In this document: positions 1-64,000 of the stretch, in pieces
Layout: each line of letters starts with the position of its first letter
How positions within the stretch are numbered: position 1 is the stretch's first letter
IMG/VR virus record: IMGVR_UViG_3300037247_001169
Span: 1-64,000 of that record
Length of the DNA: 64,000 nt
Reading direction: 5' to 3' (one strand)
DNA from: a virus
Program-made: the position numbers and the translations under genes
Notes under the pieces: model-generated
The model's input: the letters and a program-made list of their open reading frames with translations, nothing else
Databases searched by the model: none
Told to the model about the DNA's origin: nothing

Positions 1-346
1 ACTCCGCTTGATAAGCCTCGCACGCTGCCCGCGCATACTCCCAACCCGCGGGGTCAACAAACGCACAGTGGCCGCCGCGCAACTGCTCGCCATTCGGCAA
101 CGTGACGGGCGCGACAATCCCCGTGCGAACCTGGTAGCTGCCCGCGAGCTCTTTGAGCACGGCGCGAATGCTGTCCGTGGCCATCTGGAAATCTTTCGCC
201 AGGCTCACGATCGACACGCCACGCTGCCACGTGGTCCGCCCGTTGTGATTGCCGTGGCCACCACCGCACGGCAGCGTGCAGAGGATTTCCATGTATAGGC
301 TGCGAGTCTCCAGGGCGATTCCGGTGGCTACGTCATCCATGGGCAT
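1..346 (-). CDS. Putative helix-turn-helix protein, 3' end cut by the window
   Basis: 115 residues are visible; the C-terminus lies outside the window. The protein matches the full 119-aa product at 49990-50349 almost residue for residue, including a stretch (SIVSLAKDFHMTTDSIRAVL) that looks like a helix-turn-helix. A DNA-binding role at the end of the early operon is inferred from that helix pattern only. It starts at ATG 346 inside the last 14 bases of the gene at 333-899, so the two are translationally coupled. Position 1 corresponds to base 50004. Confidence 0.75.
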   Translation of the reverse strand, partial: MPMDDVATGIALETRSLYMEILCTLPCGGGHGNHNGRTTWQRGVSIVSLAKDFQMATDSIRAVLKELAGSYQVRTGIVAPVTLPNGEQLRGGHCAFVDPAGWEYARAACEAYQAE

Positions 347-899
347 TGGCGTTCTCCTTTAAGCCGGGGCGGCCAGCCTTGTCGAACTCCCGCATCGCAG
401 CCTCGAATTCGTGCTGCTCGTTTAAGAACGCGCCGCCGCGGTGTATCGCGCGATTGTCCGACGTTAATGTTTGCCACCAGACCCGAGCCGCCTGCTGGTT
501 CCGACGTGTTCGGTCCTCCCGCTCCGCCTGTTCCTTCCGGCTTGGCCCGCCGGGCTGGACGGTCTCTGCGGGTGCGTCTTTGCAACGGTCCCAATTCTTA
601 ACCAGGCCCGCAGCCGTCACCTTCACCTGGTGCGGCTGTTTGCCTTCAATGTCGGCTCTCATTTTCCGGTACACCTGCGCACGTCGCACAACCTCTGCGT
701 AACCGACCGTATCATTCGGGACCCCCTTTATTTGTCGCAGATCCTTCGCCCCCGCCCGCACGTCGCCGCCATCGAAGCGCGTCAGTCTCTTGATGTCGAC
801 CTCAGACACGAAGCACAGCGCTTCGAGCACGTATTCGCGTGCGTGCGCCCGTTTTTTCTTCACCGGCGCCCATCCGTTTCCTAGCTCGGGGTCAGGCAT
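333..899 (-). CDS. Hypothetical early protein, 188 aa
   Basis: I do not recognise the family. The N-terminal third (VLEALCFVSEVDIKRL) looks like a small helical DNA-binding domain and the C-terminal half is charged and helical (repeated Arg/Glu/Gln). ATG 899 is preferred to the upstream TTG because a GGAG lies about 10 bases upstream. It overlaps the zinc-binding gene upstream by 8 bases. The corresponding place in the right-hand early region (50.36-51.5 kb) holds different genes, so this is a variable slot. Confidence 0.7.
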   Translation of the reverse strand: MPDPELGNGWAPVKKKRAHAREYVLEALCFVSEVDIKRLTRFDGGDVRAGAKDLRQIKGVPNDTVGYAEVVRRAQVYRKMRADIEGKQPHQVKVTAAGLVKNWDRCKDAPAETVQPGGPSRKEQAEREDRTRRNQQAARVWWQTLTSDNRAIHRGGAFLNEQHEFEAAMREFDKAGRPGLKENANAHG

Positions 900-1071
900 C
901 GTCAACAATCTCCGCAGTCGCCCTTTCGAGCATCGCCCAACACCTCCGACAGTAAACTAATAGCAGCGAATAACGACCCGCACACTTCGGACAAACCGGC
1001 ATGTGGCAATTGAAGCAGCCGTTCGAGGCTGCTTTGCCGCAACTGCACCGTCGATACACAATGTCCGCCAT
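892..1071 (-). CDS. Small cysteine-rich (zinc ribbon-like) protein
   Basis: 59 residues with eight cysteines spaced as C-x-C, C-x2-C, C-x2-C and C-x2-C, the usual look of a small zinc-binding fold. The start chosen (MADIVYRR) has a GGAGA about 7 bases upstream; a longer reading from 1092 is possible. Function unknown; such proteins in phage early regions often act as modulators or adaptor proteins, which here is only inference. Confidence 0.65.
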   Translation of the reverse strand: MADIVYRRCSCGKAASNGCFNCHMPVCPKCAGRYSLLLVYCRRCWAMLERATAEIVDDA

Positions 1072-1092
1072 CACCGTCTCCGTTCGTGGCAC

Positions 1093-1231
1093 TCATCTCC
1101 CCATGTTCGGGAAGGGTTAGATCCTGAGTCCATACGATCCCCGTCGAAACGGGGCGCGTGGTAAGGATTTCGGTTTAGGGCCGAGTCCGTCGCCACACGC
1201 TCACAGGCAATTCACAGCGCTCCTGTGAGTT
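1093..1231. other. Intergenic region with hairpins
   Basis: Non-coding stretch with three inverted repeats: CCCCGT (1139-1144) with ACGGGG (1149-1154) around a CGAA loop; a bulged stem around 1166-1190 closing a 7-base loop; and CTCACAGG (1200-1207) with CCTGTGAG (1222-1229). No T-run follows any of them on either strand, so they are not obvious intrinsic terminators. No tRNA fold could be closed. Confidence 0.4.
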
Positions 1232-1525
1232 TCACCCCAGCGCCCGAGAGCCACTAAGTCGACGCCCACCCACCGTGCCGGCATAGGCCCTCGTATCTAA
1301 CCGCTGTCGGTTCCAAGCTCCGACTCGCTGCCCACGTTCCGCAGCCCCATGAGCGGGGTAAGCTAGATTGTCGAAAGAGAACCCGCCTTTGAATTCCAGA
1401 ACTGATGCTACTCGGCACGGGAATTCGCCGGCGGGGCGTATCAAGTCAAATGTCATTGTGTCGAGTAGCATCCTTGCATTCTCACGAAGTCGCCCAGGCG
1501 TGTCAAGCCTTATTCTGTGTCGCAA
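1232..1525 (-). CDS. Possible small early protein
   Basis: An open frame fills the space between two better-supported genes. No domain is recognisable and the true start is unclear: internal ATGs near 1470 and 1455 have only weak AAGG-like sites. No counterpart is found in the right-hand early region. Coding status is uncertain. Confidence 0.35.
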   Translation of the reverse strand: MRHRIRLDTPGRLRENARMLLDTMTFDLIRPAGEFPCRVASVLEFKGGFSFDNLAYPAHGAAERGQRVGAWNRQRLDTRAYAGTVGGRRLSGSRALG

Positions 1526-1551
1526 ATACGGACGCCGCCGGGCGGGCGCCG

Positions 1552-1929
1552 TTATTTACATTCTCGCAACGCCTTACACGTTCGTTCAAAAAGCATTTCC
1601 AGGACCGCACGACCAGACGCGTCGGGCGGAGGCGGAGTATCGTACAAGTCCAGGACCGCTCCGACGACGCCTAGGGCAGCGGGATACCCGCTTCGCGCCG
1701 CCGCACAAAATCGGTAGTTGGGTAGACGCCGCCTGGAAGAGTAAAGGTCCCATAAAATCGCCTCCTGCTTCCCTGCATCCTTCCGCAGCTCGCCGTCCTT
1801 GCGGACGCCGATCATCGTCGCCACTGTCCGCACGCCACTCTGCCCCCATACCTCCCACGGTCCGGGTGTTGCGGACTCGCAGAGTTGAATCTGCAAGCAC
1901 AACCAACGTCTCAAGTCTGCTGTGTCCAA
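1552..1929 (-). CDS. Ea22-like phage protein
   Basis: 125 aa. The opening (LRRWLCLQIQLCESATPGPW) is typical of the small Ea22-type phage proteins of unknown role, which carry an ATPGPW motif followed by a region about age of data or access arrays. The start appears to be TTG, two bases after the stop of the upstream gene, so it probably depends on coupling. Acidic/basic mixed C-terminus without membrane segments. The family assignment rests on the motif alone. Confidence 0.65.
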   Translation of the reverse strand: MDTADLRRWLCLQIQLCESATPGPWEVWGQSGVRTVATMIGVRKDGELRKDAGKQEAILWDLYSSRRRLPNYRFCAAARSGYPAALGVVGAVLDLYDTPPPPDASGRAVLEMLFERTCKALRECK

Positions 1930-1930
1930 C

Positions 1931-2236
1931 TCACATTACCTCGTCACCGGGCCACCGAATCCGAATCCGGCAGCCACACGTCAGCACGATATCCGGGCCG
2001 GCCGTAGGCTTTGGCCGCGACATTGCACCGCAATTCGGGCACTTTGAGGATGGGGTCACCAGCTCCACGTTGTCCGCACACGCCTGGGCGGCCGTCATGC
2101 CGCGGCGGTAGCACGTCGGGTGGTCGCACTTGCGGCACGCTCGGCCGATGCTCCAGGTTGCCTCGTAGCACCCCCCGCCTTTCGTCGGGACGCTCAGAAA
2201 CGGGCCGCACAGTATGGCGTTCAGTTCGCCGGTCAT
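1931..2236 (-). CDS. Zinc-binding protein, 101 aa
   Basis: Four-cysteine pattern (CxxCD...C, CPNCG, CGC) consistent with a zinc ribbon. A homologue about 85 percent identical lies at 54654-54962 in the second early region, which supports the reading frame and start (MTGELNAIL in both). The start overlaps the stop of the upstream gene by four bases (ATGA). Function unknown. Confidence 0.8.
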   Translation of the reverse strand: MTGELNAILCGPFLSVPTKGGGCYEATWSIGRACRKCDHPTCYRRGMTAAQACADNVELVTPSSKCPNCGAMSRPKPTAGPDIVLTCGCRIRIRWPGDEVM

Positions 2237-2517
2237 CCGTTCACCTCGTCGTCCTCGTCGTCCACGTACTCTTCTGCCATCACTTCAGCGCCGTCCGCCA
2301 GGCGTTTCGCGTTGTCCTGTTCCCGCCGCTTCACGGCCTCGTTAGTGTCTGGCTGGTCATCGCCCCGCCGCTTCATGGCCTCGTCGGTGAAGGCCTGGGC
2401 TTCGTTGAATACGCTCTCGGGGGTGCCTACGTCGCCGTAACCCGACCGGCCTTGCAGAATCGCCACCGCAAACCGCTCGCGGAGTTTCGCGTGCTCGCTC
2501 AGTCCGTCGTTGCTCAT
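2233..2517 (-). CDS. Acidic hypothetical protein
   Basis: 94 aa. The C-terminus (QDNAKRLADGAE plus an acidic tail) is shared with the 73-aa product at 55089-55310, while the N-terminal halves differ, so the two are mosaic relatives. ATG 2517 has a GGGAGAG site 6-12 bases upstream and overlaps the preceding stop as ATGA, which decides the start over the longer reading. Function unknown. Confidence 0.75.
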   Translation of the reverse strand: MSNDGLSEHAKLRERFAVAILQGRSGYGDVGTPESVFNEAQAFTDEAMKRRGDDQPDTNEAVKRREQDNAKRLADGAEVMAEEYVDDEDDEVNG

Positions 2518-3047
2518 GCTCGCTCTCCCGTCGTTACCGCCTCTGCTGGGGGCTTCACCCATGACTTAAGGCCCCATTCGTCAAGCCCCTTATATTCCCA
2601 CCCCGCACAACGGGGACAAAACCACAGCTCTTCTCCGTCGTCTCGTGGCCATGGCTTAGTTCCTTCGGGCTGTTTGCAATCCGGGCACAGTGCGCGTGTG
2701 CCATCGATAACCCGTAGCCGATTCGGAAACAGCCGAATTGGATTTCGCGTAGGCGGATCATGCTCAGCGTCATCGTCATCGTCTACCCATACGAGTACGC
2801 CCCCCCTGAAAGGACGCATGACCGTCCCACGCATGGTCTCTTCGACATCCGTTTCCCAGCCGGTTTCTCCCATCGGAACGCGCAGCTCAAACTCTACCCG
2901 CTGACCAGCAGGAAACTCAGCCAAGTATCTCGCGCATCGAAAATGCAAACTCGTGACACCCAACCCGCGCAAAGCCACCAGCTTCGCGGCTTTGATCTCA
3001 CAGCCGTTGTTCGTGTGCGGACAATTCTTACAGGGCTTCACGAACAT
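2514..3047 (-). CDS. Zinc-finger hypothetical protein, 177 aa
   Basis: Cysteines sit at both ends: a CKNCPHTNNGC cluster near the start and a CPDC...CPRC pair near residues 125-150, the look of two zinc-binding knuckles around a beta-rich middle with an acidic DDDDD patch. No homologue occurs in the second early region. It is coupled by ATGA to the next gene. Function unknown. Confidence 0.75.
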   Translation of the reverse strand: MFVKPCKNCPHTNNGCEIKAAKLVALRGLGVTSLHFRCARYLAEFPAGQRVEFELRVPMGETGWETDVEETMRGTVMRPFRGGVLVWVDDDDDAEHDPPTRNPIRLFPNRLRVIDGTRALCPDCKQPEGTKPWPRDDGEELWFCPRCAGWEYKGLDEWGLKSWVKPPAEAVTTGERA

Positions 3048-3050
3048 TCG

Positions 3051-3792
3051 TCACTCTCCCTTACTCCAACCCGCCGCGCCGGCGTCCACATCGCACACAT
3101 ACCGCCCGTCGAAGTCCACCTCGTAGGGCTTGGTCCATTCGGGCTCAGGGGGAACAACGATGTCGTCATTATCAGAGGCGCTGTCCGCGACGCGAGCCGC
3201 CCATTCTCCGGCTTCTAGCTGTTGCTCGTCGGTCCACCGCACGATGACTGCGAGCGGAATTGTCGCGCGCCGCTAAGAGCAACCCATTGCGTACAATCTC
3301 TGGCGTAAGCTCCGGCCGGGACTGCGCCGCCTCGCCGGGCTCGGCCCCTAGCTTTTCTTCGTAATCATCTTCGTCTTCATCTGACGGGCGCGCCCGTCTT
3401 TGGGCTTCGAGCGTCTGGACTATCTCTTCCTTCGTCATGGGCTCCGTCCGCTCGGGTGCGTTCGCACCTGTCTCGCTGTCTGCCGTTGCGGACGTATCGC
3501 CCTGGTTTAGATCCTCAATCAGCCCTTCCATCGTATCGAATGACTGCTGCTCGGGTGCGGGTGCGTCGGCGAGGAGGGCTTCGGCACGAGCAACGGCCTC
3601 CTCGGGTTGGCACTTCGCCTTGTGATACCAGCCGTCGACGAACAGCCGCAGCACCGCCAGCGGCTCGGCAAGGGCGTCGGCTTGGATGTCGGCTATGCAG
3701 CCGCATTCCGTGTCTTCCACGTTCTTTTCGGTTCCGCGAGTCCCAAGCGACCGCGCCGTGAATTCATCGTACCATACTTCCGCCGTCTTCAT
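3051..3792 (-). pseudogene. Hypothetical protein gene split by a frameshift
   Basis: The intact relative at 55307-56137 (276 aa) runs through LTPEIVQNGLLL to a conserved tail ending in an acidic DVD segment. Here the frame from ATG 3792 follows it to the matching LTPEIVRNGLLLAAR, then leaves it; the conserved tail resumes in another frame from about 3242 to 3051. A one-base deletion near 3265 explains this. The start (MKTAEVW) overlaps the upstream stop as ATGA in both copies. Function unknown. It may be a real mutation or a sequencing error. Confidence 0.7.
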
Positions 3793-3977
3793 CGCTCGGT
3801 CTCCCACTTCCGCCGCCAGCGTGCCGGTGCAAGGCGACGGCATTTCTCGCAGTTGACGTTTTTCCACCACCAACTAGTAGATGCCCGTTTCTTCGCGGTT
3901 CCAACACATAGGACAAACACCCCTGCCGTTGAGAGCGCTGTCGTATCCTGGAATATCCGCTTATGCGTCTCCGCCAT
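3789..3977 (-). CDS. Small conserved zinc-type protein, 62 aa
   Basis: Hidden in a longer overlapping frame, but 62 residues from MAETHKRIFQD are about 90 percent identical to 56134-56322. Contains an LC.....WWWKN.x.CEKCRR pattern, so a three- or four-cysteine metal site is likely. Begins inside the last 17 bases of the DUF1353 gene upstream. Function unknown. Confidence 0.8.
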   Translation of the reverse strand: MAETHKRIFQDTTALSTAGVFVLCVGTAKKRASTSWWWKNVNCEKCRRLAPARWRRKWETER

Positions 3978-4590
3978 CGGCAGCCTCCGCCTCGATCTCG
4001 TCGAGCTGTTTGTCCAGCGCAATCCGCAACTTGTGGGCGTTCCAGAACTTGTGGGCGTTCCAGGCCCCGTGGCCGCCGAAGTAGACGCCCAGGAAACACC
4101 GGATGCTTCGATGGTCCTGCACGCCAGCCCAGACCATCCATTCAAGGAACATCACGTCGCACTGTGTTTTGGTAAACGTCCGCCACTCATATACCCAGGC
4201 TCCGTTCCGCATTTGTCGAACTTGGACGCGGCCGCAATTGTAGTACAGCCAGTTGTGCCAGATGGCTGCCAGCCGGACACGGCCACCGGGGCGAACGCCA
4301 AGCAAGGACCACAGCCAACGGGGGATGGACACGCCATCGCACCGCCACGGCTTCTTGCCCCCGTAACACCGTTCTGCGGGAATGAATAAGCGCCAAGCCC
4401 ATTGCAGTGGGAAGTCGATAGCCGACATCAGAACATACAGGTTACCGTCTGCCCTGGCATCCGGGTGGTCCAACGGCGTGATGGGTCGGTCCGGAAACTT
4501 GAGAACCGACGGGCCGAACCGTGCGCGCGTCGTGCGCCGCAACGTCGTACCGATAAGACGGTCTGCCCAATGGTCGATTCTACCTACCAT
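3961..4590 (-). CDS. DUF1353-family phage protein
   Basis: 209 aa. The central part (CDGVSIPRWLWSLLG, then an HNWLYYN segment) is the signature of DUF1353, a small family common in phage lysis or tail-adjacent regions with unknown biochemistry. Related to the 150-aa product at 56445-56897, from which it differs by a longer N-terminus. GAGG lies just upstream of ATG 4590, which sits inside the lipoprotein gene. Confidence 0.75.
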   Translation of the reverse strand: MVGRIDHWADRLIGTTLRRTTRARFGPSVLKFPDRPITPLDHPDARADGNLYVLMSAIDFPLQWAWRLFIPAERCYGGKKPWRCDGVSIPRWLWSLLGVRPGGRVRLAAIWHNWLYYNCGRVQVRQMRNGAWVYEWRTFTKTQCDVMFLEWMVWAGVQDHRSIRCFLGVYFGGHGAWNAHKFWNAHKLRIALDKQLDEIEAEAADGGDA

Positions 4591-4753
4591 CGTCCTCGGC
4601 CTTCTCGTGTTCGGGTTCGTCCGGCGTCAACACGTCTACCACCGCCACGACCGCTTTCACCGCGACGTAGGCGATTTTCACGGCGGTCCGCGGGGCCATG
4701 CAGCCACACAGCGGCAACGCGAGGGCGAGTAGTAGGGGGAGGGTGCGTTTCAT
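4580..4753 (-). CDS. Small lipoprotein, 57 aa
   Basis: MKRTLPLLLALALPLCGC is a lipoprotein signal peptide with a lipobox ending at Cys18, followed by a short hydrophobic segment (AYVAVKAVVAVVDVL) and an acidic tail. It is the homologue of 57164-57340. The position beside DUF1353 and small membrane proteins fits a lysis cassette (an o-spanin-like partner is possible), but no spanin partner overlap is present, so this is inference. Too short and too overlapped to be obvious from open frames alone. Confidence 0.75.
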   Translation of the reverse strand: MKRTLPLLLALALPLCGCMAPRTAVKIAYVAVKAVVAVVDVLTPDEPEHEKAEDDGR

Positions 4754-4756
4754 GGT

Positions 4757-4972
4757 CTATCTTCCTAACATCTTACGGGCCTCTTCGCGGCGGTCGTGTT
4801 GCAGATACTCGCCATCCTTCAGCCCGAGGCGGGTACGAGCATCGGCGATACGTTGTGGCGTGGTCGGCAGTCCGCCAATGTACTTCACCTTGCAAATCGA
4901 ACACACGGCCTCCTGCGTGACGTAAGCAAAGAGGTCGTCCTTCTGCGGAGCATTACAAATTTGGCAATCCAT
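4757..4972 (-). CDS. Small two-CxxC protein
   Basis: 71 aa with CQIC near the start and CSIC near residue 27, a zinc-ribbon pattern, then a charged helical tail. ATG 4972 has a GGAGA site about 7 bases upstream, immediately after a hairpin (4985-5000). Function unknown. Confidence 0.7.
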   Translation of the reverse strand: MDCQICNAPQKDDLFAYVTQEAVCSICKVKYIGGLPTTPQRIADARTRLGLKDGEYLQHDRREEARKMLGR

Positions 4973-4984
4973 CACACTCTCCTT

Positions 4985-5000
4985 GCCCGCCTACGCGGGC
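4985..5000 (-). other. Hairpin in front of a ribosome binding site
   Basis: GCCCGC and GCGGGC arms close a four-base loop that holds the stop codon of the upstream gene; AAGGAG follows directly on the minus strand. The same design recurs at 5401-5418 and 57688-57705, with a weaker form near 5237-5256. It could stabilise processed mRNA ends or tune translation of the next gene. Confidence 0.5.
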
Positions 5001-5224
5001 GGATGGTGCTTTCGCATCGCTGCCTTTACGGCATCCTTGCTGCCCAATCGTTTTTCCAGCATCGCCATGCGTTGCTGATGGGCATGGCTGTGCCTCGGAC
5101 CCCCGTCCCAGCCCCTCCTGCTTCCTGGGGGAACGTGATGCGGTGGACCAAGGCGCCATCTCGCCGTAGCGACCACGCCAAGCAGGAAGGCTGCGGCTAC
5201 CGCTATCAATCCATATTCGTTCAT
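4991..5224 (-). CDS. Single-pass membrane protein
   Basis: 77 aa from MNEYGLIAVAAAFLLGVVATARW, one N-terminal transmembrane helix followed by a basic, histidine-rich cytoplasmic tail. AGGAG lies 9 bases upstream of ATG 5224. Size and topology would suit an i-spanin or holin accessory, but no family signature is visible. Confidence 0.65.
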   Translation of the reverse strand: MNEYGLIAVAAAFLLGVVATARWRLGPPHHVPPGSRRGWDGGPRHSHAHQQRMAMLEKRLGSKDAVKAAMRKHHPPA

Positions 5225-5226
5225 AG

Positions 5227-5394
5227 TCACATTCTCCTTGCGCGCCGACGCGGGCGGGGTGCAAATCGCACCATTACCCAGCCGCGCGGCTTGCCGACGA
5301 TCATGGCCGCGGTCACCCACTGCCCGCCGTTGGGCGCCAGCACTGTCGTAGAGGGCGCCACACTGCTGGAACTCGTATCACACATCGCAAGCAT
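5227..5394 (-). CDS. Possible small basic protein
   Basis: About 55 aa ending in an arginine-rich tail (RPRRRARR). The start is uncertain: ATG 5394 follows the hairpin at 5401-5418 but lacks a clear AGGAG. No counterpart in the second early region, where the same slot holds a 112-aa gene. Weak candidate. Confidence 0.4.
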   Translation of the reverse strand: MLAMCDTSSSSVAPSTTVLAPNGGQWVTAAMIVGKPRGWVMVRFAPRPRRRARRM

Positions 5395-5400
5395 CCGTTT

Positions 5401-5418
5401 GCCCGCCATTCGGCGGGC
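5401..5418 (-). other. Intergenic hairpin
   Basis: Perfect 7-bp stem (GCCCGCC, 5401-5407; GGCGGGC, 5412-5418) with an ATTC loop. The adjacent GGGGTCATATTCGCT on the plus strand is repeated at 57706-57720 beside an equivalent hairpin, so the element is shared by both early regions. Confidence 0.5.
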
Positions 5419-5422
5419 GGGG

Positions 5423-5506
5423 TCATATTCGCTTCCTGATAGGACAATCTTCCACAGCATGATCCATGCTATGACACTGAGTGCATCTACTGGCTAGCAT
5501 CGGCAT
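5423..5506 (-). CDS. CCHC zinc-knuckle mini-protein, 27 aa
   Basis: Below usual annotation size. Starts at ATG 5506 overlapping the stop of the upstream gene as TGATG, with AGGGGG just upstream. The peptide contains CTQCHSMDHAVEDC, an exact C-x2-C-x4-H-x4-C zinc knuckle, then a basic IRKRI tail. Zinc knuckles of this spacing bind single-stranded nucleic acid. The equivalent slot near 57.75 kb holds only a shorter, unrelated peptide. Confidence 0.55.
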   Translation of the reverse strand: MPMLASRCTQCHSMDHAVEDCPIRKRI

Positions 5507-6300
5507 CACCCCCTTACCCTCGGTATGAGACCAGCGTCAATCAGGGCCGCGGGAATCGACTGCGAGGCTTCGACCCACCGGCCCTGCCCTGTGTGGAGCA
5601 ACGCACAGCCCGTGTCGCGGAACGTGGCGAGGCGGATCGCCTCGGGCGCCTGCGCGTCTTGCCACCACCTGCTTTGAAACTGTAGCATGTGCGCGGGCGT
5701 TTCATTGGCGAACTCGCGCAGCATCCCCGCCACTCTCACGTTGGCGGGGTACGAAAGGGCGCGAGGCCCCGAGAGTGAGGCGGCGTTGATAAACACGATG
5801 TTGGCAAAGCTCTCCTGTGCGGCGCGGCAGATCAACTCGGCCTTGAGCTGCTCAACCTCGTTTCGGGAAGGCACAGACGGACCCCAGTAGTAAGTTACGT
5901 CTTGCGGGAAGGCCGCATTCACGATGGCCTCCACCAGCTTGTCCGCGTCGAACGCTTGCTCGCCCGTCCACACCGGGTGCATCGCGCTCTCGGCATCGAT
6001 GACAAAGACATCGTCTTCGGCATCCTCCAGGCACGCGACAACCTCACCCCTCACCCTGCGCCACCCCTCCGGCGAGGCGTGGTTGTCTTTCAGCAGTGCG
6101 TGTACCTTGAGCCCCCGAATGATGCCCATGCGCGGAACCTGTGCCTGGATAATGCTGTATACGTCCGCGTTGCCCGGCACGGTCGTTACGACACACGTGC
6201 CTGTCATCCCCAGGAAGTTCTTCAGCCCCTCGATCGTGGGTTCTTCGTGGGCCTCGCGGTTACACTGCACGTAGGGCACGATGCCAGCAATGCTAGTCAT
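5506..6300 (-). CDS. Conserved phage protein, TIM-barrel-like, 264 aa
   Basis: Homologous over its length to 57761-58588. Shared segments include a P-x-VxCN N-terminus, VPRM.I..GLK, ASPEGW, and an FVxDxESAM.PVW segment whose acidic residues on predicted strand ends recall glycoside-hydrolase TIM barrels. Both end in LIDAGLIPRVRG. No signal peptide. An enzyme acting on cell-wall glycan would fit its place among small membrane and lipoproteins, but that is inference; no named family could be assigned. Confidence 0.7.
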   Translation of the reverse strand: MTSIAGIVPYVQCNREAHEEPTIEGLKNFLGMTGTCVVTTVPGNADVYSIIQAQVPRMGIIRGLKVHALLKDNHASPEGWRRVRGEVVACLEDAEDDVFVIDAESAMHPVWTGEQAFDADKLVEAIVNAAFPQDVTYYWGPSVPSRNEVEQLKAELICRAAQESFANIVFINAASLSGPRALSYPANVRVAGMLREFANETPAHMLQFQSRWWQDAQAPEAIRLATFRDTGCALLHTGQGRWVEASQSIPAALIDAGLIPRVRG

Positions 6301-6333
6301 TTAAGTTCCTTTCAATCCACACGCTGCGAGTCT

Positions 6334-6468
6334 CATTGTCGTTCTCCGTGAATGCTCAGCGATAGCATTACCAGAAACAGGATTACGGCGAGCGAGAACG
6401 GGGGCACCACCCGGATGGCCCAGGTGATGACCCAGTCCTCAAACGCCGTTACGGGGTAGATAATCACC
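6334..6468 (-). CDS. Single-span membrane mini-protein, 44 aa
   Basis: Starts at GTG 6468 overlapping the upstream micro-gene stop (GTGA). One hydrophobic helix (VVPPFSLAVILFLVMLSLS) after a short polar N-terminus. A 41-aa homologue with the same GTG overlap is at 59216-59341, with substitutions that keep the frame, which supports coding. A small holin or regulator of one is plausible. Confidence 0.65.
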
Positions 6469-6539
6469 CCTCGTCTCCGATGCTGATCAGGCCGAAGCGG
6501 CCCTCAATCCAACTGTACAAAAACTCGATCCACGACATT
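6465..6539 (-). CDS. Conserved 24-aa micro-protein
   Basis: Peptide ending LYSWIEGRFGLISIGDEG; 21 of 24 residues match 59338-59412 while synonymous positions differ. A strong AAGGAG precedes ATG 6539. Always directly upstream of the membrane mini-protein, with overlapping stop and start codons. An amphipathic peptide or a leader coupling translation of the next gene are both possible. Confidence 0.6.
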
Positions 6540-6770
6540 TGCAATCTCCTTCAAGTTGTGCCCGCAACACACGGGCGTTGACATCAAGGGCGGGAGGCCG
6601 GTCCTGCCCCGGCCTTGCGAATATTTCGCCGCAATGGCGACTAGCGATCGTTCGCTACGCCGCTCCCGCCCAATAAGCGGCCCTCGGCTGTCGCTCTCGC
6701 GACGCGATACATTGGGCCGCGTATCGCCAATCAAGGGCGGGAGGCCGGAGTCTAACCGTCCCGAGAAAAA
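6540..6770. other. Intergenic region with a conserved nested hairpin
   Basis: Outer arms CGGCCC (6678-6683) and GGGCCG (6714-6719) enclose GTCGC-TCTC-GCGAC (6690-6703). The same element, nearly unchanged, is at 59782-59823 although flanking genes differ. No open frame is shared between the copies here, so conservation seems to act on DNA or RNA structure. Confidence 0.5.
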
Positions 6771-6872
6771 CTACGCTCGCCTGAACGTCGCTCCCGCCCG
6801 CAGTCTGTTGCAAACCCTTGCCGTGTAATCGATCTTGGTCTGCGTGCAAGCCGCAATGCCCGCATCATCCAC
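6771..6872 (-). CDS. Conserved small protein, 33 aa
   Basis: Probable GTG start at 6872 overlapping the stop of the gene upstream. The last 28 residues (IAACTQTKIDYTARVCNRL onward) are identical to the product at 59875-59967, and the DNA is also identical there. Because conservation is at the base level, an RNA role cannot be excluded. Confidence 0.5.
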   Translation of the reverse strand: MDDAGIAACTQTKIDYTARVCNRLRAGATFRRA

Positions 6873-7062
6873 CAAACACTTTCAAGTAGACATCATTCAG
6901 CCAGGTCATCTGAGACGTCGTCGGCTGCCAGCCAAAACGACTCGTGTCCGACTGCCGGTGCAGGGACGCGATGAAGTATTTGTCCCTGTCCGTCATCGTG
7001 TCGCCCTCGTCGAGCATCAGCTCATCGATCATCCCTTTCCACGTTTTGTCGAACTTTCCCAT
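6865..7062 (-). CDS. Conserved small protein, 65 aa
   Basis: Begins MGKFDKTW and ends VYLKVFG; the relative at 59964-60158 begins MGTFDKAW and ends IWRKVFG with a similar W-x-P-T-x-x-Q-M segment, giving clear but diverged homology. A pattern of F, D, W and a C-terminal helix is typical of small phage replication-associated proteins, but the role is unknown. Confidence 0.75.
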   Translation of the reverse strand: MGKFDKTWKGMIDELMLDEGDTMTDRDKYFIASLHRQSDTSRFGWQPTTSQMTWLNDVYLKVFGG

Positions 7063-7487
7063 ACTGTTTCAATCAAGGGCAGACTCGGCAGTTGTAACAG
7101 GACTACCGGTCGTCCCGTTGCCGCCTGCAACGCCACCCGCCCGGCCGCCTGCGAGAGCCACGGGTATAGGCGCGTTCAAAGAATTCTCATTCAAGACCCG
7201 CGGCCGGATTCCTCAGTCCGGCTCCGGCGTCTCGGATAGGATGCTGGCAGTCACGCACACCGAGCACGTCTCCCCAATCTCTCAGGCGCTGCCACGCCTC
7301 GCGGGCCCGCTAAGACCGGCCCTCACGGCTCTCGCGAGCCGAGTCTCCCGATACAACCGGCCTCAAGTTCTCTACGACTGCACCCACGCGAGCCGCACCG
7401 TGGCATTGCCGACCCGCGGGGGTTGCGGGTCTAAAACGAGACCCTGCGGCGGTCGCGGAGGCGACCGTATCCTTGGCGTTGGTCGTT
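7063..7487. other. Conserved non-coding, hairpin-rich element
   Basis: Bases 7196-7395 align closely with 60275-60475. The copies differ by several indels not divisible by three (for example CTCTCAGG here against CTCTCCAGG), so no reading frame is kept. Strong hairpins are preserved: GCCGGA...TCCGGC near 7203-7224, and on the minus strand CTCGGCTC-GCGA-GAGCCG near 7320-7345, closed by a GNRA-type tetraloop. Bases 7063-7195 show no gene. Confidence 0.5.
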
Positions 7488-8000
7488 TTAGCCACGGTCG
7501 TGTCCTTCGTAGGTCGCGTGACCATAAGTCGCTATCAGCAGCGCATCCGCCATGCCGTCGTGGGGTTTCTTGCACCCGTCGGGTACAAGATTCAGCCTGG
7601 GATAGAGCCGCGACGCGGCCAGGACCGATGAACTCTTGCGTTCCCTGTAGTCGCCGGTCGGATACCCCTTGAGCATCACCTTCTGCCACGCCTGCGCCGA
7701 CACCAACACAAAGGGGACAGAGAATGCCGACAAGATACCTACCCATAGGCCGAATCCCTCCATTAGAGACCTGAGTCGGAGTCGCCCAGCAGTTGGCCCC
7801 ATTGTGGGTACGCTCTCTATGAAGGCGACGGCACCTGAACGGTGACATTCCAGCACGTGCACCATACCCGGCACGTCATACACGCGGCGTGATTGTTTGA
7901 ATGGTAACGTCGGCGTCGGTGTGGCGATAGCAACGCCGGTTCCCAGCTTGGCAACGCCGCCGCTCAATCCAACGTCTATGCCGATGATGATATCAGCCAT
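7488..8000 (-). CDS. RuvC-like Holliday junction resolvase
   Basis: 170 aa from MADIIIGIDVG. The RNase H fold signature is visible: first Asp in IIIGIDVG (residue 9), a middle Glu in VAFIES, and a C-terminal HDGMADALLIA with the last acidic residues. It would cut four-way or branched DNA during recombination and packaging. GGGAGGG precedes the start. In the second early region the same place holds an unrelated RusA-like enzyme. Confidence 0.8.
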   Translation of the reverse strand: MADIIIGIDVGLSGGVAKLGTGVAIATPTPTLPFKQSRRVYDVPGMVHVLECHRSGAVAFIESVPTMGPTAGRLRLRSLMEGFGLWVGILSAFSVPFVLVSAQAWQKVMLKGYPTGDYRERKSSSVLAASRLYPRLNLVPDGCKKPHDGMADALLIATYGHATYEGHDRG

Positions 8001-8337
8001 CCCTCCCCTCCATCGCGGCAAGCCACGCCGCGGCTATGGCGGCTTCGAGCGATTCAGACACGGCACTGCGACCTCCGCCCTTCGGTGGGATGTAATAAAC
8101 AAAGAAGTTCTCAGGCCGCGCATCAATTTCGACCTCCCTGGACATTCGCAGCAGCCCCATCGCCGCGGCCGGGTCGGTGTCGAAGAGGGGCATCGCGGCC
8201 AACGACTTGCCGTTCGGATGAAGCCAGTCCGTACTCCTGCCCCCGATAGGCAAAGGCCCCTCAAGTCGCTTCGCGTGCTCCGGACTCCCCGGCGGCTTCC
8301 ACCCGAGCTTCAGGGCGATTTGTTCGTTGATGTCGAT
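7993..8337 (-). CDS. Phage ABA-sandwich-type protein without a normal start
   Basis: The product from IDINEQIALKLGWK onward, with a later FDTDPAAAMGLL segment, resembles the small phage ABA sandwich domain proteins. The frame is open from an in-frame TAA near 8390, but holds no ATG, GTG or TTG before this segment; the first conserved Ile is at 8337. Either a rare start (ATC/ATT) is used, or a one-base error or frameshift from the upstream gene. Function of the family is unknown. Confidence 0.6.
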   Translation of the reverse strand: MDINEQIALKLGWKPPGSPEHAKRLEGPLPIGGRSTDWLHPNGKSLAAMPLFDTDPAAAMGLLRMSREVEIDARPENFFVYYIPPKGGGRSAVSESLEAAIAAAWLAAMEGRDG

Positions 8338-8594
8338 GACTGTTTCTCCATTGCCTCGCGGGCGATGCCGTCCAATATCTCCAAGACTTCGGGCTGCGCC
8401 TTGACGTCGAGATTACGCATGGCGACGGACAGCATCTCCCACAGCGGTTCCACGTCGGCCTGGCTAGCTTCTATTAACGCGGCTTCGGTAACGCCCGGCA
8501 GGCACTCAAACACGGTCACCCGAAACCTCGCAAGGACAGCCAACCGCTCCTCCGCCTTCTTGAGATACGTCTCGGTGTCAGTGGGTTCAGGCAT
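8310..8594 (-). CDS. Helical hypothetical protein, 94 aa
   Basis: Shares TDTETYLKK..ER near the start and ADVEPLWEML in the middle with the 113-aa product at 62536-62877, also just downstream of RecT. Predicted all-helical. Its 3' end overlaps the ABA-type gene by about 28 bases. Role unknown; constant association with the recombination genes suggests an accessory. Confidence 0.75.
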   Translation of the reverse strand: MPEPTDTETYLKKAEERLAVLARFRVTVFECLPGVTEAALIEASQADVEPLWEMLSVAMRNLDVKAQPEVLEILDGIAREAMEKQSSTSTNKSP

Positions 8595-8865
8595 CGGGGG
8601 CTCCGGTGGGATGCCATTCGGCAGATAACCTGTGGTCGCTACGACAGAGCCGATCCGGGCCCGCTTGCAACAATCCGCCGTAGGATAGATGGGCCAAACG
8701 ACGTTCTAACTCCTGACGCATCATGCGGTGCGACACAAGGCTATGAGATTGTTTGTTCACGAGTTCTCCAAGCGTTCGTCCGGGCCAGTGTCTCACCAAT
8801 TGCAGGACCGCCACATTCGCGCGATGGCTATCGGATGCGAGCTGCGCATCGGATAGAGGGCTCAC
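8587..8865 (-). CDS. Winged-helix-like protein, 92 aa
   Basis: GTG start overlapping the RecT stop (GTGA). Residues about 15-65 (VLQLVRHWPGRTLGELVNK...) have the helix pattern of a small winged helix domain. Absent from the right-hand region, where RecT is followed directly by the helical protein. A DNA-binding accessory of recombination is a reasonable guess. Confidence 0.65.
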   Translation of the reverse strand: MSPLSDAQLASDSHRANVAVLQLVRHWPGRTLGELVNKQSHSLVSHRMMRQELERRLAHLSYGGLLQAGPDRLCRSDHRLSAEWHPTGAPDA

Positions 8866-10037
8866 GTATTCTCCCCGGGGGCTCCGGACTTGGACGTCTT
8901 TTCCAGCCGCGCCCTGACCTGCTCGTACATCTCCCTGAGTTTCCCCGGGTCGTTCACGGAATAGCACGCCCCGATATGCGGCCAGTCCTGGCCGGCCGCC
9001 AGGCTCCATTGGTGAAGCAACTGATTGGCGTCGGGAGTATTGAGTTCCGCGAACACGGTCGTCAACCCACGTTGCAGCACGCCGACCGAAGCCGGATCGT
9101 CTGCGGGCGCCTCGGGTGCAGGTTCGGCCGGCGGGGGCGCCGCGGCCTTCGACTTCGAGCACCTGTCCGCGTGCTGGTAACCGCGTCCGTGCTTCTTGCC
9201 GCCGCACTCAGGGCAGGTTTCGACTTTGGCTGGCGGAGGTGGGGGCGGTTCGGGTTCCGGGGTCTCGGCTTGCGTTTGTGGCGCGCCGTCGACGTCGGCA
9301 ACGAACGTGCCACCGCCCGGATCGGGCATCGTCACGGTTTCCGGCTCCGGCGCCGCTTCCGGCTGCTTCGTGACCTTCGACGCGTCGAAGGGTTCGCGCG
9401 GGGCCTGGGTTTTGCCACTGAGGTCAAGGCCGTTGAGCACATCGTCAACCGCCATTTCCTCGCGGGAGTAGAGGCCCTTGGTGATGTCGGGAAACGTATA
9501 ACGCAATCCGAAGCTGCGGGCGCGTCGCAGGAGCATGTGCTTTGGGTACGATCGGTATGTCTGTTTATCCCATAGCTTCGCTTTCTTGGCGTCGGCCACC
9601 GAGAACGTCTCTTTGCGCGGCTTCCCGCCGATGCGACCAACGATGCAGTAGGCTTCGAGTGTGTCGCCCTCGCCAGTCCATCCTTCCTCAAACACGGTTT
9701 GGTCGAAGAGCGACGTCTTGCGCATGCACAGGCCCAAAAGCATGTCGCCCCAGACCGTCGGCCGGCCATTGATGACGGCGATATTCTGAACGGACTGCAC
9801 GGGATCGATGCCCAACTCGGCGCCGAACTGCATAGCGACAACAATCCCCTGCTGGTTCATCCCGTCTGGCGCCCAACCGGCCTTGCCGACGCAGGCGGCG
9901 AATCGCCAGTAGTCGTCCATCGTCTGCAATTGCATGCCGAGCTGCCCGCTTGGCGGCGGGGTGCTTGGTACTGTCGACCGCACTTGTTCGCGCGCTGCTG
10001 CCGCCGTCTGTTCCACTGCTGCTGTTGCCGTCGTCAT
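8862..10037 (-). CDS. RecT-family single-strand annealing protein
   Basis: 391 aa. The core (about residues 30-220) carries AMQFGAELGIDPVQSVQNIAV, then GRPTVWGD, the classic RecT-family signature; the C-terminal third is proline-rich with a CPECGGKKHGRGYQHADRC zinc-like cluster. It would coat ssDNA and anneal homologous strands with the exonuclease encoded at 10698-11282. A close homologue is at 62867-64000. ATGA overlap with the upstream gene. Confidence 0.9.
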   Translation of the reverse strand: MTTATAAVEQTAAAAREQVRSTVPSTPPPSGQLGMQLQTMDDYWRFAACVGKAGWAPDGMNQQGIVVAMQFGAELGIDPVQSVQNIAVINGRPTVWGDMLLGLCMRKTSLFDQTVFEEGWTGEGDTLEAYCIVGRIGGKPRKETFSVADAKKAKLWDKQTYRSYPKHMLLRRARSFGLRYTFPDITKGLYSREEMAVDDVLNGLDLSGKTQAPREPFDASKVTKQPEAAPEPETVTMPDPGGGTFVADVDGAPQTQAETPEPEPPPPPPAKVETCPECGGKKHGRGYQHADRCSKSKAAAPPPAEPAPEAPADDPASVGVLQRGLTTVFAELNTPDANQLLHQWSLAAGQDWPHIGACYSVNDPGKLREMYEQVRARLEKTSKSGAPGENT

Positions 10038-10705
10038 TCTGTCCTCCCTGCTGTTCTCGTGTCCTTGTACACTTCGATTCCGCCGACTTGCTCTTCGGCC
10101 AGCTTGCCCATCGATGTCGCCGCCGCGTCGATGGCCTTCATGTTCGGCATCAGGTATGCCCGCTTGATTTGTGATGCGTTGACGATCCTAGCCTTCCATA
10201 CCGTGCGATGCGAGATCCCCTTGACGTTCGGCACCTCGCTACGGATCACGGGGGGGGGCGGTGATGGCTCCGCGGCCACCATCGCCTCAGCCGCCTCCGG
10301 CATGTCCGCCTGTCGCAATTCTTCGGCCTTGCGCGCTTGCTCTTGTGCGAGACGTTGCCGTTCGCGCTCGGCCGCCTCTTGCTCGCGGCGCACGCGGGCT
10401 TCTTCCTCGCTCTTGTATCTGCCCATCTTGCCGTCAAACAGATCTTGCGCCACCTTAAACGGCCCGAGACACGTGTTCTCAAGAGCGCAGATAGACTTGT
10501 GGGCCCTATTGGCATCAGCCTTCGCTTCCTGGAACAGTGCCTTCACTGCCTTGATCCGGGACCGACAGCTCAGCGTATGTTCGCCGGCTATCTTGTACGA
10601 CGGCGCATCGGCCACCTCAAAAGCCGTGGCAAGCCGAACGAGGCTCGCACTTGCGGTGTCGAGATCTTTCGTGTCCGGCGCTGTGATCGTCGCCAGTTCA
10701 ATCAT
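10034..10705 (-). CDS. Coiled-coil recombination accessory protein
   Basis: 223 aa. A long Glu/Arg/Gln coiled coil (about residues 95-140) is followed by Pro-rich linker and a compact C-terminal domain (ISHRTVWKARI...IEVYKD). Proteins of this layout commonly sit between RecT and exonuclease genes in phages and are thought to assist annealing. Overlaps both neighbours, so one operon. Confidence 0.7.
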   Translation of the reverse strand: MIELATITAPDTKDLDTASASLVRLATAFEVADAPSYKIAGEHTLSCRSRIKAVKALFQEAKADANRAHKSICALENTCLGPFKVAQDLFDGKMGRYKSEEEARVRREQEAAERERQRLAQEQARKAEELRQADMPEAAEAMVAAEPSPPPPVIRSEVPNVKGISHRTVWKARIVNASQIKRAYLMPNMKAIDAAATSMGKLAEEQVGGIEVYKDTRTAGRTE

Positions 10706-11282
10706 CCTTTGCTCCCTTGTTTCCCCGGTAGTTGTAAGCGTTCAGGTAACTCAGCCACCCGGCGGCGTCCGCAGGGTCATCGTGCTCTACCCACTTGGCT
10801 TTGCCATTACGACCGAGGTAGACGCAGCCTCGCACGTTAACGCCTATGCAACATTGCCTGTAGCCCTCGGTCTGCAACGGATGCCACCACTCAGGGGCGC
10901 CGGTTTTGATGTCGAGGAGGACGGTTGCTAGTCCAAGGTTCAAGAACGAACCACGTCTATCAAGCGTCCCGGCATAGCCGAGCCTCGCGTTACCGACCAT
11001 GACTTGCGTTAATGCAGGCACAAAGCGCGTTTCCGCCCGAAACGCGATCCACGCCTTCGCATACCCAATGTATTGCGGGCAGTAGATTTCGGCGGCTTCG
11101 ATGTCCAGCTCGCCCTTGTCATGCAGCTCCGTCAGCGTATCGATTGCCTTGCCCCGTTCGCGCCCCTCTTCGGTGTACCAGCGGGTGTCCACGCAGTTCA
11201 TCACCTTGAGGATATGCGTCACGCTCGGGACCGGGAGGCCGTTGATCTTGTACGTGTGAGTTGGCTCGTGGAATTCAATCAC
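10698..11282 (-). CDS. PD-(D/E)XK-like exonuclease
   Basis: 194 aa. GYAGTLDRRGSF followed by LLDIKTG is the D...D-x-K core of RecB/lambda-exonuclease-type nucleases, with SVTHILK near the N-terminus as often found in that family. It would resect dsDNA ends to give ssDNA for RecT. Shorter than many relatives. The pairing with RecT and the coiled-coil protein supports the call. Confidence 0.8.
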   Translation of the reverse strand: MIEFHEPTHTYKINGLPVPSVTHILKVMNCVDTRWYTEEGRERGKAIDTLTELHDKGELDIEAAEIYCPQYIGYAKAWIAFRAETRFVPALTQVMVGNARLGYAGTLDRRGSFLNLGLATVLLDIKTGAPEWWHPLQTEGYRQCCIGVNVRGCVYLGRNGKAKWVEHDDPADAAGWLSYLNAYNYRGNKGAKDD

Positions 11283-11553
11283 TTACCGCCTCCGCGGGCA
11301 ACTCGATGACGACTTCCGCGCGGGGCGGGGGTTTGGCCCCGGACTTGACAGCCAGCGCCTCATGGACCTTCGCAATGCACCCTTCAAGGGTCGGGGCGGA
11401 ATGCCAGCTAACCTCCTCGTGGTACAATTTAATCTCGCCAAGCCGGGGAGGGATGCCAACGTGACAGTTCATTTCTATCTGCAGCGCGGTGTAGGCAGCC
11501 GGCCATTCCGCTTGCAGCCGCTTTCCGATCTCGCTAGTTCGTAACGTTTCCAT
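11275..11553 (-). CDS. Hypothetical protein, 92 aa
   Basis: No family recognised. Compact and mixed in composition, with a conserved-looking EIKLYHEEVSWHSAPTLEG segment and a proline-rich stretch near the C-terminus. Overlaps the exonuclease start by 8 bases, so it belongs to the recombination operon. Confidence 0.65.
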   Translation of the reverse strand: METLRTSEIGKRLQAEWPAAYTALQIEMNCHVGIPPRLGEIKLYHEEVSWHSAPTLEGCIAKVHEALAVKSGAKPPPRAEVVIELPAEAVSD

Positions 11554-11611
11554 TATTCACTCCTGTTTCACTGCCGACTCCGCGGGTTGGTCGTGGGGGC
11601 GGGGGGGGTTG

Positions 11612-11845
11612 TCATTCTTCATCCAACGCAATGCGGCCCTGCGCGTCCCTTTGGAACCCGTGTCTCGCATCCAAGCTCATAGTCCTGCACAAGCCGGCGG
11701 CGCAAAGGCGCAATATGCAACCGTCAGGCACGCATTTGCCCGCAGTATCGACTACACGCAGCTCGACCGTTCCATCCCCGACGTTGAATACGTCGATCTG
11801 CCTAATCGTCTCGGCCCCCGTTTCGCACACTCGCACCTTCATCAT
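11612..11845 (-). CDS. Hypothetical beta-rich protein, 77 aa
   Basis: Alternating hydrophobic and polar residues (TVELRVVDTAGKCVPDGCILRL) suggest a small beta domain; four cysteines. Starts at ATGATG overlapping the stop upstream. The 58 bases between its end and the next gene include a G-run near 11605. Function unknown. Confidence 0.65.
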   Translation of the reverse strand: MMKVRVCETGAETIRQIDVFNVGDGTVELRVVDTAGKCVPDGCILRLCAAGLCRTMSLDARHGFQRDAQGRIALDEE

Positions 11846-12159
11846 TCACTCTCCAAAAGCTCGCCCCCGCCCCGACGTGTTGTAGCACGCGAGACGGGGA
11901 CTCTCTCGCCAGTGGTTGCATTAGAAAAGAGAACCTCCGCCGACTCTCGCCGACGGAGGTCTCCGGAGGGAAAGAGGTTTCGGAAAAACCACAGCGGGAA
12001 AATCCCGCACGCACAGCAGGCGTACCAGAGCACGTCGGCCCCCGACCGCCCTTGTCCGCCAGCTACAATGTCTTCAGGAATCCCGCTCATGGCGAACTCT
12101 CGCTCTGCCATCTCGTCAGCAATGGCATCGGCTTCCGCGAGTTCACGTTCGGAGTTCAC
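11842..12159 (-). CDS. Single-span membrane protein, 105 aa
   Basis: GTG start overlapping the upstream stop (GTGA). Acidic N-terminus, then a hydrophobic cysteine-bearing helix (DVLWYACCACGIFPLWFF) followed by a basic region. Could be a small inner-membrane modulator; no family recognised. Confidence 0.65.
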   Translation of the reverse strand: MNSERELAEADAIADEMAEREFAMSGIPEDIVAGGQGRSGADVLWYACCACGIFPLWFFRNLFPSGDLRRRESAEVLFSNATTGERVPVSRATTRRGGGELLESE

Positions 12160-12499
12160 GCCTTCGCCTCCGCGTCTTCGGATTTCGTTTCGGGTTTCGG
12201 CTCCTGTGCGAATGCTCTCCGTTTCACCATGACCGCGGCGCGTGCGTCCTGAAACAGCCTCACAGATTCTTCCCGCCTTAGCGGAATTGCACCGTTGTCG
12301 ATCGCGTCTATCCGCTTCCCTTTGGTCAAGTCGTAGTGAGGCAGGAACCGGTGGTTCTGAAACCATGCCCGTTCAGGCCGATACTCAGAGTGAACTCGTG
12401 CAGTTCGGCCAGCGTGTCGGCCGTCAGGTGGGCAACCCATCCGTAGGGCCAGGCTGAGGACTCCGGCCATTGGATTCCTCCGTCGACGTAGACGCTCAT
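12156..12499 (-). pseudogene. DUF4031 protein, frameshifted
   Basis: From ATG 12499 the frame reads MSVYVDGG...WPYGWVAHLTADTLAELHEF, the opening of DUF4031. The second half of the domain (WFQNHRFLPHYDLTKGKR, then a DAIDNGA segment) continues in another frame to 12156. The switch falls near 12366-12376 and one missing base restores a full-length protein. DUF4031 proteins are short and common in phages; their role is unknown. Confidence 0.75.
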
Positions 12500-12568
12500 C
12501 GGGTGGGCTCCTGTGGGCTTGAGGGGTCCAACCGCCCAACCCGGGCCGTGCAGCTCGCCGTGCGTGAG

Positions 12569-12790
12569 TTATGGGCTCGCAGGGGCATTCTGTGGCGGCT
12601 CCGGAGTTTCAATGGGATTGGCGATTCCCGTCACGGATTCGACAGCCCGTTGAGCACCAACGGCCGCTGCAGCCGTCTCGATCGCCCAACGCACCCTGGA
12701 AATCGCCGTCGTGCAATAGGCCGGTGCTTTGCCTTCCAGCTTCGCTAGATCCTCATTTGGGACCTCCATCACCGTTACGCCCTGTGGCAT
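12569..12790 (-). CDS. First gene of the left early operon, 73 aa
   Basis: Hypothetical. ATG 12790 has a perfect AAGGAG 10 bases upstream and lies about 20 bases from the predicted transcription start of the strong promoter at 12816-12844. Helical N-terminal half and a Pro/Glu-rich tail. Position as the first early gene suggests a host-interaction or regulatory role, which the sequence does not prove. Confidence 0.65.
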   Translation of the reverse strand: MPQGVTVMEVPNEDLAKLEGKAPAYCTTAISRVRWAIETAAAAVGAQRAVESVTGIANPIETPEPPQNAPASP

Positions 12791-12815
12791 CGATTGTTCT
12801 CCTTTCGGCAGATCA

Positions 12816-12844
12816 AGTATAACCTACGCCTAGGCGGGATGCAA
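12816..12844 (-). promoter_or_regulatory. Sigma70-type early promoter with palindromic operator
   Basis: On the minus strand TTGCAT (12844-12839), a 17-base spacer and TATACT (12821-12816) give a near-consensus promoter. The spacer contains the perfect 10-bp palindrome CGCCTAGGCG (12827-12836), well placed for a repressor. It faces the early genes at 12.8-0 kb. Confidence 0.75.
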
Positions 12845-12924
12845 ATACAATTTAGGATTTTTCTGGATATGCCGCGTAAGCGGGCGCTAGGCAGCGACCT
12901 CGTCGACGCCATCTGGTCGGGCCG

Positions 12925-13116
12925 CTAGCCCTTGCCCTTGGCTTTCGCCGCGTCTGCCAGCGTTCGCACGGCCTCAAGCCGAAGCCAGCCCGCGAGGACG
13001 GTGAGGTTCGTGCCGGACATTCCGCCGATGAAATCCCGTAGCGTCTCCTCCGCCTCGACTACCGTCATTATGATGGGCTTGCCAACGTCTGAGTTTTTCA
13101 GTTCTTTCGGGTCCAT
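12925..13116 (-). CDS. Small helical protein, 63 aa
   Basis: Starts with MDPKEL after AGGAG at 6-10 bases. Predicted helices with a Lys-rich end (AKAKGKG). No family recognised. Lies between the early promoter and the tail-fibre gene, so it ends the structural transcript. Confidence 0.65.
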   Translation of the reverse strand: MDPKELKNSDVGKPIIMTVVEAEETLRDFIGGMSGTNLTVLAGWLRLEAVRTLADAAKAKGKG

Positions 13117-13133
13117 GCGTGCTCCTGTTCTGG

Positions 13134-13409
13134 CTACAAATCGTCTCCGCCGTGTTGGGTGGCCTGGCGATGCACGAGATTGAAATCCTGTGCAACCCTC
13201 GCCGCGAGGAGTTGAAGGCGCGCCATTGATTCGGTTGGCGGCCCGCCCGGAACGTCGGACCGTGAATGCAGCTCGGTCACGACCGTCGTGACAGATGCGT
13301 CAGGGACTTGGTCGCGAAGCGCACCTTCCGCATCATAGAACGGCACGACCGTCTCGATGCTCTGGTCACCCGGGACGCTCACGGCTTTGAGAAAAAACTG
13401 GGTACCCAT
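13134..13409 (-). CDS. Hypothetical protein, 91 aa
   Basis: The start MGTQFFLKAVSV is chosen because GGAGATATC precedes ATG 13409 and the longer reading runs into the tail-fibre gene. Small beta N-terminus (AVSVPGDQSIETVVPFYD), helical C-terminus. As the gene directly after the fibre it may be a fibre-related accessory, but nothing proves this. Confidence 0.6.
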   Translation of the reverse strand: MGTQFFLKAVSVPGDQSIETVVPFYDAEGALRDQVPDASVTTVVTELHSRSDVPGGPPTESMARLQLLAARVAQDFNLVHRQATQHGGDDL

Positions 13410-13417
13410 GATATCTC

Positions 13418-16072
13418 CTACGAAACGGTGGTAGTGTCGTTTATCAGGTTCAAAGCGCCTAGCGCGTCCAAACAACTCTTCAACGCCCCCTCGGGATTAT
13501 CCCGAGCCCCGGATACAGTGGGCTTCACGATCGCCGTAGCCCCGCCGAAAAATACCATCTTGCTTGTGGCTTCTATGCGGATCAACGTGTTGGTTCCGCT
13601 GTCCCTGATGTTGAACCGGCCCGCCGTCGCGTATTCTACGCTTCCTCTGGCCGACCCACTTGGCCCCCACTCGCAAACCGAAGCAGTGAACGCCATCGCC
13701 TGAACGGTATTGGCCTGGAAGAAATACCCATCCCCGGTCGGGACATTGAAAATCGTACCGGCAGCCGCGTCGTGCTTGATGTAGCTGCCGGCAGCGGCCA
13801 ACGTGATTTGCGAGCCGGGCGCTGACAGTACCACGTCACCGGCATTCACCACCAAATCGCCGGCTTCGACCGTAACATCGAGGTTGCTCTCGATTGTGAG
13901 TGCCAGATCATTCGTACCGGCGAAATACTGCATGTCGCAGGCGGTCGTACTCCTCATCGTGGCTTTCCATTGCCCTACCAGGGCGTAGGCGCCACCCTGG
14001 TAGGAATAGAATGAAAAGCCGAACAGCTTCGTGCCGCTTACCACGTTGGCCGGTCCTGCTTTGGCTCGCCGATAGGAATGGAAAATCGAGTTACCCGCCG
14101 TATCGCTCTCAACCGTCAGGTACAATCCCGCGCTGCCACCCTCATTGTAGATGTACACATTCTTGTTCGCCGCTCCCGGCGAGAGGGTCGCGTTGACGCA
14201 CCAATTGCCGTTCTCGTCGACACGGCATTTCTCGGTGCCGGCGAGCTCGAACGTGATGGGGCCGGTGCCCGACGAGCCAATGGTCAACGCCGCGTTCGCT
14301 TCGCCGGTCGCCGTTATCAGTGCGGGATCACCGGTCGCCGCGTTCTTAACCGTCACTTCGTTCACGGCGGAACCGACGGAGGCGAACTTGAGAATCTCGT
14401 TGACGCTGCTGTCGACGATGCCGTCTTGGAACTCGACGCCGCCCCCAAACACCCAGTGGGGCGCTGCACGCAGCCACGCGAGGCCGCCGGTGGCCGCGTC
14501 GTTTTTGCATTGGATGACGACATTGTCGGCCAGCGCGGCATGGCCAAATATGCCGAGGCCCGCGGCATCCCTCATCGTCCGATCCGCACCGGCAGACACC
14601 TGAACCGTATTTGCGGCGCCGGATGCAGCCGCGGCGGTTACGGCAAGGCCGAGATCCAGATCCGCGTCCGGTGCCGTGATAGTGCGCGTATTCCCGGCGG
14701 TTATCGCTGAGAGCTGAAAATCCATCTCTTTGGTAACGTCGCCCTCGTCGAAGAGATGGAAGGCATTGTCGGCGAACTCCGTTGTAACACCGCTGGCGCC
14801 GCCGGCCGCCGTCAGCGGTGTAGCGCCCCGCAGATCCACGGTAGACACGTGCGCCCAGGTGCCGCCGATCAAACTCATAGTTACGCGGGCTATGAGGAAT
14901 CCGGTTTGCGAATCGACATTGAATTCGCTGGGGATCCTAAACACATCGTAGCCGTTGATATCCCCTTCTGCCGATGCCTGCTTATTGTAACTCCCGGTCG
15001 ACAAGTTCATCGCCAACGGAGAATACTCGCCGCCCTTGTTGGCAATCCCCCAGATTACCCAGTTGAAGTATTTCTTAACCGCTACACCGTTAGCATCATT
15101 CGTCAACGTCTCCAGGTCCGTCACGGGATCATACGCAGCGCCGTTCTGATTGATGATCAGAATTGCATCACCCGTCGCGGTATCCAGCGCAGGTGTTGTG
15201 TGCTTGTGCATCTGGCGAACGACGCCAGCCGTCACTGCGGCGTCGACCGTCGCCCCGCCACCGGCGACGGTCATCGTTAGGACAACCCCGGTTTTGTAGA
15301 TCGCATGTCGCGACCGTATAGCATCGGTTATGTGAACTATGTGCCCCAGACCGCCGGTCCCCTGAGCATGCTCGTTAATGTTGTGATTGGCGTATACGCC
15401 CTTGGTCTGAACGTATCCCGCTGAAGGAACCAGGAAGTAGCCGATCTTGATGTGCGCGATTGGGTCCGCCGGCCAATCGCTTGTAGACTTCGTCAGCGCT
15501 TTCGTGCTCTGTAGTATGTAAATGAAATTACCTGTCGGGCTGGTGTCTGAACCCGCATCGAGAGGAATGGTGGCAGGGCTCGGCGTGCAATCCAATGTCG
15601 TCGCGCCGTCGGAGAAGAGCATCGTCAGATCGCCGCCCCCGGCCTGCTCGATCGACATCGTCACGACCGTACCGTTGCTCGTGACCAAGGCGTTGAAAGA
15701 CTCGATGAACGTGCCATGGAAGAATGGGTGTATGTGTGCAGACGCAGCGGCGCCAATGTCGGTCAACACATTGGCAGGTGAGCGCCACTCGAGACCCTGG
15801 TCCTCGGAGTCCTTGACCCGGAGCATGTAGAGATCGGTCCCCGGCTGAAAGGCGGCGAAGTCGCTGTCTGAATCACTGACCACGAACTGGCCGGGCGTAC
15901 TCGCCTGAATGTTCCCGCCCTTGGCTTCCGCGCCCGTCGCCTGGGTGAACGTGACGGTAAACGGATTGCTCCCAGACAGATAATTGATATCAGCGGAAAG
16001 GCGCTGTAGCGCAAGGCGCACTTCCTCGAACGACTTGACGTTGGAGCGCACTGGGACAATCGACCTTGGCAT
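13418..16072 (-). CDS. Tail fibre / receptor-binding protein, 884 aa
   Basis: A short N-terminal helix (residues 10-35), then long runs of small, beta-favouring residues (Gly, Ala, Thr, Ser, Asp, Asn) with repeated AGDxVxxAGD-like turns and triple-helix-friendly texture near residues 470-780. This composition and the final position in the structural block mark a trimeric fibre. It ends in a short helix (ALKSCLDALGALNL) as in many fibre proteins. No peptidase or chaperone domain is visible. Confidence 0.75.
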   Translation of the reverse strand: MPRSIVPVRSNVKSFEEVRLALQRLSADINYLSGSNPFTVTFTQATGAEAKGGNIQASTPGQFVVSDSDSDFAAFQPGTDLYMLRVKDSEDQGLEWRSPANVLTDIGAAASAHIHPFFHGTFIESFNALVTSNGTVVTMSIEQAGGGDLTMLFSDGATTLDCTPSPATIPLDAGSDTSPTGNFIYILQSTKALTKSTSDWPADPIAHIKIGYFLVPSAGYVQTKGVYANHNINEHAQGTGGLGHIVHITDAIRSRHAIYKTGVVLTMTVAGGGATVDAAVTAGVVRQMHKHTTPALDTATGDAILIINQNGAAYDPVTDLETLTNDANGVAVKKYFNWVIWGIANKGGEYSPLAMNLSTGSYNKQASAEGDINGYDVFRIPSEFNVDSQTGFLIARVTMSLIGGTWAHVSTVDLRGATPLTAAGGASGVTTEFADNAFHLFDEGDVTKEMDFQLSAITAGNTRTITAPDADLDLGLAVTAAAASGAANTVQVSAGADRTMRDAAGLGIFGHAALADNVVIQCKNDAATGGLAWLRAAPHWVFGGGVEFQDGIVDSSVNEILKFASVGSAVNEVTVKNAATGDPALITATGEANAALTIGSSGTGPITFELAGTEKCRVDENGNWCVNATLSPGAANKNVYIYNEGGSAGLYLTVESDTAGNSIFHSYRRAKAGPANVVSGTKLFGFSFYSYQGGAYALVGQWKATMRSTTACDMQYFAGTNDLALTIESNLDVTVEAGDLVVNAGDVVLSAPGSQITLAAAGSYIKHDAAAGTIFNVPTGDGYFFQANTVQAMAFTASVCEWGPSGSARGSVEYATAGRFNIRDSGTNTLIRIEATSKMVFFGGATAIVKPTVSGARDNPEGALKSCLDALGALNLINDTTTVS

Positions 16073-16074
16073 CG

Positions 16075-19000
16075 TCAGGGACCCTCCCCACCCGGATACC
16101 GGTCGTGCAGCCGTCGTTGCCTGTCGCTTAGACTCCGGTTCAGTCTTCCGCTCTTGATGTCGAGCAGCTTATAGCCGCGTGCCCGCCACGCTTCGCGCAG
16201 TACATCGAAAACCTCTCGCTGGCTCATGCCCATCGCCTTGAAGAAACGGACGCTCGTTTCGTCCGGCTTCCTGTCCGTTAATCTCAGAACTTCCGCCTTG
16301 ATGAACGATTCCTCGTCGAACTCGTTTCTGAACAGCGAGTCTATCGTCTGGCCCGAAAGCCCCGCATCATCGAAGACCTTCCTGATCTCCTTTTCGATCA
16401 TCCCCAGTTTCGTGGCGGCGGGTATTTCCCGCTGAAGCCCCGCGAACAGTCGCCGTTTGGATTCGACCATCTCCTCATGCTTTTGGCGCAGCAGATCGAG
16501 GCTCACATCGCCCTTGCTGCGAGCGTGCGTAGTCAGGATGTTCGTCGCCTCTGACCAGTTCCCCGAGAAGTTTCGGGCTTGCCGACCCAAGGCGGTTGGG
16601 ATGTTGATCTGCATCGGACGCTGACCGGTCGCCGCCATCATTTCGTCGACCGGATCTCTGACCTGACCCCACGGCTCGATGACGCCACGCATCCCCCGGT
16701 AGGCGCGACGAACCTGCGCGATCGTGCCCGGTTCGTAGGCCCCCAGAAGATGCACGAAGACATCCCGGACCTGAGAGTCCCAATCCGCCTGCTCATTATA
16801 CACCGTCCCGCCGTACTCGGTCTTGTTGCGGGACACGTCGAGTATGCGCTGGACCAGCAGTTCTTCCGAAGTGAACGGGTCCAAAAACTTCTTTGCGGCA
16901 ACCATCATCGCCGGCAAGATCCCCTCGTCCTGGTTTCTCAGGAAGCGCATGATCGGACTGCGCATATACACGTAGGGATCGACGTAGCTCATGTCGATCA
17001 CGCGGAACGCGTGCGGCTTGTCGGGCACCGGCAGGTGGTAAAATTCCCCATCTACGGCGTAGTCCGGCAGGAACTCGCGCATCGCATTTTCCTGCTCCCG
17101 GTCCATTCCACTGACAAGCATACGGCTTACGGCGGAGATCGCGGGGATGGTAATCGGCACCAGCAGCGTGCCAACAAGGCGCTCGGCGGCGATGCCCCGC
17201 ATCTTGGGATCTTGAAACTCCGTGCCAATCCGCTTGAGGTTATTGCCGTAGGTGCGGAATATCTCATAGGGGAAGCTGGTGAACGGTGCCACCGGGGCGT
17301 TGCGCCCGATCGCCCGCCACAGTTCGGGGACCATCGAATACGTGGGCGCTGTGTCCCGCAGTTCGCGAGCCGCCATCTCTTCGAGTTCGATGTCAGTCGC
17401 ATCGGGCAATGCCTTGCGGAGCCGCGCCTGCATCATCTTCCACATGATGTAGCGCGGCAGATCGTCGCCCGCACGGTACAGTTTCGTGGCGGCCTCGATG
17501 GTCTTTGCGGTGCCCTTCGTGCCCCCTCGCAATGCCTTCGCCGCCGCGCGACGGTGCCAGGGCCTCGCATTATCGTAAAGCGAGTCTGCGAAGGCAGCCT
17601 CGTCGCCCTTGACCGCACCTTCAAGCGCATGTTTCATTTCGCCGGACACGGCCCCGTCGTGAAGCACGCCTAACTCGATTCCACGAACAACCGCAGCCCT
17701 GCGTTCTTTATTCGGCGTTCGCCGGAAATCATCGACGATGGTCCTCGCCGCGCGCATGAACCCTCGCGGACCGAAGTGCCATAAAAGACCGGTGTTAAGG
17801 AACATCTGATTCCACGAGAGGACGTTGCGCACTTGCGTCGTTTCCGACAGGACCGTTTTAGTGAGCTTCGCCCCGCCGATCGCCTTCAGGTACATCCGAT
17901 GGAAGTTCCCGACAGTATCGCTTTTCGTCGCTTGCTCGAATGCCTTGGCGACTTCCGGGTAGGTCTTGAGCCCGTTCAGCGGCCACATGGCCTCGCCGTT
18001 CTTTGCCGCGATTTCAGCCACGGCTTCCGGTGGGATGTTCGGGTCTTCAGCCTCGAACAAGAACCGCCCCAGCCCCTCTTGGCGGACCTGCGTCAGAAAC
18101 TTGTGGGCGGCGATTACGTGAGCCTGCTTTTGCGCACTGCTCACGAAGTTGAAGCGCGGGTCTTTGACTTCGCCCAGGAACGCCCGGTATATCTCCGGCA
18201 GATCCTTGCGCTTGATGAAGATCGACTGGTCCTTCTTGCCCAGCTTGGAGAAGAACCCTATTGGCGTACCCGCTTCCTTGGCTTTGAACAGCAGCTCGTT
18301 CATCTGCTGTTCGAGCTGGTTGTCGGTAAGCTCCATGCCGTCGGCCAGATACTCCTGTCGCAGCCAGCTCTTGAAGTCATTGCGGATCGTGACCGGGACA
18401 TTCTTCGACCACTTCGGATCGATGAATGCGCGGTACTGCCGGTGAAGCCAGAGACCCTTGTTCTTCTCGATGATCGCAGCCAGCCCACCTTCGACAACGC
18501 CGTCATTGATGAGCTGCGTGGACAGCTCGTCGATTTTCTGGCGCATCGCTCGCACGGGCTCTTGAAGCGGCTCGGGAAGAAAACTGACAATGGGCTTGCC
18601 CCCAAGAGCGGCGTTAACGGCCAAGACATCCTCGTCGCTCATCTTCCCCACACCGCCATACGCCTCTTTCGCTCCAGCCATGAAATCGCGGTCCAAGTTC
18701 TCGATCTCTTTGAGCCGGGCGCGATACCACTGGTTGCTCTCGCGGGCACGCTCGAAAGCGCCCTCCGGGAGAACGCCAGCCGGCGTGAACAGACGACGCA
18801 GGAAAGCTGTTACGGGATTGGCGCCCTTTCGCCGAAACTTTGGGATCTCGTCGACCGGCAGTGCCTCGCGTGGCAGTTCGACGGCCGGCTCGGCAGTTTC
18901 GGCCGCCTCTTCGCCTGGGGTGGGTGCGGGTTGCTGGAGCCGTACCTCCTGGGCCTGGCGGGCAACGGGCTCGGTTACAGCTTCATCCCGCGGCGCTTGG

Positions 19001-20703
19001 ACCTGATGTTGCATCAGGGTTTGCTCGAGCTGCTCTTCGGATGTGGGCTGCGCCCTTTCCTCTACGGCGGCCCCAATCATGTCGCGGAAGACATCCCGGC
19101 GCATTTGGGAGACTTGCTCGCCGCTTATCGCGTCTCCCGCCGCGTCCTTCAACTGCTTTCGGCTGACCTTGCCTTCGAGTCCAGCGATACGCTGACTGGC
19201 TTCGGGGTGCAGCTCAACGAACCCGCGGGCACGCTCCATCGTCGGACGGTCGCGCTTGAAACGGGCGGCCGTGCGGACACCGGCAATGGGGATAGTGAAG
19301 GCGACGGCCTCTTGGGCGAGCTGTTCGAGTGTCGGGGCCTCCGCAGGAAGGTCCACGCCCGGAATGAGGCTGGCCACCTTGCGCAAGCCTTCGTTGAGGC
19401 GTTCCTCGGCCATCTCTCCCGTCACACTGCCGATGCCGAACTTGTCGAGAAAGGCCCTCGCGCCAACGCGAGCCGGTTTCATACCGACGGCACGTCGCGC
19501 CTTACCACCGATGAGTCCAACAACCTTGTGAGTCTGCTCCGAGAAGATTTCAATGTAAACGCTGCCTATGGCATTCAGGGTGGCTTCCATGCCGCCTTCG
19601 CCTTCATCGAGGACCACGAACTCGAAGTCCTCTGCCCCGTCCGGGATGTATGCAGCGAATTCCGGCGTAGCTCTCTGGAATGCCTCCGCGGTCACCCGGT
19701 GGCTGAACACGGGCAGCCTGAGAAGTGTCGTACCCGCAAGGCGCCCTACGTCCAACGCGGCCTTCTTCAACACTCCGCTGAGGGATTTCTTGATTGCCTT
19801 CTTGGCAACCTCTTTCCCGCCCTTTTTCAAAATAGCGGGTAGGCCACCAGACGCGAAGAAATCCGCCCAGAACGGCACGCTTCCCAAGGTGATACGCGCC
19901 ACGCCACCACCGAACGTGCGTTCCCGAGCGTCCATCACCGACTGCTCCATGTGGGCGGCCAGCGTCTCCCAGTCCTCGGCAGTGCCCTTGTCGTCCTCGA
20001 TGCGCTTTGCGGCTGCCTGGACGTTCCACAGCTTGGCTACCGTGAAAAAGCCGCCGCCAAGTGGAATGTCTTCCTCGCTCAGTTCCTTGGCCTGCTCGAC
20101 AATCCCGACCTTCTCCGGCAGCTTGTCCGCCGGACCGAGACCATACTTCTCGCGGATCTTGTTGAATCGACCAAGCGCATCCGGAGACCGCCCCAATGGA
20201 CCATGCGCCAAAAGGGCACCCGAATCCGAACGGCGTTTCGCAAATGCATCAGCTTCAGCATTACTATCGAAGCCAGGGAACTCCAACCCGGACTGAACGG
20301 CAAACCCAATGGCCTCTTGGTTGCTGACCTGTTTCCCACGAACGATAGTAGGAATGAGAGTAGGCTTGCCGGAATTCAATTCCTGCACTTCTACCGATAT
20401 CGTGCGCTCACTGGAAAACGTACCATCTGGATTACGAATCCCGGGGACAACTCCATACGCCTTGGCGATCTCCGGGGTAAACGGCGCAAAATCGACGGCT
20501 GCTTGGATCTTCTTGTCTTGGCTGAAATCGAGTTCGGCCGCTCCGGCGGCAATCGTGCGTTGCGACGCTCGAATGCTGTCCTCGCTCGCATCCTCGGCCT
20601 GCTGGGGAGTCGGCTGTTGCTGCGCCTGCTGTGCGGGTTGCTGTTGTTGCAGTAGGGTCTGCAACCGTTGGAGCCGTTGTTGGTCTTCGGGCGTCGGTGG
20701 CAA
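16075..20703 (-). CDS. Giant internal virion protein with LPD38-like region, 1542 aa
   Basis: Glutamine-rich N-terminus (residues 1-40), an early region about degradation-like GIRNPDGTFSSERTISVE, a long helical middle, and a C-terminal part (about 1080-1350) with YIMWKMMQARL, YSMVPELWRAIG and PFTSFPYEIFRTYG that matches the large polyvalent protein associated domain LPD38. Such proteins are carried in the head and probably ejected with DNA into the host. Directly follows the fibre gene with a 2-base gap. Confidence 0.7.
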   Translation of the reverse strand: MPPTPEDQQRLQRLQTLLQQQQPAQQAQQQPTPQQAEDASEDSIRASQRTIAAGAAELDFSQDKKIQAAVDFAPFTPEIAKAYGVVPGIRNPDGTFSSERTISVEVQELNSGKPTLIPTIVRGKQVSNQEAIGFAVQSGLEFPGFDSNAEADAFAKRRSDSGALLAHGPLGRSPDALGRFNKIREKYGLGPADKLPEKVGIVEQAKELSEEDIPLGGGFFTVAKLWNVQAAAKRIEDDKGTAEDWETLAAHMEQSVMDARERTFGGGVARITLGSVPFWADFFASGGLPAILKKGGKEVAKKAIKKSLSGVLKKAALDVGRLAGTTLLRLPVFSHRVTAEAFQRATPEFAAYIPDGAEDFEFVVLDEGEGGMEATLNAIGSVYIEIFSEQTHKVVGLIGGKARRAVGMKPARVGARAFLDKFGIGSVTGEMAEERLNEGLRKVASLIPGVDLPAEAPTLEQLAQEAVAFTIPIAGVRTAARFKRDRPTMERARGFVELHPEASQRIAGLEGKVSRKQLKDAAGDAISGEQVSQMRRDVFRDMIGAAVEERAQPTSEEQLEQTLMQHQVQAPRDEAVTEPVARQAQEVRLQQPAPTPGEEAAETAEPAVELPREALPVDEIPKFRRKGANPVTAFLRRLFTPAGVLPEGAFERARESNQWYRARLKEIENLDRDFMAGAKEAYGGVGKMSDEDVLAVNAALGGKPIVSFLPEPLQEPVRAMRQKIDELSTQLINDGVVEGGLAAIIEKNKGLWLHRQYRAFIDPKWSKNVPVTIRNDFKSWLRQEYLADGMELTDNQLEQQMNELLFKAKEAGTPIGFFSKLGKKDQSIFIKRKDLPEIYRAFLGEVKDPRFNFVSSAQKQAHVIAAHKFLTQVRQEGLGRFLFEAEDPNIPPEAVAEIAAKNGEAMWPLNGLKTYPEVAKAFEQATKSDTVGNFHRMYLKAIGGAKLTKTVLSETTQVRNVLSWNQMFLNTGLLWHFGPRGFMRAARTIVDDFRRTPNKERRAAVVRGIELGVLHDGAVSGEMKHALEGAVKGDEAAFADSLYDNARPWHRRAAAKALRGGTKGTAKTIEAATKLYRAGDDLPRYIMWKMMQARLRKALPDATDIELEEMAARELRDTAPTYSMVPELWRAIGRNAPVAPFTSFPYEIFRTYGNNLKRIGTEFQDPKMRGIAAERLVGTLLVPITIPAISAVSRMLVSGMDREQENAMREFLPDYAVDGEFYHLPVPDKPHAFRVIDMSYVDPYVYMRSPIMRFLRNQDEGILPAMMVAAKKFLDPFTSEELLVQRILDVSRNKTEYGGTVYNEQADWDSQVRDVFVHLLGAYEPGTIAQVRRAYRGMRGVIEPWGQVRDPVDEMMAATGQRPMQINIPTALGRQARNFSGNWSEATNILTTHARSKGDVSLDLLRQKHEEMVESKRRLFAGLQREIPAATKLGMIEKEIRKVFDDAGLSGQTIDSLFRNEFDEESFIKAEVLRLTDRKPDETSVRFFKAMGMSQREVFDVLREAWRARGYKLLDIKSGRLNRSLSDRQRRLHDRYPGGEGP

Positions 20704-20704
20704 G

Positions 20705-22168
20705 TCACTGCTCCAATATGCGCTTGGCGATTTCCAGTTCGCGCTGCTGCGTCTCGTCGAGTTGTCGTCCGCCTTCCAATAGGCTCACATAGAAATCGAA
20801 CACGACACGTGCTTCGTCGCGATGCTGCTCAATCTTTTCAGGCGGCCATGTTTCGATATTCGGCGACTTCTGCACCGCCGCTTTCAGCTTGGTGGCGGCT
20901 TCGTTTGCGGTCATCTCCTCGGGAAATTGCTGCCTCTCCATCTCCTCCTGGATCATCCGCTCCATATTTTCGGGAGAGGTCCCTAGTAGGCCTCTAACCG
21001 TAACCCTTTCAGCAGTCTCGTAGGCTTGCTGCATTTGCTCCCGGGTAGGAGTCATCGTCCCCAAAGTCGAGACGCCAAGGGCGTAGTTTTCGTTCAACCG
21101 ATTAAGGTATTGTGCTCTCGGGATGCTCACGCCCAACGACGGAATCTCGATGTCCGTATCCCTGTCCGTCAGCGTATCGACGCTGACCGTCATCTCCCCG
21201 TCCCGGCCGATCGACAGCCTTGGCTTGAATCCCGCCTTCATCCACGCTTCGAGGATTGGCTGCGCCTGCTTAACCTGTTCGGCTGCTGACGGCGGCTGCT
21301 TGCGAACGAGTTTCATGGGGAAGTTCGATGGGTCTTCGATGTCACCGGCGATACGGTTGAGGAGTTCGAGTCGTTGCCCCTGGGGCACATTAGGATCGCC
21401 CATCACCGCGTTGTAGTTACGCACGGCCTTGTGGGCTTCTTGTTCATCCGGGACCATATCGAAGTTGTTGAGAATCCCCGCTTTCTGAAGCGCGGCGTTC
21501 ATCCGCGTTTGGGCGTCTGCCCGGCCCCTCTGCTGCCTCTCTTGCTCTCGCACGCCTCGAATGCGCTCGGCGCCCGCCTGGAAATCGCCTTGCCCGGCCT
21601 CGGTTATCACCTCACGCGAGGCGCCCAACTGCTGAGCCATCTGGCCCTCGAAAACGCTTTGGGCCCGTTGGGCGGCCTGCTGTTGAGCGACTTGCCCGGC
21701 GTACTGTTCGAGCGGAATACCCTCTGCCTTGGCCTGCGCGGTGAACGCTCGGGTAGTCGTTCCCAGGCTCGTGGCCAGTTTGGAAATCTCGCTACGATCG
21801 AGTTTCGTTGGTGCGAAGCCGAATTGCTGAATGTCCTCCTGCTTTTGAAGGAGTGTCCCAATGCCCTCGGCAGCCGTGGCTACGCCACCGGCGACGTCCC
21901 CGCCAACGATCTGGCTGCCCACCATGCCGCCCAAGCCCGCGCCCTGGGCCGCGCCCGCCAGAATCGTCGTCCCCCCGATAGCGGGTCCAAGAAAGGCGCC
22001 GCCAATGCCGCCAACCACTGCCCCACCGAGCGTTCCCACGAGCCGTTGCTGCCTCGCCACCCGTTCCGCATTGCGGATCTCGGATTGCAGTCGTTGATAT
22101 TGCAAGACGCTGAAAAAATCGGCGACTGCCTGATACCGCGGGTCCCGGAACGTGTTGATTGTAGGCAT
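20705..22168 (-). CDS. Internal virion protein with glycine-zipper segment, 487 aa
   Basis: Residues about 45-95 form a glycine-zipper hydrophobic region (GGAVVGGIGGAFLGPAIGG, then AGLGGMVGSQIVGG), often found in proteins that insert into membranes during DNA ejection. The rest is charged, helical and glutamine-rich. Neighbour of the LPD38 protein, so the two likely act together in the ejection apparatus; this is inference. Confidence 0.6.
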   Translation of the reverse strand: MPTINTFRDPRYQAVADFFSVLQYQRLQSEIRNAERVARQQRLVGTLGGAVVGGIGGAFLGPAIGGTTILAGAAQGAGLGGMVGSQIVGGDVAGGVATAAEGIGTLLQKQEDIQQFGFAPTKLDRSEISKLATSLGTTTRAFTAQAKAEGIPLEQYAGQVAQQQAAQRAQSVFEGQMAQQLGASREVITEAGQGDFQAGAERIRGVREQERQQRGRADAQTRMNAALQKAGILNNFDMVPDEQEAHKAVRNYNAVMGDPNVPQGQRLELLNRIAGDIEDPSNFPMKLVRKQPPSAAEQVKQAQPILEAWMKAGFKPRLSIGRDGEMTVSVDTLTDRDTDIEIPSLGVSIPRAQYLNRLNENYALGVSTLGTMTPTREQMQQAYETAERVTVRGLLGTSPENMERMIQEEMERQQFPEEMTANEAATKLKAAVQKSPNIETWPPEKIEQHRDEARVVFDFYVSLLEGGRQLDETQQRELEIAKRILEQ

Positions 22169-22180
22169 GGCCCGAATTTC

Positions 22181-23230
22181 CTAGCCGCCGCCGAACCCCG
22201 GCTGAATCTGAACATTCCGGAAACCGCCCGGTCCCAGGCGGTTGATCGAATTGATGAATCCCAACCCCTGTTCGAGCCCCTGCATTCCCATAGTCAGCGG
22301 CAGTTGCCCGAATCCCATCAGGTTGTTCATCTGGTCGACGCCGGCCTGCTGAAGCATGCCCATTTGGCCCATGCCGAATCCGCCCAGCTGGCCAAGCGAC
22401 TGTAGCCCGACGTTGGCCCCGAGACCGGCACCGAACTGTCCGACGCCGAGCTGTTGGCCAAGGAGACCTTGTCCGAGGCCGGTTCCCATGCCCAGGAGCT
22501 GCTGCTGGGCGCCGAGCTGCTGGCCGGTCAGTCTCTCGTTTGCGGCCGCGGCCGCACCGCCGAACTGGCCGAGTATGCCGACCTGCTCACGCCGCAAACG
22601 CTCTCCCAGGCCACCGAGTGCCTGGCCACGCTGCGCTTCGACGCCGCGCTGAATTGACGCGGCCCCGGTAGAAGCGGTAAACCCGCGCTCCTGAAGGTTG
22701 GCCGCCTGCTGAGCACCAAACTGGTCGAATCGCCGGTTGATGTCCGCCTGCTCCTGTTGCCCGAGTCCGGCCGACATCTGCTGCGCCTGACGGAAGAGAT
22801 CCTGGAATTGCCCGCCGACCTGACCGGTCCGTTGGCCGAAGTTGCGCATGAGGCTTTGGCCACCAAGGCCGAACTGTCGCTGCAGCGCAGATGCTCCGCC
22901 GGAAGCAAGCTGGTTGAGCCCGGCCGTCTGCTGGCCAACCTGGCCGGGAAGCCCCTGTAGGCTCTGCATGGTAGAGCCCATGAATCGCTGGAAGTTCTGG
23001 TTCTGCGCGCCCTGGCTGAACAACTGGTTCCCGGCCTGCATGCCTTGGTTGGCGAGGCCCTGGGCTTGCCCGAAGAGTTGTCCGACATTCGGCGTCCCGC
23101 TGATGAGACCCATGCCGCGATCAATGTCGCCTTGCTGCGCCTCCATCACCTGTTGCTGGAGTTTGCGATCCTGTTCGCCGAAGAACAGATTCATTCCAAG
23201 GCCGAACAGCGGACTGCCGTGAAAAGGCAT
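22181..23230 (-). CDS. Gln/Gly-rich virion protein, 349 aa
   Basis: Low complexity throughout: LGQGLLGQQLGVGQFGAGL-like and QAQGLANQGMQAGNQ-like runs. No charged core after residue 30. Position among internal proteins suggests a virion component that is disordered or forms coiled or filamentous assemblies. Strong codon-composition bias on the opposite strand creates long false open frames here. Confidence 0.65.
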   Translation of the reverse strand: MPFHGSPLFGLGMNLFFGEQDRKLQQQVMEAQQGDIDRGMGLISGTPNVGQLFGQAQGLANQGMQAGNQLFSQGAQNQNFQRFMGSTMQSLQGLPGQVGQQTAGLNQLASGGASALQRQFGLGGQSLMRNFGQRTGQVGGQFQDLFRQAQQMSAGLGQQEQADINRRFDQFGAQQAANLQERGFTASTGAASIQRGVEAQRGQALGGLGERLRREQVGILGQFGGAAAAANERLTGQQLGAQQQLLGMGTGLGQGLLGQQLGVGQFGAGLGANVGLQSLGQLGGFGMGQMGMLQQAGVDQMNNLMGFGQLPLTMGMQGLEQGLGFINSINRLGPGGFRNVQIQPGFGGG

Positions 23231-23244
23231 AACTCACCTCACTA

Positions 23245-23913
23245 CTAAAAAAAGCGTTGCTGGCCCCGAAACTGCTTACCGAACCCTTGACCGCCCATTC
23301 CCGGCACACCCTGCATGAACGACAACCCGCTCATGAGGTTCTGCATCATTCCCGGCATCTGACCGGCACCGGCGGCCCGACTCCGCATCATGCCTTGAAG
23401 CAATGCCGGATCGACCTGTTGACCGGGAACGAGTCCCGGCTGCGCCATGCCCTGCTGACCGGCCTGTAGTGGGCCCTGGCGAATGGGAAGGGCGAATCCC
23501 TGCCCGCCTTGTTGTTGCCCAAACCCCGCCAACTGACGCCCTCGATTCTGTGCCACAGATTGCTGCTGAGCCGTTGGGCCGAAGAACTGTCCAAGTTGAC
23601 CTTGCGACAACTGTTGGCCGGGCATGCCCGGCTGCTGGCCCGCCATCCCGGCTTGGCGCCGCATGAACATCTGAAGCATGTTACCCATCGGATTGCCCAT
23701 CATTTCAGGTTGCCCGCCCGGCATGCCAAACGGAGACATTTGCTGTTGCGGCTGCCCGAACATGCCAAATGGCGACTGCTGCTGCCCGAACATCTGCTGC
23801 ACCTGTCGCTGCATGGGCATGAACTGCTGTTGCCCTTGACGCATTCGCGCTTGCCCGCCCTGCCCCTGAAGCTGCGACATCATGCCAAACATTGGATTGC
23901 TGAAAAGCGACAT
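23245..23913 (-). CDS. Met/Gln/Gly-rich virion protein, 222 aa
   Basis: Very low complexity: nearly all Met, Gln, Gly, Pro and Phe (for example MFGQQQSPFGMFGQPQQQM). Prion-like composition and no recognisable fold. GAGGTGAGTT precedes the start, the same leader as the gene upstream at 23230. It is an unusual phage product and probably structural by position. Confidence 0.6.
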   Translation of the reverse strand: MSLFSNPMFGMMSQLQGQGGQARMRQGQQQFMPMQRQVQQMFGQQQSPFGMFGQPQQQMSPFGMPGGQPEMMGNPMGNMLQMFMRRQAGMAGQQPGMPGQQLSQGQLGQFFGPTAQQQSVAQNRGRQLAGFGQQQGGQGFALPIRQGPLQAGQQGMAQPGLVPGQQVDPALLQGMMRSRAAGAGQMPGMMQNLMSGLSFMQGVPGMGGQGFGKQFRGQQRFF

Positions 23914-23927
23914 AACTCACCTCACTT

Positions 23928-24299
23928 TCAACCGATGACCGCGTGCGGACGGCCGTCCCCCAATTCCGTCGGGTCCGTATCCCAATCCCATGTAACACGC
24001 ATGTCGTATCCACGGAACGCCGGATCGTAGAGCCCGTGCTCGAATGGCCAACCAATGACACCACCGGCCGCCTCCAGCGTCACCTCCAGAAGCATGTCGG
24101 TGAACGTCACCGGGGCCCTGCCATACGCGACCTCGATCCTCGTGTTGTCGAAAACGTGGTTGACCCAGTTATGGCCAAGCCACCAGAGCACGAGTAAATC
24201 GTCGTCATTCGCAGCTTCAACGAGGACTTTCGCGTGGGTGCCTTCCCCATCCCCGATGTAGCCTTTGGCCGCATATCGCGTATTGGGTAATCCAAACAT
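23928..24299 (-). CDS. Virion protein, paralogue of 24307-24654
   Basis: 123 aa from MFGLPNTRYAAKGYIG. The N-terminus repeats that of the adjacent gene (MFGLP....A..G...G) and both show alternating beta-strand patterns with a shared YDP..... end, so they look like a tandem duplication. Small head or tail decoration proteins are possible. Confidence 0.65.
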   Translation of the reverse strand: MFGLPNTRYAAKGYIGDGEGTHAKVLVEAANDDDLLVLWWLGHNWVNHVFDNTRIEVAYGRAPVTFTDMLLEVTLEAAGGVIGWPFEHGLYDPAFRGYDMRVTWDWDTDPTELGDGRPHAVIG

Positions 24300-24306
24300 C
24301 GGCCAC

Positions 24307-24654
24307 CTACGAAATACCCGTACAACGCCCCGTAACATTCAGTTCCTTGTCAGTGCTGCCGTCTAACAAGGTTACAACGATTGCAGTGCCGATCTCTTCC
24401 GGGTCATACAGCCCTTCCGGCCACGTCCAGTGGTAGGCGGTCGTGTCTATGATGTCTATGTCCAGTAGGGTCGTTGACCCCTGCACGATGGTAAGGTTCC
24501 CGGACACCGCCGTCGCATAACCAAATGTCACACTATACACCGCAGGAACCCCATCGGACGACGTGGCCAACGTGAGTACCGCGTCGGACCCGGTTGCGAC
24601 CGTCCCCTTGGCCTTACCGTAAACGGCCGTCTTGGAATCGGGTAATCCGAACAT
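24307..24654 (-). CDS. Virion protein, paralogue of 23928-24299
   Basis: 115 aa, beginning MFGLPDSKTAVYGKAKG. Beta-rich with the motif WPEGLYDPEEIG that parallels FEHGLYDPAFRG in its neighbour. Position suggests a tail or head-completion component. Seven bases separate the two genes. Confidence 0.65.
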   Translation of the reverse strand: MFGLPDSKTAVYGKAKGTVATGSDAVLTLATSSDGVPAVYSVTFGYATAVSGNLTIVQGSTTLLDIDIIDTTAYHWTWPEGLYDPEEIGTAIVVTLLDGSTDKELNVTGRCTGIS

Positions 24655-24664
24655 AACCAGTCTC

Positions 24665-27082
24665 CTATGCTCTCAGTCGTCCGCCGGGCTTAACTTCCGC
24701 TTCCATGAACTCTAGTGCCCAACGAACGTCACCGCTGTTCTGTATCCGCACGTAGGCGTCACGCCCACGCATTCGTGGCCGGAAACTGGGGTTCAGTCCG
24801 GCCGCCAAGCTGCGAGTGGCGAAATCCGCCGCGTTCTTGGCTGCTTGCGGCGTCTTGCCGCTGCGCACTTTCAACGTGCAAGCGCCGCTGTTTTCACCCA
24901 ATGCCACATCGACACTGTCCAAGTAGCCGTCACGGCCGCGGCCGTCGAGACGGATCGGCCCGAATTCGGCGTAGGAGGTGAACGACGTTCCGTCATCGTC
25001 CGCGGCGCCGCGACTGTACTTGCGCACACGGCCGTCACGGCAACCGACGATGAGTCGGTTCGGCAGATCACCGATCACCCCACAAAAGGCGTCGTGGTCC
25101 TCCGCGTATCGATCGTGGAAAAACCCCTCCAGCCGCATGTCGTACCACCAGGCCTCCGAATCGCCGCTCGACAAAGAAGTGACCCGAATCCAGATGCCCA
25201 GATACTCCGGGTCGTACTCCAGGAACACGTGGTGGGTATCGGGGTCGATCTGCCGCAACTCGTCGGGAATGCGGTCGGGCGACACCCGCCGCGGTTCCAC
25301 GAGGCCGCCGAGTTCGGTACGATGAATCCGGTAGAGCCCGTCAATCGACAGAAAGTAAATCTGGTCGTCGTCGGTAGGCGCCCAGGCGTCGAACGACAAG
25401 ACCCCTACTCGACGGGATAGATGATCGAACGTACCGCCGACCGCGGGGTCGCCGCGCAACACCGAGCATTCGCCCTCGCCCGCGACCATCATCAGATCAT
25501 CGAACACGGGAATGAGGCTGGTAACGGGCGCGCCGAGTCGGCCCAGACCACCCGCATCGAAGGCGAAGGCGTCCTGGACCGTTACGGTGGCCGGGCTGTA
25601 GTCGTAGTTCAACGGATCGCCCTGCTTGGACATGAACACGTCGCCCGGATTATTCGGGTCGCCGCTGAACACCAGTCGGTCGCGGTAGAGTTCCACGATC
25701 CGGCAGGCGTAGGGAGCCGTGCCGGCCCACGCCCCGGATACGATAGCAGCGCCGGTTGCCGTCATCAGCGTCACCGCATCGGTCGTTGCGTCGTAGATTT
25801 TGATGCCCGGAACAATGCGATAGGCGGTAGATGTAGAGTCGCCCGTAGGCGCGGCCGGCGTTGCGACCAACGTCTTGAGCACGAGCGTATTCAGATCGGT
25901 GACGGTTCTCACTTCGTACCATCCGGTGGCAATCGTCCCGGTTACGTCGGTCAGCTCGATTACATCCCCGGTCGCGACAACACCATCGGTAACAAAGTCT
26001 GCGTCCGAATCGATCAGCTCGCCGCTATTGTTGGCGATCGCAGCATTCGCCGATGTCGCCGTCCGCTCCCGTCGCGGCTCTGCCCAATCGGCGATATACA
26101 GCTTCGCGAACCGGGCAGCTACGCTCACCGGCGTGGACTCCACGTCCCGATCCACGAACGTCGGAGTGCCGGTAATCACGGTCAACGCACCGCTCGTCGT
26201 TTCGCTGTACAGTGTGCCGTTGGAACCGGCGACGATTTGACTCTGGGGTGGAAGGTTCTCGGCAGTGTAGGCTACGAGAACCGCATCGATGACGCCCGGA
26301 TTCACGTCCTGGGGCTCAATCTCCACCGCGATCGCATCACCGGAAGGGAACGACCCCAGGGGCAAAAACCCGCCTTGATCGTCCACGAACAGCCCGCCCT
26401 GATTCGCAGAGATGTACCTCACAAATCCGAAGGCTGTGTCGGCGCGGATGAGAAATTGAAGCGTGCCGGGAGTATCGAACGGCTCGGGTATCCAGGAGAC
26501 TTCCAGGATTGACACAATCACGTCGTTCTTTAGCAGACTCAGCGTAGTCGCCGATTGGCCGAACGCGATTTCGCAGCCGATACTGGAAGACACATCGGGG
26601 GACGATTGATTCATCCGAGTGTAGATGCGGTACTTGTTAAAGACCTTCTCCAGGATGTTGAGCGTTATGGTGACCTCGGTATTCCAGTCGATGTCCAGCG
26701 CCGAAGTCTTGTAAACGGCCCCGCGGTTACCGGCCGTTGTCGACCCGATAAGGGCCGTTCCCGATTGGGTCAGGTCCTCATCGTCCCACGGCGCATTCGT
26801 CCAGTCATTCAAGTCGGTGAAATGATCCTGAAACGTCCGCGACGGAGTGACTACCGCCGTGCGGACCAAGGCCAGCAGATTCACATAGGCGCCGGACCCG
26901 AGTTCTTCCGAGAACGCCTTGGCCAGACCCGGCCGACTCCCGCCGCGGGCGCGACTTTCGAGCACATCGTAGGGGCGCACGTTCAGCGCATCCTGGGTGG
27001 TGAACGGGCGCACGTGTTGATGCGATGCGCTGCGGTCGATACCCGCAAGCGGGAACTCCAGATTGATTCGTCCCAGTGCCAC
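24665..27082 (-). CDS. Large tail protein, 805 aa
   Basis: Start GTG 27082 is preferred: it follows the upstream stop by 13 bases with a GGGGG site, whereas the ATG at 27124 lies inside that gene. The N-terminus (NVRPYDVLESRARGGSRPGL) is typical of large tail/nozzle-region proteins of podovirus-like phages, and the rest is beta-rich with a central domain resembling a propeller (repeated DAVTLMTATG, YDRLVFSGDPNN-like blades). Tail tube or hub role inferred. Confidence 0.65.
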   Translation of the reverse strand: MALGRINLEFPLAGIDRSASHQHVRPFTTQDALNVRPYDVLESRARGGSRPGLAKAFSEELGSGAYVNLLALVRTAVVTPSRTFQDHFTDLNDWTNAPWDDEDLTQSGTALIGSTTAGNRGAVYKTSALDIDWNTEVTITLNILEKVFNKYRIYTRMNQSSPDVSSSIGCEIAFGQSATTLSLLKNDVIVSILEVSWIPEPFDTPGTLQFLIRADTAFGFVRYISANQGGLFVDDQGGFLPLGSFPSGDAIAVEIEPQDVNPGVIDAVLVAYTAENLPPQSQIVAGSNGTLYSETTSGALTVITGTPTFVDRDVESTPVSVAARFAKLYIADWAEPRRERTATSANAAIANNSGELIDSDADFVTDGVVATGDVIELTDVTGTIATGWYEVRTVTDLNTLVLKTLVATPAAPTGDSTSTAYRIVPGIKIYDATTDAVTLMTATGAAIVSGAWAGTAPYACRIVELYRDRLVFSGDPNNPGDVFMSKQGDPLNYDYSPATVTVQDAFAFDAGGLGRLGAPVTSLIPVFDDLMMVAGEGECSVLRGDPAVGGTFDHLSRRVGVLSFDAWAPTDDDQIYFLSIDGLYRIHRTELGGLVEPRRVSPDRIPDELRQIDPDTHHVFLEYDPEYLGIWIRVTSLSSGDSEAWWYDMRLEGFFHDRYAEDHDAFCGVIGDLPNRLIVGCRDGRVRKYSRGAADDDGTSFTSYAEFGPIRLDGRGRDGYLDSVDVALGENSGACTLKVRSGKTPQAAKNAADFATRSLAAGLNPSFRPRMRGRDAYVRIQNSGDVRWALEFMEAEVKPGGRLRA

Positions 27083-27095
27083 TGCGAGCCCCCGG

Positions 27096-28166
27096 TTAGG
27101 CCGCGGCTGTCCGCAGTTGCACACACTTGATGTAGTCGACCAGCATGGTCTCGACGCTACCGCCGGACTTGACGCCGAAAATGAGGTTCATCGGCACCAT
27201 TCCCGATCTGACGAAGCCCATCGTCGTGCCGTGGGCGGTCAGAGGGCCGGTGCCTCCGGCGACGTCGAAGTACGCCGTGACTATGCCGGTAATATCTGTG
27301 GAACTGACGTGGAATCCCACACGGGTCCACGTGTTTGAAACGAACGTAGCCAAACCCGTTTCAACGTCCTGCGTACCGGCATTGCTCGCCTCGGCATCGA
27401 TGGCCATCGCCCCTTCGATCTTGTAGATGAGGGCGCCATCGTAGGTCGCCAACGGGCCGGCGCCGGCCGCTTGGAATCCACCCGTCGTGTCGGACGTAGT
27501 CAGGCCGAACCACCAGCATGTTTCGTTCGTCGCGGCCTCGGTGATTTTGAACCTGGCCTCGAACCACAGTTCGTTTCTGCCGGCGAAGGCGAACGCCTGG
27601 GCGGTGCTCCGCCTGGCGTGGTAGTCGTCGTTCTGGGCGGTCGTTACGAGGTTCAACGACCCGCCGAGCTGGTCCCCGTGGGTAGCAGTACCGGTCCCAC
27701 TGTCATCGAGCTGAACCCATTGCGTGCCGGCATCAATCCCGGTAACGAAGTCGTCGAAAATCGTGACGGCTTTGAACGGGTCGGGGTCGAGCGGCGAGGG
27801 CGCTCCACTCCACAGGCCGGTCGGCGGGCCGCTTTCCAGGTGCACGCCGTTATGTTCGATTTCGATGTCTTCACTGGTGCCGAATAGCATTCTTGCGGAA
27901 TCCGGCAGGCGGAAAGTCTCGCCCGCTTTGATCTCGGAATCCGCCGTCCAGACGGCGGTTGTTTTTGTGCCCGTGTTCCGATAGTGCCGAGTCCCGGCGC
28001 CGCCGTCCGAGTGGATGAACAGGGCATTCGGCGCCCAGTTCTCCCGGCCGTTGCCGGCCGTCGTACCCCAGCCGTGGACATATCCCTCGGGCGTCTTGCC
28101 CGTCCGCCCCGACGTCGGGAAGTCCGCAGTTTCCAGGTCGTTGGCGATGTTGTGCGGTGCTGTCAT
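27096..28166 (-). CDS. Lectin-like virion protein, 356 aa
   Basis: Residues about 130-345 form a jelly-roll type domain: FDDFVTGID, then LWFEARFKITEAATNETCWW, ending LVDYIKCVQL. The same order of segments occurs in 29444-30283, so the two are paralogues. Concanavalin-like folds in virions usually decorate the capsid or tail and bind carbohydrate. Confidence 0.65.
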   Translation of the reverse strand: MTAPHNIANDLETADFPTSGRTGKTPEGYVHGWGTTAGNGRENWAPNALFIHSDGGAGTRHYRNTGTKTTAVWTADSEIKAGETFRLPDSARMLFGTSEDIEIEHNGVHLESGPPTGLWSGAPSPLDPDPFKAVTIFDDFVTGIDAGTQWVQLDDSGTGTATHGDQLGGSLNLVTTAQNDDYHARRSTAQAFAFAGRNELWFEARFKITEAATNETCWWFGLTTSDTTGGFQAAGAGPLATYDGALIYKIEGAMAIDAEASNAGTQDVETGLATFVSNTWTRVGFHVSSTDITGIVTAYFDVAGGTGPLTAHGTTMGFVRSGMVPMNLIFGVKSGGSVETMLVDYIKCVQLRTAAA

Positions 28167-28176
28167 ATCTCTTCTC

Positions 28177-29376
28177 CTATGGCAAAGTGCCGTCGACCGT
28201 CACCACGTGATTGATCCGCGTGAGGGCCGGATGAACCGGGCGACGGTCACTGTTGTCTGTCATCACACCCATGCGCTCGCTGCGATGGAGTCGGCGGTCG
28301 AGCTGCATGCTCTTTTGGAGCATTTGCCGATACCGCTCCCACTTCTCGCCGCGGCGATCGTTCTTGTCGTTCTCTGCGGCCGCCAGACAGGCGTACTTGA
28401 TCGTGTCGCCGTGCAACATGCCGCCTACGGGAAACTCGTCACTGGTGATCTGGTCGATCAGCAGGATTTCCTGAAAGTACGCCGTGTAGTTGCTGTCCGG
28501 TATGCGATAGACGAGCAGATCCCATCGCTGGCCGTCCGTAGCATCCGTTCCCGACACCGGCCGCTGGGCTGCAAGCGTCGGCCGGGCGGCGCTCGTACTC
28601 CGTTGAAGCAGCTCGGCCACCTGGCGTTCGCTGACCAAGTCGATCGGCGAATAAGATCCCGCATTGTTCTGGAAAGTGATCGGTCCGACGATCCCGCCGA
28701 AGGCGTCGGGCATACGATAGACGCCGTCGGCCGTGACCGAAAAGAACTTCGCGGAAATCGTCGGGCTGGGCGTCGCCGAGAGCGTCACGACCGTCGAACT
28801 CGTGTACGCACTGATCGTGTACTCCCGGTAGACCTTGAACGTATCGCCGGCGTTGGATGTCGTGCTCGTCGCGTTCCCACTGAGCTTGACAATCGTCGTG
28901 CTCGTCACGGATGCGATCGTGTACGTCTCTCCCGATGTATCGAAAACGAGCTTGGCCCCGACGTCGTCACTGCTCGTCGTGAAAATCGCAGATGTAGCCG
29001 TCAGGGTCGTTTCGCCCGTCGCGAACGCCGCCGCCCCGTCGTCCGTCCCCGACAACGCATTGATCTTGACCTTGCGGCCGACCATCGTCGCGAAGAACGA
29101 AGCGGCGGTCGCGGTCAACGTCGCCGTGCTGCTCGACGCGGTAACCGTTGACTCGGCAACCGTCGCCCACAGAGTCACGTCGACCACCGGAGACAGAAAC
29201 GACCAGTTGAAGGCCCCGAGGAAATCACGCATGCCCTCGCCGAAGTACGCATCTACGTCCGCACCTTCATCGGCGGTCAATCCCGCCGTGGTGTCCGCTA
29301 GGCGCGTATACCCCAGGTAATGGGCGATCGCCTGGCGGATCGTGCTGAACTTCAGACTGAGTGTCGATTCAGCCAT
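28177..29376 (-). CDS. Head-tail connector or adaptor protein, 399 aa
   Basis: Start MAESTLSLKF. N-terminal helices (FSTIRQAIAHYLGYT...RDFLGAFNW) and a long beta-rich insertion (repeated STVVTLS and TTIVKLSG) before a helical C-terminus resemble connector/adaptor proteins that join portal to tail. Between capsid-side and tail-side genes as expected for such a protein. Confidence 0.6.
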   Translation of the reverse strand: MAESTLSLKFSTIRQAIAHYLGYTRLADTTAGLTADEGADVDAYFGEGMRDFLGAFNWSFLSPVVDVTLWATVAESTVTASSSTATLTATAASFFATMVGRKVKINALSGTDDGAAAFATGETTLTATSAIFTTSSDDVGAKLVFDTSGETYTIASVTSTTIVKLSGNATSTTSNAGDTFKVYREYTISAYTSSTVVTLSATPSPTISAKFFSVTADGVYRMPDAFGGIVGPITFQNNAGSYSPIDLVSERQVAELLQRSTSAARPTLAAQRPVSGTDATDGQRWDLLVYRIPDSNYTAYFQEILLIDQITSDEFPVGGMLHGDTIKYACLAAAENDKNDRRGEKWERYRQMLQKSMQLDRRLHRSERMGVMTDNSDRRPVHPALTRINHVVTVDGTLP

Positions 29377-29443
29377 GTCGGTCAATCAAAAAACGGCGGG
29401 GGCGGGCGCGGACAAACACGTCCGCACCCCGCCGCACTAGCGC

Positions 29444-30283
29444 CTACGTTATGGGCATCGCGATAACCTTCACCCAATCGACAAACAAATTGCCGGGAGT
29501 CGCGCCCGCCTCATTACACAGAAGCACGCCCAATTCCTGGTCGCCCGGGAAGTTGGTCGTGTCGGTGATGGTGTTGGCCTTGCTTCCGACCGTGTTGTAA
29601 TCCTCCTGGGTCTCCTTCGCACCATCGAAAAAGATTTCCAGGAAGCGGTCCTGACGATTCGTCGGGTCCCACAAGAACCCGGTCTTGACATACTGGTCGG
29701 CAACCAGGGTCTTCGCGTCAACTTCCATGACAACGTCGGTGCCGTTCTCCTTGTTGAAGATCGGCTCACACTGATCACCGTCGGCCTCCAAACGCGAGAA
29801 GCCGATGTAGTCCACGTTTTGCATGGTTCCATCGGCAGCTATGATGCCTTCGTCCTTGACGAGACCCTCTTCGGTGAGGCCCACGAACACACCGAACGTC
29901 GTGTTCGCGATCGTGTTGACCTTCCACCGTGCCTCGAACCAGACCCGATGATCCGCGTCCAACTTGACGAAGCTGCCGGCGTTTCCGTCCGTCCCGATGA
30001 CCGCAGTCTCGTCGGCCGTATCGGCACTGATTTGCATCACACCGCCGACGGCTGTTGCAATCGTGTTCAGGGTCCCGCCCGAATCGGCCGCCCCCGCCCA
30101 CTTATGCAGAACGGTATCGGCCGCCCCCAAAACCGGGAAGTTGATGAAGTCCTCCCAGAAATACCAGCCGCGGATTCGACTTGCAAGTATGGCTTCGATC
30201 GGACACAAGTGCCACAGTTCCGGCGTTGGAGCCGCAGCGGCCGAGCCGGTCGTAACACCATAAGGTAATACGCCTCTCATCAC
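29444..30283 (-). CDS. Lectin-like virion protein, 279 aa
   Basis: Paralogue of the 27096-28166 product: FWEDFINFPV, HRVWFEARWKVNT..NTTFGVFVGL, and a closing LFVDWVKVIAM correspond to its motifs in order. Placed directly after the capsid gene, which favours a capsid decoration or head-fibre role. AGGAGG lies upstream of the ATG pair at 30283. Confidence 0.65.
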   Translation of the reverse strand: MMRGVLPYGVTTGSAAAAPTPELWHLCPIEAILASRIRGWYFWEDFINFPVLGAADTVLHKWAGAADSGGTLNTIATAVGGVMQISADTADETAVIGTDGNAGSFVKLDADHRVWFEARWKVNTIANTTFGVFVGLTEEGLVKDEGIIAADGTMQNVDYIGFSRLEADGDQCEPIFNKENGTDVVMEVDAKTLVADQYVKTGFLWDPTNRQDRFLEIFFDGAKETQEDYNTVGSKANTITDTTNFPGDQELGVLLCNEAGATPGNLFVDWVKVIAMPIT

Positions 30284-30295
30284 TGCACCTCCTTT

Positions 30296-31339
30296 CTATT
30301 CGCCGAACGGGGCTGCCTTCGCACCCACGAAGTGGGCACGGAACAGCTCGTTGGCAAAGTTCCAAGAATGGTCCAAGTGTTTCTCGACCACGTTGTGCTG
30401 CTTCGGCGCCTCACGCGGACCGGTCTCGCGCATGTTGTTGTTGCGCAAGATGCCGATGTAGAAGTGCGTGAGGTTGATCCCGTAGAACGGGTTGCTGCTG
30501 GCAGCCGCTCCGTCATCGAGGTAAGGAACCCAAGTAATCGGAATGCGTTTGAACGACGTCGCGTCCATCGTCACGGCCACATCGAAGCCGATGTTGTCGT
30601 TTCGCTGGCGGGCCATCGCTTCGATGGCCTTGAGGGTCGTCTCGTCCGTGAAGAAGGCGTAGTTCTGGATATTCACGCCCTCGACGCGCGGAGGTGGACG
30701 GAATCTCACCTTTCGGAACGCCGTCGAAGTCAGCGAATACCAGTCGTCTTCGCTGACGAGCGTGTACGTGTACGCCCAATTCTTCTGGTTGGGCTCGGCC
30801 GCCGGATCGATGCCGTACTTGTCCGTATGACCCGACGCGAGACTGCCGGTGAAGCCGTCCGTGCCGTTCCAGATGACCGAATACGGAATGCCGTGGGGCA
30901 TGAGCACATCGGAAGCGCCGGGCACCTGCCAGGCGCCGGTCTCGATGTCCTCGGCCACGTCGACGAACAATCCGTCGTCCTGGACTGCGACGAGATCCAC
31001 GATCTCTTCCGCGGGGCTCGCCATGTCTAGTTCGCGAATGTCGATACCCCAACTGCGATTGATATGCCGCCACTGAACTTCGCCGGCCGTAATGTGCTTC
31101 CCTCGATCGACGTTGTCCTCCTCGTACAACTGGACATAACCGCTCCCGCCTTGGGTGCGGTTCATCACGTTGAACTTGAAGGACTTCCCGCCCTTGGTCC
31201 TAGACCGACCTCCGTCCAGCAACATGCGGACGATCGGATAGTCCTGGTAGGCCTGGGCCACCTGGACCCAGTTCCCTCGATCGAGGTCTGAAAGCACGCC
31301 GGCGGCCAGATCGGCGATCTGACTCGGCGTAAAAGGCAT
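30296..31339 (-). CDS. Major capsid protein candidate, 347 aa
   Basis: Follows the scaffold gene and precedes the connector set, the usual capsid place. Features fit an HK97-type shell protein: an N-terminal helix with YQDYPIVRMLLD, a conserved FKFNVMNRTQGG beta region, and a long C-terminal alpha/beta part ending FRAHFVG. Size is normal for the family. No direct sequence signature beyond this pattern. Confidence 0.7.
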   Translation of the reverse strand: MPFTPSQIADLAAGVLSDLDRGNWVQVAQAYQDYPIVRMLLDGGRSRTKGGKSFKFNVMNRTQGGSGYVQLYEEDNVDRGKHITAGEVQWRHINRSWGIDIRELDMASPAEEIVDLVAVQDDGLFVDVAEDIETGAWQVPGASDVLMPHGIPYSVIWNGTDGFTGSLASGHTDKYGIDPAAEPNQKNWAYTYTLVSEDDWYSLTSTAFRKVRFRPPPRVEGVNIQNYAFFTDETTLKAIEAMARQRNDNIGFDVAVTMDATSFKRIPITWVPYLDDGAAASSNPFYGINLTHFYIGILRNNNMRETGPREAPKQHNVVEKHLDHSWNFANELFRAHFVGAKAAPFGE

Positions 31340-31351
31340 TGGTTATCTCCT

Positions 31352-32194
31352 CTAGGGAGCCGTGCCCATTTCGGCCATCTGCAGCCTTCGCACACTTTGT
31401 GTGGCTTTCTCGCGGCCGCTCTGGGCGGGCTCTTCTTCTCGGGACCTCGGACGTTCCGAAGTCCGGTCCACGCCCCGTTGGACTCTGCCACCGAGGGCCT
31501 TCCGTTCCATCTCGGCCAAGCGCGAGAAGTACAAACTCCCCAGCGCCCGCTGGAACGCTTCGCCGTAGTCGGCGGTCCCGAGCTGCTGCATGGCACCAAC
31601 GTGCTGGCGCAGCCTGTCGAGTTCCTTGGCATTCCGGGCGTTCGGAGGCCCGAGCACGGGATGCCAGTCTTCGCCAAGCGCGTTGACCTGCTCGTTGAAT
31701 GTCATGCGCCCGACGGTATCGTTCATCCCCGTAATCCGGTTCACCAGCTCGCCGATCGCGGTCATCATCTGGACCGACTGATTGGCATAATGGCTGTTGA
31801 TCCCGTTCAGGGCGTTGATCACGTTTTCGTCCACATCATCCTTGTTCAACTCCAGCGCGGCCGCGAACTGCATCGGGTCGATCTGGCCGGCCTGCTGTTG
31901 GTCGGCACCGACTTGTTGCTGTTGCTGGCCCGGGATACCGGCCGTGGCCGCCCGATCGGCGGCGCGCAAGACCATCGAGAGATTGGCCGGGCCGAGCGCG
32001 TCGATCTCGCCCTGGTCGAAGCCGAGCGATTGGGCGCGGCTAAGGGCCGCAGGGTCGAACTGCGGCGCGGCATCGGTTCGCTCGCCGGTTTGCGTATCCT
32101 GGGTAATGACATCCGCCGCCACTCCCGTCTGCTGGTCTGCGTTGTCGACGTTCGTTGCTTGATCTGGTTCCGGCACGATTGTCTCCCTATCCAA
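31352..32194 (-). CDS. Scaffold-like protein, 280 aa
   Basis: Acidic and Gln-rich N-terminal half (residues 1-100) with helical middle (NALNGINSHYANQSVQMMTA) and a basic, coiled C-terminus (REEEPAQSGREKATQSVRRL), the classic charge layout of a scaffold protein. Between portal-side gene and capsid. Probably removed during maturation. Confidence 0.65.
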   Translation of the reverse strand: MDRETIVPEPDQATNVDNADQQTGVAADVITQDTQTGERTDAAPQFDPAALSRAQSLGFDQGEIDALGPANLSMVLRAADRAATAGIPGQQQQQVGADQQQAGQIDPMQFAAALELNKDDVDENVINALNGINSHYANQSVQMMTAIGELVNRITGMNDTVGRMTFNEQVNALGEDWHPVLGPPNARNAKELDRLRQHVGAMQQLGTADYGEAFQRALGSLYFSRLAEMERKALGGRVQRGVDRTSERPRSREEEPAQSGREKATQSVRRLQMAEMGTAP

Positions 32195-32543
32195 AATAAC
32201 TGTCTTTGTTATGGGCCTTCATGTACTTGTTGAACTTCCGCTGGTGCGCCATGTCTCTCATCAGCGGATTCCCGTCCTTGTTGAACGTAGTCGGCACACC
32301 ATGCGCCGCCGCGTCTTTCATCGCCGTAAACCGATCGTCGGGATGCACGCCCATGGAGTACGATTCGATGGGCCAGCCCCTCGTAACGCCACGAAGTTCC
32401 TTTGGGCGCGACAACCATTCGGCAGGTATACACCGCTGACCCATCTCTCCGTCGTCGAAGCGGACGGCCATGGGCGCCGTGCCTATCGGGAAGTCCTTCG
32501 TCCTGACTTCACCCGACGACAACTTGAAGCAATAGGTGCTCAT
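32187..32543 (-). CDS. Small head-region protein, 118 aa
   Basis: Hidden inside a longer open frame; MSTYCFKLSSG starts at 32543 overlapping the portal stop as ATGA. Ends FNKYMKAHNKDSYFG after an FNKDGNPLMRDMAHQRKF helix. Unknown family; between portal and scaffold, so a head-assembly accessory is likely. Confidence 0.65.
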   Translation of the reverse strand: MSTYCFKLSSGEVRTKDFPIGTAPMAVRFDDGEMGQRCIPAEWLSRPKELRGVTRGWPIESYSMGVHPDDRFTAMKDAAAHGVPTTFNKDGNPLMRDMAHQRKFNKYMKAHNKDSYFG

Positions 32544-34306
32544 TGTGCACCCCCGACCGTATTGGCCTGCCCGGCACCCGATAGAAGCCGAGACATAAGC
32601 TGGGTCTCGTCGAGATCCCCTCCCTGCTGACGACCGTCGGCGGCGCCACCCGCTTGTTGGCCGAACGGTTGGGGCCGACCCGCGGCCGGCGCGGGCGTCG
32701 GGGCGCCCTGAAGATCCATCTCGGACGGCTTGAACCGGACCATCTGTCGCAGCTCGGGGAAGTTCGCCAGGCGAGAGACCCCGTCGTAGAAGCCGTTGAA
32801 ATCGGGGGCTATGTTCTGGGCGGCGAGCATCGGCGCCGCCTGCATCGTCCGGTCCCACATCGCGAACATCAGTTGGAGCTTGTCGGCCGGGGTCTGCCGC
32901 CGCATGCTGAACGGCTCGACCGTGATGTCATACTCCACCAAGTCGCCTTCGCGCGTCTCCGGGCTCCACAGCTCGCTGGTATAGAAGTCCGTATCTGCGA
33001 TCCGCCGATAGACGACATCCTCGCGCAACTCCTCCGTCCACTCGTACCAGGCGCATGCCTGAACGATGTCCTGTGTGAATTCGGCGAACCGATCCTGCAT
33101 GGCGCCCACCCGTTCGTCCGACGAACCCTTGACGATTTTTTCCTGGGTCGCCGTATCCGTGATCTGACCGAAGCCGGCGATTACGTCCGTCCCCGACCGC
33201 CGCTTGAACAGGCCGTGTGCGTGGATCGCCATGGCAATGGTTTGCCCTGACGCCCCGCCGACTTTGATGCGCTGGACCGGGTCTTGGACATCGCTGCGTA
33301 TCGAGTCGCCATCGACAGCATCGAGAACGCGCCGGAACGTGTCTTCCGCTTCGCCCTGATAGGTGAAAACCTCTTTCTCGCGCTCGCCCTGGCGGAATAT
33401 CTTCCGGTAGATGCGGTTCACGAAGTCGTCCAGGTCCCACAACGTGTAAGCCGGGGCCAACGGCCAGAGTTGGCCGGGCACATCCTGGAACGACAAGACG
33501 CGATAGGGGCCGCCTTCCGGCCCGTCGAACGGCACGATCCGTAGCGGTTTCTCGGCATTGAGCGACATCGTGACGACGAGATTGCTCTCCGGAAGCCAGA
33601 CGTGATAGACATCCACCCGCTGGCGGAAGCGCTCTTCGTATTGGCCCTTCCCCAAACTCAAGGTCTGTTCGCGCTCGATGTTGGTATCGTCTTTCGAGCC
33701 GAACGTCCCGCTTCTAAGCTGGTCCACCGCGTCCTGGTCGTAGAGCGGGTTGTCCTGGAAGTGTTCCAACGGGCGACGGAACTTGTCGCCCATGAAATCC
33801 ATCAGCTCCCGCTCGTCGGGCGACATATCCCAAACCAGGTTGGCATGATGGATGTTGTCGACGAACGGCTGACCGACGTTATGCATGTAACCGCCGATGC
33901 GATTGCGCCGATCCGCCTCGACCCCGATCCGGACAACGCCCGGGCCGAACACCGCGTTCACGATGGCGCCGCGCAATGTCGCCGCCAGGTTGATCTCCTG
34001 GATCAGCTTGTTGAGTCGCCGCTCGAATGTCTGGGCTTGCGGCAGCAGCCCCTCGATGAACGTGCTGACCAGGACCTGCGGATTCCGGGCGGCGATGGCC
34101 ATGCTGAGCACGCTGGCCAATTCTTCCATCCCGTTGACCGGGACGCGGTCGTGCTCGTTCTTGGACGTGTGACCGTAGTGCGGGCCGACCATCTGCCGTT
34201 TCGCCATCATCGCGAACTCGATAAACGGCTTCATCTGCTTGCGGGCGTACTTGACCGAATTCTTCAGCCGGTCAAAGTCTTTTTCGTTGTCAGGATCGAA
34301 CGGCAC
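32540..34306 (-). CDS. Portal protein, 588 aa
   Basis: Between terminase and scaffold and of the usual portal length. An N-terminal wing (FIEFAMMAKRQMVGPHYG, NAVFGPGVVRIGVE), a stem region with FVNRIYRKIFRQGEREKEVF, and a C-terminal Gln/Gly/Pro-rich tail match podovirus-type portals. It forms the dodecameric channel through which the terminase packages DNA. Confidence 0.75.
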   Translation of the reverse strand: MPFDPDNEKDFDRLKNSVKYARKQMKPFIEFAMMAKRQMVGPHYGHTSKNEHDRVPVNGMEELASVLSMAIAARNPQVLVSTFIEGLLPQAQTFERRLNKLIQEINLAATLRGAIVNAVFGPGVVRIGVEADRRNRIGGYMHNVGQPFVDNIHHANLVWDMSPDERELMDFMGDKFRRPLEHFQDNPLYDQDAVDQLRSGTFGSKDDTNIEREQTLSLGKGQYEERFRQRVDVYHVWLPESNLVVTMSLNAEKPLRIVPFDGPEGGPYRVLSFQDVPGQLWPLAPAYTLWDLDDFVNRIYRKIFRQGEREKEVFTYQGEAEDTFRRVLDAVDGDSIRSDVQDPVQRIKVGGASGQTIAMAIHAHGLFKRRSGTDVIAGFGQITDTATQEKIVKGSSDERVGAMQDRFAEFTQDIVQACAWYEWTEELREDVVYRRIADTDFYTSELWSPETREGDLVEYDITVEPFSMRRQTPADKLQLMFAMWDRTMQAAPMLAAQNIAPDFNGFYDGVSRLANFPELRQMVRFKPSEMDLQGAPTPAPAAGRPQPFGQQAGGAADGRQQGGDLDETQLMSRLLSGAGQANTVGGAQ

Positions 34307-34544
34307 GCTGTTTCAATCTCTCTACTAGGGCTGCAACCTCATCCACGACCTTGTCGTCCGGATCGAAGCACACCGCCCCGAAATAGGTCACCTCGCTGAC
34401 CTCGGGATCGTCTCGCAGGCTGATGCGGCAATGTCCGTCATCGCCTTCGAGTTTGACCACGAACTCCTTGAGCATGCGCAACCCCGCCAGGATGCCACAT
34501 ACCCATTCCCTCGCAGCGCGATTTACGGCCTCTCGTGCTTCCAT
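34290..34544 (-). CDS. Small acidic protein, 84 aa
   Basis: ATG 34544 follows GGAAGG; an upstream TTG is less likely. Shares EWVCGILAGLRMLKEF with the product at 40573-41067 (ECVYGVLAGLGVLEHF) so the two are distant paralogues. The 115 bases between it and terminase hold no gene. Function unknown. Confidence 0.6.
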   Translation of the reverse strand: MEAREAVNRAAREWVCGILAGLRMLKEFVVKLEGDDGHCRISLRDDPEVSEVTYFGAVCFDPDDKVVDEVAALVERLKQRAVRS

Positions 34545-34659
34545 GTAGCCTTCCAGCGCAAACAAAAAGGGCAGTACAGTGGTACGGCACCGTACTACCC
34601 TTCAGTTTGCCAACTGTTGCCCGGCTCAGGAGCGACCCTTGCCGAGGGAATCCCTCAAT

Positions 34660-36546
34660 TCACCAAAGCGCCTTACTCCGCTCCGCTTTCTCCCGTTCCT
34701 TTATCCTCCCACCCACGCTATCCGTCGGGATCTGCGCCGGCCGTTGCTCGGCGGCCAAAAGTTTAGCCTGTTTTTCGAGTGGCTTCAAGAGCATCCAGGC
34801 TCCGGCATCGGCGATCACCAGGTCACCGTGGTTTTTCTTCTTGCCGGACGCACTGACCTCTCCCAAGGCCGTGGAATGCTCGACCGTCCCGCGGTCCGTC
34901 CATTTGTACTCTACACACTCGCGGACCGCCTCTTCGTCTCGGTTAGTGATCCGCCCACTGCCCAGGGCTCCGTTATAACTCAATAGCATGCGCTGCTTAG
35001 CATCGCCGCCAGACGGCCACCCGTCCTTTCCCGATTCCTTCCCCCGCTTGTCGCGGTATTTGTAGAATCGGGAATATCCCAATTCGTGAATTTCGTCCGA
35101 GAAAGAGTCCCCCACGCCCTGCATTTCAAACCACAACTTCGGATTGTGGAACCACCGCAGAATCGGGAAGCAATACCTGGCGAACTTAGCCGGGCTCATT
35201 ACGTTAGTTTTCACACGAGCGACCTTCTCCATCTTGTCGCTCCAAATGGACAAACAACTATCAGACGCACCCGTTCCGGCTGACACGTCAACGGCCGCAA
35301 CGTACTCTTGATCGGACTGCGGTCTTCCTCCCAGCAGGTTCAGCCATAGCAACAGGTTGCCGCCGGGGCTTTCGATGAACTCGTCGAACGCGAAATCGTG
35401 TTCATCGTAGCTGAGTTCACCTTGCCAGAACGGTTTCCGACAATCTCGTTTGACCACCGCCTCAATCTCCTCCGGCTCGAAAAAAGGGTCGCCCGACCTG
35501 AGGAAGTCGATGTCCATTTCCTGGGCGATGAGCGATTCGACGCCCAGCTTCAGACATCCGTTGTCGTAGTACGGACTGCGGACCGCCGATTTGCCGAGGC
35601 CGTTGACACCCCACGGATAGTGGTCCCGCGCCAGATCGTCGTCATCACCCCCGATTGTGATCTCGCCGAACCGCTCTTTGATGTAACGGACCTTCGCCTT
35701 CGCCCAGAACGACTCGTCAATGAACCTCGGGTCGCCCTTGGCCATCCGATAGGCGCCCTGGTAGTGCTCGGGATGATCCGTCCAGTGGAGCTGGAGGATA
35801 TTGCGATTCTTGTCGTGGGCCAGCCGGTAGAACTCGCCGCCGATACCGTTCGGCGTGCTCGGGACGATAGCGCAGTTCGTGTTGCCTACGATCGACGCCC
35901 AAGCCTTACGCGAATCGAGCGGATCGATGAACGCGAATTCGTCGGAAACGACAGCCGTCTTACGCCCGCCGCGGCCCATGTTGCCGGTCGTCGACGTTCC
36001 CATGATGTTGCTGCCCGTCGCCCAATTGACATAGCTGAGCTTGGCGCGTCCCAGACCGCCGGTCATCCACTCGGGAAGATGGTCGTGAACGAAGTCCAGC
36101 TTGGCGAACAGGCAATCCGGGTCGCCCTTCTTGTCCACCATGTCCTCGGTACGGCTGACCAACAGGAACGTCTGCAAGCGGCGAAACAAGAACCGGCGAT
36201 CGATCGGCAACAGGACCATCCACGTCGCACCGATATACCGGCTCTTGGGGAGGATGACGTTGCGCCGCCCGATCGACGCATCGATCTCCAGCAGCGCCTT
36301 CTCCTGAAACGGGTAGGCGATAAACGGACGGAGCGGATGATCGGCATGTTCCCGGGGATTGAACGTCCAGACGAACGTGTCGATCCAGAAGAGCAGGTCC
36401 CGGCTACAGCAGTCGATCACCGTCTGGCGGTTCGACTCCGATTGCAACGCCCACTTCTCCATGTGGAGGCGCCAACGGAGGTTCGCCCTGAAGTCACGAG
36501 GGACGGCCTGGGCCGGTTCAGCAGTTTCCAACTCCGACAGCAACAT
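34660..36546 (-). CDS. terL: Terminase large subunit, 628 aa
   Basis: Two-domain packaging motor. The ATPase domain has a Walker A-like motif KSRYIGATW (residues 101-109) and a Walker B with catalytic Glu at AVVSDE (198-203). The nuclease domain starts with the acidic YVAAVDVSAG (Asp420) and ends with HGDLVIADAGAW near residue 580. It translocates concatemeric DNA into the prohead and cuts it. Overlaps the upstream gene by 29 bases. Confidence 0.9.
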   Translation of the reverse strand: MLLSELETAEPAQAVPRDFRANLRWRLHMEKWALQSESNRQTVIDCCSRDLLFWIDTFVWTFNPREHADHPLRPFIAYPFQEKALLEIDASIGRRNVILPKSRYIGATWMVLLPIDRRFLFRRLQTFLLVSRTEDMVDKKGDPDCLFAKLDFVHDHLPEWMTGGLGRAKLSYVNWATGSNIMGTSTTGNMGRGGRKTAVVSDEFAFIDPLDSRKAWASIVGNTNCAIVPSTPNGIGGEFYRLAHDKNRNILQLHWTDHPEHYQGAYRMAKGDPRFIDESFWAKAKVRYIKERFGEITIGGDDDDLARDHYPWGVNGLGKSAVRSPYYDNGCLKLGVESLIAQEMDIDFLRSGDPFFEPEEIEAVVKRDCRKPFWQGELSYDEHDFAFDEFIESPGGNLLLWLNLLGGRPQSDQEYVAAVDVSAGTGASDSCLSIWSDKMEKVARVKTNVMSPAKFARYCFPILRWFHNPKLWFEMQGVGDSFSDEIHELGYSRFYKYRDKRGKESGKDGWPSGGDAKQRMLLSYNGALGSGRITNRDEEAVRECVEYKWTDRGTVEHSTALGEVSASGKKKNHGDLVIADAGAWMLLKPLEKQAKLLAAEQRPAQIPTDSVGGRIKEREKAERSKALW

Positions 36547-37216
36547 CAGCAGTTCCCATCATTGCATCCAAAACATCCCGTTCGGCAAACAGTTCTCTCG
36601 TCACCTCCACGTGACTCCGGCCGCTGTCCGATAACGACGTGCGCCCCCTGGCCTTGCGCTCCTCATGCTTGTCATAGTCGTCCCAGAACTTGGCCTGGTC
36701 GCCCTTCGCCCACTCCAGCATGTTGAGGGCGGTTCGCGACGGGATATCGGCGGGATCCAAAGCAAGAATGTCAACTTCCGCGAAAAGGTGCTCTGCAACC
36801 CACTCTATGCCCGGCACGGAACCCTTCTTGCCCGCCAGTTCCCTGTGAAGTTCAATCCGCGACATGCCCTCGACGGCAGCACAGTCGCGCTTGGCCTTGC
36901 GCTTTTTCCGAACGGCACGTTGGCGCTCGCTCTTGGTGTATTCGCCTGTTTCCCTAAGTGTTTTACGGCTCGGAACCTGATCTGCAACTTCGACGATCGC
37001 CCGACGCCATGCTTCCCGAACACTCAATCCGCCGCGCTTCAGTGCGTCGCGCTTGCGAGTGAAACCCGTCCAGAAATCGACGCCCAACCTCATGCCGAGC
37101 CTCGCGGCCTCGCGCTTGTCCTCTTTGCAATCGAACTCGAGGTGCTTCTGGTCGAGCCAGCGATCTCGGCTGGTGGGCTCGTAGTTTTCGTCGTTGTGTG
37201 TCTGGAGGTCAGGCAT
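36518..37216 (-). CDS. Hypothetical protein of the packaging operon, 232 aa
   Basis: Lies between small and large terminase genes with overlaps on both sides. Highly charged, helical, with a basic middle (KSERQRAVRKKRKAKRD) that could bind DNA, and a C-terminal region of beta/alpha pattern. No family recognised; an accessory of terminase or a regulator of packaging is plausible. Confidence 0.6.
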   Translation of the reverse strand: MPDLQTHNDENYEPTSRDRWLDQKHLEFDCKEDKREAARLGMRLGVDFWTGFTRKRDALKRGGLSVREAWRRAIVEVADQVPSRKTLRETGEYTKSERQRAVRKKRKAKRDCAAVEGMSRIELHRELAGKKGSVPGIEWVAEHLFAEVDILALDPADIPSRTALNMLEWAKGDQAKFWDDYDKHEERKARGRTSLSDSGRSHVEVTRELFAERDVLDAMMGTADVAVGVGNC

Positions 37217-37697
37217 GTTCCAAATACTTCTCTGCCGCGCTCATGGCCATCGCAGCCGATTCGGAGGACACTGACATGTTCACAATGTAACGGCCGCGGC
37301 CGCCATAATCGCGCCAGATGGCCGGCCAGACAATGAGGGCCAATCGAACAAGCTCTGCCGGGTGTCCTCGAGCCTTGATGAGAAAACAGTCGGCGGCTTC
37401 CTGCGCGTCTTTCGCCGCATTCGCAAACCGTTCGTCGCCGATTCTGTACCGACCGCCCGCACGCTCCATAGTGCACGGCCAAATGTGCTCGACGATCGCC
37501 TGCCGGCTCGGGAGCCCGGGATCTTTACAATCGTCCTCGGCTTCCGCCTTCTGGTTCTTGACGATCCCGTAGACGTACTGGATCGCACACCCGGCCTCCT
37601 TGGCTGCCTCAGATGGGCTTTTGCCCATCGCCAGGGCCGCTAGAACCACATCCTTCTTGGACGATGACTGAACCTGCCCCGTCGCCACTTCGTTCAT
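37209..37697 (-). CDS. Terminase small subunit candidate, 162 aa
   Basis: N-terminal helix-turn-helix pattern (VVLAALAMGKSPSEAAKEAG, then a recognition-helix segment IQYVYGIVKN) as in small terminases, followed by a helical oligomerisation-like region. AGGAG 7 bases before ATG 37697 supports the start although it overlaps the upstream gene by 89 bases out of frame. It would select DNA for packaging. Confidence 0.65.
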   Translation of the reverse strand: MNEVATGQVQSSSKKDVVLAALAMGKSPSEAAKEAGCAIQYVYGIVKNQKAEAEDDCKDPGLPSRQAIVEHIWPCTMERAGGRYRIGDERFANAAKDAQEAADCFLIKARGHPAELVRLALIVWPAIWRDYGGRGRYIVNMSVSSESAAMAMSAAEKYLEHA

Positions 37698-37980
37698 CGA
37701 ATCGCTCCTGTAACTGGATCACCGCCGCATTGAGGGTCAGGCATTGCCTGGACAGGAAAAACACTGCGTCCTCGAGGTAAAGCACGAGTTCCGGCGTGAC
37801 CGGCACGCCTGGCCGTAGAGATGGTTTCCCCGGAACACGGATCTGCTTTTGGGCTGCGAGCGCCGCTACGTGCTTGGCCTCCACCAATTGCGTGTGGACC
37901 GTGTGGATCCGCCCGTACATCTGCTTCTCGGGCGAAGCGCCCTTGCCATTCCCGTCAGACGGCCTTTCGTTCAGCCTCAT
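37609..37980 (-). CDS. Hypothetical helical protein, 123 aa
   Basis: Predicted helices (LVEAKHVAALAAQKQI; LEDAVFFLSRQCLTLNAAVIQL) and a Gly/Ser tail that overlaps the small terminase gene in another frame. Starts inside the upstream zinc gene. Unknown family; first part of the packaging operon. Confidence 0.6.
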   Translation of the reverse strand: MRLNERPSDGNGKGASPEKQMYGRIHTVHTQLVEAKHVAALAAQKQIRVPGKPSLRPGVPVTPELVLYLEDAVFFLSRQCLTLNAAVIQLQERFDERSGDGAGSVIVQEGCGSSGPGDGQKPI

Positions 37981-38134
37981 ACGTTCGCTCGCATTCGTCG
38001 GGGTCTCCGTGGACGTAAAGCACCAGCTTCCCGTAGTTGACGGGGATCAACGGCAGACCGCACCGATGGCACAGCGGCCGTTCCACCTCTGGGTCGGTCA
38101 AGATGTCATCTACCAGCGTTTCCATTCCGGTCAT
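37955..38134 (-). CDS. Small zinc-binding protein, 59 aa
   Basis: Contains LCHRCGLPLIPV, a CxxC knuckle, and a histidine/aspartate-rich VHGDPDECERTYE end with one more Cys. Start at ATG 38134 or 38125; no better site is seen. It is the first gene behind the promoter/operator pair at 38222-38278. Confidence 0.6.
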   Translation of the reverse strand: MTGMETLVDDILTDPEVERPLCHRCGLPLIPVNYGKLVLYVHGDPDECERTYEAERKAV

Positions 38135-38221
38135 CCACGGGCGCGGGCTCCTGCCCAAGTGGCGCCCCAGGTTACACGGGCAAGGCAGTGCAACCGACCC
38201 CGACCTGGGAGCAATCCGCAA

Positions 38222-38278
38222 TGTATCCTATGGATACACATTCAAGCAAAGTGTATCCTATGGATACACTTTCGTCAA
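38222..38278 (-). promoter_or_regulatory. Late promoter with two identical 17-bp operators
   Basis: Minus strand TTGACG (38278-38273), 17-base spacer, TACACT (38255-38250). Two exact copies of TGTATCC-TAT-GGATACA (38222-38238 and 38252-38268), centres 30 bp apart (about three helical turns), one inside the promoter and one just downstream. The design suits cooperative binding of a dimeric regulator of the packaging and structural operon. Confidence 0.7.
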
Positions 38279-38310
38279 GCCGAGTGTTTCATGTGCGTGG
38301 AATCACGCAG

Positions 38311-38574
38311 TTACGTGGTCGGATGTGGGACAGGCAGGCCCAGAGTAGAATACTCCCTGGGGGTGAGCACAACGGGGTTCCCGTCGAAGAAAAGCATGGG
38401 CTCTCCGTCCACGACCCCATAGGTCATAAAAAAGCCAGGCCAGCACACCGGCCACCGAGGATTTACCACGGGCTCCAGCGCCCGCAAGCAAGACGGGGCG
38501 TAGACGGCGGCTATCGTGCCGAAAACAGCAGCTACGGCGACGGAAAGGCGGTTGAGGAAGGTTCGGCGGGTCAT
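38311..38574 (-). CDS. Small membrane protein, MTRRTF type
   Basis: 87 aa, start MTRRTFLNRL at 38574. One N-terminal hydrophobic helix (LSVAVAAVFGTIAAVYA) after a basic head, then a soluble domain. The adjacent gene begins with the same MTRRTFL, so the two are paralogues. Role unknown; lies upstream (in coordinate order, downstream in transcription) of the operators. Confidence 0.65.
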   Translation of the reverse strand: MTRRTFLNRLSVAVAAVFGTIAAVYAPSCLRALEPVVNPRWPVCWPGFFMTYGVVDGEPMLFFDGNPVVLTPREYSTLGLPVPHPTT

Positions 38575-38753
38575 TTGCTCAGCACCGACGTTACGCCCAA
38601 GATGAAAAGTAGGGGCCCGCCTACCAGGCACGCGATCGTCATCTCCACGTCCTTCGAGAAAAATCCTTCAACCGGCGCCCAGATAACAAGAAGCTGAGAG
38701 GTGATCACGAAAGCGGCGATCAACAAAGCGTAAAGGAAGGTTCGGCGGGTCAT
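38571..38753 (-). CDS. Two-span membrane protein, MTRRTF type
   Basis: 60 aa: MTRRTFLYALLIAAFVITSQ, then a second hydrophobic helix (TIACLVGGPLLFILGV). The two-helix form with a basic N-terminus and 60 residues is typical of holins of class II, so a holin role is possible. ATGA overlap with its neighbour. Confidence 0.65.
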   Translation of the reverse strand: MTRRTFLYALLIAAFVITSQLLVIWAPVEGFFSKDVEMTIACLVGGPLLFILGVTSVLSK

Positions 38754-38932
38754 CATCGCTGGGCCCCCCGCCACCAGTAAATCAGGCCAATCCTACCCAA
38801 CAACAGCACCATGGCCCCGCTTTCGACTTTCGCCACCCAACTCCATCGGCACAAACGAAACAGGTCAAACCACCGGCAGGCTATCCTGTAACGGTTGACC
38901 CGCCAATACAGATACGGTCGACGAGCAATCAC
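38753..38932 (-). CDS. Basic membrane-associated protein, 59 aa
   Basis: GTG 38932 with GGAG 8 bases upstream is the best start. Arg/Trp-rich front (ARRPYLYWRVNRYRIACRWF) and a hydrophobic C-terminal segment (AMVLLLGRIGLIYWW). Overlaps the next gene start. Function unknown. Confidence 0.5.
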   Translation of the reverse strand: MIARRPYLYWRVNRYRIACRWFDLFRLCRWSWVAKVESGAMVLLLGRIGLIYWWRGAQR

Positions 38933-38960
38933 ACCACGTACTCCAAACGGGGGCCGGGGA

Positions 38961-39266
38961 CTACGGGCACGTCGAACACTTCGGCCCGCAGGTGACCATC
39001 CCACTTCCAATCCACTTTCCGGTCAAACGATCGAAGCTATAGTCCCGACCGCCGATGTGGATGTACGTTCCGAACCGAGTAACTCGAATGTGGATATGGA
39101 AGCCCGTCACCAAATCGTCCACTTCGTAATCGCGGACAAACCCCGGCAACCCCAAACGGTGTACGAGGCCGCACAGGGCCCTCCGTGAGCGACTTCGCCA
39201 AATCTGCCAACGAGTCGCGCCTGCATCCGCCGGACCACAACCCGGGAAGGGGAAAATGCCGCCCAT
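38961..39266 (-). CDS. Hypothetical protein, 101 aa
   Basis: Start MGGIFPFPG overlaps the upstream stop (TGATG). Cysteine at both ends with a beta-rich core (VTGFHIHIRVTRFGTYIHIG, then DYSFDRLTGKW). Ends CGPKCSTCP, a possible metal site. No family recognised. Confidence 0.6.
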   Translation of the reverse strand: MGGIFPFPGCGPADAGATRWQIWRSRSRRALCGLVHRLGLPGFVRDYEVDDLVTGFHIHIRVTRFGTYIHIGGRDYSFDRLTGKWIGSGMVTCGPKCSTCP

Positions 39267-39472
39267 CACATCGCCACCCACGAGAGGGGGACGGGGCTGG
39301 AAAACACGCAACGAGCGTCCTCGCGAATGCGAAGAACCCGCCCCCGCATATCAGGATTCCGACCCACGAGCACAGACACCATGTATGACGACTCCGATCC
39401 AGTGCGTGGCACAAACGTGGGATCAGTGTCCCACATTCGCCGCAACTCGGCCTTACGCTCGGGGGTTAGCAT
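39266..39472 (-). CDS. Hypothetical protein, 68 aa
   Basis: MLTPERKAELRRMWDTD looks like a short helix with basic face; the rest is mixed with a VLVGRNPDMRGRVLRI strand pattern. Overlaps both neighbours by one to three bases, indicating one operon. Unknown function. Confidence 0.65.
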   Translation of the reverse strand: MLTPERKAELRRMWDTDPTFVPRTGSESSYMVSVLVGRNPDMRGRVLRIREDARCVFSSPVPLSWVAM

Positions 39473-39711
39473 CAGTAAATCTTCGTCAAGTCAGCGGCCT
39501 TGACGGATTCGGTCTCAACGAAAATCGTCTGCTCGGCCCGATCCGCCGTGTCGTGCATTCCAGACACCTCAATGATCTTAGGTGCCGTTGCGGGCTCCAG
39601 CTTCGCCTGTTTCAACTCCCCGTAAGCGGCGCGAAGCACGTCTTCGGAGCCATGAACCTTCCAGCCGGTGCCGTTGTCAATCAGAATTTCCAGGCGCCAA
39701 ATGCCGTCCAT
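39472..39711 (-). CDS. Hypothetical protein, 79 aa
   Basis: Alternating beta/alpha pattern (WRLEILIDNGTGWKVHG, then a helix SEDVLRAAYGELKQ, then strand APKIIEVSG) like a small alpha/beta phage fold. Coupled to both neighbours. Unknown function. Confidence 0.7.
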   Translation of the reverse strand: MDGIWRLEILIDNGTGWKVHGSEDVLRAAYGELKQAKLEPATAPKIIEVSGMHDTADRAEQTIFVETESVKAADLTKIY

Positions 39712-40436
39712 TAGAACAAACCTCCCAACGCCCAGAGCGTGCTGGCGAGGGCCAGGTAGGCGGCGATCCAGTTGACGGGGCCGAAGGCGGCGCGGCGGTG
39801 TTTGGGCTCCGCAGGCCTATGCCGCACCAACGACCGCCATGCCCGTCCACGCATCAAGCGAGCGAGTGCCTGGTCTCCATAACGCTTCGCCAGCGCCTGG
39901 TCGATCTCGGCGGGGGCAACCTGAAAATCTGTCTGCTTGTCATGATGTCGAACTGTAATCCAATCCCCGCGAGGATCCGTAAAGGCACCCCAGCCAGACG
40001 GCAAACAAGGAGCTAGTCGCTTTATCGCAGCCTGAGCTGGTTCGTCGTTCAAGAGGTTGGCCTTGGGTTGCTCCTGCGTGGGGGCACCCATCATGCCGAG
40101 TGCCTGACCCCGAAGGGCTTCCGCCATGCCCAACTGGTGAGCGGCGGAATCCTGCGGAATCCCCAGCCGGGCCAGAGATTGCTGAGCCCCCATCGGGCCA
40201 AGCCTCATGTTCTGAGCCTGAACCTCCGGCGGGAGGTGGGAACCGGCACGGAGAGCCTGCATCTGCTGGACGATCCTGCCCTCTTTGGCTTCGCATGCGA
40301 CGACTTGACGCTGGTGCAACTCCTCCGGGGTCACACCATGCATGTTGCAGGCGCCACCCAGCAACCCAGCATCCAACGGTCCGAATGGGCCGGGAAAGCC
40401 GTGTTGGGGGTTGTTGAAGTCCTCAAAGCCCGTCAA
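39711..40436 (-). CDS. Hypothetical protein with C-terminal membrane helix, 241 aa
   Basis: Gln/Gly/Pro-rich first half (LPPEVQAQNMRLGPMGAQQ), a middle domain with TDPRGDWITVRHHDKQ, and a hydrophobic C-terminal helix (PVNWIAAYLALASTLWALGG). Placed in the small-gene block between structural genes and the intergenic region; a membrane-anchored modulator is possible. Confidence 0.6.
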   Translation of the reverse strand: MTGFEDFNNPQHGFPGPFGPLDAGLLGGACNMHGVTPEELHQRQVVACEAKEGRIVQQMQALRAGSHLPPEVQAQNMRLGPMGAQQSLARLGIPQDSAAHQLGMAEALRGQALGMMGAPTQEQPKANLLNDEPAQAAIKRLAPCLPSGWGAFTDPRGDWITVRHHDKQTDFQVAPAEIDQALAKRYGDQALARLMRGRAWRSLVRHRPAEPKHRRAAFGPVNWIAAYLALASTLWALGGLF

Positions 40437-40479
40437 CGGAGGCTCGCAATCGCCATCAGCTACTCCCAGACCGGCCCAT

Positions 40480-40572
40480 TTACAGTCCTCTGACCTTGAG
40501 ACACCAGTCGACCAAGTCGAGAATCGGTTGGGCGCTGCCTACCGGAACCTCGCCCGTGCCATGGCAAAGCTT
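40480..40572 (-). other. In-frame continuation after a TGA stop
   Basis: After the TGA at 40573-40575 the same frame stays open for about 30 codons (KLCHGTGEVPVGSAQPILDL onward, to TAA). KLCHGTGEV is what the second half of a DnaJ-type zinc finger should look like, and the TGA falls where the first Cys of that CxxC pair would be. See the findings. Confidence 0.4.
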
Positions 40573-41067
40573 TCATGTCGACCATTGCTCGCATTTCGGA
40601 ACATCCGCAGATTCTCCTGGACCTATCGCCGCACGCAGATCCTTGCGGTGCCTCATCTGCCACTTAATCCACTCGTCGTGCTCAACTTCGCCCTTGCCGC
40701 CACATCTCGAGCACTTAAACAGCATGGAAGAATCCGAAGCCTTGCCCTTCACCATATCGGCCTCCTCAAAAAGAGATTCCACAGCGTCGCGGATCAAGCT
40801 GACATCTAGACACATTCGATCATCGTAACAGGCTACCTCCGCATTCCAGCGCTGAGGGTTCCTTTTGAGGCGGATAATGACCGGAAGACGCTCGTCTTCG
40901 CTGTCGCCGATTACCTGGAAATGCTCCAGGACGCCGAGGCCGGCAAGAACGCCATAAACGCATTCCTTGCCGGTTGTCAACCATAGACCCCTCGGGGCGT
41001 CGTGATCCCGGGGAGAGGCAATCCAGTCAAACTCGCTGTCAGCCTTGCGCTTGCGGGGCGTGGCCAT
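40573..41067 (-). CDS. Zinc-finger protein, possibly leaderless, 164 aa to the first stop
   Basis: MATPRKRKADSEFDW..., a central domain related to the 34290-34544 product (CVYGVLAGLGVLEHF) and a C-terminal DnaJ-like CSRCGGKGEVEHD half finger. A promoter (41075-41102) would start transcription at the ATG, leaving no leader and no ribosome site. The stop at 40573 may be a mutation or recoding site. Function unknown. Confidence 0.6.
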   Translation of the reverse strand: MATPRKRKADSEFDWIASPRDHDAPRGLWLTTGKECVYGVLAGLGVLEHFQVIGDSEDERLPVIIRLKRNPQRWNAEVACYDDRMCLDVSLIRDAVESLFEEADMVKGKASDSSMLFKCSRCGGKGEVEHDEWIKWQMRHRKDLRAAIGPGESADVPKCEQWST

Positions 41068-41074
41068 CACCGAA

Positions 41075-41102
41075 AGCTTACACCAATTCGTGAAACAGGC
41101 AA
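41075..41102 (-). promoter_or_regulatory. Probable promoter with start at the ATG
   Basis: Minus strand TTGCCT (41102-41097), 16-base spacer, TAAGCT (41080-41075), then seven bases to ATG 41067. Same layout as the TAGGCT promoters at 42126-42154, 44999-45027 and 54397-54424. Confidence 0.5.
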
Positions 41103-42029
41103 GGAGTCCCTAGAAGTCGTAGATTGGGAATTGGTGGGCGGGGGGTAAGTACAGGGGGGTAGCGCCTCGCGCGATGGGGGGTGTACTTTGGTTTTCGCTG
41201 GCGGGCTTGGAGTCCCATCGACTTTTGGCGCTTGTTATCAGCCCGACCGTCGATATTGGCCTGGAATCGATGATCCTGCGCCAATACTACGTCCCATAAG
41301 GCATAATACGTCACATTCGATTATCTGGACGTGACCGGGTGGCGATTGTGCCCACGGCGAAGTGGTTGGGTCGCATTGAACATAGCTCTCCATGCCCCTG
41401 CCTCCGATGCGCCCTTCATGCGCCCTTCATAGCAGACTGTCCTGCGTCCAAGCGCGCCCATGCTCGCCATTGCCACACTGTAGACTGATGGGGAACGGGG
41501 TGGAAACGTCCAGCTTTGTCCAGCTTCACCCACATCCAGGCTGTATCCAGGGTACTTTTGGTCATCCGTTGTCCAGCTTTGTCCAACTGCGCCCACCTGG
41601 ATGATTCGACTTGTGCTTCGTTACGTGCGCACCCGTTCCCAGGGCCAGTGTCCATTATCGACACACACTGGCATGTCGCGGGGCGACCGGCTTTCGCCGG
41701 GCTGGAGTTGTTACGGTAAGCGCACTCCAGGTGCCATGTTCCGATAACGCTCCTAAATTACGCCGGAGCGTCTAGGCTGGGCGTGCTCGGTTGCGTGGGA
41801 TCGGTGCGGGCTTCCAGGCTCAACAGCTATGGGCCTTGCGGCGCTCCGCTGCCTGTTGCCTGGTTACTCATAGACCGTCCTGCATCCGCCATTGTGGCCC
41901 GTTCGAGCTGGGCCGATTAACTACCAGGTGGCGGGCTTCGTCCCGGCCACAACAGGGCTATCCGGGCCTTCGCCTGCCCTGCATTCGTCCTACCCACAAC
42001 CCGCCTGGTAGGCCTACGCCTGCGCAATG
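41103..42029. other. Intergenic region with degenerate repeats
   Basis: About 0.9 kb without a convincing gene. Three related segments begin at 41439, 41508 and 41571, each GTCC-N3-4-GTCCA followed by GC-rich CNCCCAC; the last two share GTCCAGCTTTGTCCA. Composition is rich in CCA/GCC words. An origin or recombination site is possible but not demonstrated. Confidence 0.4.
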
Positions 42030-42119
42030 AAAAGCCCCGCGAAGCATGGTCAGTGGTCTGCGGGGCTGAAGTAGTGGCAATGCCACCACGTTCAAGGCTA
42101 GATTGTAGCCACTGACCAT
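42028..42119 (-). ncRNA. Probable 90-nt phage small RNA (RNA 1) with terminator
   Basis: Starts near 42119, 7 bases from a TAGGCT -10 box, and ends at an intrinsic terminator: AGCCCCGC (42067-42060) pairs with GCGGGGCT (42040-42033), then TTTTCATT. The first bases (ATGGTCAGTGG) are complementary to CCACTGACCAT inside the terminator loop, so a pseudoknot or alternative fold is expected. A further hairpin (GTGGCA-TTGCCAC region) lies between. No credible open frame. Architecture repeats at 54302-54390. Confidence 0.6.
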
Positions 42120-42125
42120 GCCTCA

Positions 42126-42154
42126 AGCCTACACCACGATGTGACGTTTGTCAA
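42126..42154 (-). promoter_or_regulatory. Promoter of RNA 1
   Basis: Minus strand TTGACA (42154-42149), 17-base spacer, TAGGCT (42131-42126). Near-consensus -35 and spacing. The segment CCATGCCTCAAGCCTAC (plus strand, 42116-42132) is repeated exactly at 44989-45005 over another promoter. Divergent to the plus promoter at 42242-42269. Confidence 0.7.
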
Positions 42155-42241
42155 ATCAGTGTTATCCTGGCGCCCCGATCATGGGTTTCGTGTGCTTTAA
42201 CACCGATTAACGGTCAATTCCACATTTTTATGGGAATCCAC

Positions 42242-42287
42242 TTGACCTGAGTAACAAGTGTTGTATACTTCATTTGTGAGTAACGAG
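42242..42287 (+). promoter_or_regulatory. Plus-strand promoter flanked by direct repeats
   Basis: TTGACC (42242-42247), 16-base spacer, TATACT (42264-42269), then AGGAG before the first gene. GAGTAACAAG (42249-42258) and GAGTAACGAG (42278-42287) lie 29 bp apart on either side of the -10 box, well placed as operator half-sites. It drives the 42.3-44.75 kb operon. Confidence 0.7.
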
Positions 42288-42306
42288 TCTTTTAGGAGTT
42301 GTGACG

Positions 42307-42489
42307 ATGACAGCAAAGCTAATCGACGTCGTGTATTCTCCGGAACACTGGAATCAGAACTGTGGTTCCATGATCCCCGAGGCGTGGGAGGCGCTCGTTG
42401 ACACTGGCGACGGTGTGTGTCGCGTGTTTGGGCATACCCGCGATGAAGCACTGACGAGCGCCGGAACGGAATTCCCTGAGATCCAATGA
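42307..42489 (+). CDS. First gene of the plus operon, 60 aa
   Basis: MTAKLIDVVYSPEHW...; AGGAG lies upstream of ATG 42307. Acidic with two cysteines and a C-terminal TRDEALTSAGTEFPEI helix. Expected to be made early and strongly from the promoter at 42242. Function unknown. Confidence 0.65.
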   Translation: MTAKLIDVVYSPEHWNQNCGSMIPEAWEALVDTGDGVCRVFGHTRDEALTSAGTEFPEIQ

Positions 42490-42561
42490 ACAAACGTAGT
42501 GGCCCGCGACGGCGTGACGTCCGGGCCGTGGCCAGTACCAAACTGTGAGGAGATACTGACA

Positions 42562-42855
42562 ATGGCAAGTCTACTTCAAACAGCCGACGGTCGCATGGTC
42601 AAAGTCGGCGACAAGGTCTATTTCTACTGGGGTGGCGTGGACGCTCGCACCCAGAAAGCACGGGTTACACATGGGGTGGTCGAGGCCGTCACCCAACGGT
42701 CGCTCATGCTGATTATCCGACGCCACACCGGCAAGTGCAGTTCTCGGCACGCTTGGCACGTCTTTACGACGCGCGAAGTATTGGAAGCTGACCGCAAAAA
42801 TACTCCGTTCGAGCGCGTCAAGCGGTCCCGTGTCACCGGAAAGTCGGTGTCGTGA
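42562..42855 (+). CDS. Hypothetical beta-barrel-like protein, 97 aa
   Basis: Start MASLLQTADGRMV has GGAG at proper distance. The pattern GRMVKVGDKVYFYWGG..RVTHGVVEAVTQRSLML is that of a small SH3- or KOW-like beta barrel, followed by a basic C-terminus (ERVKRSRVTGKS). RNA or DNA binding is possible. Confidence 0.65.
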   Translation: MASLLQTADGRMVKVGDKVYFYWGGVDARTQKARVTHGVVEAVTQRSLMLIIRRHTGKCSSRHAWHVFTTREVLEADRKNTPFERVKRSRVTGKSVS

Positions 42856-42983
42856 TGACGCTCAAGCGACGAACCAGATGGAAGCGTGTCATCCGTTTAC
42901 CATTGCTCACATGGAAACTCTACCAAATCGAACACCTCAGCCTGTGGATGGCGTTCCGGTTTGCATGGCTGACGTTGAAATAG
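42855..42983 (+). CDS. Small basic/aromatic peptide, 42 aa
   Basis: Begins MTLKRRTRWKRVIRLPLLTW, overlapping the previous stop as TGATG, and ends AFRFAWLTLK. Basic front with amphipathic aromatic helix; may associate with membranes. Supported by the overlap but not by homology. Confidence 0.5.
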   Translation: MTLKRRTRWKRVIRLPLLTWKLYQIEHLSLWMAFRFAWLTLK

Positions 42984-43063
42984 AATCACTGCCCGCGCGC
43001 CGCACGAACGGCCGCGGGTGGAATATCGTTCGCGGGTGCTCCTGTCGCGAGCTTCGAGCGTGA
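42911..43063 (+). CDS. Doubtful overlapping small gene
   Basis: A 50-aa frame (METLPNRTPQPVDGVPV...) overlaps the peptide above. Just beyond, another frame (to 43148) encodes VVRMLKLAVEREGTARQRYQ, which looks like a real C-terminus. A frameshift in a single gene could join them. The assignment stays open. Confidence 0.35.
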   Translation: METLPNRTPQPVDGVPVCMADVEIESLPARRTNGRGWNIVRGCSCRELRA

Positions 43064-43190
43064 CGATGTGGTACGAATGCTGAAGCTCGCAGTCGAACGA
43101 GAAGGCACGGCGCGCCAACGATACCAAGACCTCGTGAGTAAGTTTTAGGGGCCAATCAGCCGCCCCGGCGGCGATTTACGGAGGAGTATT

Positions 43191-43445
43191 GTGAGACGCA
43201 ACCAACGCTACTACATGGCCAACGGATTCCACCACACCGAGACCTACGTGGTCGCCAAGCGCGGCCGCGTGTCGACTGCGGCCATGATTGCAGCGGAGAA
43301 GCGGCTGTGCAAACAGGACGATTGCAAGTGCGGCATGAGTGAGGCCAGTAATCCAACCGACGGCCAGCGTCACGGGATACAGGGCGAGCCAGAGCTGTGT
43401 CTGGTGAATGATGGCGGCGGGTACTGGCGATTGGAACGACGTTAG
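43191..43445 (+). CDS. Basic Cys/His protein, 84 aa
   Basis: GTG start at 43191 with GGAGGAG upstream. Contains KRLCKQDDCKCGMSE, a three-cysteine metal-like site, and a C-terminal GGGYWRLERR. The leader GGCGGCGATTTACGGAGGA is repeated before the next gene (about 43460), so both may share translational control. Function unknown. Confidence 0.65.
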   Translation: MRRNQRYYMANGFHHTETYVVAKRGRVSTAAMIAAEKRLCKQDDCKCGMSEASNPTDGQRHGIQGEPELCLVNDGGGYWRLERR

Positions 43446-43484
43446 GACCAGCCGCACGGCGGCGATTTACGGAGGAACGATGTG

Positions 43485-43853
43485 ATGACGACAGAAGCAG
43501 AGAAACCGATTGAAGTCCTGCGGCAAAAACGCAACCTGGAATCCGGCGAAACGGTGCTACTACGCACGGGAATCGAAGAAGTGAAGCCGCTCGTGAAGAT
43601 TACGATGGTTATCCTAAAGCGGCTGTACGAAGAGAAGCCGATCGTCCTCTACGAGCTTGCCCAGCTCTGCCGTGACCGTGACCACGAACCATGGGGCAAG
43701 TGCGGCGATGATCTCGTCGAGAGAAAACTGATTCAGAAAACAGAAAACGGCTATCATGTCCACGACTCCATTCGCAACATCGTCTTGGCTGCGATCGACG
43801 GCGAAGGTGTGGATATGGTACTCCGCTCACCGTTGGCGCCGAAAGACCCCTAA
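43485..43853 (+). CDS. Winged-helix-like protein, 122 aa
   Basis: Middle part (ITMVILKRLYEEKPIVLYELAQLC, then DDLVERKLIQKTENGYHVHD) fits a small winged-helix domain with a beta wing. Possibly a transcription regulator of this operon or of the phage genes. ATG 43485 follows a GTG in frame; GGAGGAA lies upstream. Confidence 0.6.
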   Translation: MTTEAEKPIEVLRQKRNLESGETVLLRTGIEEVKPLVKITMVILKRLYEEKPIVLYELAQLCRDRDHEPWGKCGDDLVERKLIQKTENGYHVHDSIRNIVLAAIDGEGVDMVLRSPLAPKDP

Positions 43854-43882
43854 CCAGCCGCCCCGCGGCAAGGAGACGAATC

Positions 43883-44020
43883 ATGGATTGGAACTTCGGA
43901 AGATGGGTATCGAGCATGACCTGGCCGGGCATTGTCGCCTGGCTGTCGATGGTCATGCATACGTACCAGCAGCACGGCCCGCCGTGGGACGTGTTCAACT
44001 TCATCGGGGGAGGACCATGA
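43883..44020 (+). CDS. Small tryptophan-rich peptide, 45 aa
   Basis: Begins MDWNFGRWVSSMTWPGIVAW. AAGGAG precedes ATG 43883 and the stop overlaps the next start (ATGA). An amphipathic or membrane-touching helix is likely; no family. Confidence 0.5.
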   Translation: MDWNFGRWVSSMTWPGIVAWLSMVMHTYQQHGPPWDVFNFIGGGP

Positions 44021-44295
44021 ACGAAGCAACAATCAAAGTGACGTCACTCTGCGGCTGTGCGTGGGAAGCACGGGTCGACCCCGATACCCTGCTCGACACT
44101 ACCGTCCGGGTTGACCTTGTGTGCCCCACGCACGGCAAGCTCGGGGTGAGACTCGAGCTGACGAGCCCAGCCAACGTTGACCTGCTGACTGCGTGCAAGG
44201 TCGCGCGAGAATGTCTGTTGAATGGCAGTCCGCCCGGGGTGCCGCTATTGGCCACCGAAGCCGCCATCGCCAAGGCCGAAGGAGGAACGCCATGA
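44017..44295 (+). CDS. Hypothetical protein, 92 aa
   Basis: Two-part protein: CGCAWEARVDPDT beta front and a C-terminal segment DLLTACKVARECLLNG...AAIAKAEG. The C-terminal segment recurs in the next gene (DLLAACKAFMSG...AAIAKAE), a tail seen in many small phage proteins. Confidence 0.65.
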   Translation: MNEATIKVTSLCGCAWEARVDPDTLLDTTVRVDLVCPTHGKLGVRLELTSPANVDLLTACKVARECLLNGSPPGVPLLATEAAIAKAEGGTP

Positions 44296-44501
44296 GCAAG
44301 CAAACTTTCCCGCACACGAACTACGATTGCGGCTGTCAATTTGTCCCGCGTGACGACGGTTGGGCGATTTGGACTATGTGCCCGCTGCACGAGGCCGCCC
44401 CCGACCTGCTGGCAGCGTGCAAGGCGTTCATGTCCGGCCCACCAGCGGGCGTAGTCGGAAAGATGCGGGCCGCCATCGCCAAGGCCGAGCCCGACGCATG
44501 A
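44292..44501 (+). CDS. Hypothetical protein, 69 aa
   Basis: MSKQTFPHTNYDCGCQF..., with CGC and MCPLHEAAPDLLAACK, related at its C-terminus to the previous gene. GGAGGAA upstream; ATGA overlap with the next gene. Unknown function. Confidence 0.65.
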   Translation: MSKQTFPHTNYDCGCQFVPRDDGWAIWTMCPLHEAAPDLLAACKAFMSGPPAGVVGKMRAAIAKAEPDA

Positions 44502-44752
44502 CCGGCAACCCCCACAAGAAAATGGGTCCGGCCCCGATCGAAGGGGAATACCTCACCAAACAGCAGATGATTCGGTTAGACCCGACGCTCGAGGAGGCGA
44601 TTGTCAATCGCGCAGGACAACGGTCGTTCGCCGCATGGATCAGGTGGGCGGCAAGACGGGCGCTGGGTCTACCCGAACGCCAGCCGGAGCCCCGCGCCGA
44701 CAGCAGCGAGGATGGCGGCCGCAAAGACCCCTCGGAGCCAACGGCGGTTTGA
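44498..44752 (+). CDS. Ribbon-helix-helix-like protein, 84 aa
   Basis: MIRLDPTLEEAIVNRAGQ followed by SFAAWIRWAARRAL has the pattern of a CopG/Arc ribbon-helix-helix DNA-binding domain, then an acidic/polar tail. A repressor of the divergent promoters near 42.2 kb is possible. Its 3' end runs antisense into the holin-like gene by 84 bases. Confidence 0.55.
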   Translation: MTGNPHKKMGPAPIEGEYLTKQQMIRLDPTLEEAIVNRAGQRSFAAWIRWAARRALGLPERQPEPRADSSEDGGRKDPSEPTAV

Positions 44753-44992
44753 CGTCTGGTCCACTTCGTGCTCGTCGCGCGACTCCTCGAGGCTGGCTGT
44801 CCGCGCCATCAGGCCGAGTTTGTCATTGTACCCGCGAATCGCCTTGTCGATCCGGTGGACCGTGGCCTTAATCTCCTCCGTGTCCTTTGTCAACGTCCCG
44901 ATACCAGCTTCCAACATCGAGATCCGGCGGATGTGGTCCATGACCTGGTCACTGCTCGCGCCACAGCTCGGCGTTGATGGTGCTTTCGCCAT
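44669..44992 (-). CDS. Coiled-coil protein with C-terminal helix, holin-like (XhlA type)
   Basis: 107 aa. A heptad region (about 15-75, MLEAGIGTLTKDTEEIK, then IDKAIRGYNDKLGL) ends in a C-terminal membrane helix (WLRGVFAAAILAAVGAGLRL), the layout of XhlA-type phage holin/haemolysin proteins. It starts directly at a TAGGCT promoter without a leader. Adjacent to array 1. Confidence 0.55.
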   Translation of the reverse strand: MAKAPSTPSCGASSDQVMDHIRRISMLEAGIGTLTKDTEEIKATVHRIDKAIRGYNDKLGLMARTASLEESRDEHEVDQTSNRRWLRGVFAAAILAAVGAGLRLAFG

Positions 44993-44998
44993 GCCTCA

Positions 44999-45027
44999 AG
45001 CCTACCTCATGTACGGATTCGGGTCAA
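44999..45027 (-). promoter_or_regulatory. Promoter of the holin-like gene
   Basis: Minus strand TTGACC (45027-45022), 17-base spacer, TAGGCT (45004-44999), then seven bases to ATG 44992. Shares the 17-base -10 segment with the RNA 1 promoter at 42126-42154. A leaderless transcript is predicted. Confidence 0.65.
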
Positions 45028-45060
45028 GTTGGGCTGGAACCGAAACCCGCTCGTACCTTT

Positions 45061-45665
45061 TGGTTGCCTCGCTGAGAGTGGCACACTCGAGCCTTTTGGT
45101 TGGCTTCCGGTTTTTGACTCGCTTCCGCCAGATGGTTGACTCCGGCATTCTGGCTCGCTCGGGATCAGTGGGTGCCTGATGAAGCGTGGCTCGCTCCGCG
45201 GCTCTGGTTGCCTAAGTCCTCTGTGGCACGCTTGACTCGTGTGGGTCCCTTCTGAATCATGGCTCGCTTACGCAGCTTGGGTGTCTACTGGCGAATGGCT
45301 CGCTCGGCTCGCCCTGGTTGCCTTGTACAGCGTGGCTCGCTCCGAGATTGTGGGCGCCTTCGTCTATCTGGCTCGCTTGTATTCGATGGTCGCCTTGCTT
45401 ATTCTGGCTCGCTCCGATCTTCTGGTTGCCTCTCAACGTTTGGCTCGCTCTCACCGAATGGGTGGCTGTTTCGGCCTGGCTCGCTTACGCTCTGTGGTTG
45501 CCTGAGTCATCATGGCTCGCTCCCGCGTCCTGGTGGTCTCGGAAAAACTGGCTCGCTCCCGCGCGTTGGTTGTCTCAATCCGCTTGGCTCGCTTACTGTA
45601 CCTGGTTGTCTGTGCTGCACTGGCTCGCTCGTCACAAATGGTCGCCTTTCGCGCCATGGCTACGC
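45061..45665. repeat. TIGR array 1 (dual-repeat, 9-nt spacers)
   Basis: On the plus strand TGGCTCGCT (A) and TGGTTGCCT (B) alternate, each followed by a 9-base spacer, so one A-spacer-B-spacer unit is 36 bases. I count 17 A and 17 B copies and 33 spacers; two spacers are 10 bases (45214-45223, 45305-45314). A copies are almost invariant in the middle of the array, B copies vary (TGGTCGCCT, TGGGTGCCT, TGGTTGTCT). Ends are degenerate (TGGCACACT, TGACTCGCT on the left; TGGCTACGC at 45657 covers the tas stop codon). Confidence 0.9.
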
Positions 45666-46703
45666 AACGTGAACCTTGCCCAGCTTAGCCTCCGAGTACG
45701 GCGGGGCAACCTCCAGACCCTCAATCTCCCGCCATGCCTTGTACAGATCGATCAGGAACATCTTGATCATGTACCGGATGGCCATGTTGTGGCGCCTCAG
45801 CTTGGACGTCACAATGTGGCCGTCCTCATCCTTTTTCTTGTCGTTGTGGATGCCGTACTTCGTGTGAGACTCCATCCGGTGCTTGTAGTCGTAGTAGACC
45901 TTCGCGTAGGGCGAATCGCCAGCACGAAGGAACGACGCCCCGAGCACTCCCACGAGCTTCGTTTTCAAGAACGGGTTGAACGTGATGCCCATGCGGGTCG
46001 CGGGCTTCCCGTCCTTGTCCTTGTATTCGACCTCGCGCAAGTGCTCCTTTTTCTTCGATCGGCCGCTGCTCGCCGCCTGGTAGCGAGCTACCGACAGATC
46101 GTCAACGATCAGCAGAAACCCGTTGCCATGCTCAGACATCTTGGCGTTGGGCGGTGGGCCGATGAAGGCCCTTGGGACCGTCACGTCTTCCGTGAACGTC
46201 TCCACAAGAGTCCAGTAGGTTACGCAATCAAGCCCAGCGTAGGCCCACATGCTCGACGGATACCGCGCCTTGTGGATGTCGAACTCGCTGACGATGACAC
46301 CGGCCATTGCCGGGCCGACTCCCTTGACCTTCAACAGGAACTCATTCCAGATTGCGAATTCCGTCAGAATCCTGCCTAACCTGGAGAAATGGTCCGTCTC
46401 GGCTTTCTCCAGGCCGACGTATTGGGCCAGCAGACACAACTCCGTGTACGTGCTGATCACCTCGTCGCCCTTGAACGTCGCTTGCCTCGGGAACGTCGTC
46501 ACGCCGTCCGTCAGCTTCTTGTACCGCATACGAAGATCGGCGAGTACCGCTTTGGCGTCCTCTTCGATCTCCTCTTCTTTCTCGCCCGGCTTCTGGCCGA
46601 GCTTCGCCTTGAAGTTTCCTACGATCCGATTGCCCATCTGGATTCTGAGCTTTTGGATGTCGTAGGCTCCGCGGACTACGGTCCGCAATTGTTCACGTTG
46701 CAT
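45660..46703 (-). CDS. tas: Tas-family (Nop-fold) RNA-guide protein, no nuclease domain
   Basis: 347 aa. A central helix-hairpin-helix (KVKGVGPAMAG, residues 125-135) followed by WAYAGL and a C-terminal region (SKLRRHNMAIRYMIKMF, WREIEGL) resemble the C-terminal half of IS110 transposases and the Nop domain of box C/D proteins. The DEDD RuvC-like N-terminus of IS110 is missing, and no HNH or other nuclease motif is seen, so it resembles the nuclease-free TasA type. AGGAG precedes ATG 46703. Flanked on both sides by arrays of 9-base repeats and spacers. Confidence 0.8.
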   Translation of the reverse strand: MQREQLRTVVRGAYDIQKLRIQMGNRIVGNFKAKLGQKPGEKEEEIEEDAKAVLADLRMRYKKLTDGVTTFPRQATFKGDEVISTYTELCLLAQYVGLEKAETDHFSRLGRILTEFAIWNEFLLKVKGVGPAMAGVIVSEFDIHKARYPSSMWAYAGLDCVTYWTLVETFTEDVTVPRAFIGPPPNAKMSEHGNGFLLIVDDLSVARYQAASSGRSKKKEHLREVEYKDKDGKPATRMGITFNPFLKTKLVGVLGASFLRAGDSPYAKVYYDYKHRMESHTKYGIHNDKKKDEDGHIVTSKLRRHNMAIRYMIKMFLIDLYKAWREIEGLEVAPPYSEAKLGKVHVA

Positions 46704-46720
46704 TCCGTTGCTCCTGAAAA

Positions 46721-47231
46721 GGGTTCGCTTTGCCGTTTTGGGTGTCTAGTTTGTGGTGGCTCGCTAATCCGCACTGGGCTCCTCGTGGACTTTGGCACGC
46801 TCATTACTTCCGGTTTCCTCCCAGCACTTGGCTCGCTTAACGCTCATGGCTGTCTTTTAGCTCTTGGCTCGCTCTTGGCTTCTGGTTGCCTCTCAACGTT
46901 TGGCTCGCTTGTCACGCGTGGGTGACTGCAACACTCTGGCTCGCTTCGTACACACGGGCGTCTTGCCTCCAATGGCTCGCTTTCACGCTCTGGTTGTCTA
47001 CGATGACATGGCTCGCTCGTGCTCACTGGGTGCCTTAAGCCAGCTGGCACGCTCTTTTCGGTTGGTTGACTGTACTCGCTTGGCTCGCTCGTGTTCTGTG
47101 GTAGCCTCACGCGCGCTGGCCCACTTGGTCACCTGGTCGCCTTTGCAATTCGGTACGCTTGATGTTCATGGTTGCCTTTCAGATCCTGGCTCGCTAAGTA
47201 GCCTTGGGCGACTCCGAACCTATGGCTCGCT
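46721..47231. repeat. TIGR array 2 (dual-repeat, 9-nt spacers)
   Basis: Same A/B alternation as array 1: 15 A and 14 B copies, 28 spacers, starting from a degenerate GGGTTCGCT just upstream of the tas start. Two spacers next to weak repeats are 8 bases (47126-47133, 47143-47150). More decayed than array 1 (CGGGCGTCT at 46955, CGGTACGCT at 47151). The stretch B-CTCAACGTT-A occurs in both arrays (45423-45449 and 46883-46909). Confidence 0.9.
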
Positions 47232-47273
47232 CACCCGTGCCCCTTCTCCGTCATCCACAGGACCGCCACACCG

Positions 47274-47462
47274 TCAGTCGTCCTCAGCCTCACGCCCCGC
47301 TTGTTCAAGACGCGCTTGGATATATTCGTCCTCGCAGCACGCCATCGCGCCCCAGTCGGGATTCGCCGAGCCGCCAACCGGTTCACGCGTCTTCGTGTCC
47401 ATCGTGTACAACGTGCCGCACTCAGGACAAATCCAAATCTCAGTTGGCGCTTGCCAGATCAT
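47274..47462 (-). CDS. Zinc-ribbon protein, 62 aa
   Basis: WICPECGTLYTMDT and AMACCEDEY give a CPxC...CC pattern of a small zinc ribbon, then a charged helix. It is the last gene before array 2 in the minus-strand operon. Function unknown. Confidence 0.7.
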   Translation of the reverse strand: MIWQAPTEIWICPECGTLYTMDTKTREPVGGSANPDWGAMACCEDEYIQARLEQAGREAEDD

Positions 47463-47465
47463 AGT

Positions 47466-47861
47466 CTACGTCATCCCGCCGTCAGGCGCCGGATTCTCCG
47501 CCCGCACATACGTCCCATCGTTCGTCGGCGCCCGGCGGCGCGCTATCGTCATGTCCCCGGGTCGGCGCTTGACGGCGGGCGCGGGGTTCTCGGGGATTAA
47601 CGCCCAGATTTCGGCCGCATTACATGGGGCGTAGTTGCCAGTACCGTACACGTGCGTGCGCCGGTGGCGGTCACCACTAACTGCGTATCCATCGCGACAC
47701 CACGTGCACACCGCCTTCGCCGCCGCTTCGAGGGCGTTGCGTTGGATGTCGCGGAATTCCTCCAGTGCCACATAGCCGGGGGCAACCCGACGGCCTGCAA
47801 TCCATCGCCCTCTGGAGAATTTGCTACTCCACTCCTTCGCCGTTACCAGCCCGGTCGTCAT
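47466..47861 (-). CDS. Hypothetical protein, paralogue of 47858-48181
   Basis: 131 aa. Middle (EFRDIQRNALEAAAKAVCTWC) and end (CNAAEIWALIPENPAP) match the next gene (TVRDIQRNVAQHWLERAAEA; CADAIRKLIPKDPAP). Two CxxC-like sites. ATGA overlap with its paralogue. Unknown function. Confidence 0.7.
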   Translation of the reverse strand: MTTGLVTAKEWSSKFSRGRWIAGRRVAPGYVALEEFRDIQRNALEAAAKAVCTWCRDGYAVSGDRHRRTHVYGTGNYAPCNAAEIWALIPENPAPAVKRRPGDMTIARRRAPTNDGTYVRAENPAPDGGMT

Positions 47862-48181
47862 GGTTTCACCTCGCCTGCGGGCGCCGGGTCTTTCGGTATC
47901 AGCTTGCGAATCGCATCAGCGCAACTATGCCGCGTTAGCTTCGCTGCCTGAATAGTCACACGGTTTTCCACGATCACGATGTCCTCAACCGCCTCCGCCG
48001 CCCTCTCGAGCCAGTGCTGCGCGACGTTGCGTTGGATGTCGCGGACCGTCGTCAGCATCCGCGCACGCCACTCGTGGGCTGCCGGCGAGTCTTTGCCGAC
48101 CCCCCACGTCATCGGCGAGAAGCCGGACTCTTCCAGGTCCTCGACGATGTCTTCCGCCGTTATCAGATCGGTCTCGGTCAT
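47858..48181 (-). CDS. Hypothetical protein, paralogue of 47466-47861
   Basis: 107 aa, acidic N-terminus (TAEDIVEDLEESGF) and the shared RDIQRN...IPKDPAP half. Duplicated pair suggests recent tandem expansion. Function unknown. Confidence 0.7.
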   Translation of the reverse strand: MTETDLITAEDIVEDLEESGFSPMTWGVGKDSPAAHEWRARMLTTVRDIQRNVAQHWLERAAEAVEDIVIVENRVTIQAAKLTRHSCADAIRKLIPKDPAPAGEVKP

Positions 48182-48190
48182 CGCTCGCTC

Positions 48191-48568
48191 CTACGCCCGC
48201 TGGGTGGGTAGTGCCTTCTCGATTCGCCGGACAAGCGATTCACTCGCCAAGCTGAACATCTGGTCCAGCACGGCAAACTCACGATCCGAGACGAGTTGTT
48301 GCACGGCCGCACGATACGTTTCCATCTCTGCGGCGAACGTATGCAGCAACTCATGTCGTACCGATGCGAGCACATCCGCCTCGTCTTCATGCTCTCCCGG
48401 ATCAAAAGTCAATGCGGCGCGCTGGTAACCCGGCTTGGCTTCGCACTTGGCCCGTCCCTCGTCGAGGCGGCCGCACTGCGCCTCGATTATCCAATCGCGA
48501 ATCCCGAGCGTCGCGCAAATAGCCGGCACCGCGTCACTGATGATTCGTTCAACGTCCTCTGTCGTCAT
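48191..48568 (-). CDS. HExxH zinc metallopeptidase-like protein, 125 aa
   Basis: VRHELLHTFAAEME places His72-Glu73-x-x-His76 in a helix, a zinc-protease motif, with a possible third ligand Glu82 nearby. Acidic strand DPGEHEDEADV precedes it. Similar small HExxH proteins occur in phages (SprT- or IrrE-like). It could cleave a host protein or regulator; target unknown. Confidence 0.7.
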   Translation of the reverse strand: MTTEDVERIISDAVPAICATLGIRDWIIEAQCGRLDEGRAKCEAKPGYQRAALTFDPGEHEDEADVLASVRHELLHTFAAEMETYRAAVQQLVSDREFAVLDQMFSLASESLVRRIEKALPTQRA

Positions 48569-48613
48569 GCTCTTCTCCTACGCCCGATAACGGCGTAATG
48601 CGTAACGTGTCTG

Positions 48614-48859
48614 CTAGGACGTTGCCTCAATCATCGCGTTCGCCAAATCCTCCAACGACAGTATCCACCGTGTGCCATCGGGCAGCCGCATAATCAACGC
48701 GGTCGGTGGTATCGTCGTATTGAATTGCCACTCTTTGCCGTCAGCGCCGCCCATCACAAACAGCCCTCGGTGCAAGTACAAAGCCCGCGCGTGAACAGGC
48801 TTCATGTTCACTCGGACTTCCTTTTTCGGCTCATCCGTTGGAGGATACGGAACACCCAT
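48614..48859 (-). CDS. Hypothetical protein, 81 aa
   Basis: Start MGVPYPPTDEPKKE is directly behind the 51-bp direct repeat at 48856-48906, which supplies the AGGGAGACGTG ribosome site. Beta-rich middle (ALYLHRGLFVMGGADGKEW). The homologous leader also precedes the gene at 48921-49136. Function unknown. Confidence 0.65.
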   Translation of the reverse strand: MGVPYPPTDEPKKEVRVNMKPVHARALYLHRGLFVMGGADGKEWQFNTTIPPTALIMRLPDGTRWILSLEDLANAMIEATS

Positions 48860-48906
48860 CACGTCTCCCTTCGTTCGTCGGTCACGTCTTTCGGGGCTTG
48901 CGTGTC
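48856..48906. repeat. 51-bp direct repeat, copy 1
   Basis: Identical over 51 bases to 49133-49183. It carries a start codon, a ribosome binding site and, in the second copy, the last codons and stop of the gene at 49159-49596. A small duplication has placed the same translation start in front of two different genes. Confidence 0.8.
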
Positions 48907-48920
48907 GTCCCGGACCTTGT

Positions 48921-49136
48921 TCAATCCCAATTGTGCCTGCGCCCAGATATGGGATCAGCCACGATTTCCGGTCGCCTGCCGAACATGACAACGACCGAAC
49001 CCCAATGCAGTTCCGCCAATGAACTCATTGGAGCCTGAGACAAATAGGGACGCCAGCGCCAATCTGCGCGCAGCGCAACGCAGCGCACTTTGTAGCGACG
49101 TATCCTGAAGTCCCGCCCGACAATCCACTTCGCCAT
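48921..49136 (-). CDS. Hypothetical basic protein, 71 aa
   Basis: MAKWIVGRDFRIRRYKVRCV..., starting in repeat copy 2. Arg-rich first half and hydrophobic VVVMFGRR segment. Unknown function; probably arrived with the duplication. Confidence 0.6.
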   Translation of the reverse strand: MAKWIVGRDFRIRRYKVRCVALRADWRWRPYLSQAPMSSLAELHWGSVVVMFGRRPEIVADPISGRRHNWD

Positions 49137-49183
49137 CACGTCTCCCTTCGTTCGTCGGTCACGTCTTTCGGGGCTTGCGTGTC
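49133..49183. repeat. 51-bp direct repeat, copy 2
   Basis: Exact copy of 48856-48906, 277 bp away. See the note on copy 1 and the findings. Confidence 0.8.
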
Positions 49184-49596
49184 TTCGTCTTCGCCGCGGG
49201 GCGGGCGGCCTCTTCCACCAACTTGACGCCCTCCGGTAGGCACATCCCTCGAAGGCCCGTAAGCGGAACCGGCGTGTTCGCCTCAATGCACCGCCGAGCA
49301 ACTTCTTGCACGCTGCGCCCATTCTTCAAGTGCGGTCCTGCCAGTTCGCGCCACCGGCGCCATTCCCTACCCGTGTAAGCATAAGCGCCGAGCCGGAGCC
49401 TTCGCTTACGCCCCCTCCACCGACAGCCCTCCGGCCGGTAGCGCCGTACTTGATCCACGGACGGCCGCACGCCGTTCATTCTTGGCGCATCGCAGGCAGC
49501 GTCGATGAACGGCGTTCCCTCTATCCACAACCGCTGGTCGTTCTCTCGCAGCCACGTCCGAAGTTTCTCCCGTTGCTCCGCATCTAGCTTTGGCAT
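49159..49596 (-). CDS. Hypothetical protein, 145 aa
   Basis: Basic, helical front (LDAEQREKLRTWLREND) and arginine-rich middle (RWRGRKRRLRLGAYAYTGR), then a conserved-looking GRSVQEVARRCIEANTPVPLTG segment and a basic tail. Possibly a DNA-binding protein. Overlaps its upstream neighbour by 13 bases. Confidence 0.65.
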   Translation of the reverse strand: MPKLDAEQREKLRTWLRENDQRLWIEGTPFIDAACDAPRMNGVRPSVDQVRRYRPEGCRWRGRKRRLRLGAYAYTGREWRRWRELAGPHLKNGRSVQEVARRCIEANTPVPLTGLRGMCLPEGVKLVEEAARPAAKTKTRKPRKT

Positions 49597-49820
49597 TGCG
49601 TATCTCCCGCTCTCCCTGCGTCCTTCATCGCCGCCCGGTACACCGCCAGCAGACCGTAATCCGCGATCCGCCCCTTTAGTATCCGGCAGCGCAGCTTACC
49701 GAATTGACGCACCTGCCACTTGCGGGCCTCGTCAAGTTCCCGGTCTACGCCCGTCAGCGTGCGGGTCTGGGCAGGGCAGCCCTTGTAGCTGTGCGACGGC
49801 TTGCGTTGTTTCTTAGCCAT
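49584..49820 (-). CDS. Hypothetical basic protein, 78 aa
   Basis: Begins MAKKQRKPSHSYKGCPAQT; the adjacent gene starts MAKKKRKT, so the two may be paralogous at the N-terminus. Helical with two cysteines. Unknown function. Confidence 0.65.
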   Translation of the reverse strand: MAKKQRKPSHSYKGCPAQTRTLTGVDRELDEARKWQVRQFGKLRCRILKGRIADYGLLAVYRAAMKDAGRAGDTQCQS

Positions 49821-49823
49821 ACA

Positions 49824-49997
49824 TCACACCCACTCCGGCGTAAGACCCATGCGTTTCGCCCGGGCGTCGCCGGAACGGCGAGCGTCACCTTCTATCGCCC
49901 AAACGGGCTCCATCCATATCTTCCCCAAATGGGCTTGCCAATACTTCCCGCAAACATCGGTCCGCATCCTCACCGTCTTCCGTTTCTTCTTAGCCAT
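49824..49997 (-). CDS. Small basic protein, 57 aa
   Basis: MAKKKRKTVRMRTDVCGKYWQ..., ending with a mixed helix. Its start overlaps the stop of the next gene by 8 bases. It is too short and overlapped for easy detection, but start context and neighbour pattern support it. Confidence 0.6.
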   Translation of the reverse strand: MAKKKRKTVRMRTDVCGKYWQAHLGKIWMEPVWAIEGDARRSGDARAKRMGLTPEWV

Positions 49998-50349
49998 CCT
50001 CAAACTCCGCTTGATAAGCCTCGCACGCTGCCCGCGCATACTCCCAACCCGCGGGGTCAACAAACGCACAGTGGCCGCCGCGCAACTGCTCGCCATTCGG
50101 CAACGTGACGGGCGCGACAATCCCCGTGCGGACCTGGTAGCTGCCCGCCAGCTCTTTGAGCACGGCGCGAATGCTGTCCGTGGTCATGTGGAAATCTTTC
50201 GCTAGGCTCACGATCGACACGCCACGCTGCCACGTTATGCGTCCGTTGTAATTGCCGTGGCCACCACCGCACGGCAGCGTGCAGAGGATTTCCATGTGTA
50301 GGCTGCGAGTCTCCAGCGCGATTCCCGTCGCTACGTCATCCATGGGCAT
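49990..50349 (-). CDS. Putative helix-turn-helix protein, 119 aa
   Basis: Full-length relative of the truncated gene at 1-346 (about 95 percent identity). SIVSLAKDFHMTTDSIRAVL forms a plausible helix-turn-helix. Because this gene opens the aligned region of the two early blocks, it is the natural junction between them. Confidence 0.8.
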   Translation of the reverse strand: MPMDDVATGIALETRSLHMEILCTLPCGGGHGNYNGRITWQRGVSIVSLAKDFHMTTDSIRAVLKELAGSYQVRTGIVAPVTLPNGEQLRGGHCAFVDPAGWEYARAACEAYQAEFEDG

Positions 50350-50355
50350 TGGCGG

Positions 50356-50592
50356 TTACTCCTCGGGTGCCGGCACGGCACATACCTCGACGATAGCCAG
50401 CTCCCTCAGTCCGCCATGGTCATCTCGCACCATGTAGCCGCCCATGACGCCCGCCGCGGTTTCTGTCAGCACGCGAGCGGTAATCACACGCTTGATCCCC
50501 GAGTCGCGCACCATCACTTGCTCACCAACCTGCCACGGACAATAGAGGTTGAACGCCGCTCCCACTACGACTTCCGCTGGTTGCTCTGGCAT
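50356..50592 (-). CDS. Hypothetical protein, 78 aa
   Basis: Beta-rich pattern (FNLYCPWQVGEQVMVRDSG, then ITARVLTETAAGVMGG) resembling a small SH3-like barrel. Starts inside the last 28 bases of the gene upstream. Unknown function; no counterpart in the left early region. Confidence 0.65.
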   Translation of the reverse strand: MPEQPAEVVVGAAFNLYCPWQVGEQVMVRDSGIKRVITARVLTETAAGVMGGYMVRDDHGGLRELAIVEVCAVPAPEE

Positions 50593-51545
50593 TCCGTGTC
50601 TCCTATTCGTTGCCTTTGGTCACCTTCGAGATTCACATCATCCTGGCGCCTGAATTCCATCGTCTCCTGGCCGTTGCTCACGCTAGGGCTCGGCGGTTCG
50701 ACCGTGACGGCACCGCCCTGGCCCACACACTTGTCACGTGTGCCGCCCGGCAGGAACGACTGCGTGATCGTCCCGACCATATTCGGTTCGCCCAACTCTT
50801 CGCCTTCGACGGCCGTACCGGCTTCCCGCGCAAGCGCCTTGCGCCGAACCGCTGCCCCCTCGACAGTGCCGTGCAAGATGCAAAGCTCCTTCTCGCTCTG
50901 CGCCAGTATCCCCTTGCCCACGTCGCCCCGCTCTAATTCTCTGCGCAGCGCCGCGAACGATTCCGTATGCCGCGGGTGCTCGATGGGCTCATCGGGGCGC
51001 ATCAAAAACTCCGGCACCGGCCACCCGGCGTCGCGGTGGTAGTCTCGCCAGCGTTCGGTAATCTGCCTGATCTTCATGGCAGCTCGCCAGTTCAGCAGCC
51101 CGTGCGGATCCGGTATCGACTTCAGGTAATGCGTGTTGCGAAGATCGTTGGGCCCCTTGGTCGTGCCGTGCCACGTGAACAAGATCGGCGCGGTCTGCGC
51201 CCGCAGGTGTTCGTTAAACAAATCTTCCGGGGTATAGTCGCGGGCCTCAGTCCAACCGGCCTTGATCTTGTGCTCCCGAATTTGGTCGAGCAGCACAAGA
51301 AGGTCGTTGCGGCCGCTGCTATAGGTCTGCTTCATGTCGCCAAGCACGACCTTCCACTTTGGCCCACGGGCGTCGGGTTCGTCGCCACGATGATGCTGCA
51401 GCGCCGACGCGATGTCCTCAACGTCCCGGTGTCGGAGACATCGCTTCCACACGCCCTCTCGAAATTCAACGGCCGATGTGACGTACCGCGGCCACAATTT
51501 GGTCACCAGCTCGTAGACCTGCCGTTCACGCTCCTCCTCGGTCAT
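50565..51545 (-). CDS. Hypothetical early protein, 326 aa
   Basis: Helical N-terminal part (ELVTKLWPRYVTSAVEFREGVWKRCLRH) followed by a long polar region with low-complexity C-terminus. May be a replication helper because it lies with the replisome organiser gene (51542-52351) and overlaps it by ATGA. No motif for a helicase or nuclease is visible. Confidence 0.55.
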   Translation of the reverse strand: MTEEERERQVYELVTKLWPRYVTSAVEFREGVWKRCLRHRDVEDIASALQHHRGDEPDARGPKWKVVLGDMKQTYSSGRNDLLVLLDQIREHKIKAGWTEARDYTPEDLFNEHLRAQTAPILFTWHGTTKGPNDLRNTHYLKSIPDPHGLLNWRAAMKIRQITERWRDYHRDAGWPVPEFLMRPDEPIEHPRHTESFAALRRELERGDVGKGILAQSEKELCILHGTVEGAAVRRKALAREAGTAVEGEELGEPNMVGTITQSFLPGGTRDKCVGQGGAVTVEPPSPSVSNGQETMEFRRQDDVNLEGDQRQRIGDTECQSNQRKS

Positions 51546-52351
51546 GGCTTGCTCCAGGGATCGTTGCCCTTAACGTAGTCAAGCAGCTCGTTCGCCTGGG
51601 CGCTATCGCCGCGGCCGCCCGGTGCGTCCCGCCAGCGTTCTTCACAGAACCACGTTTTGGCCGTGGGCACGAATTCCCAATCCGGCGTGCCCCGTTTGTC
51701 CGTCTGGTCCGCCTCGAACACCTGTACCCGCTCGAGCAGCGCGGCGGCCGTGATGTCACCCGACTGCAGCGCCTCGGCAATTGCAGCCTTGGCGGGCTTT
51801 GAACCGATCGGTTTCGGGTGTGCTTCGAAGATGCGGTCGACTTCGGCTTGGCTGGCGCCCGATCCCGCCCCCCCCTCACACTCCCCCTTACCTAATATAG
51901 ATACAGAAGACAGAGGACAGAGGGGTGTTACCCCCTTTGCTATCTCTTTTGCTATAGGTGGTGCCATAGGCTTTGCTTTAGCACCCCACCTGATGGCCGC
52001 GCCAGCCCTACCAGCACGTGATTTCGTCTCACGTTGTTTGATATCGCGCACGACCCGACGCGAAAAAAGGGCACCGTCGTCGTCACGGTGCAGCACCTTT
52101 TCCTCAAGCAGCTCTCCTAGGGCCGTGTCGAATTCTTCACGGGTCCAACCAGCGAGCTTCTTGAAGATCCGTTCGTCGGGTATGGATCCTTTGGCAGTCT
52201 TTAGGGCGCCGGTTGCCGGCTCCATCGAATACATCGTGCAGATCAGATCCACATGCAGGGAACGCGCGAGGGCAGAACAACCTCGAAGTTCCTGGTCGGT
52301 GAGCCAATCCTTGTGGAAGAATGGGAACCAAGGCCAATCGGCAATCGACAT
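51542..52351 (-). CDS. Phage replisome organiser-like protein, 269 aa
   Basis: The N-terminal 90 residues (WPWFPFFHKDWLTDQELRGC..., then LAGWTREEFDTALGELLEEKVL) fit the winged-helix domain of DUF1376-like replication initiators/organisers; a basic linker (RETKSRAGRAGAAIRWGAK) and a C-terminal domain follow. It would recruit host replication proteins to the phage origin. Conserved slot lost in the left copy. Confidence 0.65.
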   Translation of the reverse strand: MSIADWPWFPFFHKDWLTDQELRGCSALARSLHVDLICTMYSMEPATGALKTAKGSIPDERIFKKLAGWTREEFDTALGELLEEKVLHRDDDGALFSRRVVRDIKQRETKSRAGRAGAAIRWGAKAKPMAPPIAKEIAKGVTPLCPLSSVSILGKGECEGGAGSGASQAEVDRIFEAHPKPIGSKPAKAAIAEALQSGDITAAALLERVQVFEADQTDKRGTPDWEFVPTAKTWFCEERWRDAPGGRGDSAQANELLDYVKGNDPWSKP

Positions 52352-52449
52352 CCCTGTCCTCTCAATTCGCCGCCGGGCGAGCGTTGTATGTCATGTTTCC
52401 GTGCCCACTGCTCCGCAGAGCCCGGTCCCGTGGGCGGGGGCGGTATTAT
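52352..52449. other. Short gap with hairpin
   Basis: About 100 bases between genes. Minus-strand CTCGCC-CGGC-GGCGAA-like hairpin near 52367-52382 is repeated as a perfect hairpin near 54450-54465 (CTCGCC/GGCGAG), so it seems a recurring intergenic element. No gene. Confidence 0.4.
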
Positions 52450-53016
52450 TTATTCTGCCGATAGGACGACACCAACACGGTTCTTGGCATTGCTCAATTC
52501 GTCCCAGTCGACAAACAGAAATTCGTTTCCATCTGTCGGGTTTTTGCGACTATGGCGTCTGATCCATGCACCGTCGCCGAGATGCGCCCCGACGAACTCG
52601 TACAGATCCTTCGTGTAGCATATTCCGGCAGCCAAAAAGGCTCCCCGCCGGCGCGGTTCTGCGACGTATGCGTGTACTGTCAGCGTAGGATATAACCATC
52701 CAGAACGGATGGCGTCTATTCGCTTTCGCAGCTCCGTCTCGGCGCCCGTCGTCCGCTTTGACCGTATCGTGAACGTATACCACGGCTCACCCCATTGCAC
52801 GCGACTCGCCAAGCCCCTCATACGGCCATTCGCTTGCTGGATATGCCATCCGTCTATGCCGGCCAGCGTATCCAAGCATTGGCTCAAACTCTTCTCCGTC
52901 ACGCTTTCAACCGCCACCAAAGTTCCATCTCCGCATTTGCCCTTGATCGCGGGCCACACAACCCGCTCGAAATCGTAGGCACTATCGCTAAGGTCGCATG
53001 CAATGTCACTCCGCAT
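52450..53016 (-). CDS. Hypothetical protein, 188 aa
   Basis: Start MRSDIACDLSD overlaps the methyltransferase stop by 11 bases. Beta-alpha pattern with conserved-looking FERVVWPAIKGKCGDG, WYTFTIRSKRT and FLFVDWDELSNAK. Could be a small nuclease or host-modulating protein; not recognised. Confidence 0.6.
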   Translation of the reverse strand: MRSDIACDLSDSAYDFERVVWPAIKGKCGDGTLVAVESVTEKSLSQCLDTLAGIDGWHIQQANGRMRGLASRVQWGEPWYTFTIRSKRTTGAETELRKRIDAIRSGWLYPTLTVHAYVAEPRRRGAFLAAGICYTKDLYEFVGAHLGDGAWIRRHSRKNPTDGNEFLFVDWDELSNAKNRVGVVLSAE

Positions 53017-54190
53017 GCACGTCCACTCCGCGCTCTTCTGCGATATCGCACATCTCACGCGAGCTATCGCATCCGAGCCCGATGCGACCTAGCTTTTTCG
53101 CTGCGAGCAAGAACGTCCCCGTCCCGGCAAATGGGTCTACGATGACCCCACCCTCGGACGTGCTGTGACGTATGAACCGCTCGGCCAGCACGTCTGGCTT
53201 CTGCCATTCGTGAAAGCGGTCGCCCTGACGACCGTCCGGGGCACGAACGTCCTGCACGCTCCAACGTTCGTTGTGGATCGGACAGTTCAGGTCTGGCGCA
53301 TCCCCCCCGACGAAGTAGAGGACCGCTTGCCAGTTGGCCTTGTAGGCGCCCTTCAGTGACGGACCCAGCGTATTGCGGTATGTCCACACCAGGACCTGGG
53401 CGAGCGACACGTCAGCACATCGTTGGGCCGCCCCAAAATAGGCGTGAAGCTCCACCGGATAGGCGCCGATGCAGACGAATGCTCGGCCGGTTGGCTTGAC
53501 GTGCTTGATCGCTTCGGGCAACCAGGCGTTGGCGAAAGCCTCGATGTCCGGTATGTCCGTAGCGTAGGGCGGGTCCGTCAACAGCAGGTCGCATTCGGGC
53601 TGCTCGCCGAGCCAGTCCTCCCAGCCAGCAAGATGCAATTCGGCCTTGCCTTTGGCGGTCCCCGCCGCCTGCTTTTGAAGGTACAGAACGTCGGCCTGAG
53701 CCAGCGTCGTACACTTGCCGTCCTTGACGGCCTTGAAGATGGCCTTCTGTCGCTTCCGGTCATCGTTCAGGCGAGCGAGACGATACACGTCGCCGGTCTT
53801 CAGTACCCGTCCGGTGGCGGATGCTAGGTCTATCCAGCCCTCGCGTAGCTCCCCGAGGACGTGTACGCCCTGCCAGCGAGATGATTGCTTATGGTTGATG
53901 CCTAGATCTAAAAGTGGGCTGCCTTCTTGGCAGTCCACTTTTTTGCCTACCCCGCGGGCACCATGCTGCTTAGGTATATCCTCCAGCAGCTCGCCAGCTC
54001 GGCCCTCAGCCCGTATCCTGAGCTTGCAGACCTCATCTTGAACCTCGCGGGTTTCGCCGATCTCGCGGGCGTAGGTTTGCAGCGCCTTCGACTTGTCGAT
54101 GATGACCTTCACCTCTGGGATCGTGGTCGCCTGCGACAACGCCGACCGCATCGCGTCGTAAGCTACTATGTTTGTGTCTGCTTTAGCCAT
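53006..54190 (-). CDS. DNA methyltransferase with ParB-like N-terminus
   Basis: 394 aa from MAKADTNIVAYD. Residues 1-170 are helical and resemble ParB/KorB-type domains often fused to phage methylases. The catalytic part has TDPPYATDIPD (motif IV, DPPY at 206-209) and DPFAGTGTFLLAAKKLG (motif I, SAM binding), so an N6-adenine or N4-cytosine enzyme. Probably protects phage DNA from restriction. Right-hand early region only. Confidence 0.8.
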   Translation of the reverse strand: MAKADTNIVAYDAMRSALSQATTIPEVKVIIDKSKALQTYAREIGETREVQDEVCKLRIRAEGRAGELLEDIPKQHGARGVGKKVDCQEGSPLLDLGINHKQSSRWQGVHVLGELREGWIDLASATGRVLKTGDVYRLARLNDDRKRQKAIFKAVKDGKCTTLAQADVLYLQKQAAGTAKGKAELHLAGWEDWLGEQPECDLLLTDPPYATDIPDIEAFANAWLPEAIKHVKPTGRAFVCIGAYPVELHAYFGAAQRCADVSLAQVLVWTYRNTLGPSLKGAYKANWQAVLYFVGGDAPDLNCPIHNERWSVQDVRAPDGRQGDRFHEWQKPDVLAERFIRHSTSEGGVIVDPFAGTGTFLLAAKKLGRIGLGCDSSREMCDIAEERGVDVHAE

Positions 54191-54214
54191 CCCTGACTCT
54201 CGTTTCACCCTATA

Positions 54215-54254
54215 GGAAAACAACAAACGCCCCGGCCGAACGCTGGCCGGGGCG
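54215..54254 (-). terminator. Intrinsic terminator upstream of the methyltransferase gene
   Basis: Perfect 10-bp stem CGCCCCGGCC/GGCCGGGGCG (54228-54237 and 54245-54254) with a 7-base loop, followed on the minus strand by TTTGTTGTTTT. Stops transcription coming from the 54-64 kb genes or from RNA 2. Confidence 0.7.
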
Positions 54255-54301
54255 CCGTGAAGGATCGACCCGCCGCACGCACGGCGGGATCGTTCACAAA
54301 T

Positions 54302-54390
54302 GAAAAGCCGCCGCTGGGCTTGAGCTGATTGGCACCAGAGTCACCCGAGACGGCGGCGTCGAAACCTAATTGTACCAACTCTAGTGCCAT
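54302..54390 (-). ncRNA. Probable 89-nt phage small RNA (RNA 2) with terminator
   Basis: Predicted start 54390 behind a TAGGCT promoter (54397-54424). Ends in GCCGCCG (54357-54351)...CGGCG GC (54313-54307) and TTTTCATT. The 5' GGCACTAGAGT can pair with ACTCTGGTGCC in the terminator loop (11 bp with one G-U), the same design as RNA 1. No open frame. Confidence 0.6.
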
Positions 54391-54396
54391 AATTCT

Positions 54397-54424
54397 AGCC
54401 TACTACATTCTCGGACGTTTGCAA
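54397..54424 (-). promoter_or_regulatory. Promoter of RNA 2
   Basis: Minus strand TTGCAA (54424-54419), 16-base spacer, TAGGCT (54402-54397). Same -10 hexamer and distance to the ATGG start as the RNA 1 and holin-like promoters. Confidence 0.6.
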
Positions 54425-54466
54425 GCTGTGCCGAATGCGGACACAACTCGCCGCCGGGCGAGCGCT

Positions 54467-54649
54467 TTATGTCACGTCGCGGTCCGCCTCCAGCCACTGC
54501 TCAACCGTTATTCTCAGATCGAGCAAACAGGAATCGCACAGGTCGATGTGCAGATTCTTTTCATCAACGGCGTTCCGGCTGGCGATTGTTGCCGCCATTT
54601 GGCAGCCGCACCCCGCCAAGTCACGCTTACATCTGTCACAGATAGTCAT
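54467..54649 (-). CDS. Small double-CxxC protein, 60 aa
   Basis: MTICDRCKRDLAGCGCQM and LCDSCLLDLRIT give two CxxC pairs and a CGC, a zinc-binding mini-domain. Ends in a helix with a Trp. Function unknown. Confidence 0.65.
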   Translation of the reverse strand: MTICDRCKRDLAGCGCQMAATIASRNAVDEKNLHIDLCDSCLLDLRITVEQWLEADRDVT

Positions 54650-54653
54650 CGTC

Positions 54654-54962
54654 TCATCCCTTCGCTGTGTCTCCAGGCCACCGAATCCGAATCCGGCAGC
54701 CGCACGTCCGCACGATATCCTTGCCGGCCGTAGGCTTTGGCCGCGACATTGCACCGCAATTCGCGCACTTCGAGGATGGGGTCACCAGCTCCACGTTGTC
54801 CGCACACGCCTGGGCGGCCGTCATTCCTCGGCGGTGGCACATCGCGTGGTCGCACTTACGGCACGCTCGGCCGACGCTCCAGGTTGCCTCGTAGCACTCC
54901 GCGCCTTTCGTCGGGACGCTCAGAAACGGGCCACACAGTATAGCGTTCAGTTCACCGGTCAT
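54654..54962 (-). CDS. Zinc-binding protein, 102 aa
   Basis: Homologue of 1931-2236 from MTGELNAIL to IRIRWPGD, including the CxxC...CANCG...CGC cysteines. Differs at the ends. Function unknown; coupled to the membrane protein upstream by ATGA. Confidence 0.8.
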   Translation of the reverse strand: MTGELNAILCGPFLSVPTKGAECYEATWSVGRACRKCDHAMCHRRGMTAAQACADNVELVTPSSKCANCGAMSRPKPTAGKDIVRTCGCRIRIRWPGDTAKG

Positions 54963-55096
54963 CCGCCACCTCGCCGCCGTATGCGTTTCCACAGCCATTT
55001 CCCAATCGGGGGGCCGTCGATAATTCCGTCCCAAATGAAATGGAACCCCGCCAGGGCAAACATGACAATAAAGCACCACACGAAGAGTTCACCCAT
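54959..55096 (-). CDS. Single-span membrane protein, 45 aa
   Basis: MGELFVWCFIVMFALAGFHF..., a hydrophobic helix with a basic tail (KWLWKRIRRRGGG). Not present at the matching site in the left region. Overlaps both neighbours. Confidence 0.6.
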   Translation of the reverse strand: MGELFVWCFIVMFALAGFHFIWDGIIDGPPIGKWLWKRIRRRGGG

Positions 55097-55310
55097 CGTT
55101 CGCCTCGTCGTCCTCGTACTCTTCTGCCATCGCCTCGGCACCGTCCGCCAGGCGTTTCGCGTTGTCCTGTTTCCGTAGCTCATCGCGACGATTCCGAAGG
55201 ATATCTAAGTGCCGTTCGTAAATCGCCGCCAATTCTCTTTCGCCCTTCGCCTTTGCCAGTTGCAGATGAGACTGCGTTTCTAGGATCGCTTTGGCTACGT
55301 CTTCGCTCAT
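55089..55310 (-). CDS. Coiled acidic protein, 73 aa
   Basis: N-terminal helix (VAKAILETQSHLQLAKAKGE) and an acidic tail; the last 30 residues match the tail of 2233-2517 (QDNAKRLADGAE). Function unknown. Confidence 0.7.
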   Translation of the reverse strand: MSEDVAKAILETQSHLQLAKAKGERELAAIYERHLDILRNRRDELRKQDNAKRLADGAEAMAEEYEDDEANDG

Positions 55311-56137
55311 GCTCGGTCTCCCTTACTCCCACCCGCCGCGTCGGCGTCCACATCGCACACATACCGCCCCTTGAAATCCACCTCGTAGAGCTTGGTCCAT
55401 TCGGGCTCCGGCGGAACAACGACGTCGTCATTATCAGAGGCGCTGTCGGCTACGCGAGCCGACCATTCTCCGGCTTCTCGCTGTTGCTCGTCGGTCCACG
55501 CCGCAATGACTTCAAGCGGAATGGGTCGCGCCACCAGGAGTAGGCCATTTTGCACGATCTCCGGCGTCAGCTCCGTCCGCTCGGGGGCGCCGTCTCGCAT
55601 TCGGCGAATCCTGACTTCAGGCAACTCGTCAATGACCGGCTTGTAAGCGCCGCAGGCTTGCTTGTAGTCGTCGGTCATCTCCGTCCGCTCGTTGGCGAGG
55701 AGGTTCTCGGCGCGCTGGCACAAAGCCTCAAACTGTCTCGCAAGAGCAGTACACTCCGGAGCTTCCGAAGCGTCCACATTCGGTTCTTCGCCGGTGAACT
55801 CGACGAGGTTGTTGTCGATGAACCCCATAAGCTCCCTCAGCGCCTCGAGCGCCGTGGGCTCCGTCTGCTCGGGTGCGGGTGCGTCGGTGAGGAGGGCCTC
55901 GGCAGCAGGAACAGGGCAAGAAGGGTTATGTGTTATCACGCCGTCGGCAGTTCGGCTCGCCACACACAACGCGCAGGCCGCATTGCGGTTCTTTGCCAAC
56001 TCGACAAGTATTCTCAGCACCTCCAGCGGCTCGGCGTTGGCGTCGGCCTGGATATTGCAGACCACCCCAAACAAGTAATGCTGATTCGGAACACGTGCTA
56101 GGGCGTTGTCTTTAAGCCATTCTTCCGCCGTCTTCAT
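55307..56137 (-). CDS. Hypothetical protein, intact copy, 276 aa
   Basis: Start MKTAEEWLKD overlaps the upstream stop (ATGA). Central acidic and Ala/Glu-rich helices, then ELTPEIVQNGLLLVARPIPLE and the conserved VVVPPEPEWTKLYEVDF end. The left counterpart is frameshifted. Function unknown. Confidence 0.75.
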   Translation of the reverse strand: MKTAEEWLKDNALARVPNQHYLFGVVCNIQADANAEPLEVLRILVELAKNRNAACALCVASRTADGVITHNPSCPVPAAEALLTDAPAPEQTEPTALEALRELMGFIDNNLVEFTGEEPNVDASEAPECTALARQFEALCQRAENLLANERTEMTDDYKQACGAYKPVIDELPEVRIRRMRDGAPERTELTPEIVQNGLLLVARPIPLEVIAAWTDEQQREAGEWSARVADSASDNDDVVVPPEPEWTKLYEVDFKGRYVCDVDADAAGGSKGDRA

Positions 56138-56322
56138 CGCTCGGTCTCCCATATCCGCAGCCAACGTTTCGGTGCCAGGCGACGGCATTTCTCGCAGGTG
56201 ACGTTTTTCCACCACCAACTAGTAGATGCCCGTTTCTCCGCAGTTCCAACACATAGGACAAACACCCCTGCCGTTGAGAGCGCTGTCGTATCCTGGAATA
56301 TCCGCTTATGCGTCACCGCCAT
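56134..56322 (-). CDS. Small conserved zinc-type protein, 62 aa
   Basis: Counterpart of 3789-3977 (MAVTHKRIFQD...). LC and WWWKNVTCEKCRRL segments suggest a metal site. ATGA overlap with the next gene. Function unknown. Confidence 0.8.
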   Translation of the reverse strand: MAVTHKRIFQDTTALSTAGVFVLCVGTAEKRASTSWWWKNVTCEKCRRLAPKRWLRIWETER

Positions 56323-56452
56323 CGGCAGCCTCCGACTTGCGACCACTCGACAGAATCAGCCACACAGCCACCGGCTGCACAACGAACACAACGAATGCAA
56401 CTACTAGTTTCCATGTAGTGGCAGACCACCCGAAAAGTAATCCGCTATCCAT
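56306..56452 (-). CDS. Single-span membrane protein, 48 aa
   Basis: MDSGLLFGWSATTWKLVVAF..., hydrophobic helix (LVVAFVVFVVQPVAVWLIL) and charged end. Overlaps the DUF1353 gene by 8 bases and the zinc-type gene by 17. Holin-like size; no counterpart in the left region. Confidence 0.6.
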   Translation of the reverse strand: MDSGLLFGWSATTWKLVVAFVVFVVQPVAVWLILSSGRKSEAADGGDA

Positions 56453-56897
56453 CGGCAGCCTCCCGTCCAATCCCCAAACTCTCACGGGCTTCTCGCCGCC
56501 GTTTGTGGGCGTTCCAGGCGTACCAGCCACACGCGGTCACCGCCCAATAACATCGGCGCATTCGATGGGTTTCCATTCCGGCCTCGCCCATGATTCGCCG
56601 GAACAGCCCATCTCCCTGATAGCGAGAAAACTCATGCCCACCACACGCCTCGGCAGCGCCGTTGTTGTAGTAAATCCAGTCGTGTACCACGCCCGCCGCA
56701 CAGATTCGGCCCCCGAGACGAACGCCCGCCATGGTCCAGAATATTCGCGGAATCGACGCGCCGTCGCAGACGAATCCCTTCGGCACCGTAATCGTCCAGT
56801 CCGTCCCGACTGGATACACATAGGGTGTGAGCAGCCGAAACATCTTCGAGCCGTAAATCGCTCGCAAGTCCGGCTGCTGTTCGGCGTCAATCTTCAT
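56445..56897 (-). CDS. DUF1353-family phage protein, 150 aa
   Basis: CDGASIPRIFWTMAG and HDWIYYNNG are the DUF1353 signature. Shorter than the left counterpart (3961-4590), with a different N-terminus. Next to membrane and lipoprotein genes, as in the left region. Confidence 0.8.
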   Translation of the reverse strand: MKIDAEQQPDLRAIYGSKMFRLLTPYVYPVGTDWTITVPKGFVCDGASIPRIFWTMAGVRLGGRICAAGVVHDWIYYNNGAAEACGGHEFSRYQGDGLFRRIMGEAGMETHRMRRCYWAVTACGWYAWNAHKRRREARESLGIGREAADG

Positions 56898-56913
56898 CGG
56901 GAATGTCTCCTGT

Positions 56914-57183
56914 CTAGGTGTCGGCCACCATTTTGGTTCTGCCCAGGTCCGTAAGCTCGTATCCCCGGGTGGTCCAGCGGGCCAAACCGCCCTTCACGAG
57001 TTTCCCGAGAACGCCCCCCGCGCATAGGGCCATGTTATTGCCGCCCTGCCCATGGCCGGCCCGGTGGCATCGGTGCGGCTTGTCTGGCCATGCCCGTTGC
57101 GCGAACTCGGCAGGCGAGACGGGGCCTAACTGGTAAATGACGAGCAAGTTTCCCACGGTTGCCTTACTGAGTTTCTTCGCCAT
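56914..57183 (-). CDS. Winged-helix-like protein, 89 aa
   Basis: Segment VGNLLVIYQLGPVSPAEFAQRA and the later GGLARWTTRGYELTDLGRTK fit a winged helix of the kind that reads through operator DNA. Contains HRCHRAGHGQGG. Overlaps the lipoprotein gene. May regulate the local operon. Confidence 0.6.
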   Translation of the reverse strand: MAKKLSKATVGNLLVIYQLGPVSPAEFAQRAWPDKPHRCHRAGHGQGGNNMALCAGGVLGKLVKGGLARWTTRGYELTDLGRTKMVADT

Positions 57184-57340
57184 CGTCCTCGACCTCCTCG
57201 GGTGCGGGTTCGTTCGGCCTCAACACCTCGACCACTGTCACGACCGCCCGTACCGCGACGTAGCCGATTTTCAGGGCGGTCAGCGGGGCCATGCAGCCGC
57301 CGAGCAACAGTAGCGCGAGTAGGGGTAGGGTGCGTTTCAT
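57164..57340 (-). CDS. Small lipoprotein, 58 aa
   Basis: MKRTLPLLALLLLGGC ends in a lipobox Cys16, followed by IGYVAVRAVVTVVEVL and an acidic tail. Homologue of 4580-4753. Coupled by ATGA to the upstream gene. Lysis-cassette membership is inferred. Confidence 0.75.
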   Translation of the reverse strand: MKRTLPLLALLLLGGCMAPLTALKIGYVAVRAVVTVVEVLRPNEPAPEEVEDDGEETQ

Positions 57341-57675
57341 TCGGGGTCCCCCAGTGGGCCAGCCCGCAGAGCAGCAGCCGCCGTCTCTAAAAGGTGCGCA
57401 CACTGCGTCCGGTCGCCGCGGAATACGCAATAGCTGATGTCCGCACCGGGTACGCCACCACCCACACTGATACGTACAATCTTCTGTTCATCCTCTGGGC
57501 GCTCGACGATGCTCAGCGTCTTGTAGCGCCACTCCGCAAGCACGGATTCGTCCGGCAGCCCGCCTGCGATACCGGACATGTCTCCGCGCATAGCCCGATC
57601 CGCACGTCCCTTCAGGCGGGACCAGAAGTGGGGCGGTAATACGCTTTCCGCGTCTCTATCAACGTGGCTCTGCAT
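57337..57675 (-). CDS. Hypothetical protein, 112 aa
   Basis: MQSHVDRDAESVLPPHFW... behind a GGAGAG site and the hairpin at 57688. Contains VRISVGGGVPGADISYCV and a C-terminal helix TQCAHLLETAAAAL. Role unknown; the left region has a different gene here. Confidence 0.6.
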   Translation of the reverse strand: MQSHVDRDAESVLPPHFWSRLKGRADRAMRGDMSGIAGGLPDESVLAEWRYKTLSIVERPEDEQKIVRISVGGGVPGADISYCVFRGDRTQCAHLLETAAAALRAGPLGDPE

Positions 57676-57687
57676 CACTCTCTCCTT

Positions 57688-57705
57688 GCCCGCCGAATGG
57701 CGGGC
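57688..57705 (-). other. Intergenic hairpin
   Basis: Perfect 7-bp stem GCCCGCC/GGCGGGC with a GAAT loop, followed by AAGGAGAG on the minus strand; flanked by GGGGTCATATTCGCT as at 5419-5433. Shared with the left early region. Confidence 0.5.
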
Positions 57706-57760
57706 GGGGTCATATTCGCTCAAGGTGGTCCTGCTTGTCCTGGACAGCACGCATCAGGCA

Positions 57761-58588
57761 TCACCCCCTTACCCTCGGTATGAGACCAGCGTCGATCAGA
57801 ATCCGGGAAATCTCCCGTGCGGCCTCTGGCCAGCGCTCAAGCCCCGGATACAGAATCGCCGGACCATCCTCGACGTACTCCAACGCCTCGGGCAAATCTT
57901 CATCCTGCCACCAGCCCTTTGTTGGTCCGTAGCAGTAGAGCATGGGGATGGGAGGGTTGTAGGCAAATGGGAGATAACCCATAGCTCGCACATTGGCATC
58001 CCACGTCAGCGACTTAGGCCCCGAGAACGTGGCGCTGTCCAGGAACACTACGTTCCTGAGGCTGGCCTGGACCGTGCGACAAACCGAGGCGGCGATACCC
58101 TGTTCGTCTTCGCTCCACGCTCCGATGGACGGATACCACCAATAAGTCACGTTCGTCGGGAAGTGCGCCCCTTGAATCGACGCGCGAAGGCGATTCAGGT
58201 CACACTCCTGCTTACCCTCCCACACCGGGCGCATGGCGCTTTCCATCTCGAAGACAAACACGTGCGTGCGCGTCCGCCAGATGGCGTCCACGACCTCCCG
58301 CTGGATGGCTTTCCAACCCTCCGGCGAGGCGAAATCGTCCTCGAGGAATCCGTCCGTCTTGAGCCCGGGGTAGATGCGCATGCGCGGCACCCGCTGGCAG
58401 ATGTCGCTGTACAACCTCGCGAAGTTGTGCGTCGTGGTCACGATCGCGGTGTCCGTACTGGACAGCCAACCCCGAAGGCCGTCGACCGTGGCCTCTACGT
58501 GATCCGGTCCATTGCATTCGACCCACGGGATGATCTTCAAGTGGGTCTTCGGCAACTCTCCGAGTACCCGCAGATTGTTCGCCGACAT
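57761..58588 (-). CDS. Conserved phage protein, TIM-barrel-like, 275 aa
   Basis: Counterpart of 5506-6300: PWVECNG front, VPRMRIYPGLKTDGFL, FASPEGW, VFVFEMESAMRPVW, SLRNVVFLDSATFSGP and LIDAGLIPRVRG end. The conserved acidic residues and Trp/Tyr-rich barrel texture suggest a glycoside-hydrolase-like enzyme, possibly acting at the cell wall. Not proven. Confidence 0.7.
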   Translation of the reverse strand: MSANNLRVLGELPKTHLKIIPWVECNGPDHVEATVDGLRGWLSSTDTAIVTTTHNFARLYSDICQRVPRMRIYPGLKTDGFLEDDFASPEGWKAIQREVVDAIWRTRTHVFVFEMESAMRPVWEGKQECDLNRLRASIQGAHFPTNVTYWWYPSIGAWSEDEQGIAASVCRTVQASLRNVVFLDSATFSGPKSLTWDANVRAMGYLPFAYNPPIPMLYCYGPTKGWWQDEDLPEALEYVEDGPAILYPGLERWPEAAREISRILIDAGLIPRVRG

Positions 58589-58614
58589 AAGGTTTCTCCG
58601 GTTGTTACGTAACC

Positions 58615-59172
58615 CTAGCTCGCCATCGCTACCGTGCGCCCGTCACGCTCAAAGTGGAAGACCGTGTCCAAATCCCATAGTAACCCAATAGCCCCGCCCG
58701 CGGCTTGGCACTTGAGCACTTCCTCGTTCACCGCGTTATAGAACCGTGGCCCACTGTTTCCCGCATTCAGGAGTTCTACCTGCGATGCGTAGACCGTGAA
58801 CGGATCACCACCAATGAAACCATACCGCCGTGGTGACGGCTCAGACGTCAAGTCGATCGCCTCACGAATTGCGTCTTTGACGCCGGCGCTTGTCAGTTTC
58901 GTGATCGTCTCGCTCCCATCGGCACCCATCAGCTCTTGCACCGGGAATCCGTCGTGAGATACAAAACGGATGTCATTGAATGCAATGAAGTTCGCGCGAC
59001 GCCCCGGCCGGATCAACTCGATACCATCGCGCTCTGCGAGCGTCCTGAGCTTCCCCCAGTGGAACTCGTCATCGACGTCGATCGCAATGACATCATGGCC
59101 ATCCTTGAAGCACTTACGCCACAAGGCCCACCCGTCAGTCCAAACCTGTTTTGATTCCTTGGTCTGTGTCAT
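58615..59172 (-). CDS. Hypothetical protein, 185 aa
   Basis: N-terminal KQVWTDGWALWRKCFKDG, then a mixed alpha/beta region with VIAIDVDDEFHWG and later GPRFYNAVNEEVLKC. No family recognised. Lies between the TIM-barrel-like gene and the micro-membrane pair; absent from the left region. Confidence 0.65.
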   Translation of the reverse strand: MTQTKESKQVWTDGWALWRKCFKDGHDVIAIDVDDEFHWGKLRTLAERDGIELIRPGRRANFIAFNDIRFVSHDGFPVQELMGADGSETITKLTSAGVKDAIREAIDLTSEPSPRRYGFIGGDPFTVYASQVELLNAGNSGPRFYNAVNEEVLKCQAAGGAIGLLWDLDTVFHFERDGRTVAMAS

Positions 59173-59215
59173 GCACTTCTCCTTCGTCCGCTATTCGACT
59201 GTTAGCGTCATTCAC

Positions 59216-59341
59216 TTACCACTTCGCGCTAAGCGACAGCATTCCCAGAAACAGAATTACGGCGAGCGAGAACGGGGGCACTACCCGGATTAGCCAGGTA
59301 ATGACCCCGTCCTCAAACGCCGTCAAAGGGTAGATAATCAC
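59216..59341 (-). CDS. Single-span membrane mini-protein, 41 aa
   Basis: Counterpart of 6334-6468 with the same GTG/GTGA overlap; helix VVPPFSLAVILFLGMLSLS. The C-terminus differs (SAKW). Holin-like by size only. Confidence 0.65.
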   Translation of the reverse strand: MIIYPLTAFEDGVITWLIRVVPPFSLAVILFLGMLSLSAKW

Positions 59342-59412
59342 CCCTCGTCTCCGATGCTGATTAGGCCGAACCGGCCCTCAATCCAACTGTACAACCACTC
59401 GATAAACGGCAT
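59338..59412 (-). CDS. Conserved 24-aa micro-protein
   Basis: MPFIEWLYSWIEGRFGLISI plus GDEG, nearly identical to 6465-6539. AGGAGAATC precedes ATG 59412. The pair with the mini-protein is kept although neighbouring genes have changed. Confidence 0.6.
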   Translation of the reverse strand: MPFIEWLYSWIEGRFGLISIGDEG

Positions 59413-59423
59413 GTCGATTCTCC

Positions 59424-59699
59424 TTAGTGTTTCTGGACGCACGTGTAATCGAGACAAATCCAATATTCGATGTCTTCGCAATCGTCGCATTGTTGCGGAT
59501 ATTCCTGGCAAAAGTCGTAACAACGATCGGCCGCGCAGGCCCAACAGCACGGGGTGCATTCGCTGCCCGGCTGGCAGATGTCGCACGGACTGATGGCCCA
59601 GTTGGCCACCGGTTTAACGATAGCATCGGTTCCGTCAAGTGAGGAACATCCACACAGCAATCCGCAACATGCCAAGCTCGCCAAGAGTCTCGCAATCAT
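59424..59699 (-). CDS. Cysteine-rich lipoprotein, 91 aa
   Basis: MIARLLASLACCGLLCGC is a lipoprotein signal with lipobox Cys at 17-18, then a region with twelve or so cysteines (CDICQPGSECTPCCWACAA, CQEYPQQCDDC). A disulfide-rich surface lipoprotein on the host membrane fits superinfection exclusion or lysis functions. Not present at the left-copy site. Confidence 0.7.
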   Translation of the reverse strand: MIARLLASLACCGLLCGCSSLDGTDAIVKPVANWAISPCDICQPGSECTPCCWACAADRCYDFCQEYPQQCDDCEDIEYWICLDYTCVQKH

Positions 59700-59781
59700 T
59701 TTTTCACCTTTCTCCAAAGTGCCCGCGGCGCCGGTGGTACTTGCAGCGGAGACCGCTACCCGGCACCGCGAGCGTTCAATG

Positions 59782-59823
59782 CGGCCCTCGGCTGTCGCTC
59801 TCGCGACGCGATACATTGGGCCG
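59782..59823. other. Conserved nested hairpin
   Basis: CGGCCC (59782-59787) and GGGCCG (59818-59823) enclose GTCGC-TCTC-GCGAC (59794-59807). Same as 6678-6719. No coding frame is shared by both copies across it. Confidence 0.5.
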
Positions 59824-59874
59824 CGTATCGCCAATCAAAGACGAGAGGCCGGAGTCTAACCGACACGAGAAAAA

Positions 59875-59967
59875 CTACGCTCGCCTGAACGTCGCTCCCG
59901 CCCGCAGTCTGTTGCAAACCCTTGCCGTGTAATCGATCTTGGTCTGCGTGCAAGCCGCAATCATCAT
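59875..59967 (-). CDS. Conserved small protein, 30 aa
   Basis: MMIAACTQTKIDYTARVCN..., identical after the start to 6771-6872; starts inside the gene upstream (ATG overlapping TGA). Base-level identity leaves an RNA role possible. Confidence 0.5.
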   Translation of the reverse strand: MMIAACTQTKIDYTARVCNRLRAGATFRRA

Positions 59968-60158
59968 CCAAACACCTTTCTCCAAATTTTCTCCAGGCAT
60001 TCCATCTGCTTCGGTGACGGAGCCCAGGCGAACTTGGCCTGAGCCGCCCGTCGATTGAGCTTGTCGACGAACCGAAACTCCCATCCCGTGAGCTTGCCGC
60101 TCTTTGAGGTCGCCAAGTCGGAGAGCCGGGTTTCCCACGCTTTGTCGAACGTTCCCAT
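59964..60158 (-). CDS. Conserved small protein, 64 aa
   Basis: MGTFDKAWETRLSDL... to IWRKVFG; counterpart of 6865-7062. Helical, with W-A-P-S-P-K-Q-M that echoes the other copy. Function unknown. Confidence 0.75.
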   Translation of the reverse strand: MGTFDKAWETRLSDLATSKSGKLTGWEFRFVDKLNRRAAQAKFAWAPSPKQMECLEKIWRKVFG

Positions 60159-60182
60159 ACTGACCAACCACTAAACCGCCGA

Positions 60183-60255
60183 GGGCCGGTGCGGGATTTG
60201 AACCCGCGTCTTAGGCTCTCCAGGCCCACGTTGTGCCAGACTCAACCAACCGGCA
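60183..60255 (-). tRNA. tRNA with anticodon GGA (Ser-type), short variable loop
   Basis: 73 bases on the minus strand. Acceptor TGCCGGT/ACCGGCC (first pair T-C mismatched), D stem GTTG/CAAC, anticodon stem TGGGC/GCCTA with loop CTGGAGA, T arm GCGGG-TTCAAAT-CCCGC. Anticodon GGA at 60221-60219 reads UCC/UCU. The variable loop is only AGAC, unlike ordinary serine tRNAs. No counterpart in the left region. Confidence 0.75.
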
Positions 60256-60274
60256 ATCCTCGACAGCGTTTCAT

Positions 60275-60460
60275 TCAAGGCCCGCGGCCGGATTCCTCAG
60301 TCCGGCTCCGGCGTCTCGGATAGGATAATGGCAGTCACGCACACCGAGCACGTCTCCCCAATCTCTCCAGGCGCTGCCATACCTCGCGGGCCCGGTAAGG
60401 CACGGTCCTCACGGCTCTCGCGAGCCGAGTGCTTGCAGGCAGGACCGGCCTCAAGTTCTC
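60275..60460. other. Conserved non-coding, hairpin-rich element
   Basis: Right copy of the 7196-7395 element, next to the tRNA. Contains the same GCCGGA/TCCGGC hairpin and the minus-strand CTCGGCTC-GCGA-GAGCCG hairpin with GNRA tetraloop. Indels against the left copy are not multiples of three. Confidence 0.5.
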
Positions 60461-60547
60461 CTACGACTGCACCCACGCCGTGAGCCAATCTAACCATCCC
60501 ATTGCCCACGCAAGCCACGCCAACAGAAGCGATACAAGTCCGGTCAT
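60461..60547 (-). CDS. Transmembrane mini-protein, 28 aa
   Basis: MTGLVSLLLAWLAWAMGWLD..., starting in an ATGA overlap with the methyltransferase stop. Almost entirely hydrophobic and Trp-rich. Supported by the overlap and composition; no homologue in the left region. Confidence 0.5.
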   Translation of the reverse strand: MTGLVSLLLAWLAWAMGWLDWLTAWVQS

Positions 60548-61581
60548 TTGCCAATCTCCTCAAAGGTAAGTTGTCCGTCTACGTCTGCTATCACCGGCAA
60601 CGGCTCGGGGTTGGATACCCGATGCCGCGCCTCTTCCACTCGTCTGTGCATAAGCTCCGCTTGCGATTTGCGGAGGTCGATACCGATTGAGTTGCGTCCT
60701 GCGAGAATCGCCGCCGCAAGCGTCGTTCCGGATCCGCCGAACGGGTCAAGCACTACACCGTCTGGCGGGCAGAAGCTGCGGATCCAAAAGTCTGCCAGGG
60801 ACTCGGGAAACGGTGCTTCGTTTTCGTGAGCTAAGTCGGAGCCCATGTGCCCCTTGCCCACCGTGCAGGGAATGAAGTCCATCGCCTCGAATGGAATGAC
60901 GTTGCCGGGGTTTGCTTTGGACGGCGGATCGTAACCCGTCGCATGGCAGCCGTCCGGTCGGCGGCTCTTATTGCGTACCCGGCCTGCCTCTGTGACAACG
61001 TGCGACGGCCGCTTGTGAGTGTCGCGTGTACCGTCCACCTTGCGATGCCCCACCGCGCCTTCGCATCCGCCCCACTGATTGCGGCGGGTGCCATCCGTAA
61101 GCCGATGACTCATCGCGCCGCCCGGCGCCCACCTCGGAGGATGTCCCGCCGCCGTGTTGTCTGACCAGGGCAGTTTCCCGCGCTTCCGCGTCGCACACAC
61201 GATGAACTCGTAGTCATTGCGAAGCCAATCGGGACCGCCGCTGCCAGGGATTCCGACACGATGGAATGCGGACGGCTTACGCAGGAACATGCCGCACTTC
61301 TGGAGTTTTACGGCCAGGTGAAGAGGTGTAGCAGAGTACGAGTAATTCTTGGTCCGCCCCTCGACCACCCACGCTACAAGCCCCTTGCACACGCGCAGGC
61401 ACTCGCGGAAGCGCACGAAGGCCCACTCGACCCATTCCGAACCCTCAAGTTTGAAATCGACCCCGTAGGTCCGCGCTGCCTCATAGGGCGGCGAACCGAA
61501 GACCAGGTCTACGGAATCCGTCTTCATCGCCCGCATCTCTTCCAGAGAATCACCGATTAGGATGGTCGTCTCAGCGGTCAT
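60544..61581 (-). CDS. DNA methyltransferase (SPPY type), 345 aa
   Basis: MTAETTILIGDSLEEM... Motif IV is SPPY (residues 30-33), common in N4-cytosine methylases, and motif I is DPFGGSGTTLAAAILAG near the C-terminus; motif order is that of the beta class. The middle holds a target-recognition region. Start overlaps the upstream stop (ATGA). Right-hand region only, probably anti-restriction. Confidence 0.85.
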   Translation of the reverse strand: MTAETTILIGDSLEEMRAMKTDSVDLVFGSPPYEAARTYGVDFKLEGSEWVEWAFVRFRECLRVCKGLVAWVVEGRTKNYSYSATPLHLAVKLQKCGMFLRKPSAFHRVGIPGSGGPDWLRNDYEFIVCATRKRGKLPWSDNTAAGHPPRWAPGGAMSHRLTDGTRRNQWGGCEGAVGHRKVDGTRDTHKRPSHVVTEAGRVRNKSRRPDGCHATGYDPPSKANPGNVIPFEAMDFIPCTVGKGHMGSDLAHENEAPFPESLADFWIRSFCPPDGVVLDPFGGSGTTLAAAILAGRNSIGIDLRKSQAELMHRRVEEARHRVSNPEPLPVIADVDGQLTFEEIGK

Positions 61582-61859
61582 GCCTTCACCGTCAACACGC
61601 ATTCCAGCGGGCCGCCGCCGGGCCTAAGCGTCATGCCAGCCTTGCGCAAGTAGCGAGGTCCCAGTTCTACGCACAGCGACGTGACGAAATCGCAACCCGA
61701 CGGTTCAATCCACTCCGTACTATCGCGAGCACCACGTATGGGTTTAGTGCCGATGTATACTTCATAGCGGCAATCCTTCGCCGTCGACCGAGCCCAGTTC
61801 TTGGATCGCCGCGTTAACCACAGCGTCATCGTTTCCGGCTTTGCTTTCTTCTTACTCAT
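61578..61859 (-). CDS. Hypothetical protein, 93 aa
   Basis: Basic N-terminus (SKKKAKPETMTLWLTRRSKNW) and beta-rich middle with WIEPSGCDFVTSLC. Coupled to the methyltransferase. May be a small companion of the methylase; not recognised. Confidence 0.65.
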   Translation of the reverse strand: MSKKKAKPETMTLWLTRRSKNWARSTAKDCRYEVYIGTKPIRGARDSTEWIEPSGCDFVTSLCVELGPRYLRKAGMTLRPGGGPLECVLTVKA

Positions 61860-62100
61860 GTTTCCTCAGCTCCTCGATGGCCCAGCGCACGACCTCGTAA
61901 TCGCGCATGAGGGAAAGCCGGCGCGCCTTGTCACCATCGCCACTGGTTGGTGTAATCGCCGCTATTTTCATATCCAATTCCCAGCGCAGCTGTTCTAACC
62001 GTTCCATCATCCGTTCAAACTCACCCCCGCGGGCCGGGTCTCGACACCTTTGGCCCGCGGGGGTTGCGATCACACTACCGATTTTAACCGACTTATCCAC
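61852..62100 (-). CDS. Helical hypothetical protein, 82 aa
   Basis: Region FERMMERLEQLRWELDMKIAA and RDYEVVRWAIEEL form two helices. A CCCGCGGGCC palindrome lies inside its coding sequence near 62025-62065. Overlaps the resolvase gene by 31 bases. Function unknown. Confidence 0.55.
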   Translation of the reverse strand: MDKSVKIGSVIATPAGQRCRDPARGGEFERMMERLEQLRWELDMKIAAITPTSGDGDKARRLSLMRDYEVVRWAIEELRKHE

Positions 62101-62543
62101 AGCGAAGCTCCGGGCTGGCCGTATACTTTAGCGACCTTGCCATCGACCACTTGCGCATCGTCGCGATACACGATGCCCGCCAGAGCATCCTCGATGCACC
62201 GTAGCAGCTTGCCTCGGTCGGGCCTCCCAGTCGGGAATGCGGGCGCGTCGTGCTTCAGAACGCCCCGCTCGCGGTTGCCACCCGTGTAGTGGGACATCGG
62301 GCGCTGAAACGCGAACTCGGCTTCGAGGTAGATTGGTCCAGTCCAAGGCGGGTCGCCATGATCCGCATCTCGTCCAAAATGCTCGTCGCATAGTTCCAGC
62401 GCAAACTGGCTAACCCGACCATTCCACGCCTCAAGCGGTTCGTTCTTGACGGGCACGGACTTCCCAGTGGACTTGCTCGTAACCCACTTCGCCGAGCCCT
62501 TCGCACGCGGCTTGCCGGGAATGAATATGTGGAGTTCAGCCAC
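62070..62543 (-). CDS. rusA: RusA-like Holliday junction resolvase, 157 aa
   Basis: PTGRPDRGKLLRCIEDALAG followed by VYRDDAQV is the RusA catalytic signature (paired aspartates). N-terminal IFIPGKPRAKGSAKW strand-loop also fits. It replaces the RuvC-like enzyme found at the same place in the left region (7488-8000). Confidence 0.85.
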   Translation of the reverse strand: MAELHIFIPGKPRAKGSAKWVTSKSTGKSVPVKNEPLEAWNGRVSQFALELCDEHFGRDADHGDPPWTGPIYLEAEFAFQRPMSHYTGGNRERGVLKHDAPAFPTGRPDRGKLLRCIEDALAGIVYRDDAQVVDGKVAKVYGQPGASLWISRLKSVV

Positions 62544-62877
62544 CCTTCGTCTCCATCGCGGCGCGGGCGATGCGGTTCATTGCCTCCGTTTCGTCACGGA
62601 TAGTGTCCAGGGCGTTGCCCGGCGTTGCACGGCCACCCAAACGATAGGCAGTCAAGAGCTTGTCCTTCGCGTCGATAATCCTGCGCTGACATTCCAGAAT
62701 CTCCCCCAGCGGCTCCACGTCGGCCTGGCCGACGGCTGTAGCGGCATTGAGTAATGCCAGAAGACGGCCATGCTCCTCCGCGTTGTGGCTCGAAGCCATC
62801 AACTCGGTCACCGCGTTAACGATGGCCGCGTCCCGCTCTTTCACCTTCGCCAGATATGTCTCGGTGTCACTGGGCAT
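62536..62877 (-). CDS. Helical protein of the RecT operon, 113 aa
   Basis: MPSDTETYLAKVKERDAAIV..., relative of 8310-8594. Shares GQADVEPLGEIL with it. Start overlaps the RecT stop by 11 bases. Recombination accessory inferred. Confidence 0.75.
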   Translation of the reverse strand: MPSDTETYLAKVKERDAAIVNAVTELMASSHNAEEHGRLLALLNAATAVGQADVEPLGEILECQRRIIDAKDKLLTAYRLGGRATPGNALDTIRDETEAMNRIARAAMETKGG

Positions 62878-64000
62878 CGGGGGCTCCGGACTTGGACGTC
62901 TTTGCCAGCCGCGCCCTGACCTGCTCATACATCTCCCTGAGTGTCACCGGGTCGTTCACGGAATAGCACGCCCCGATATTCGGCCAGTCCTTGCCGGCCG
63001 CGAGGCCCCACTGGTGAAGGAACTGATTGGCGGCGGGAGCATCAAGTTGGTCGAACGCAGCCATCAGGCCCCGTCGAAGCACGCCGATCGAAGCCGGATC
63101 GTCTGTGGGCGGCGTCTCAGACGCAGGTTCGGCCGGGGGAGGCGCCGCCGTCACTTTCGACTTCGAGCATCCCGGGCTGTGCTTGAATGCTCGCCCGCTC
63201 CTGCCCCTACCGCATTCTGGGCATCCCTTGACGGCCGGGGCTTCCGGGGCGGCTGGCTCTGGTTCTGGGGCCAGCGGATCGGCTAGCGGATGTTGGTCCT
63301 CGCCCGGCGGGACTTCACTGCCGTCGTCCATCTGGAGTTCCGGCTGCTTCGTGACCTTCGACGCGTCGAAGGGTTCGCGCGGGGCCTGGGTCTCACCACT
63401 GAGATCAAGGGCATCCAGCACATCGTCAACTGCCATTTCCTCGCGGGAGTAGAGACCCTTCGTCACGTCGGGGAACGTATAACGCAGCGCAAAACTACGG
63501 GCGCGCCGTAGCAACATGTGCCGTAGGTACGATTGGTATGTTTGCTTACTCCACAGCGATACCAGCTTGCCCTTTTCCCAGACCATCGCTTTCTTAGTGT
63601 CGGCCACCGAGAAGGTCTCGCGTCGCGGTTTCCCGCCGATGCGGCCGACGATGCAGTAGGCTTCGAGCGTGTCGCCATCGCCCGTCCATCCCTCTTCAAA
63701 GACGGACTGATCGAAGAGCGCCGTCTTGCGCATGCAGAGGGCCAAAAGCATGTCGCCCCATACCGTTGGCTTGCCATTGATGACCGCGATATTCTGAATT
63801 GCCTGCACGGGGTCGATGCCCAACTCGGCTCCGAACTGCATGCCTATTACGATCGCCGACTGGTTCATATCCTTCGGCGCCCAGCCGGCGTCTAAGACGC
63901 ACTTGGCGAACCGCCAAAAGTCCTCCATCGTCTGCAATTGCATGCCGAGCTGCCTACTTGGCGGCGGGATGCCTGGTACTGTCGCTCGCACTTGTTCGCG
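62867..64000 (-). CDS. RecT-family single-strand annealing protein, 5' end cut by the window
   Basis: At least 374 residues; the N-terminus is outside the window (the frame is open to 64000, and REQVRATVPG aligns with the left copy). GMQFGAELGIDPVQAIQNIA and GKPTVWGD carry the RecT signature. Zinc-like CPECGRGRSGRAFKHSPGC near the C-terminus. Homologue of 8862-10037. Confidence 0.9.
   Translation of the reverse strand, partial: REQVRATVPGIPPPSRQLGMQLQTMEDFWRFAKCVLDAGWAPKDMNQSAIVIGMQFGAELGIDPVQAIQNIAVINGKPTVWGDMLLALCMRKTALFDQSVFEEGWTGDGDTLEAYCIVGRIGGKPRRETFSVADTKKAMVWEKGKLVSLWSKQTYQSYLRHMLLRRARSFALRYTFPDVTKGLYSREEMAVDDVLDALDLSGETQAPREPFDASKVTKQPELQMDDGSEVPPGEDQHPLADPLAPEPEPAAPEAPAVKGCPECGRGRSGRAFKHSPGCSKSKVTAAPPPAEPASETPPTDDPASIGVLRRGLMAAFDQLDAPAANQFLHQWGLAAGKDWPNIGACYSVNDPVTLREMYEQVRARLAKTSKSGAPDAQ

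What the first reader, a model, noticed from the sequence alone, without database searches (positions are those of the whole stretch)
45061..47231. Phage-borne TIGR-Tas-like system: two dual-repeat arrays around a Nop-fold protein
Seen directly: A (TGGCTCGCT) and B (TGGTTGCCT) repeats alternate with 9-base spacers in an exact 36-base period, on both sides of a gene for a 347-aa protein related to the IS110 C-terminal/Nop fold. Known: TIGR-Tas systems, reported in 2025, have 36-nt guide RNAs with two short spacers bound by a Nop-domain Tas protein and occur in phages. CRISPR repeats are longer and single. The layout array-gene-array with at least 61 spacers in a 50-kb phage genome is worth detailed study.
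Basis: partly seen in the sequence, partly recalled or inferred. Interest (0 to 1): 0.95.

Follow-up and report, generated by a model that had tools for sequence, protein, structure and literature searches.

The report
Phage RNA-guided TIGR-TasA system
This phage carries a recently discovered kind of RNA-guided DNA-binding system (TIGR-TasA), with 31 two-part guides beside a single guide-binding protein; it is a sound new member of a known family, and its relatives give a first lead, in tRNA genes, to what such guides may recognise.

Summary
Confirmed, with corrections. Two dual-repeat arrays with a 36-nt period flank a 347-aa gene; lag-36 identity is 0.53 and 0.51, z about 12-13. The functional strand is minus, the gene's own: edge RAGCGAGCCA, loop AGGCAACCA, 31 units (62 spacers), running array 2, tasA, array 1. 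The edge equals that of the characterised Salicola phage TIGR-TasH system. The protein matches TasH and TasR by sequence and predicted fold and shows no nuclease domain, so it is TasA. About 117 related loci, over 100 with detected arrays, give ~1,700 guides. The edge-half base pair covaries within the predicted tigRNA and not within one physical repeat, which supports unit and strand. No target was found for the window's own guides. In five diverged marine relatives one guide outlasts the others and spells, in the TIGR two-strand geometry, the D-arm of tRNA genes: a testable natural-target lead, shown only in relatives. Arrays turn over much faster than flanking DNA, while retained guides stay nearly identical. 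New member of a known kind; function inferred.

The parts
46721..47231 (-). TIGR array 2, upstream of tasA: 14 units (edge RAGCGAGCCA, spacer A, loop AGGCAACCA, spacer B)
   Evidence: the unit with loop 47134-47142 keeps the 6-3 edge pair as A-T between two deviating edges (AGCGTACCG / AGTGGGCCA), a compensatory change
45660..46703 (-). tasA, 347 aa, Nop-domain guide-RNA-binding protein without a detected nuclease domain
45048..45661 (-). TIGR array 1, downstream of tasA: 17 units; begins with a truncated edge (AGCCA) overlapping the tasA stop codon and ends with a truncated edge (AGCG)
46892..46900 (-). spacer A AACGTTGAG in array 2; the same spacer occurs in array 1 (45432-45440) with a different spacer B, GAAGCCAAG here against GAAGATCGG there
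46704..46720 (-). 17 nt between array 2 and tasA with a Shine-Dalgarno-like AGGAG (46711-46715), suggesting that array 2 and tasA share a transcript
   Evidence: sequence (direct reading)
46041..46223 (-). codons of about residues 161-221: insertion in the Nop domain absent from most marine TasA proteins, low to moderate model confidence

Best explanation
A TIGR-TasA system. Shown here: two arrays of 31 tigRNA units in all and a Nop-domain TasA gene lie head to tail on the minus strand, with repeats matching the characterised TIGR-TasH system of Salicola phage CGphi29. Inferred from Faure et al. 2025: one or more transcripts are cut in the middle of each edge repeat into 36-nt tigRNAs; a TasA dimer holds one tigRNA by its box C/D-like motifs; spacers A and B pair with opposite strands of one DNA site of about 18 bp; without a nuclease, the complex unwinds and bends that site rather than cutting it. 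Most likely role (inference): it blocks transcription or replication of chosen sites in competing mobile elements or in the host while the phage is in the cell.
For: Array anatomy and periodicity. Protein homology and fold to TasH/TasR. Edge identical and loop 8/9 identical to SpTIGR. All 31 loops keep G2-C7, and 28 of the 29 units with both edges read keep the edge 6-3 pair as Watson-Crick. In 1,567 units the 6-3 pair forms within the tigRNA 1,494 times against 1,390 (sd 6.6) when edges are shuffled within arrays; where the two flanking edges differ at the partner position it forms within the tigRNA 151 times, within one physical edge 28 times. No own-genome targets, so it should act in trans. 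Retained guides are near-identical between relatives whose flanks are 85-96% identical.
Against: No RNA or binding data. No target for any of the window's 31 guides in its own genome or in 3.05 Mb of fetched sequence; one guide tried against IMG/VR gave nothing. No Rho-independent terminator after array 1, though characterised arrays typically end in one. The blocking role is not demonstrated for any TasA in the paper read.
Confidence: 0.75

Rival explanations
1. TasA guides direct the phage to host tRNA genes: as an aid to integration or excision, since tRNA genes are classical attachment sites, or to shut host tRNA genes down.
For: One guide shared by five marine lineages (tasA 75-83% identical between the groups, where it is the only guide shared) gives ATAGCTCAG + TTTGGTTAG in the TIGR geometry. 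The exact 18-mer is in 37 viral contigs, mostly inside called tRNA genes at positions 7-24; among the distinct called tRNA genes that contain it, 24 of 25 have it at position 7. A 17-nt form occurs in 10 of 323 tRNAs not chosen by the pattern, always at position 7, and one or other form in 91 of 248 Bacteroidota genomes. Faure et al. speculate that TasA could aid integrases.
Against: Not seen in the window: its best tRNA match has 2 mismatches and a gap, a chance level. No integrase was noticed among the window proteins scanned, though not all genes were. Hosts are unknown; phage-borne tRNA genes carry the site too.
Confidence: 0.2
2. Self-regulation: guides bind the phage's own genome to time its genes.
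For: Arrays and tasA sit among phage genes.
Against: No guide pair matches its own genome better than permuted pairs, in either geometry.
Confidence: 0.05
3. An IS110-type transposase with a bridge RNA, as database names suggest (Pfam Transposase_20, PHROG 4285 'transposase').
For: Weak Pfam PF02371 match below the curated cut-off; PHROG 4285 E 1.5e-34.
Against: No DEDD/RuvC catalytic domain found; the PDB matches are TasH and TasR, with IS110-family ISCro4 only at E 0.22; long guide arrays instead of one bridge RNA.
Confidence: 0.02
4. Ordinary tandem repeat, coding or low-complexity DNA, or a degenerate CRISPR array.
For: Open reading frames cross the arrays.
Against: Coding scores call no gene in the arrays; no Rfam match at E up to 1; two alternating 9-nt repeats, not one long one; covariation within units.
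Confidence: 0.01

Closest known systems
Salicola phage CGphi29 TIGR-TasH (SpTIGR)
   Same: Edge repeat AGCGAGCCA identical, loop AGACAACCA against AGGCAACCA; array on the gene strand; homologous Nop domain
   Different: SpTasH has an N-terminal HNH nuclease and one downstream array with a terminator-like end; the window protein has no nuclease and arrays on both sides
TIGR-TasA of Faure et al. 2025 (e.g. Flavonifractor plautii)
   Same: Solo Nop-domain protein with a dual-repeat array and 36-nt units
   Different: Sequences of that locus were not held here, so no direct comparison; the window has 31 units where 5-15 are said to be most usual
Aquatic phage TasA group (L005-L021, L124-L170)
   Same: about 58-69% aligned identity in TasA, same edge/loop grammar
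   Different: Many lack the 50-60 aa insertion; no guides shared with the window at 3 mismatches or fewer; one marine member has a portal like that of Pelagibacter phage HTVC023P
IS110 transposases with bridge RNA
   Same: Related Nop-like RNA-binding fold
   Different: No DEDD/RuvC domain found, no bridge RNA, guide arrays present

Membership tests
TIGR-Tas (TasA subtype) | Nop-domain protein of the Tas clade | tested here: met
TIGR-Tas (TasA subtype) | adjacent array of two alternating 8-12 nt repeats with 9-nt spacers | tested here: met
TIGR-Tas (TasA subtype) | box D and box C motifs shared by edge and loop, with an extra covarying pair in the edge | tested here: met
   AG...CCA in both repeats
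TIGR-Tas (TasA subtype) | array starts and ends with truncated edges and is followed by a terminator | tested here: inconclusive
   array 1 truncated at both ends by direct reading; no terminator found
TIGR-Tas (TasA subtype) | no HNH or RuvC nuclease domain (defines TasA) | tested here: met
   no nuclease family matched; the N-terminal 120 residues are modelled as helices
TIGR-Tas (TasA subtype) | processing into 36-nt tigRNAs | not testable with these tools
   covariation supports the unit but no RNA data exist
TIGR-Tas (TasA subtype) | dual-strand DNA targeting by spacers A and B | not testable with these tools
   no target found for the window; tRNA lead in relatives only
IS110 transposase | N-terminal DEDD/RuvC catalytic domain | tested here: not met
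   only PF02371-type matches, no IS110 catalytic family
CRISPR-Cas | single long repeat of about 25-36 nt with one spacer | tested here: not met
   two alternating 9-nt repeats with short spacers
CRISPR-Cas | adjacent Cas proteins | tested here: inconclusive
   no Cas family among the window proteins scanned; not all genes were scanned

The most novel reading that the evidence does not exclude
tRNA genes are a natural DNA target of TIGR-TasA guides in phages: one guide of marine TasA phages, held while the other guides turn over, recognises the tRNA D-arm on both strands. TIGR arrays change mainly by gain, loss and divergence of whole units inside the array rather than at one end.
Probability: 0.5. 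Interest if true: 0.85.

Novelty: new member of a known kind. Interest (0 to 1): 0.55.

Why it matters
The natural targets of TIGR guides, the role of nuclease-free TasA and the way the arrays grow are named as open by the discoverers (PMC12045711). This locus and its relatives give a large set of phage guide arrays, support the tigRNA unit from covariation alone, show fast array turnover with near-exact retention of some guides, and offer a concrete target, the tRNA D-arm, that a binding assay can test.

Tried and rejected
Self-targets: own 72.9-kb genome, both geometries, gaps 0-2, no better than permuted pairs. Targets in 1.6 Mb of TIGR-phage contigs and then 3.05 Mb of all fetched sequence: apart from loci fetched by the target patterns themselves, nothing exact. 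Own-host targets in 11 MAGs holding relatives, with part of their guides: 16-17-nt matches at chance level. Codon periodicity between related guides of one array: none clear. Second conserved marine guide (ACTTGGTCT + TGCCTTCAA): 9 IMG/VR contigs, 7 at one orthologous site of a gene that reads like a T4-like DNA polymerase, but few independent events, about chance, kept as a lead only. One window guide against IMG/VR: no match. Relatives of the window phage by terminase and capsid: one contig 100% identical over its whole length and two distant matches. Thermodynamic folding of single tigRNAs was uninformative.

Full report
Observation. On the + strand two families of 9-nt repeats alternate on both sides of a minus-strand gene. 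Lag-36 identity is 0.527 and 0.514 in the two arrays, against 0.28 in shuffles and at most 0.345 elsewhere in the genome. The first repeat occurs 23 times exactly, never outside the arrays. Four spacers deviate from 9 nt (two of 8, two of 10). The record is a 72,880-bp virus contig with a terminase-like, a major-head-like and tail/virion proteins.

Anatomy. Read on the gene's own strand the repeats are RAGCGAGCCA (edge) and AGGCAACCA (loop), sharing AG near the start and CCA at the end. The order is array 2 (14 units), a 17-nt gap with a ribosome-binding-like AGGAG, tasA (45660-46703), array 1 (17 units). The first edge of array 1 is truncated and overlaps the stop codon, and array 1 ends in a truncated edge. 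This suggests one transcription unit (inference). No Rho-independent terminator was found and no Rfam family matches.

Protein. Pfam gives only a sub-threshold Transposase_20 match and PHROGs a family labelled 'transposase'. Against the PDB, phmmer finds TasH (E 6.6e-9) and 9mty (4.3e-6); a profile of 54 relatives finds the same two at 2.6e-18 and 2.7e-26. 9mty is described as TIGR-TasR with tigRNA and target DNA. AlphaFold2 gives pLDDT 85.5 and pTM 0.80; Foldseek's only PDB hits at E below 0.001 are TasH and TasR chains, then ISCro4 of the IS110 family at 0.22. No nuclease family matched. A stretch of about 50-60 residues near 161-221 is absent from most marine relatives.

Comparison with a characterised system. 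Salicola phage CGphi29, the TasH system of Faure et al. 2025 (PMC12045711), has edge AAGCGAGCCA and loop AAGACAACCA on the gene strand. The window's edge is identical over nine bases and the loop differs at one, which fixes orientation and register.

Relatives. Scans of IMG/VR and of species genomes gave about 117 loci, TasA and TasH; the detector found a 36-nt array in over 100 of them, 1,698 unique guide pairs with the window's. Of 67 lineages with enough flank, 42 have arrays downstream, 12 upstream, 13 on both sides. The window TasA groups with L125 and L126 (support 0.95).

Units are real RNAs, by covariation. In the TasR structure two edge halves, one at each end of a tigRNA, pair (PMC12045711). 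In 1,567 units position 6 of the 5' edge pairs with position 3 of the 3' edge in Watson-Crick fashion 1,494 times, against 1,390 (sd 6.6) after shuffling edges within arrays. Where the two edges differ at the partner position, the pair forms within the tigRNA 151 times and within one physical edge 28 times. The window has its own case: AGCGTACCG and AGTGGGCCA, each lacking a Watson-Crick pair alone, give A-T in the unit between them.

Array evolution. Where flanks are 99% identical or more, arrays are nearly identical, with single-unit differences inside the array (L016/L017, L174/L175). At 85-96% flank identity a minority of units usually remains, and those differ by 0-1 base in most cases, while the rest are unrelated. 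L016 and L018 have tasA 98.7% identical yet share 8 of 26 and 31 guides, mostly towards the two ends; L007 and L008 (95.9%) share one. Within arrays, related guides (1-4 mismatches) are 31-158 times commoner than between lineages; that tally includes some near-identical contigs joined into one lineage, so it overstates the excess. In the window, spacer AACGTTGAG recurs in both arrays with different partners. Duplication and divergence inside the array, with selection keeping some guides, fits best (inference).

Targets. From the reported 8-nt 3' overhangs and the C-5 rule, the target reads spacer A followed by the reverse complement of spacer B, gap 0-2 (my derivation from PMC12045711). Nothing in the own genome beats permuted pairs, and nothing convincing turned up in 3.05 Mb of fetched sequence. 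The exception is in relatives: the guide CTAACCA[AG]A / ATA[AG]CTCAG, the only guide shared between marine lineages whose tasA are 75-83% identical, spells ATAGCTCAG + T[TC]TGGTTAG. The exact 18-mer occurs in 37 viral contigs, mostly inside ARAGORN tRNA genes at positions 7-24. If box D is read as AG, spacer A has 8 nt and the target is the 17-mer ATAGCTCAGTTGGTTAG, present in 10 of 323 tRNAs not selected by the pattern; 91 of 248 Bacteroidota genomes hold one form or the other. Among 1,688 guide pairs only this guide matched tRNAs with 0-1 mismatch; the other geometry and three permutations gave none, but the tRNA set was partly chosen by the guide, so that test is not independent. B has the tRNA sense and A the antisense, as two-strand DNA recognition needs and as pairing to one RNA would not allow. 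The portal of one of these phages resembles that of Pelagibacter phage HTVC023P, Roseobacter and other phages; hosts are unproven.

Verdict. A genuine TIGR-TasA locus, a new member of a known kind. Shown: anatomy, homology, covariation, array dynamics in relatives. Inferred: processing, DNA binding without cutting, role. The tRNA lead belongs to relatives, not to the window.

Noticed in passing
window 18457-45007; L048, L101, L229: Contig IMGVR_UViG_3300043256_000494 is 100% identical over its whole 26.5 kb to own positions 18457-45007 and ends about 40 nt from the end of array 1, as if assembly broke at a variable or repetitive array.
   Followed up: partly
window 43160-43463 and own genome 70289-70592: A 304-bp stretch recurs at 85.5% identity about 27 kb away.
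   Followed up: no
window 8862-10037 and 62867-63991: Two RecT-like annealing proteins in one phage genome; an exonuclease (10034-10705) follows the first.
   Followed up: no
window 53006-54226 and 60544-61602: Two N6/N4 DNA methylases.
   Followed up: no
window 47274-47462 (-): Small ORF of 62 codons with cysteine pairs like a zinc ribbon, ending about 40 nt before array 2 (direct reading).
   Followed up: no
window 60183-60255 (-): tRNA-Ser(GGA) gene of the phage.
   Followed up: no
L039 (contig IMGVR_UViG_3300033145_000788) 9354-10902 and 14138-15982: Arrays of two different repeat families (AGCGAGCCA/AGAAAYCCA and TGCGAGCTA/TGAAATCTA) on one contig, with a second weak Tas match: perhaps two TIGR systems.
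   Followed up: no
L008 8074, L016 9671, L018 11821; L230-L238: Second conserved marine guide; in seven contigs its exact target is an orthologous site in what reads like a T4-like DNA polymerase gene, not above chance by independent events.
   Followed up: partly
PHROG 4285, BFVD A0A6J5RE94: Public labels 'transposase' for proteins that match this TasA strongly; likely misannotated Tas proteins.
   Followed up: partly
L162, L122, L173, L183: Arrays with 49-62 detected units, larger than the window's 31.
   Followed up: no
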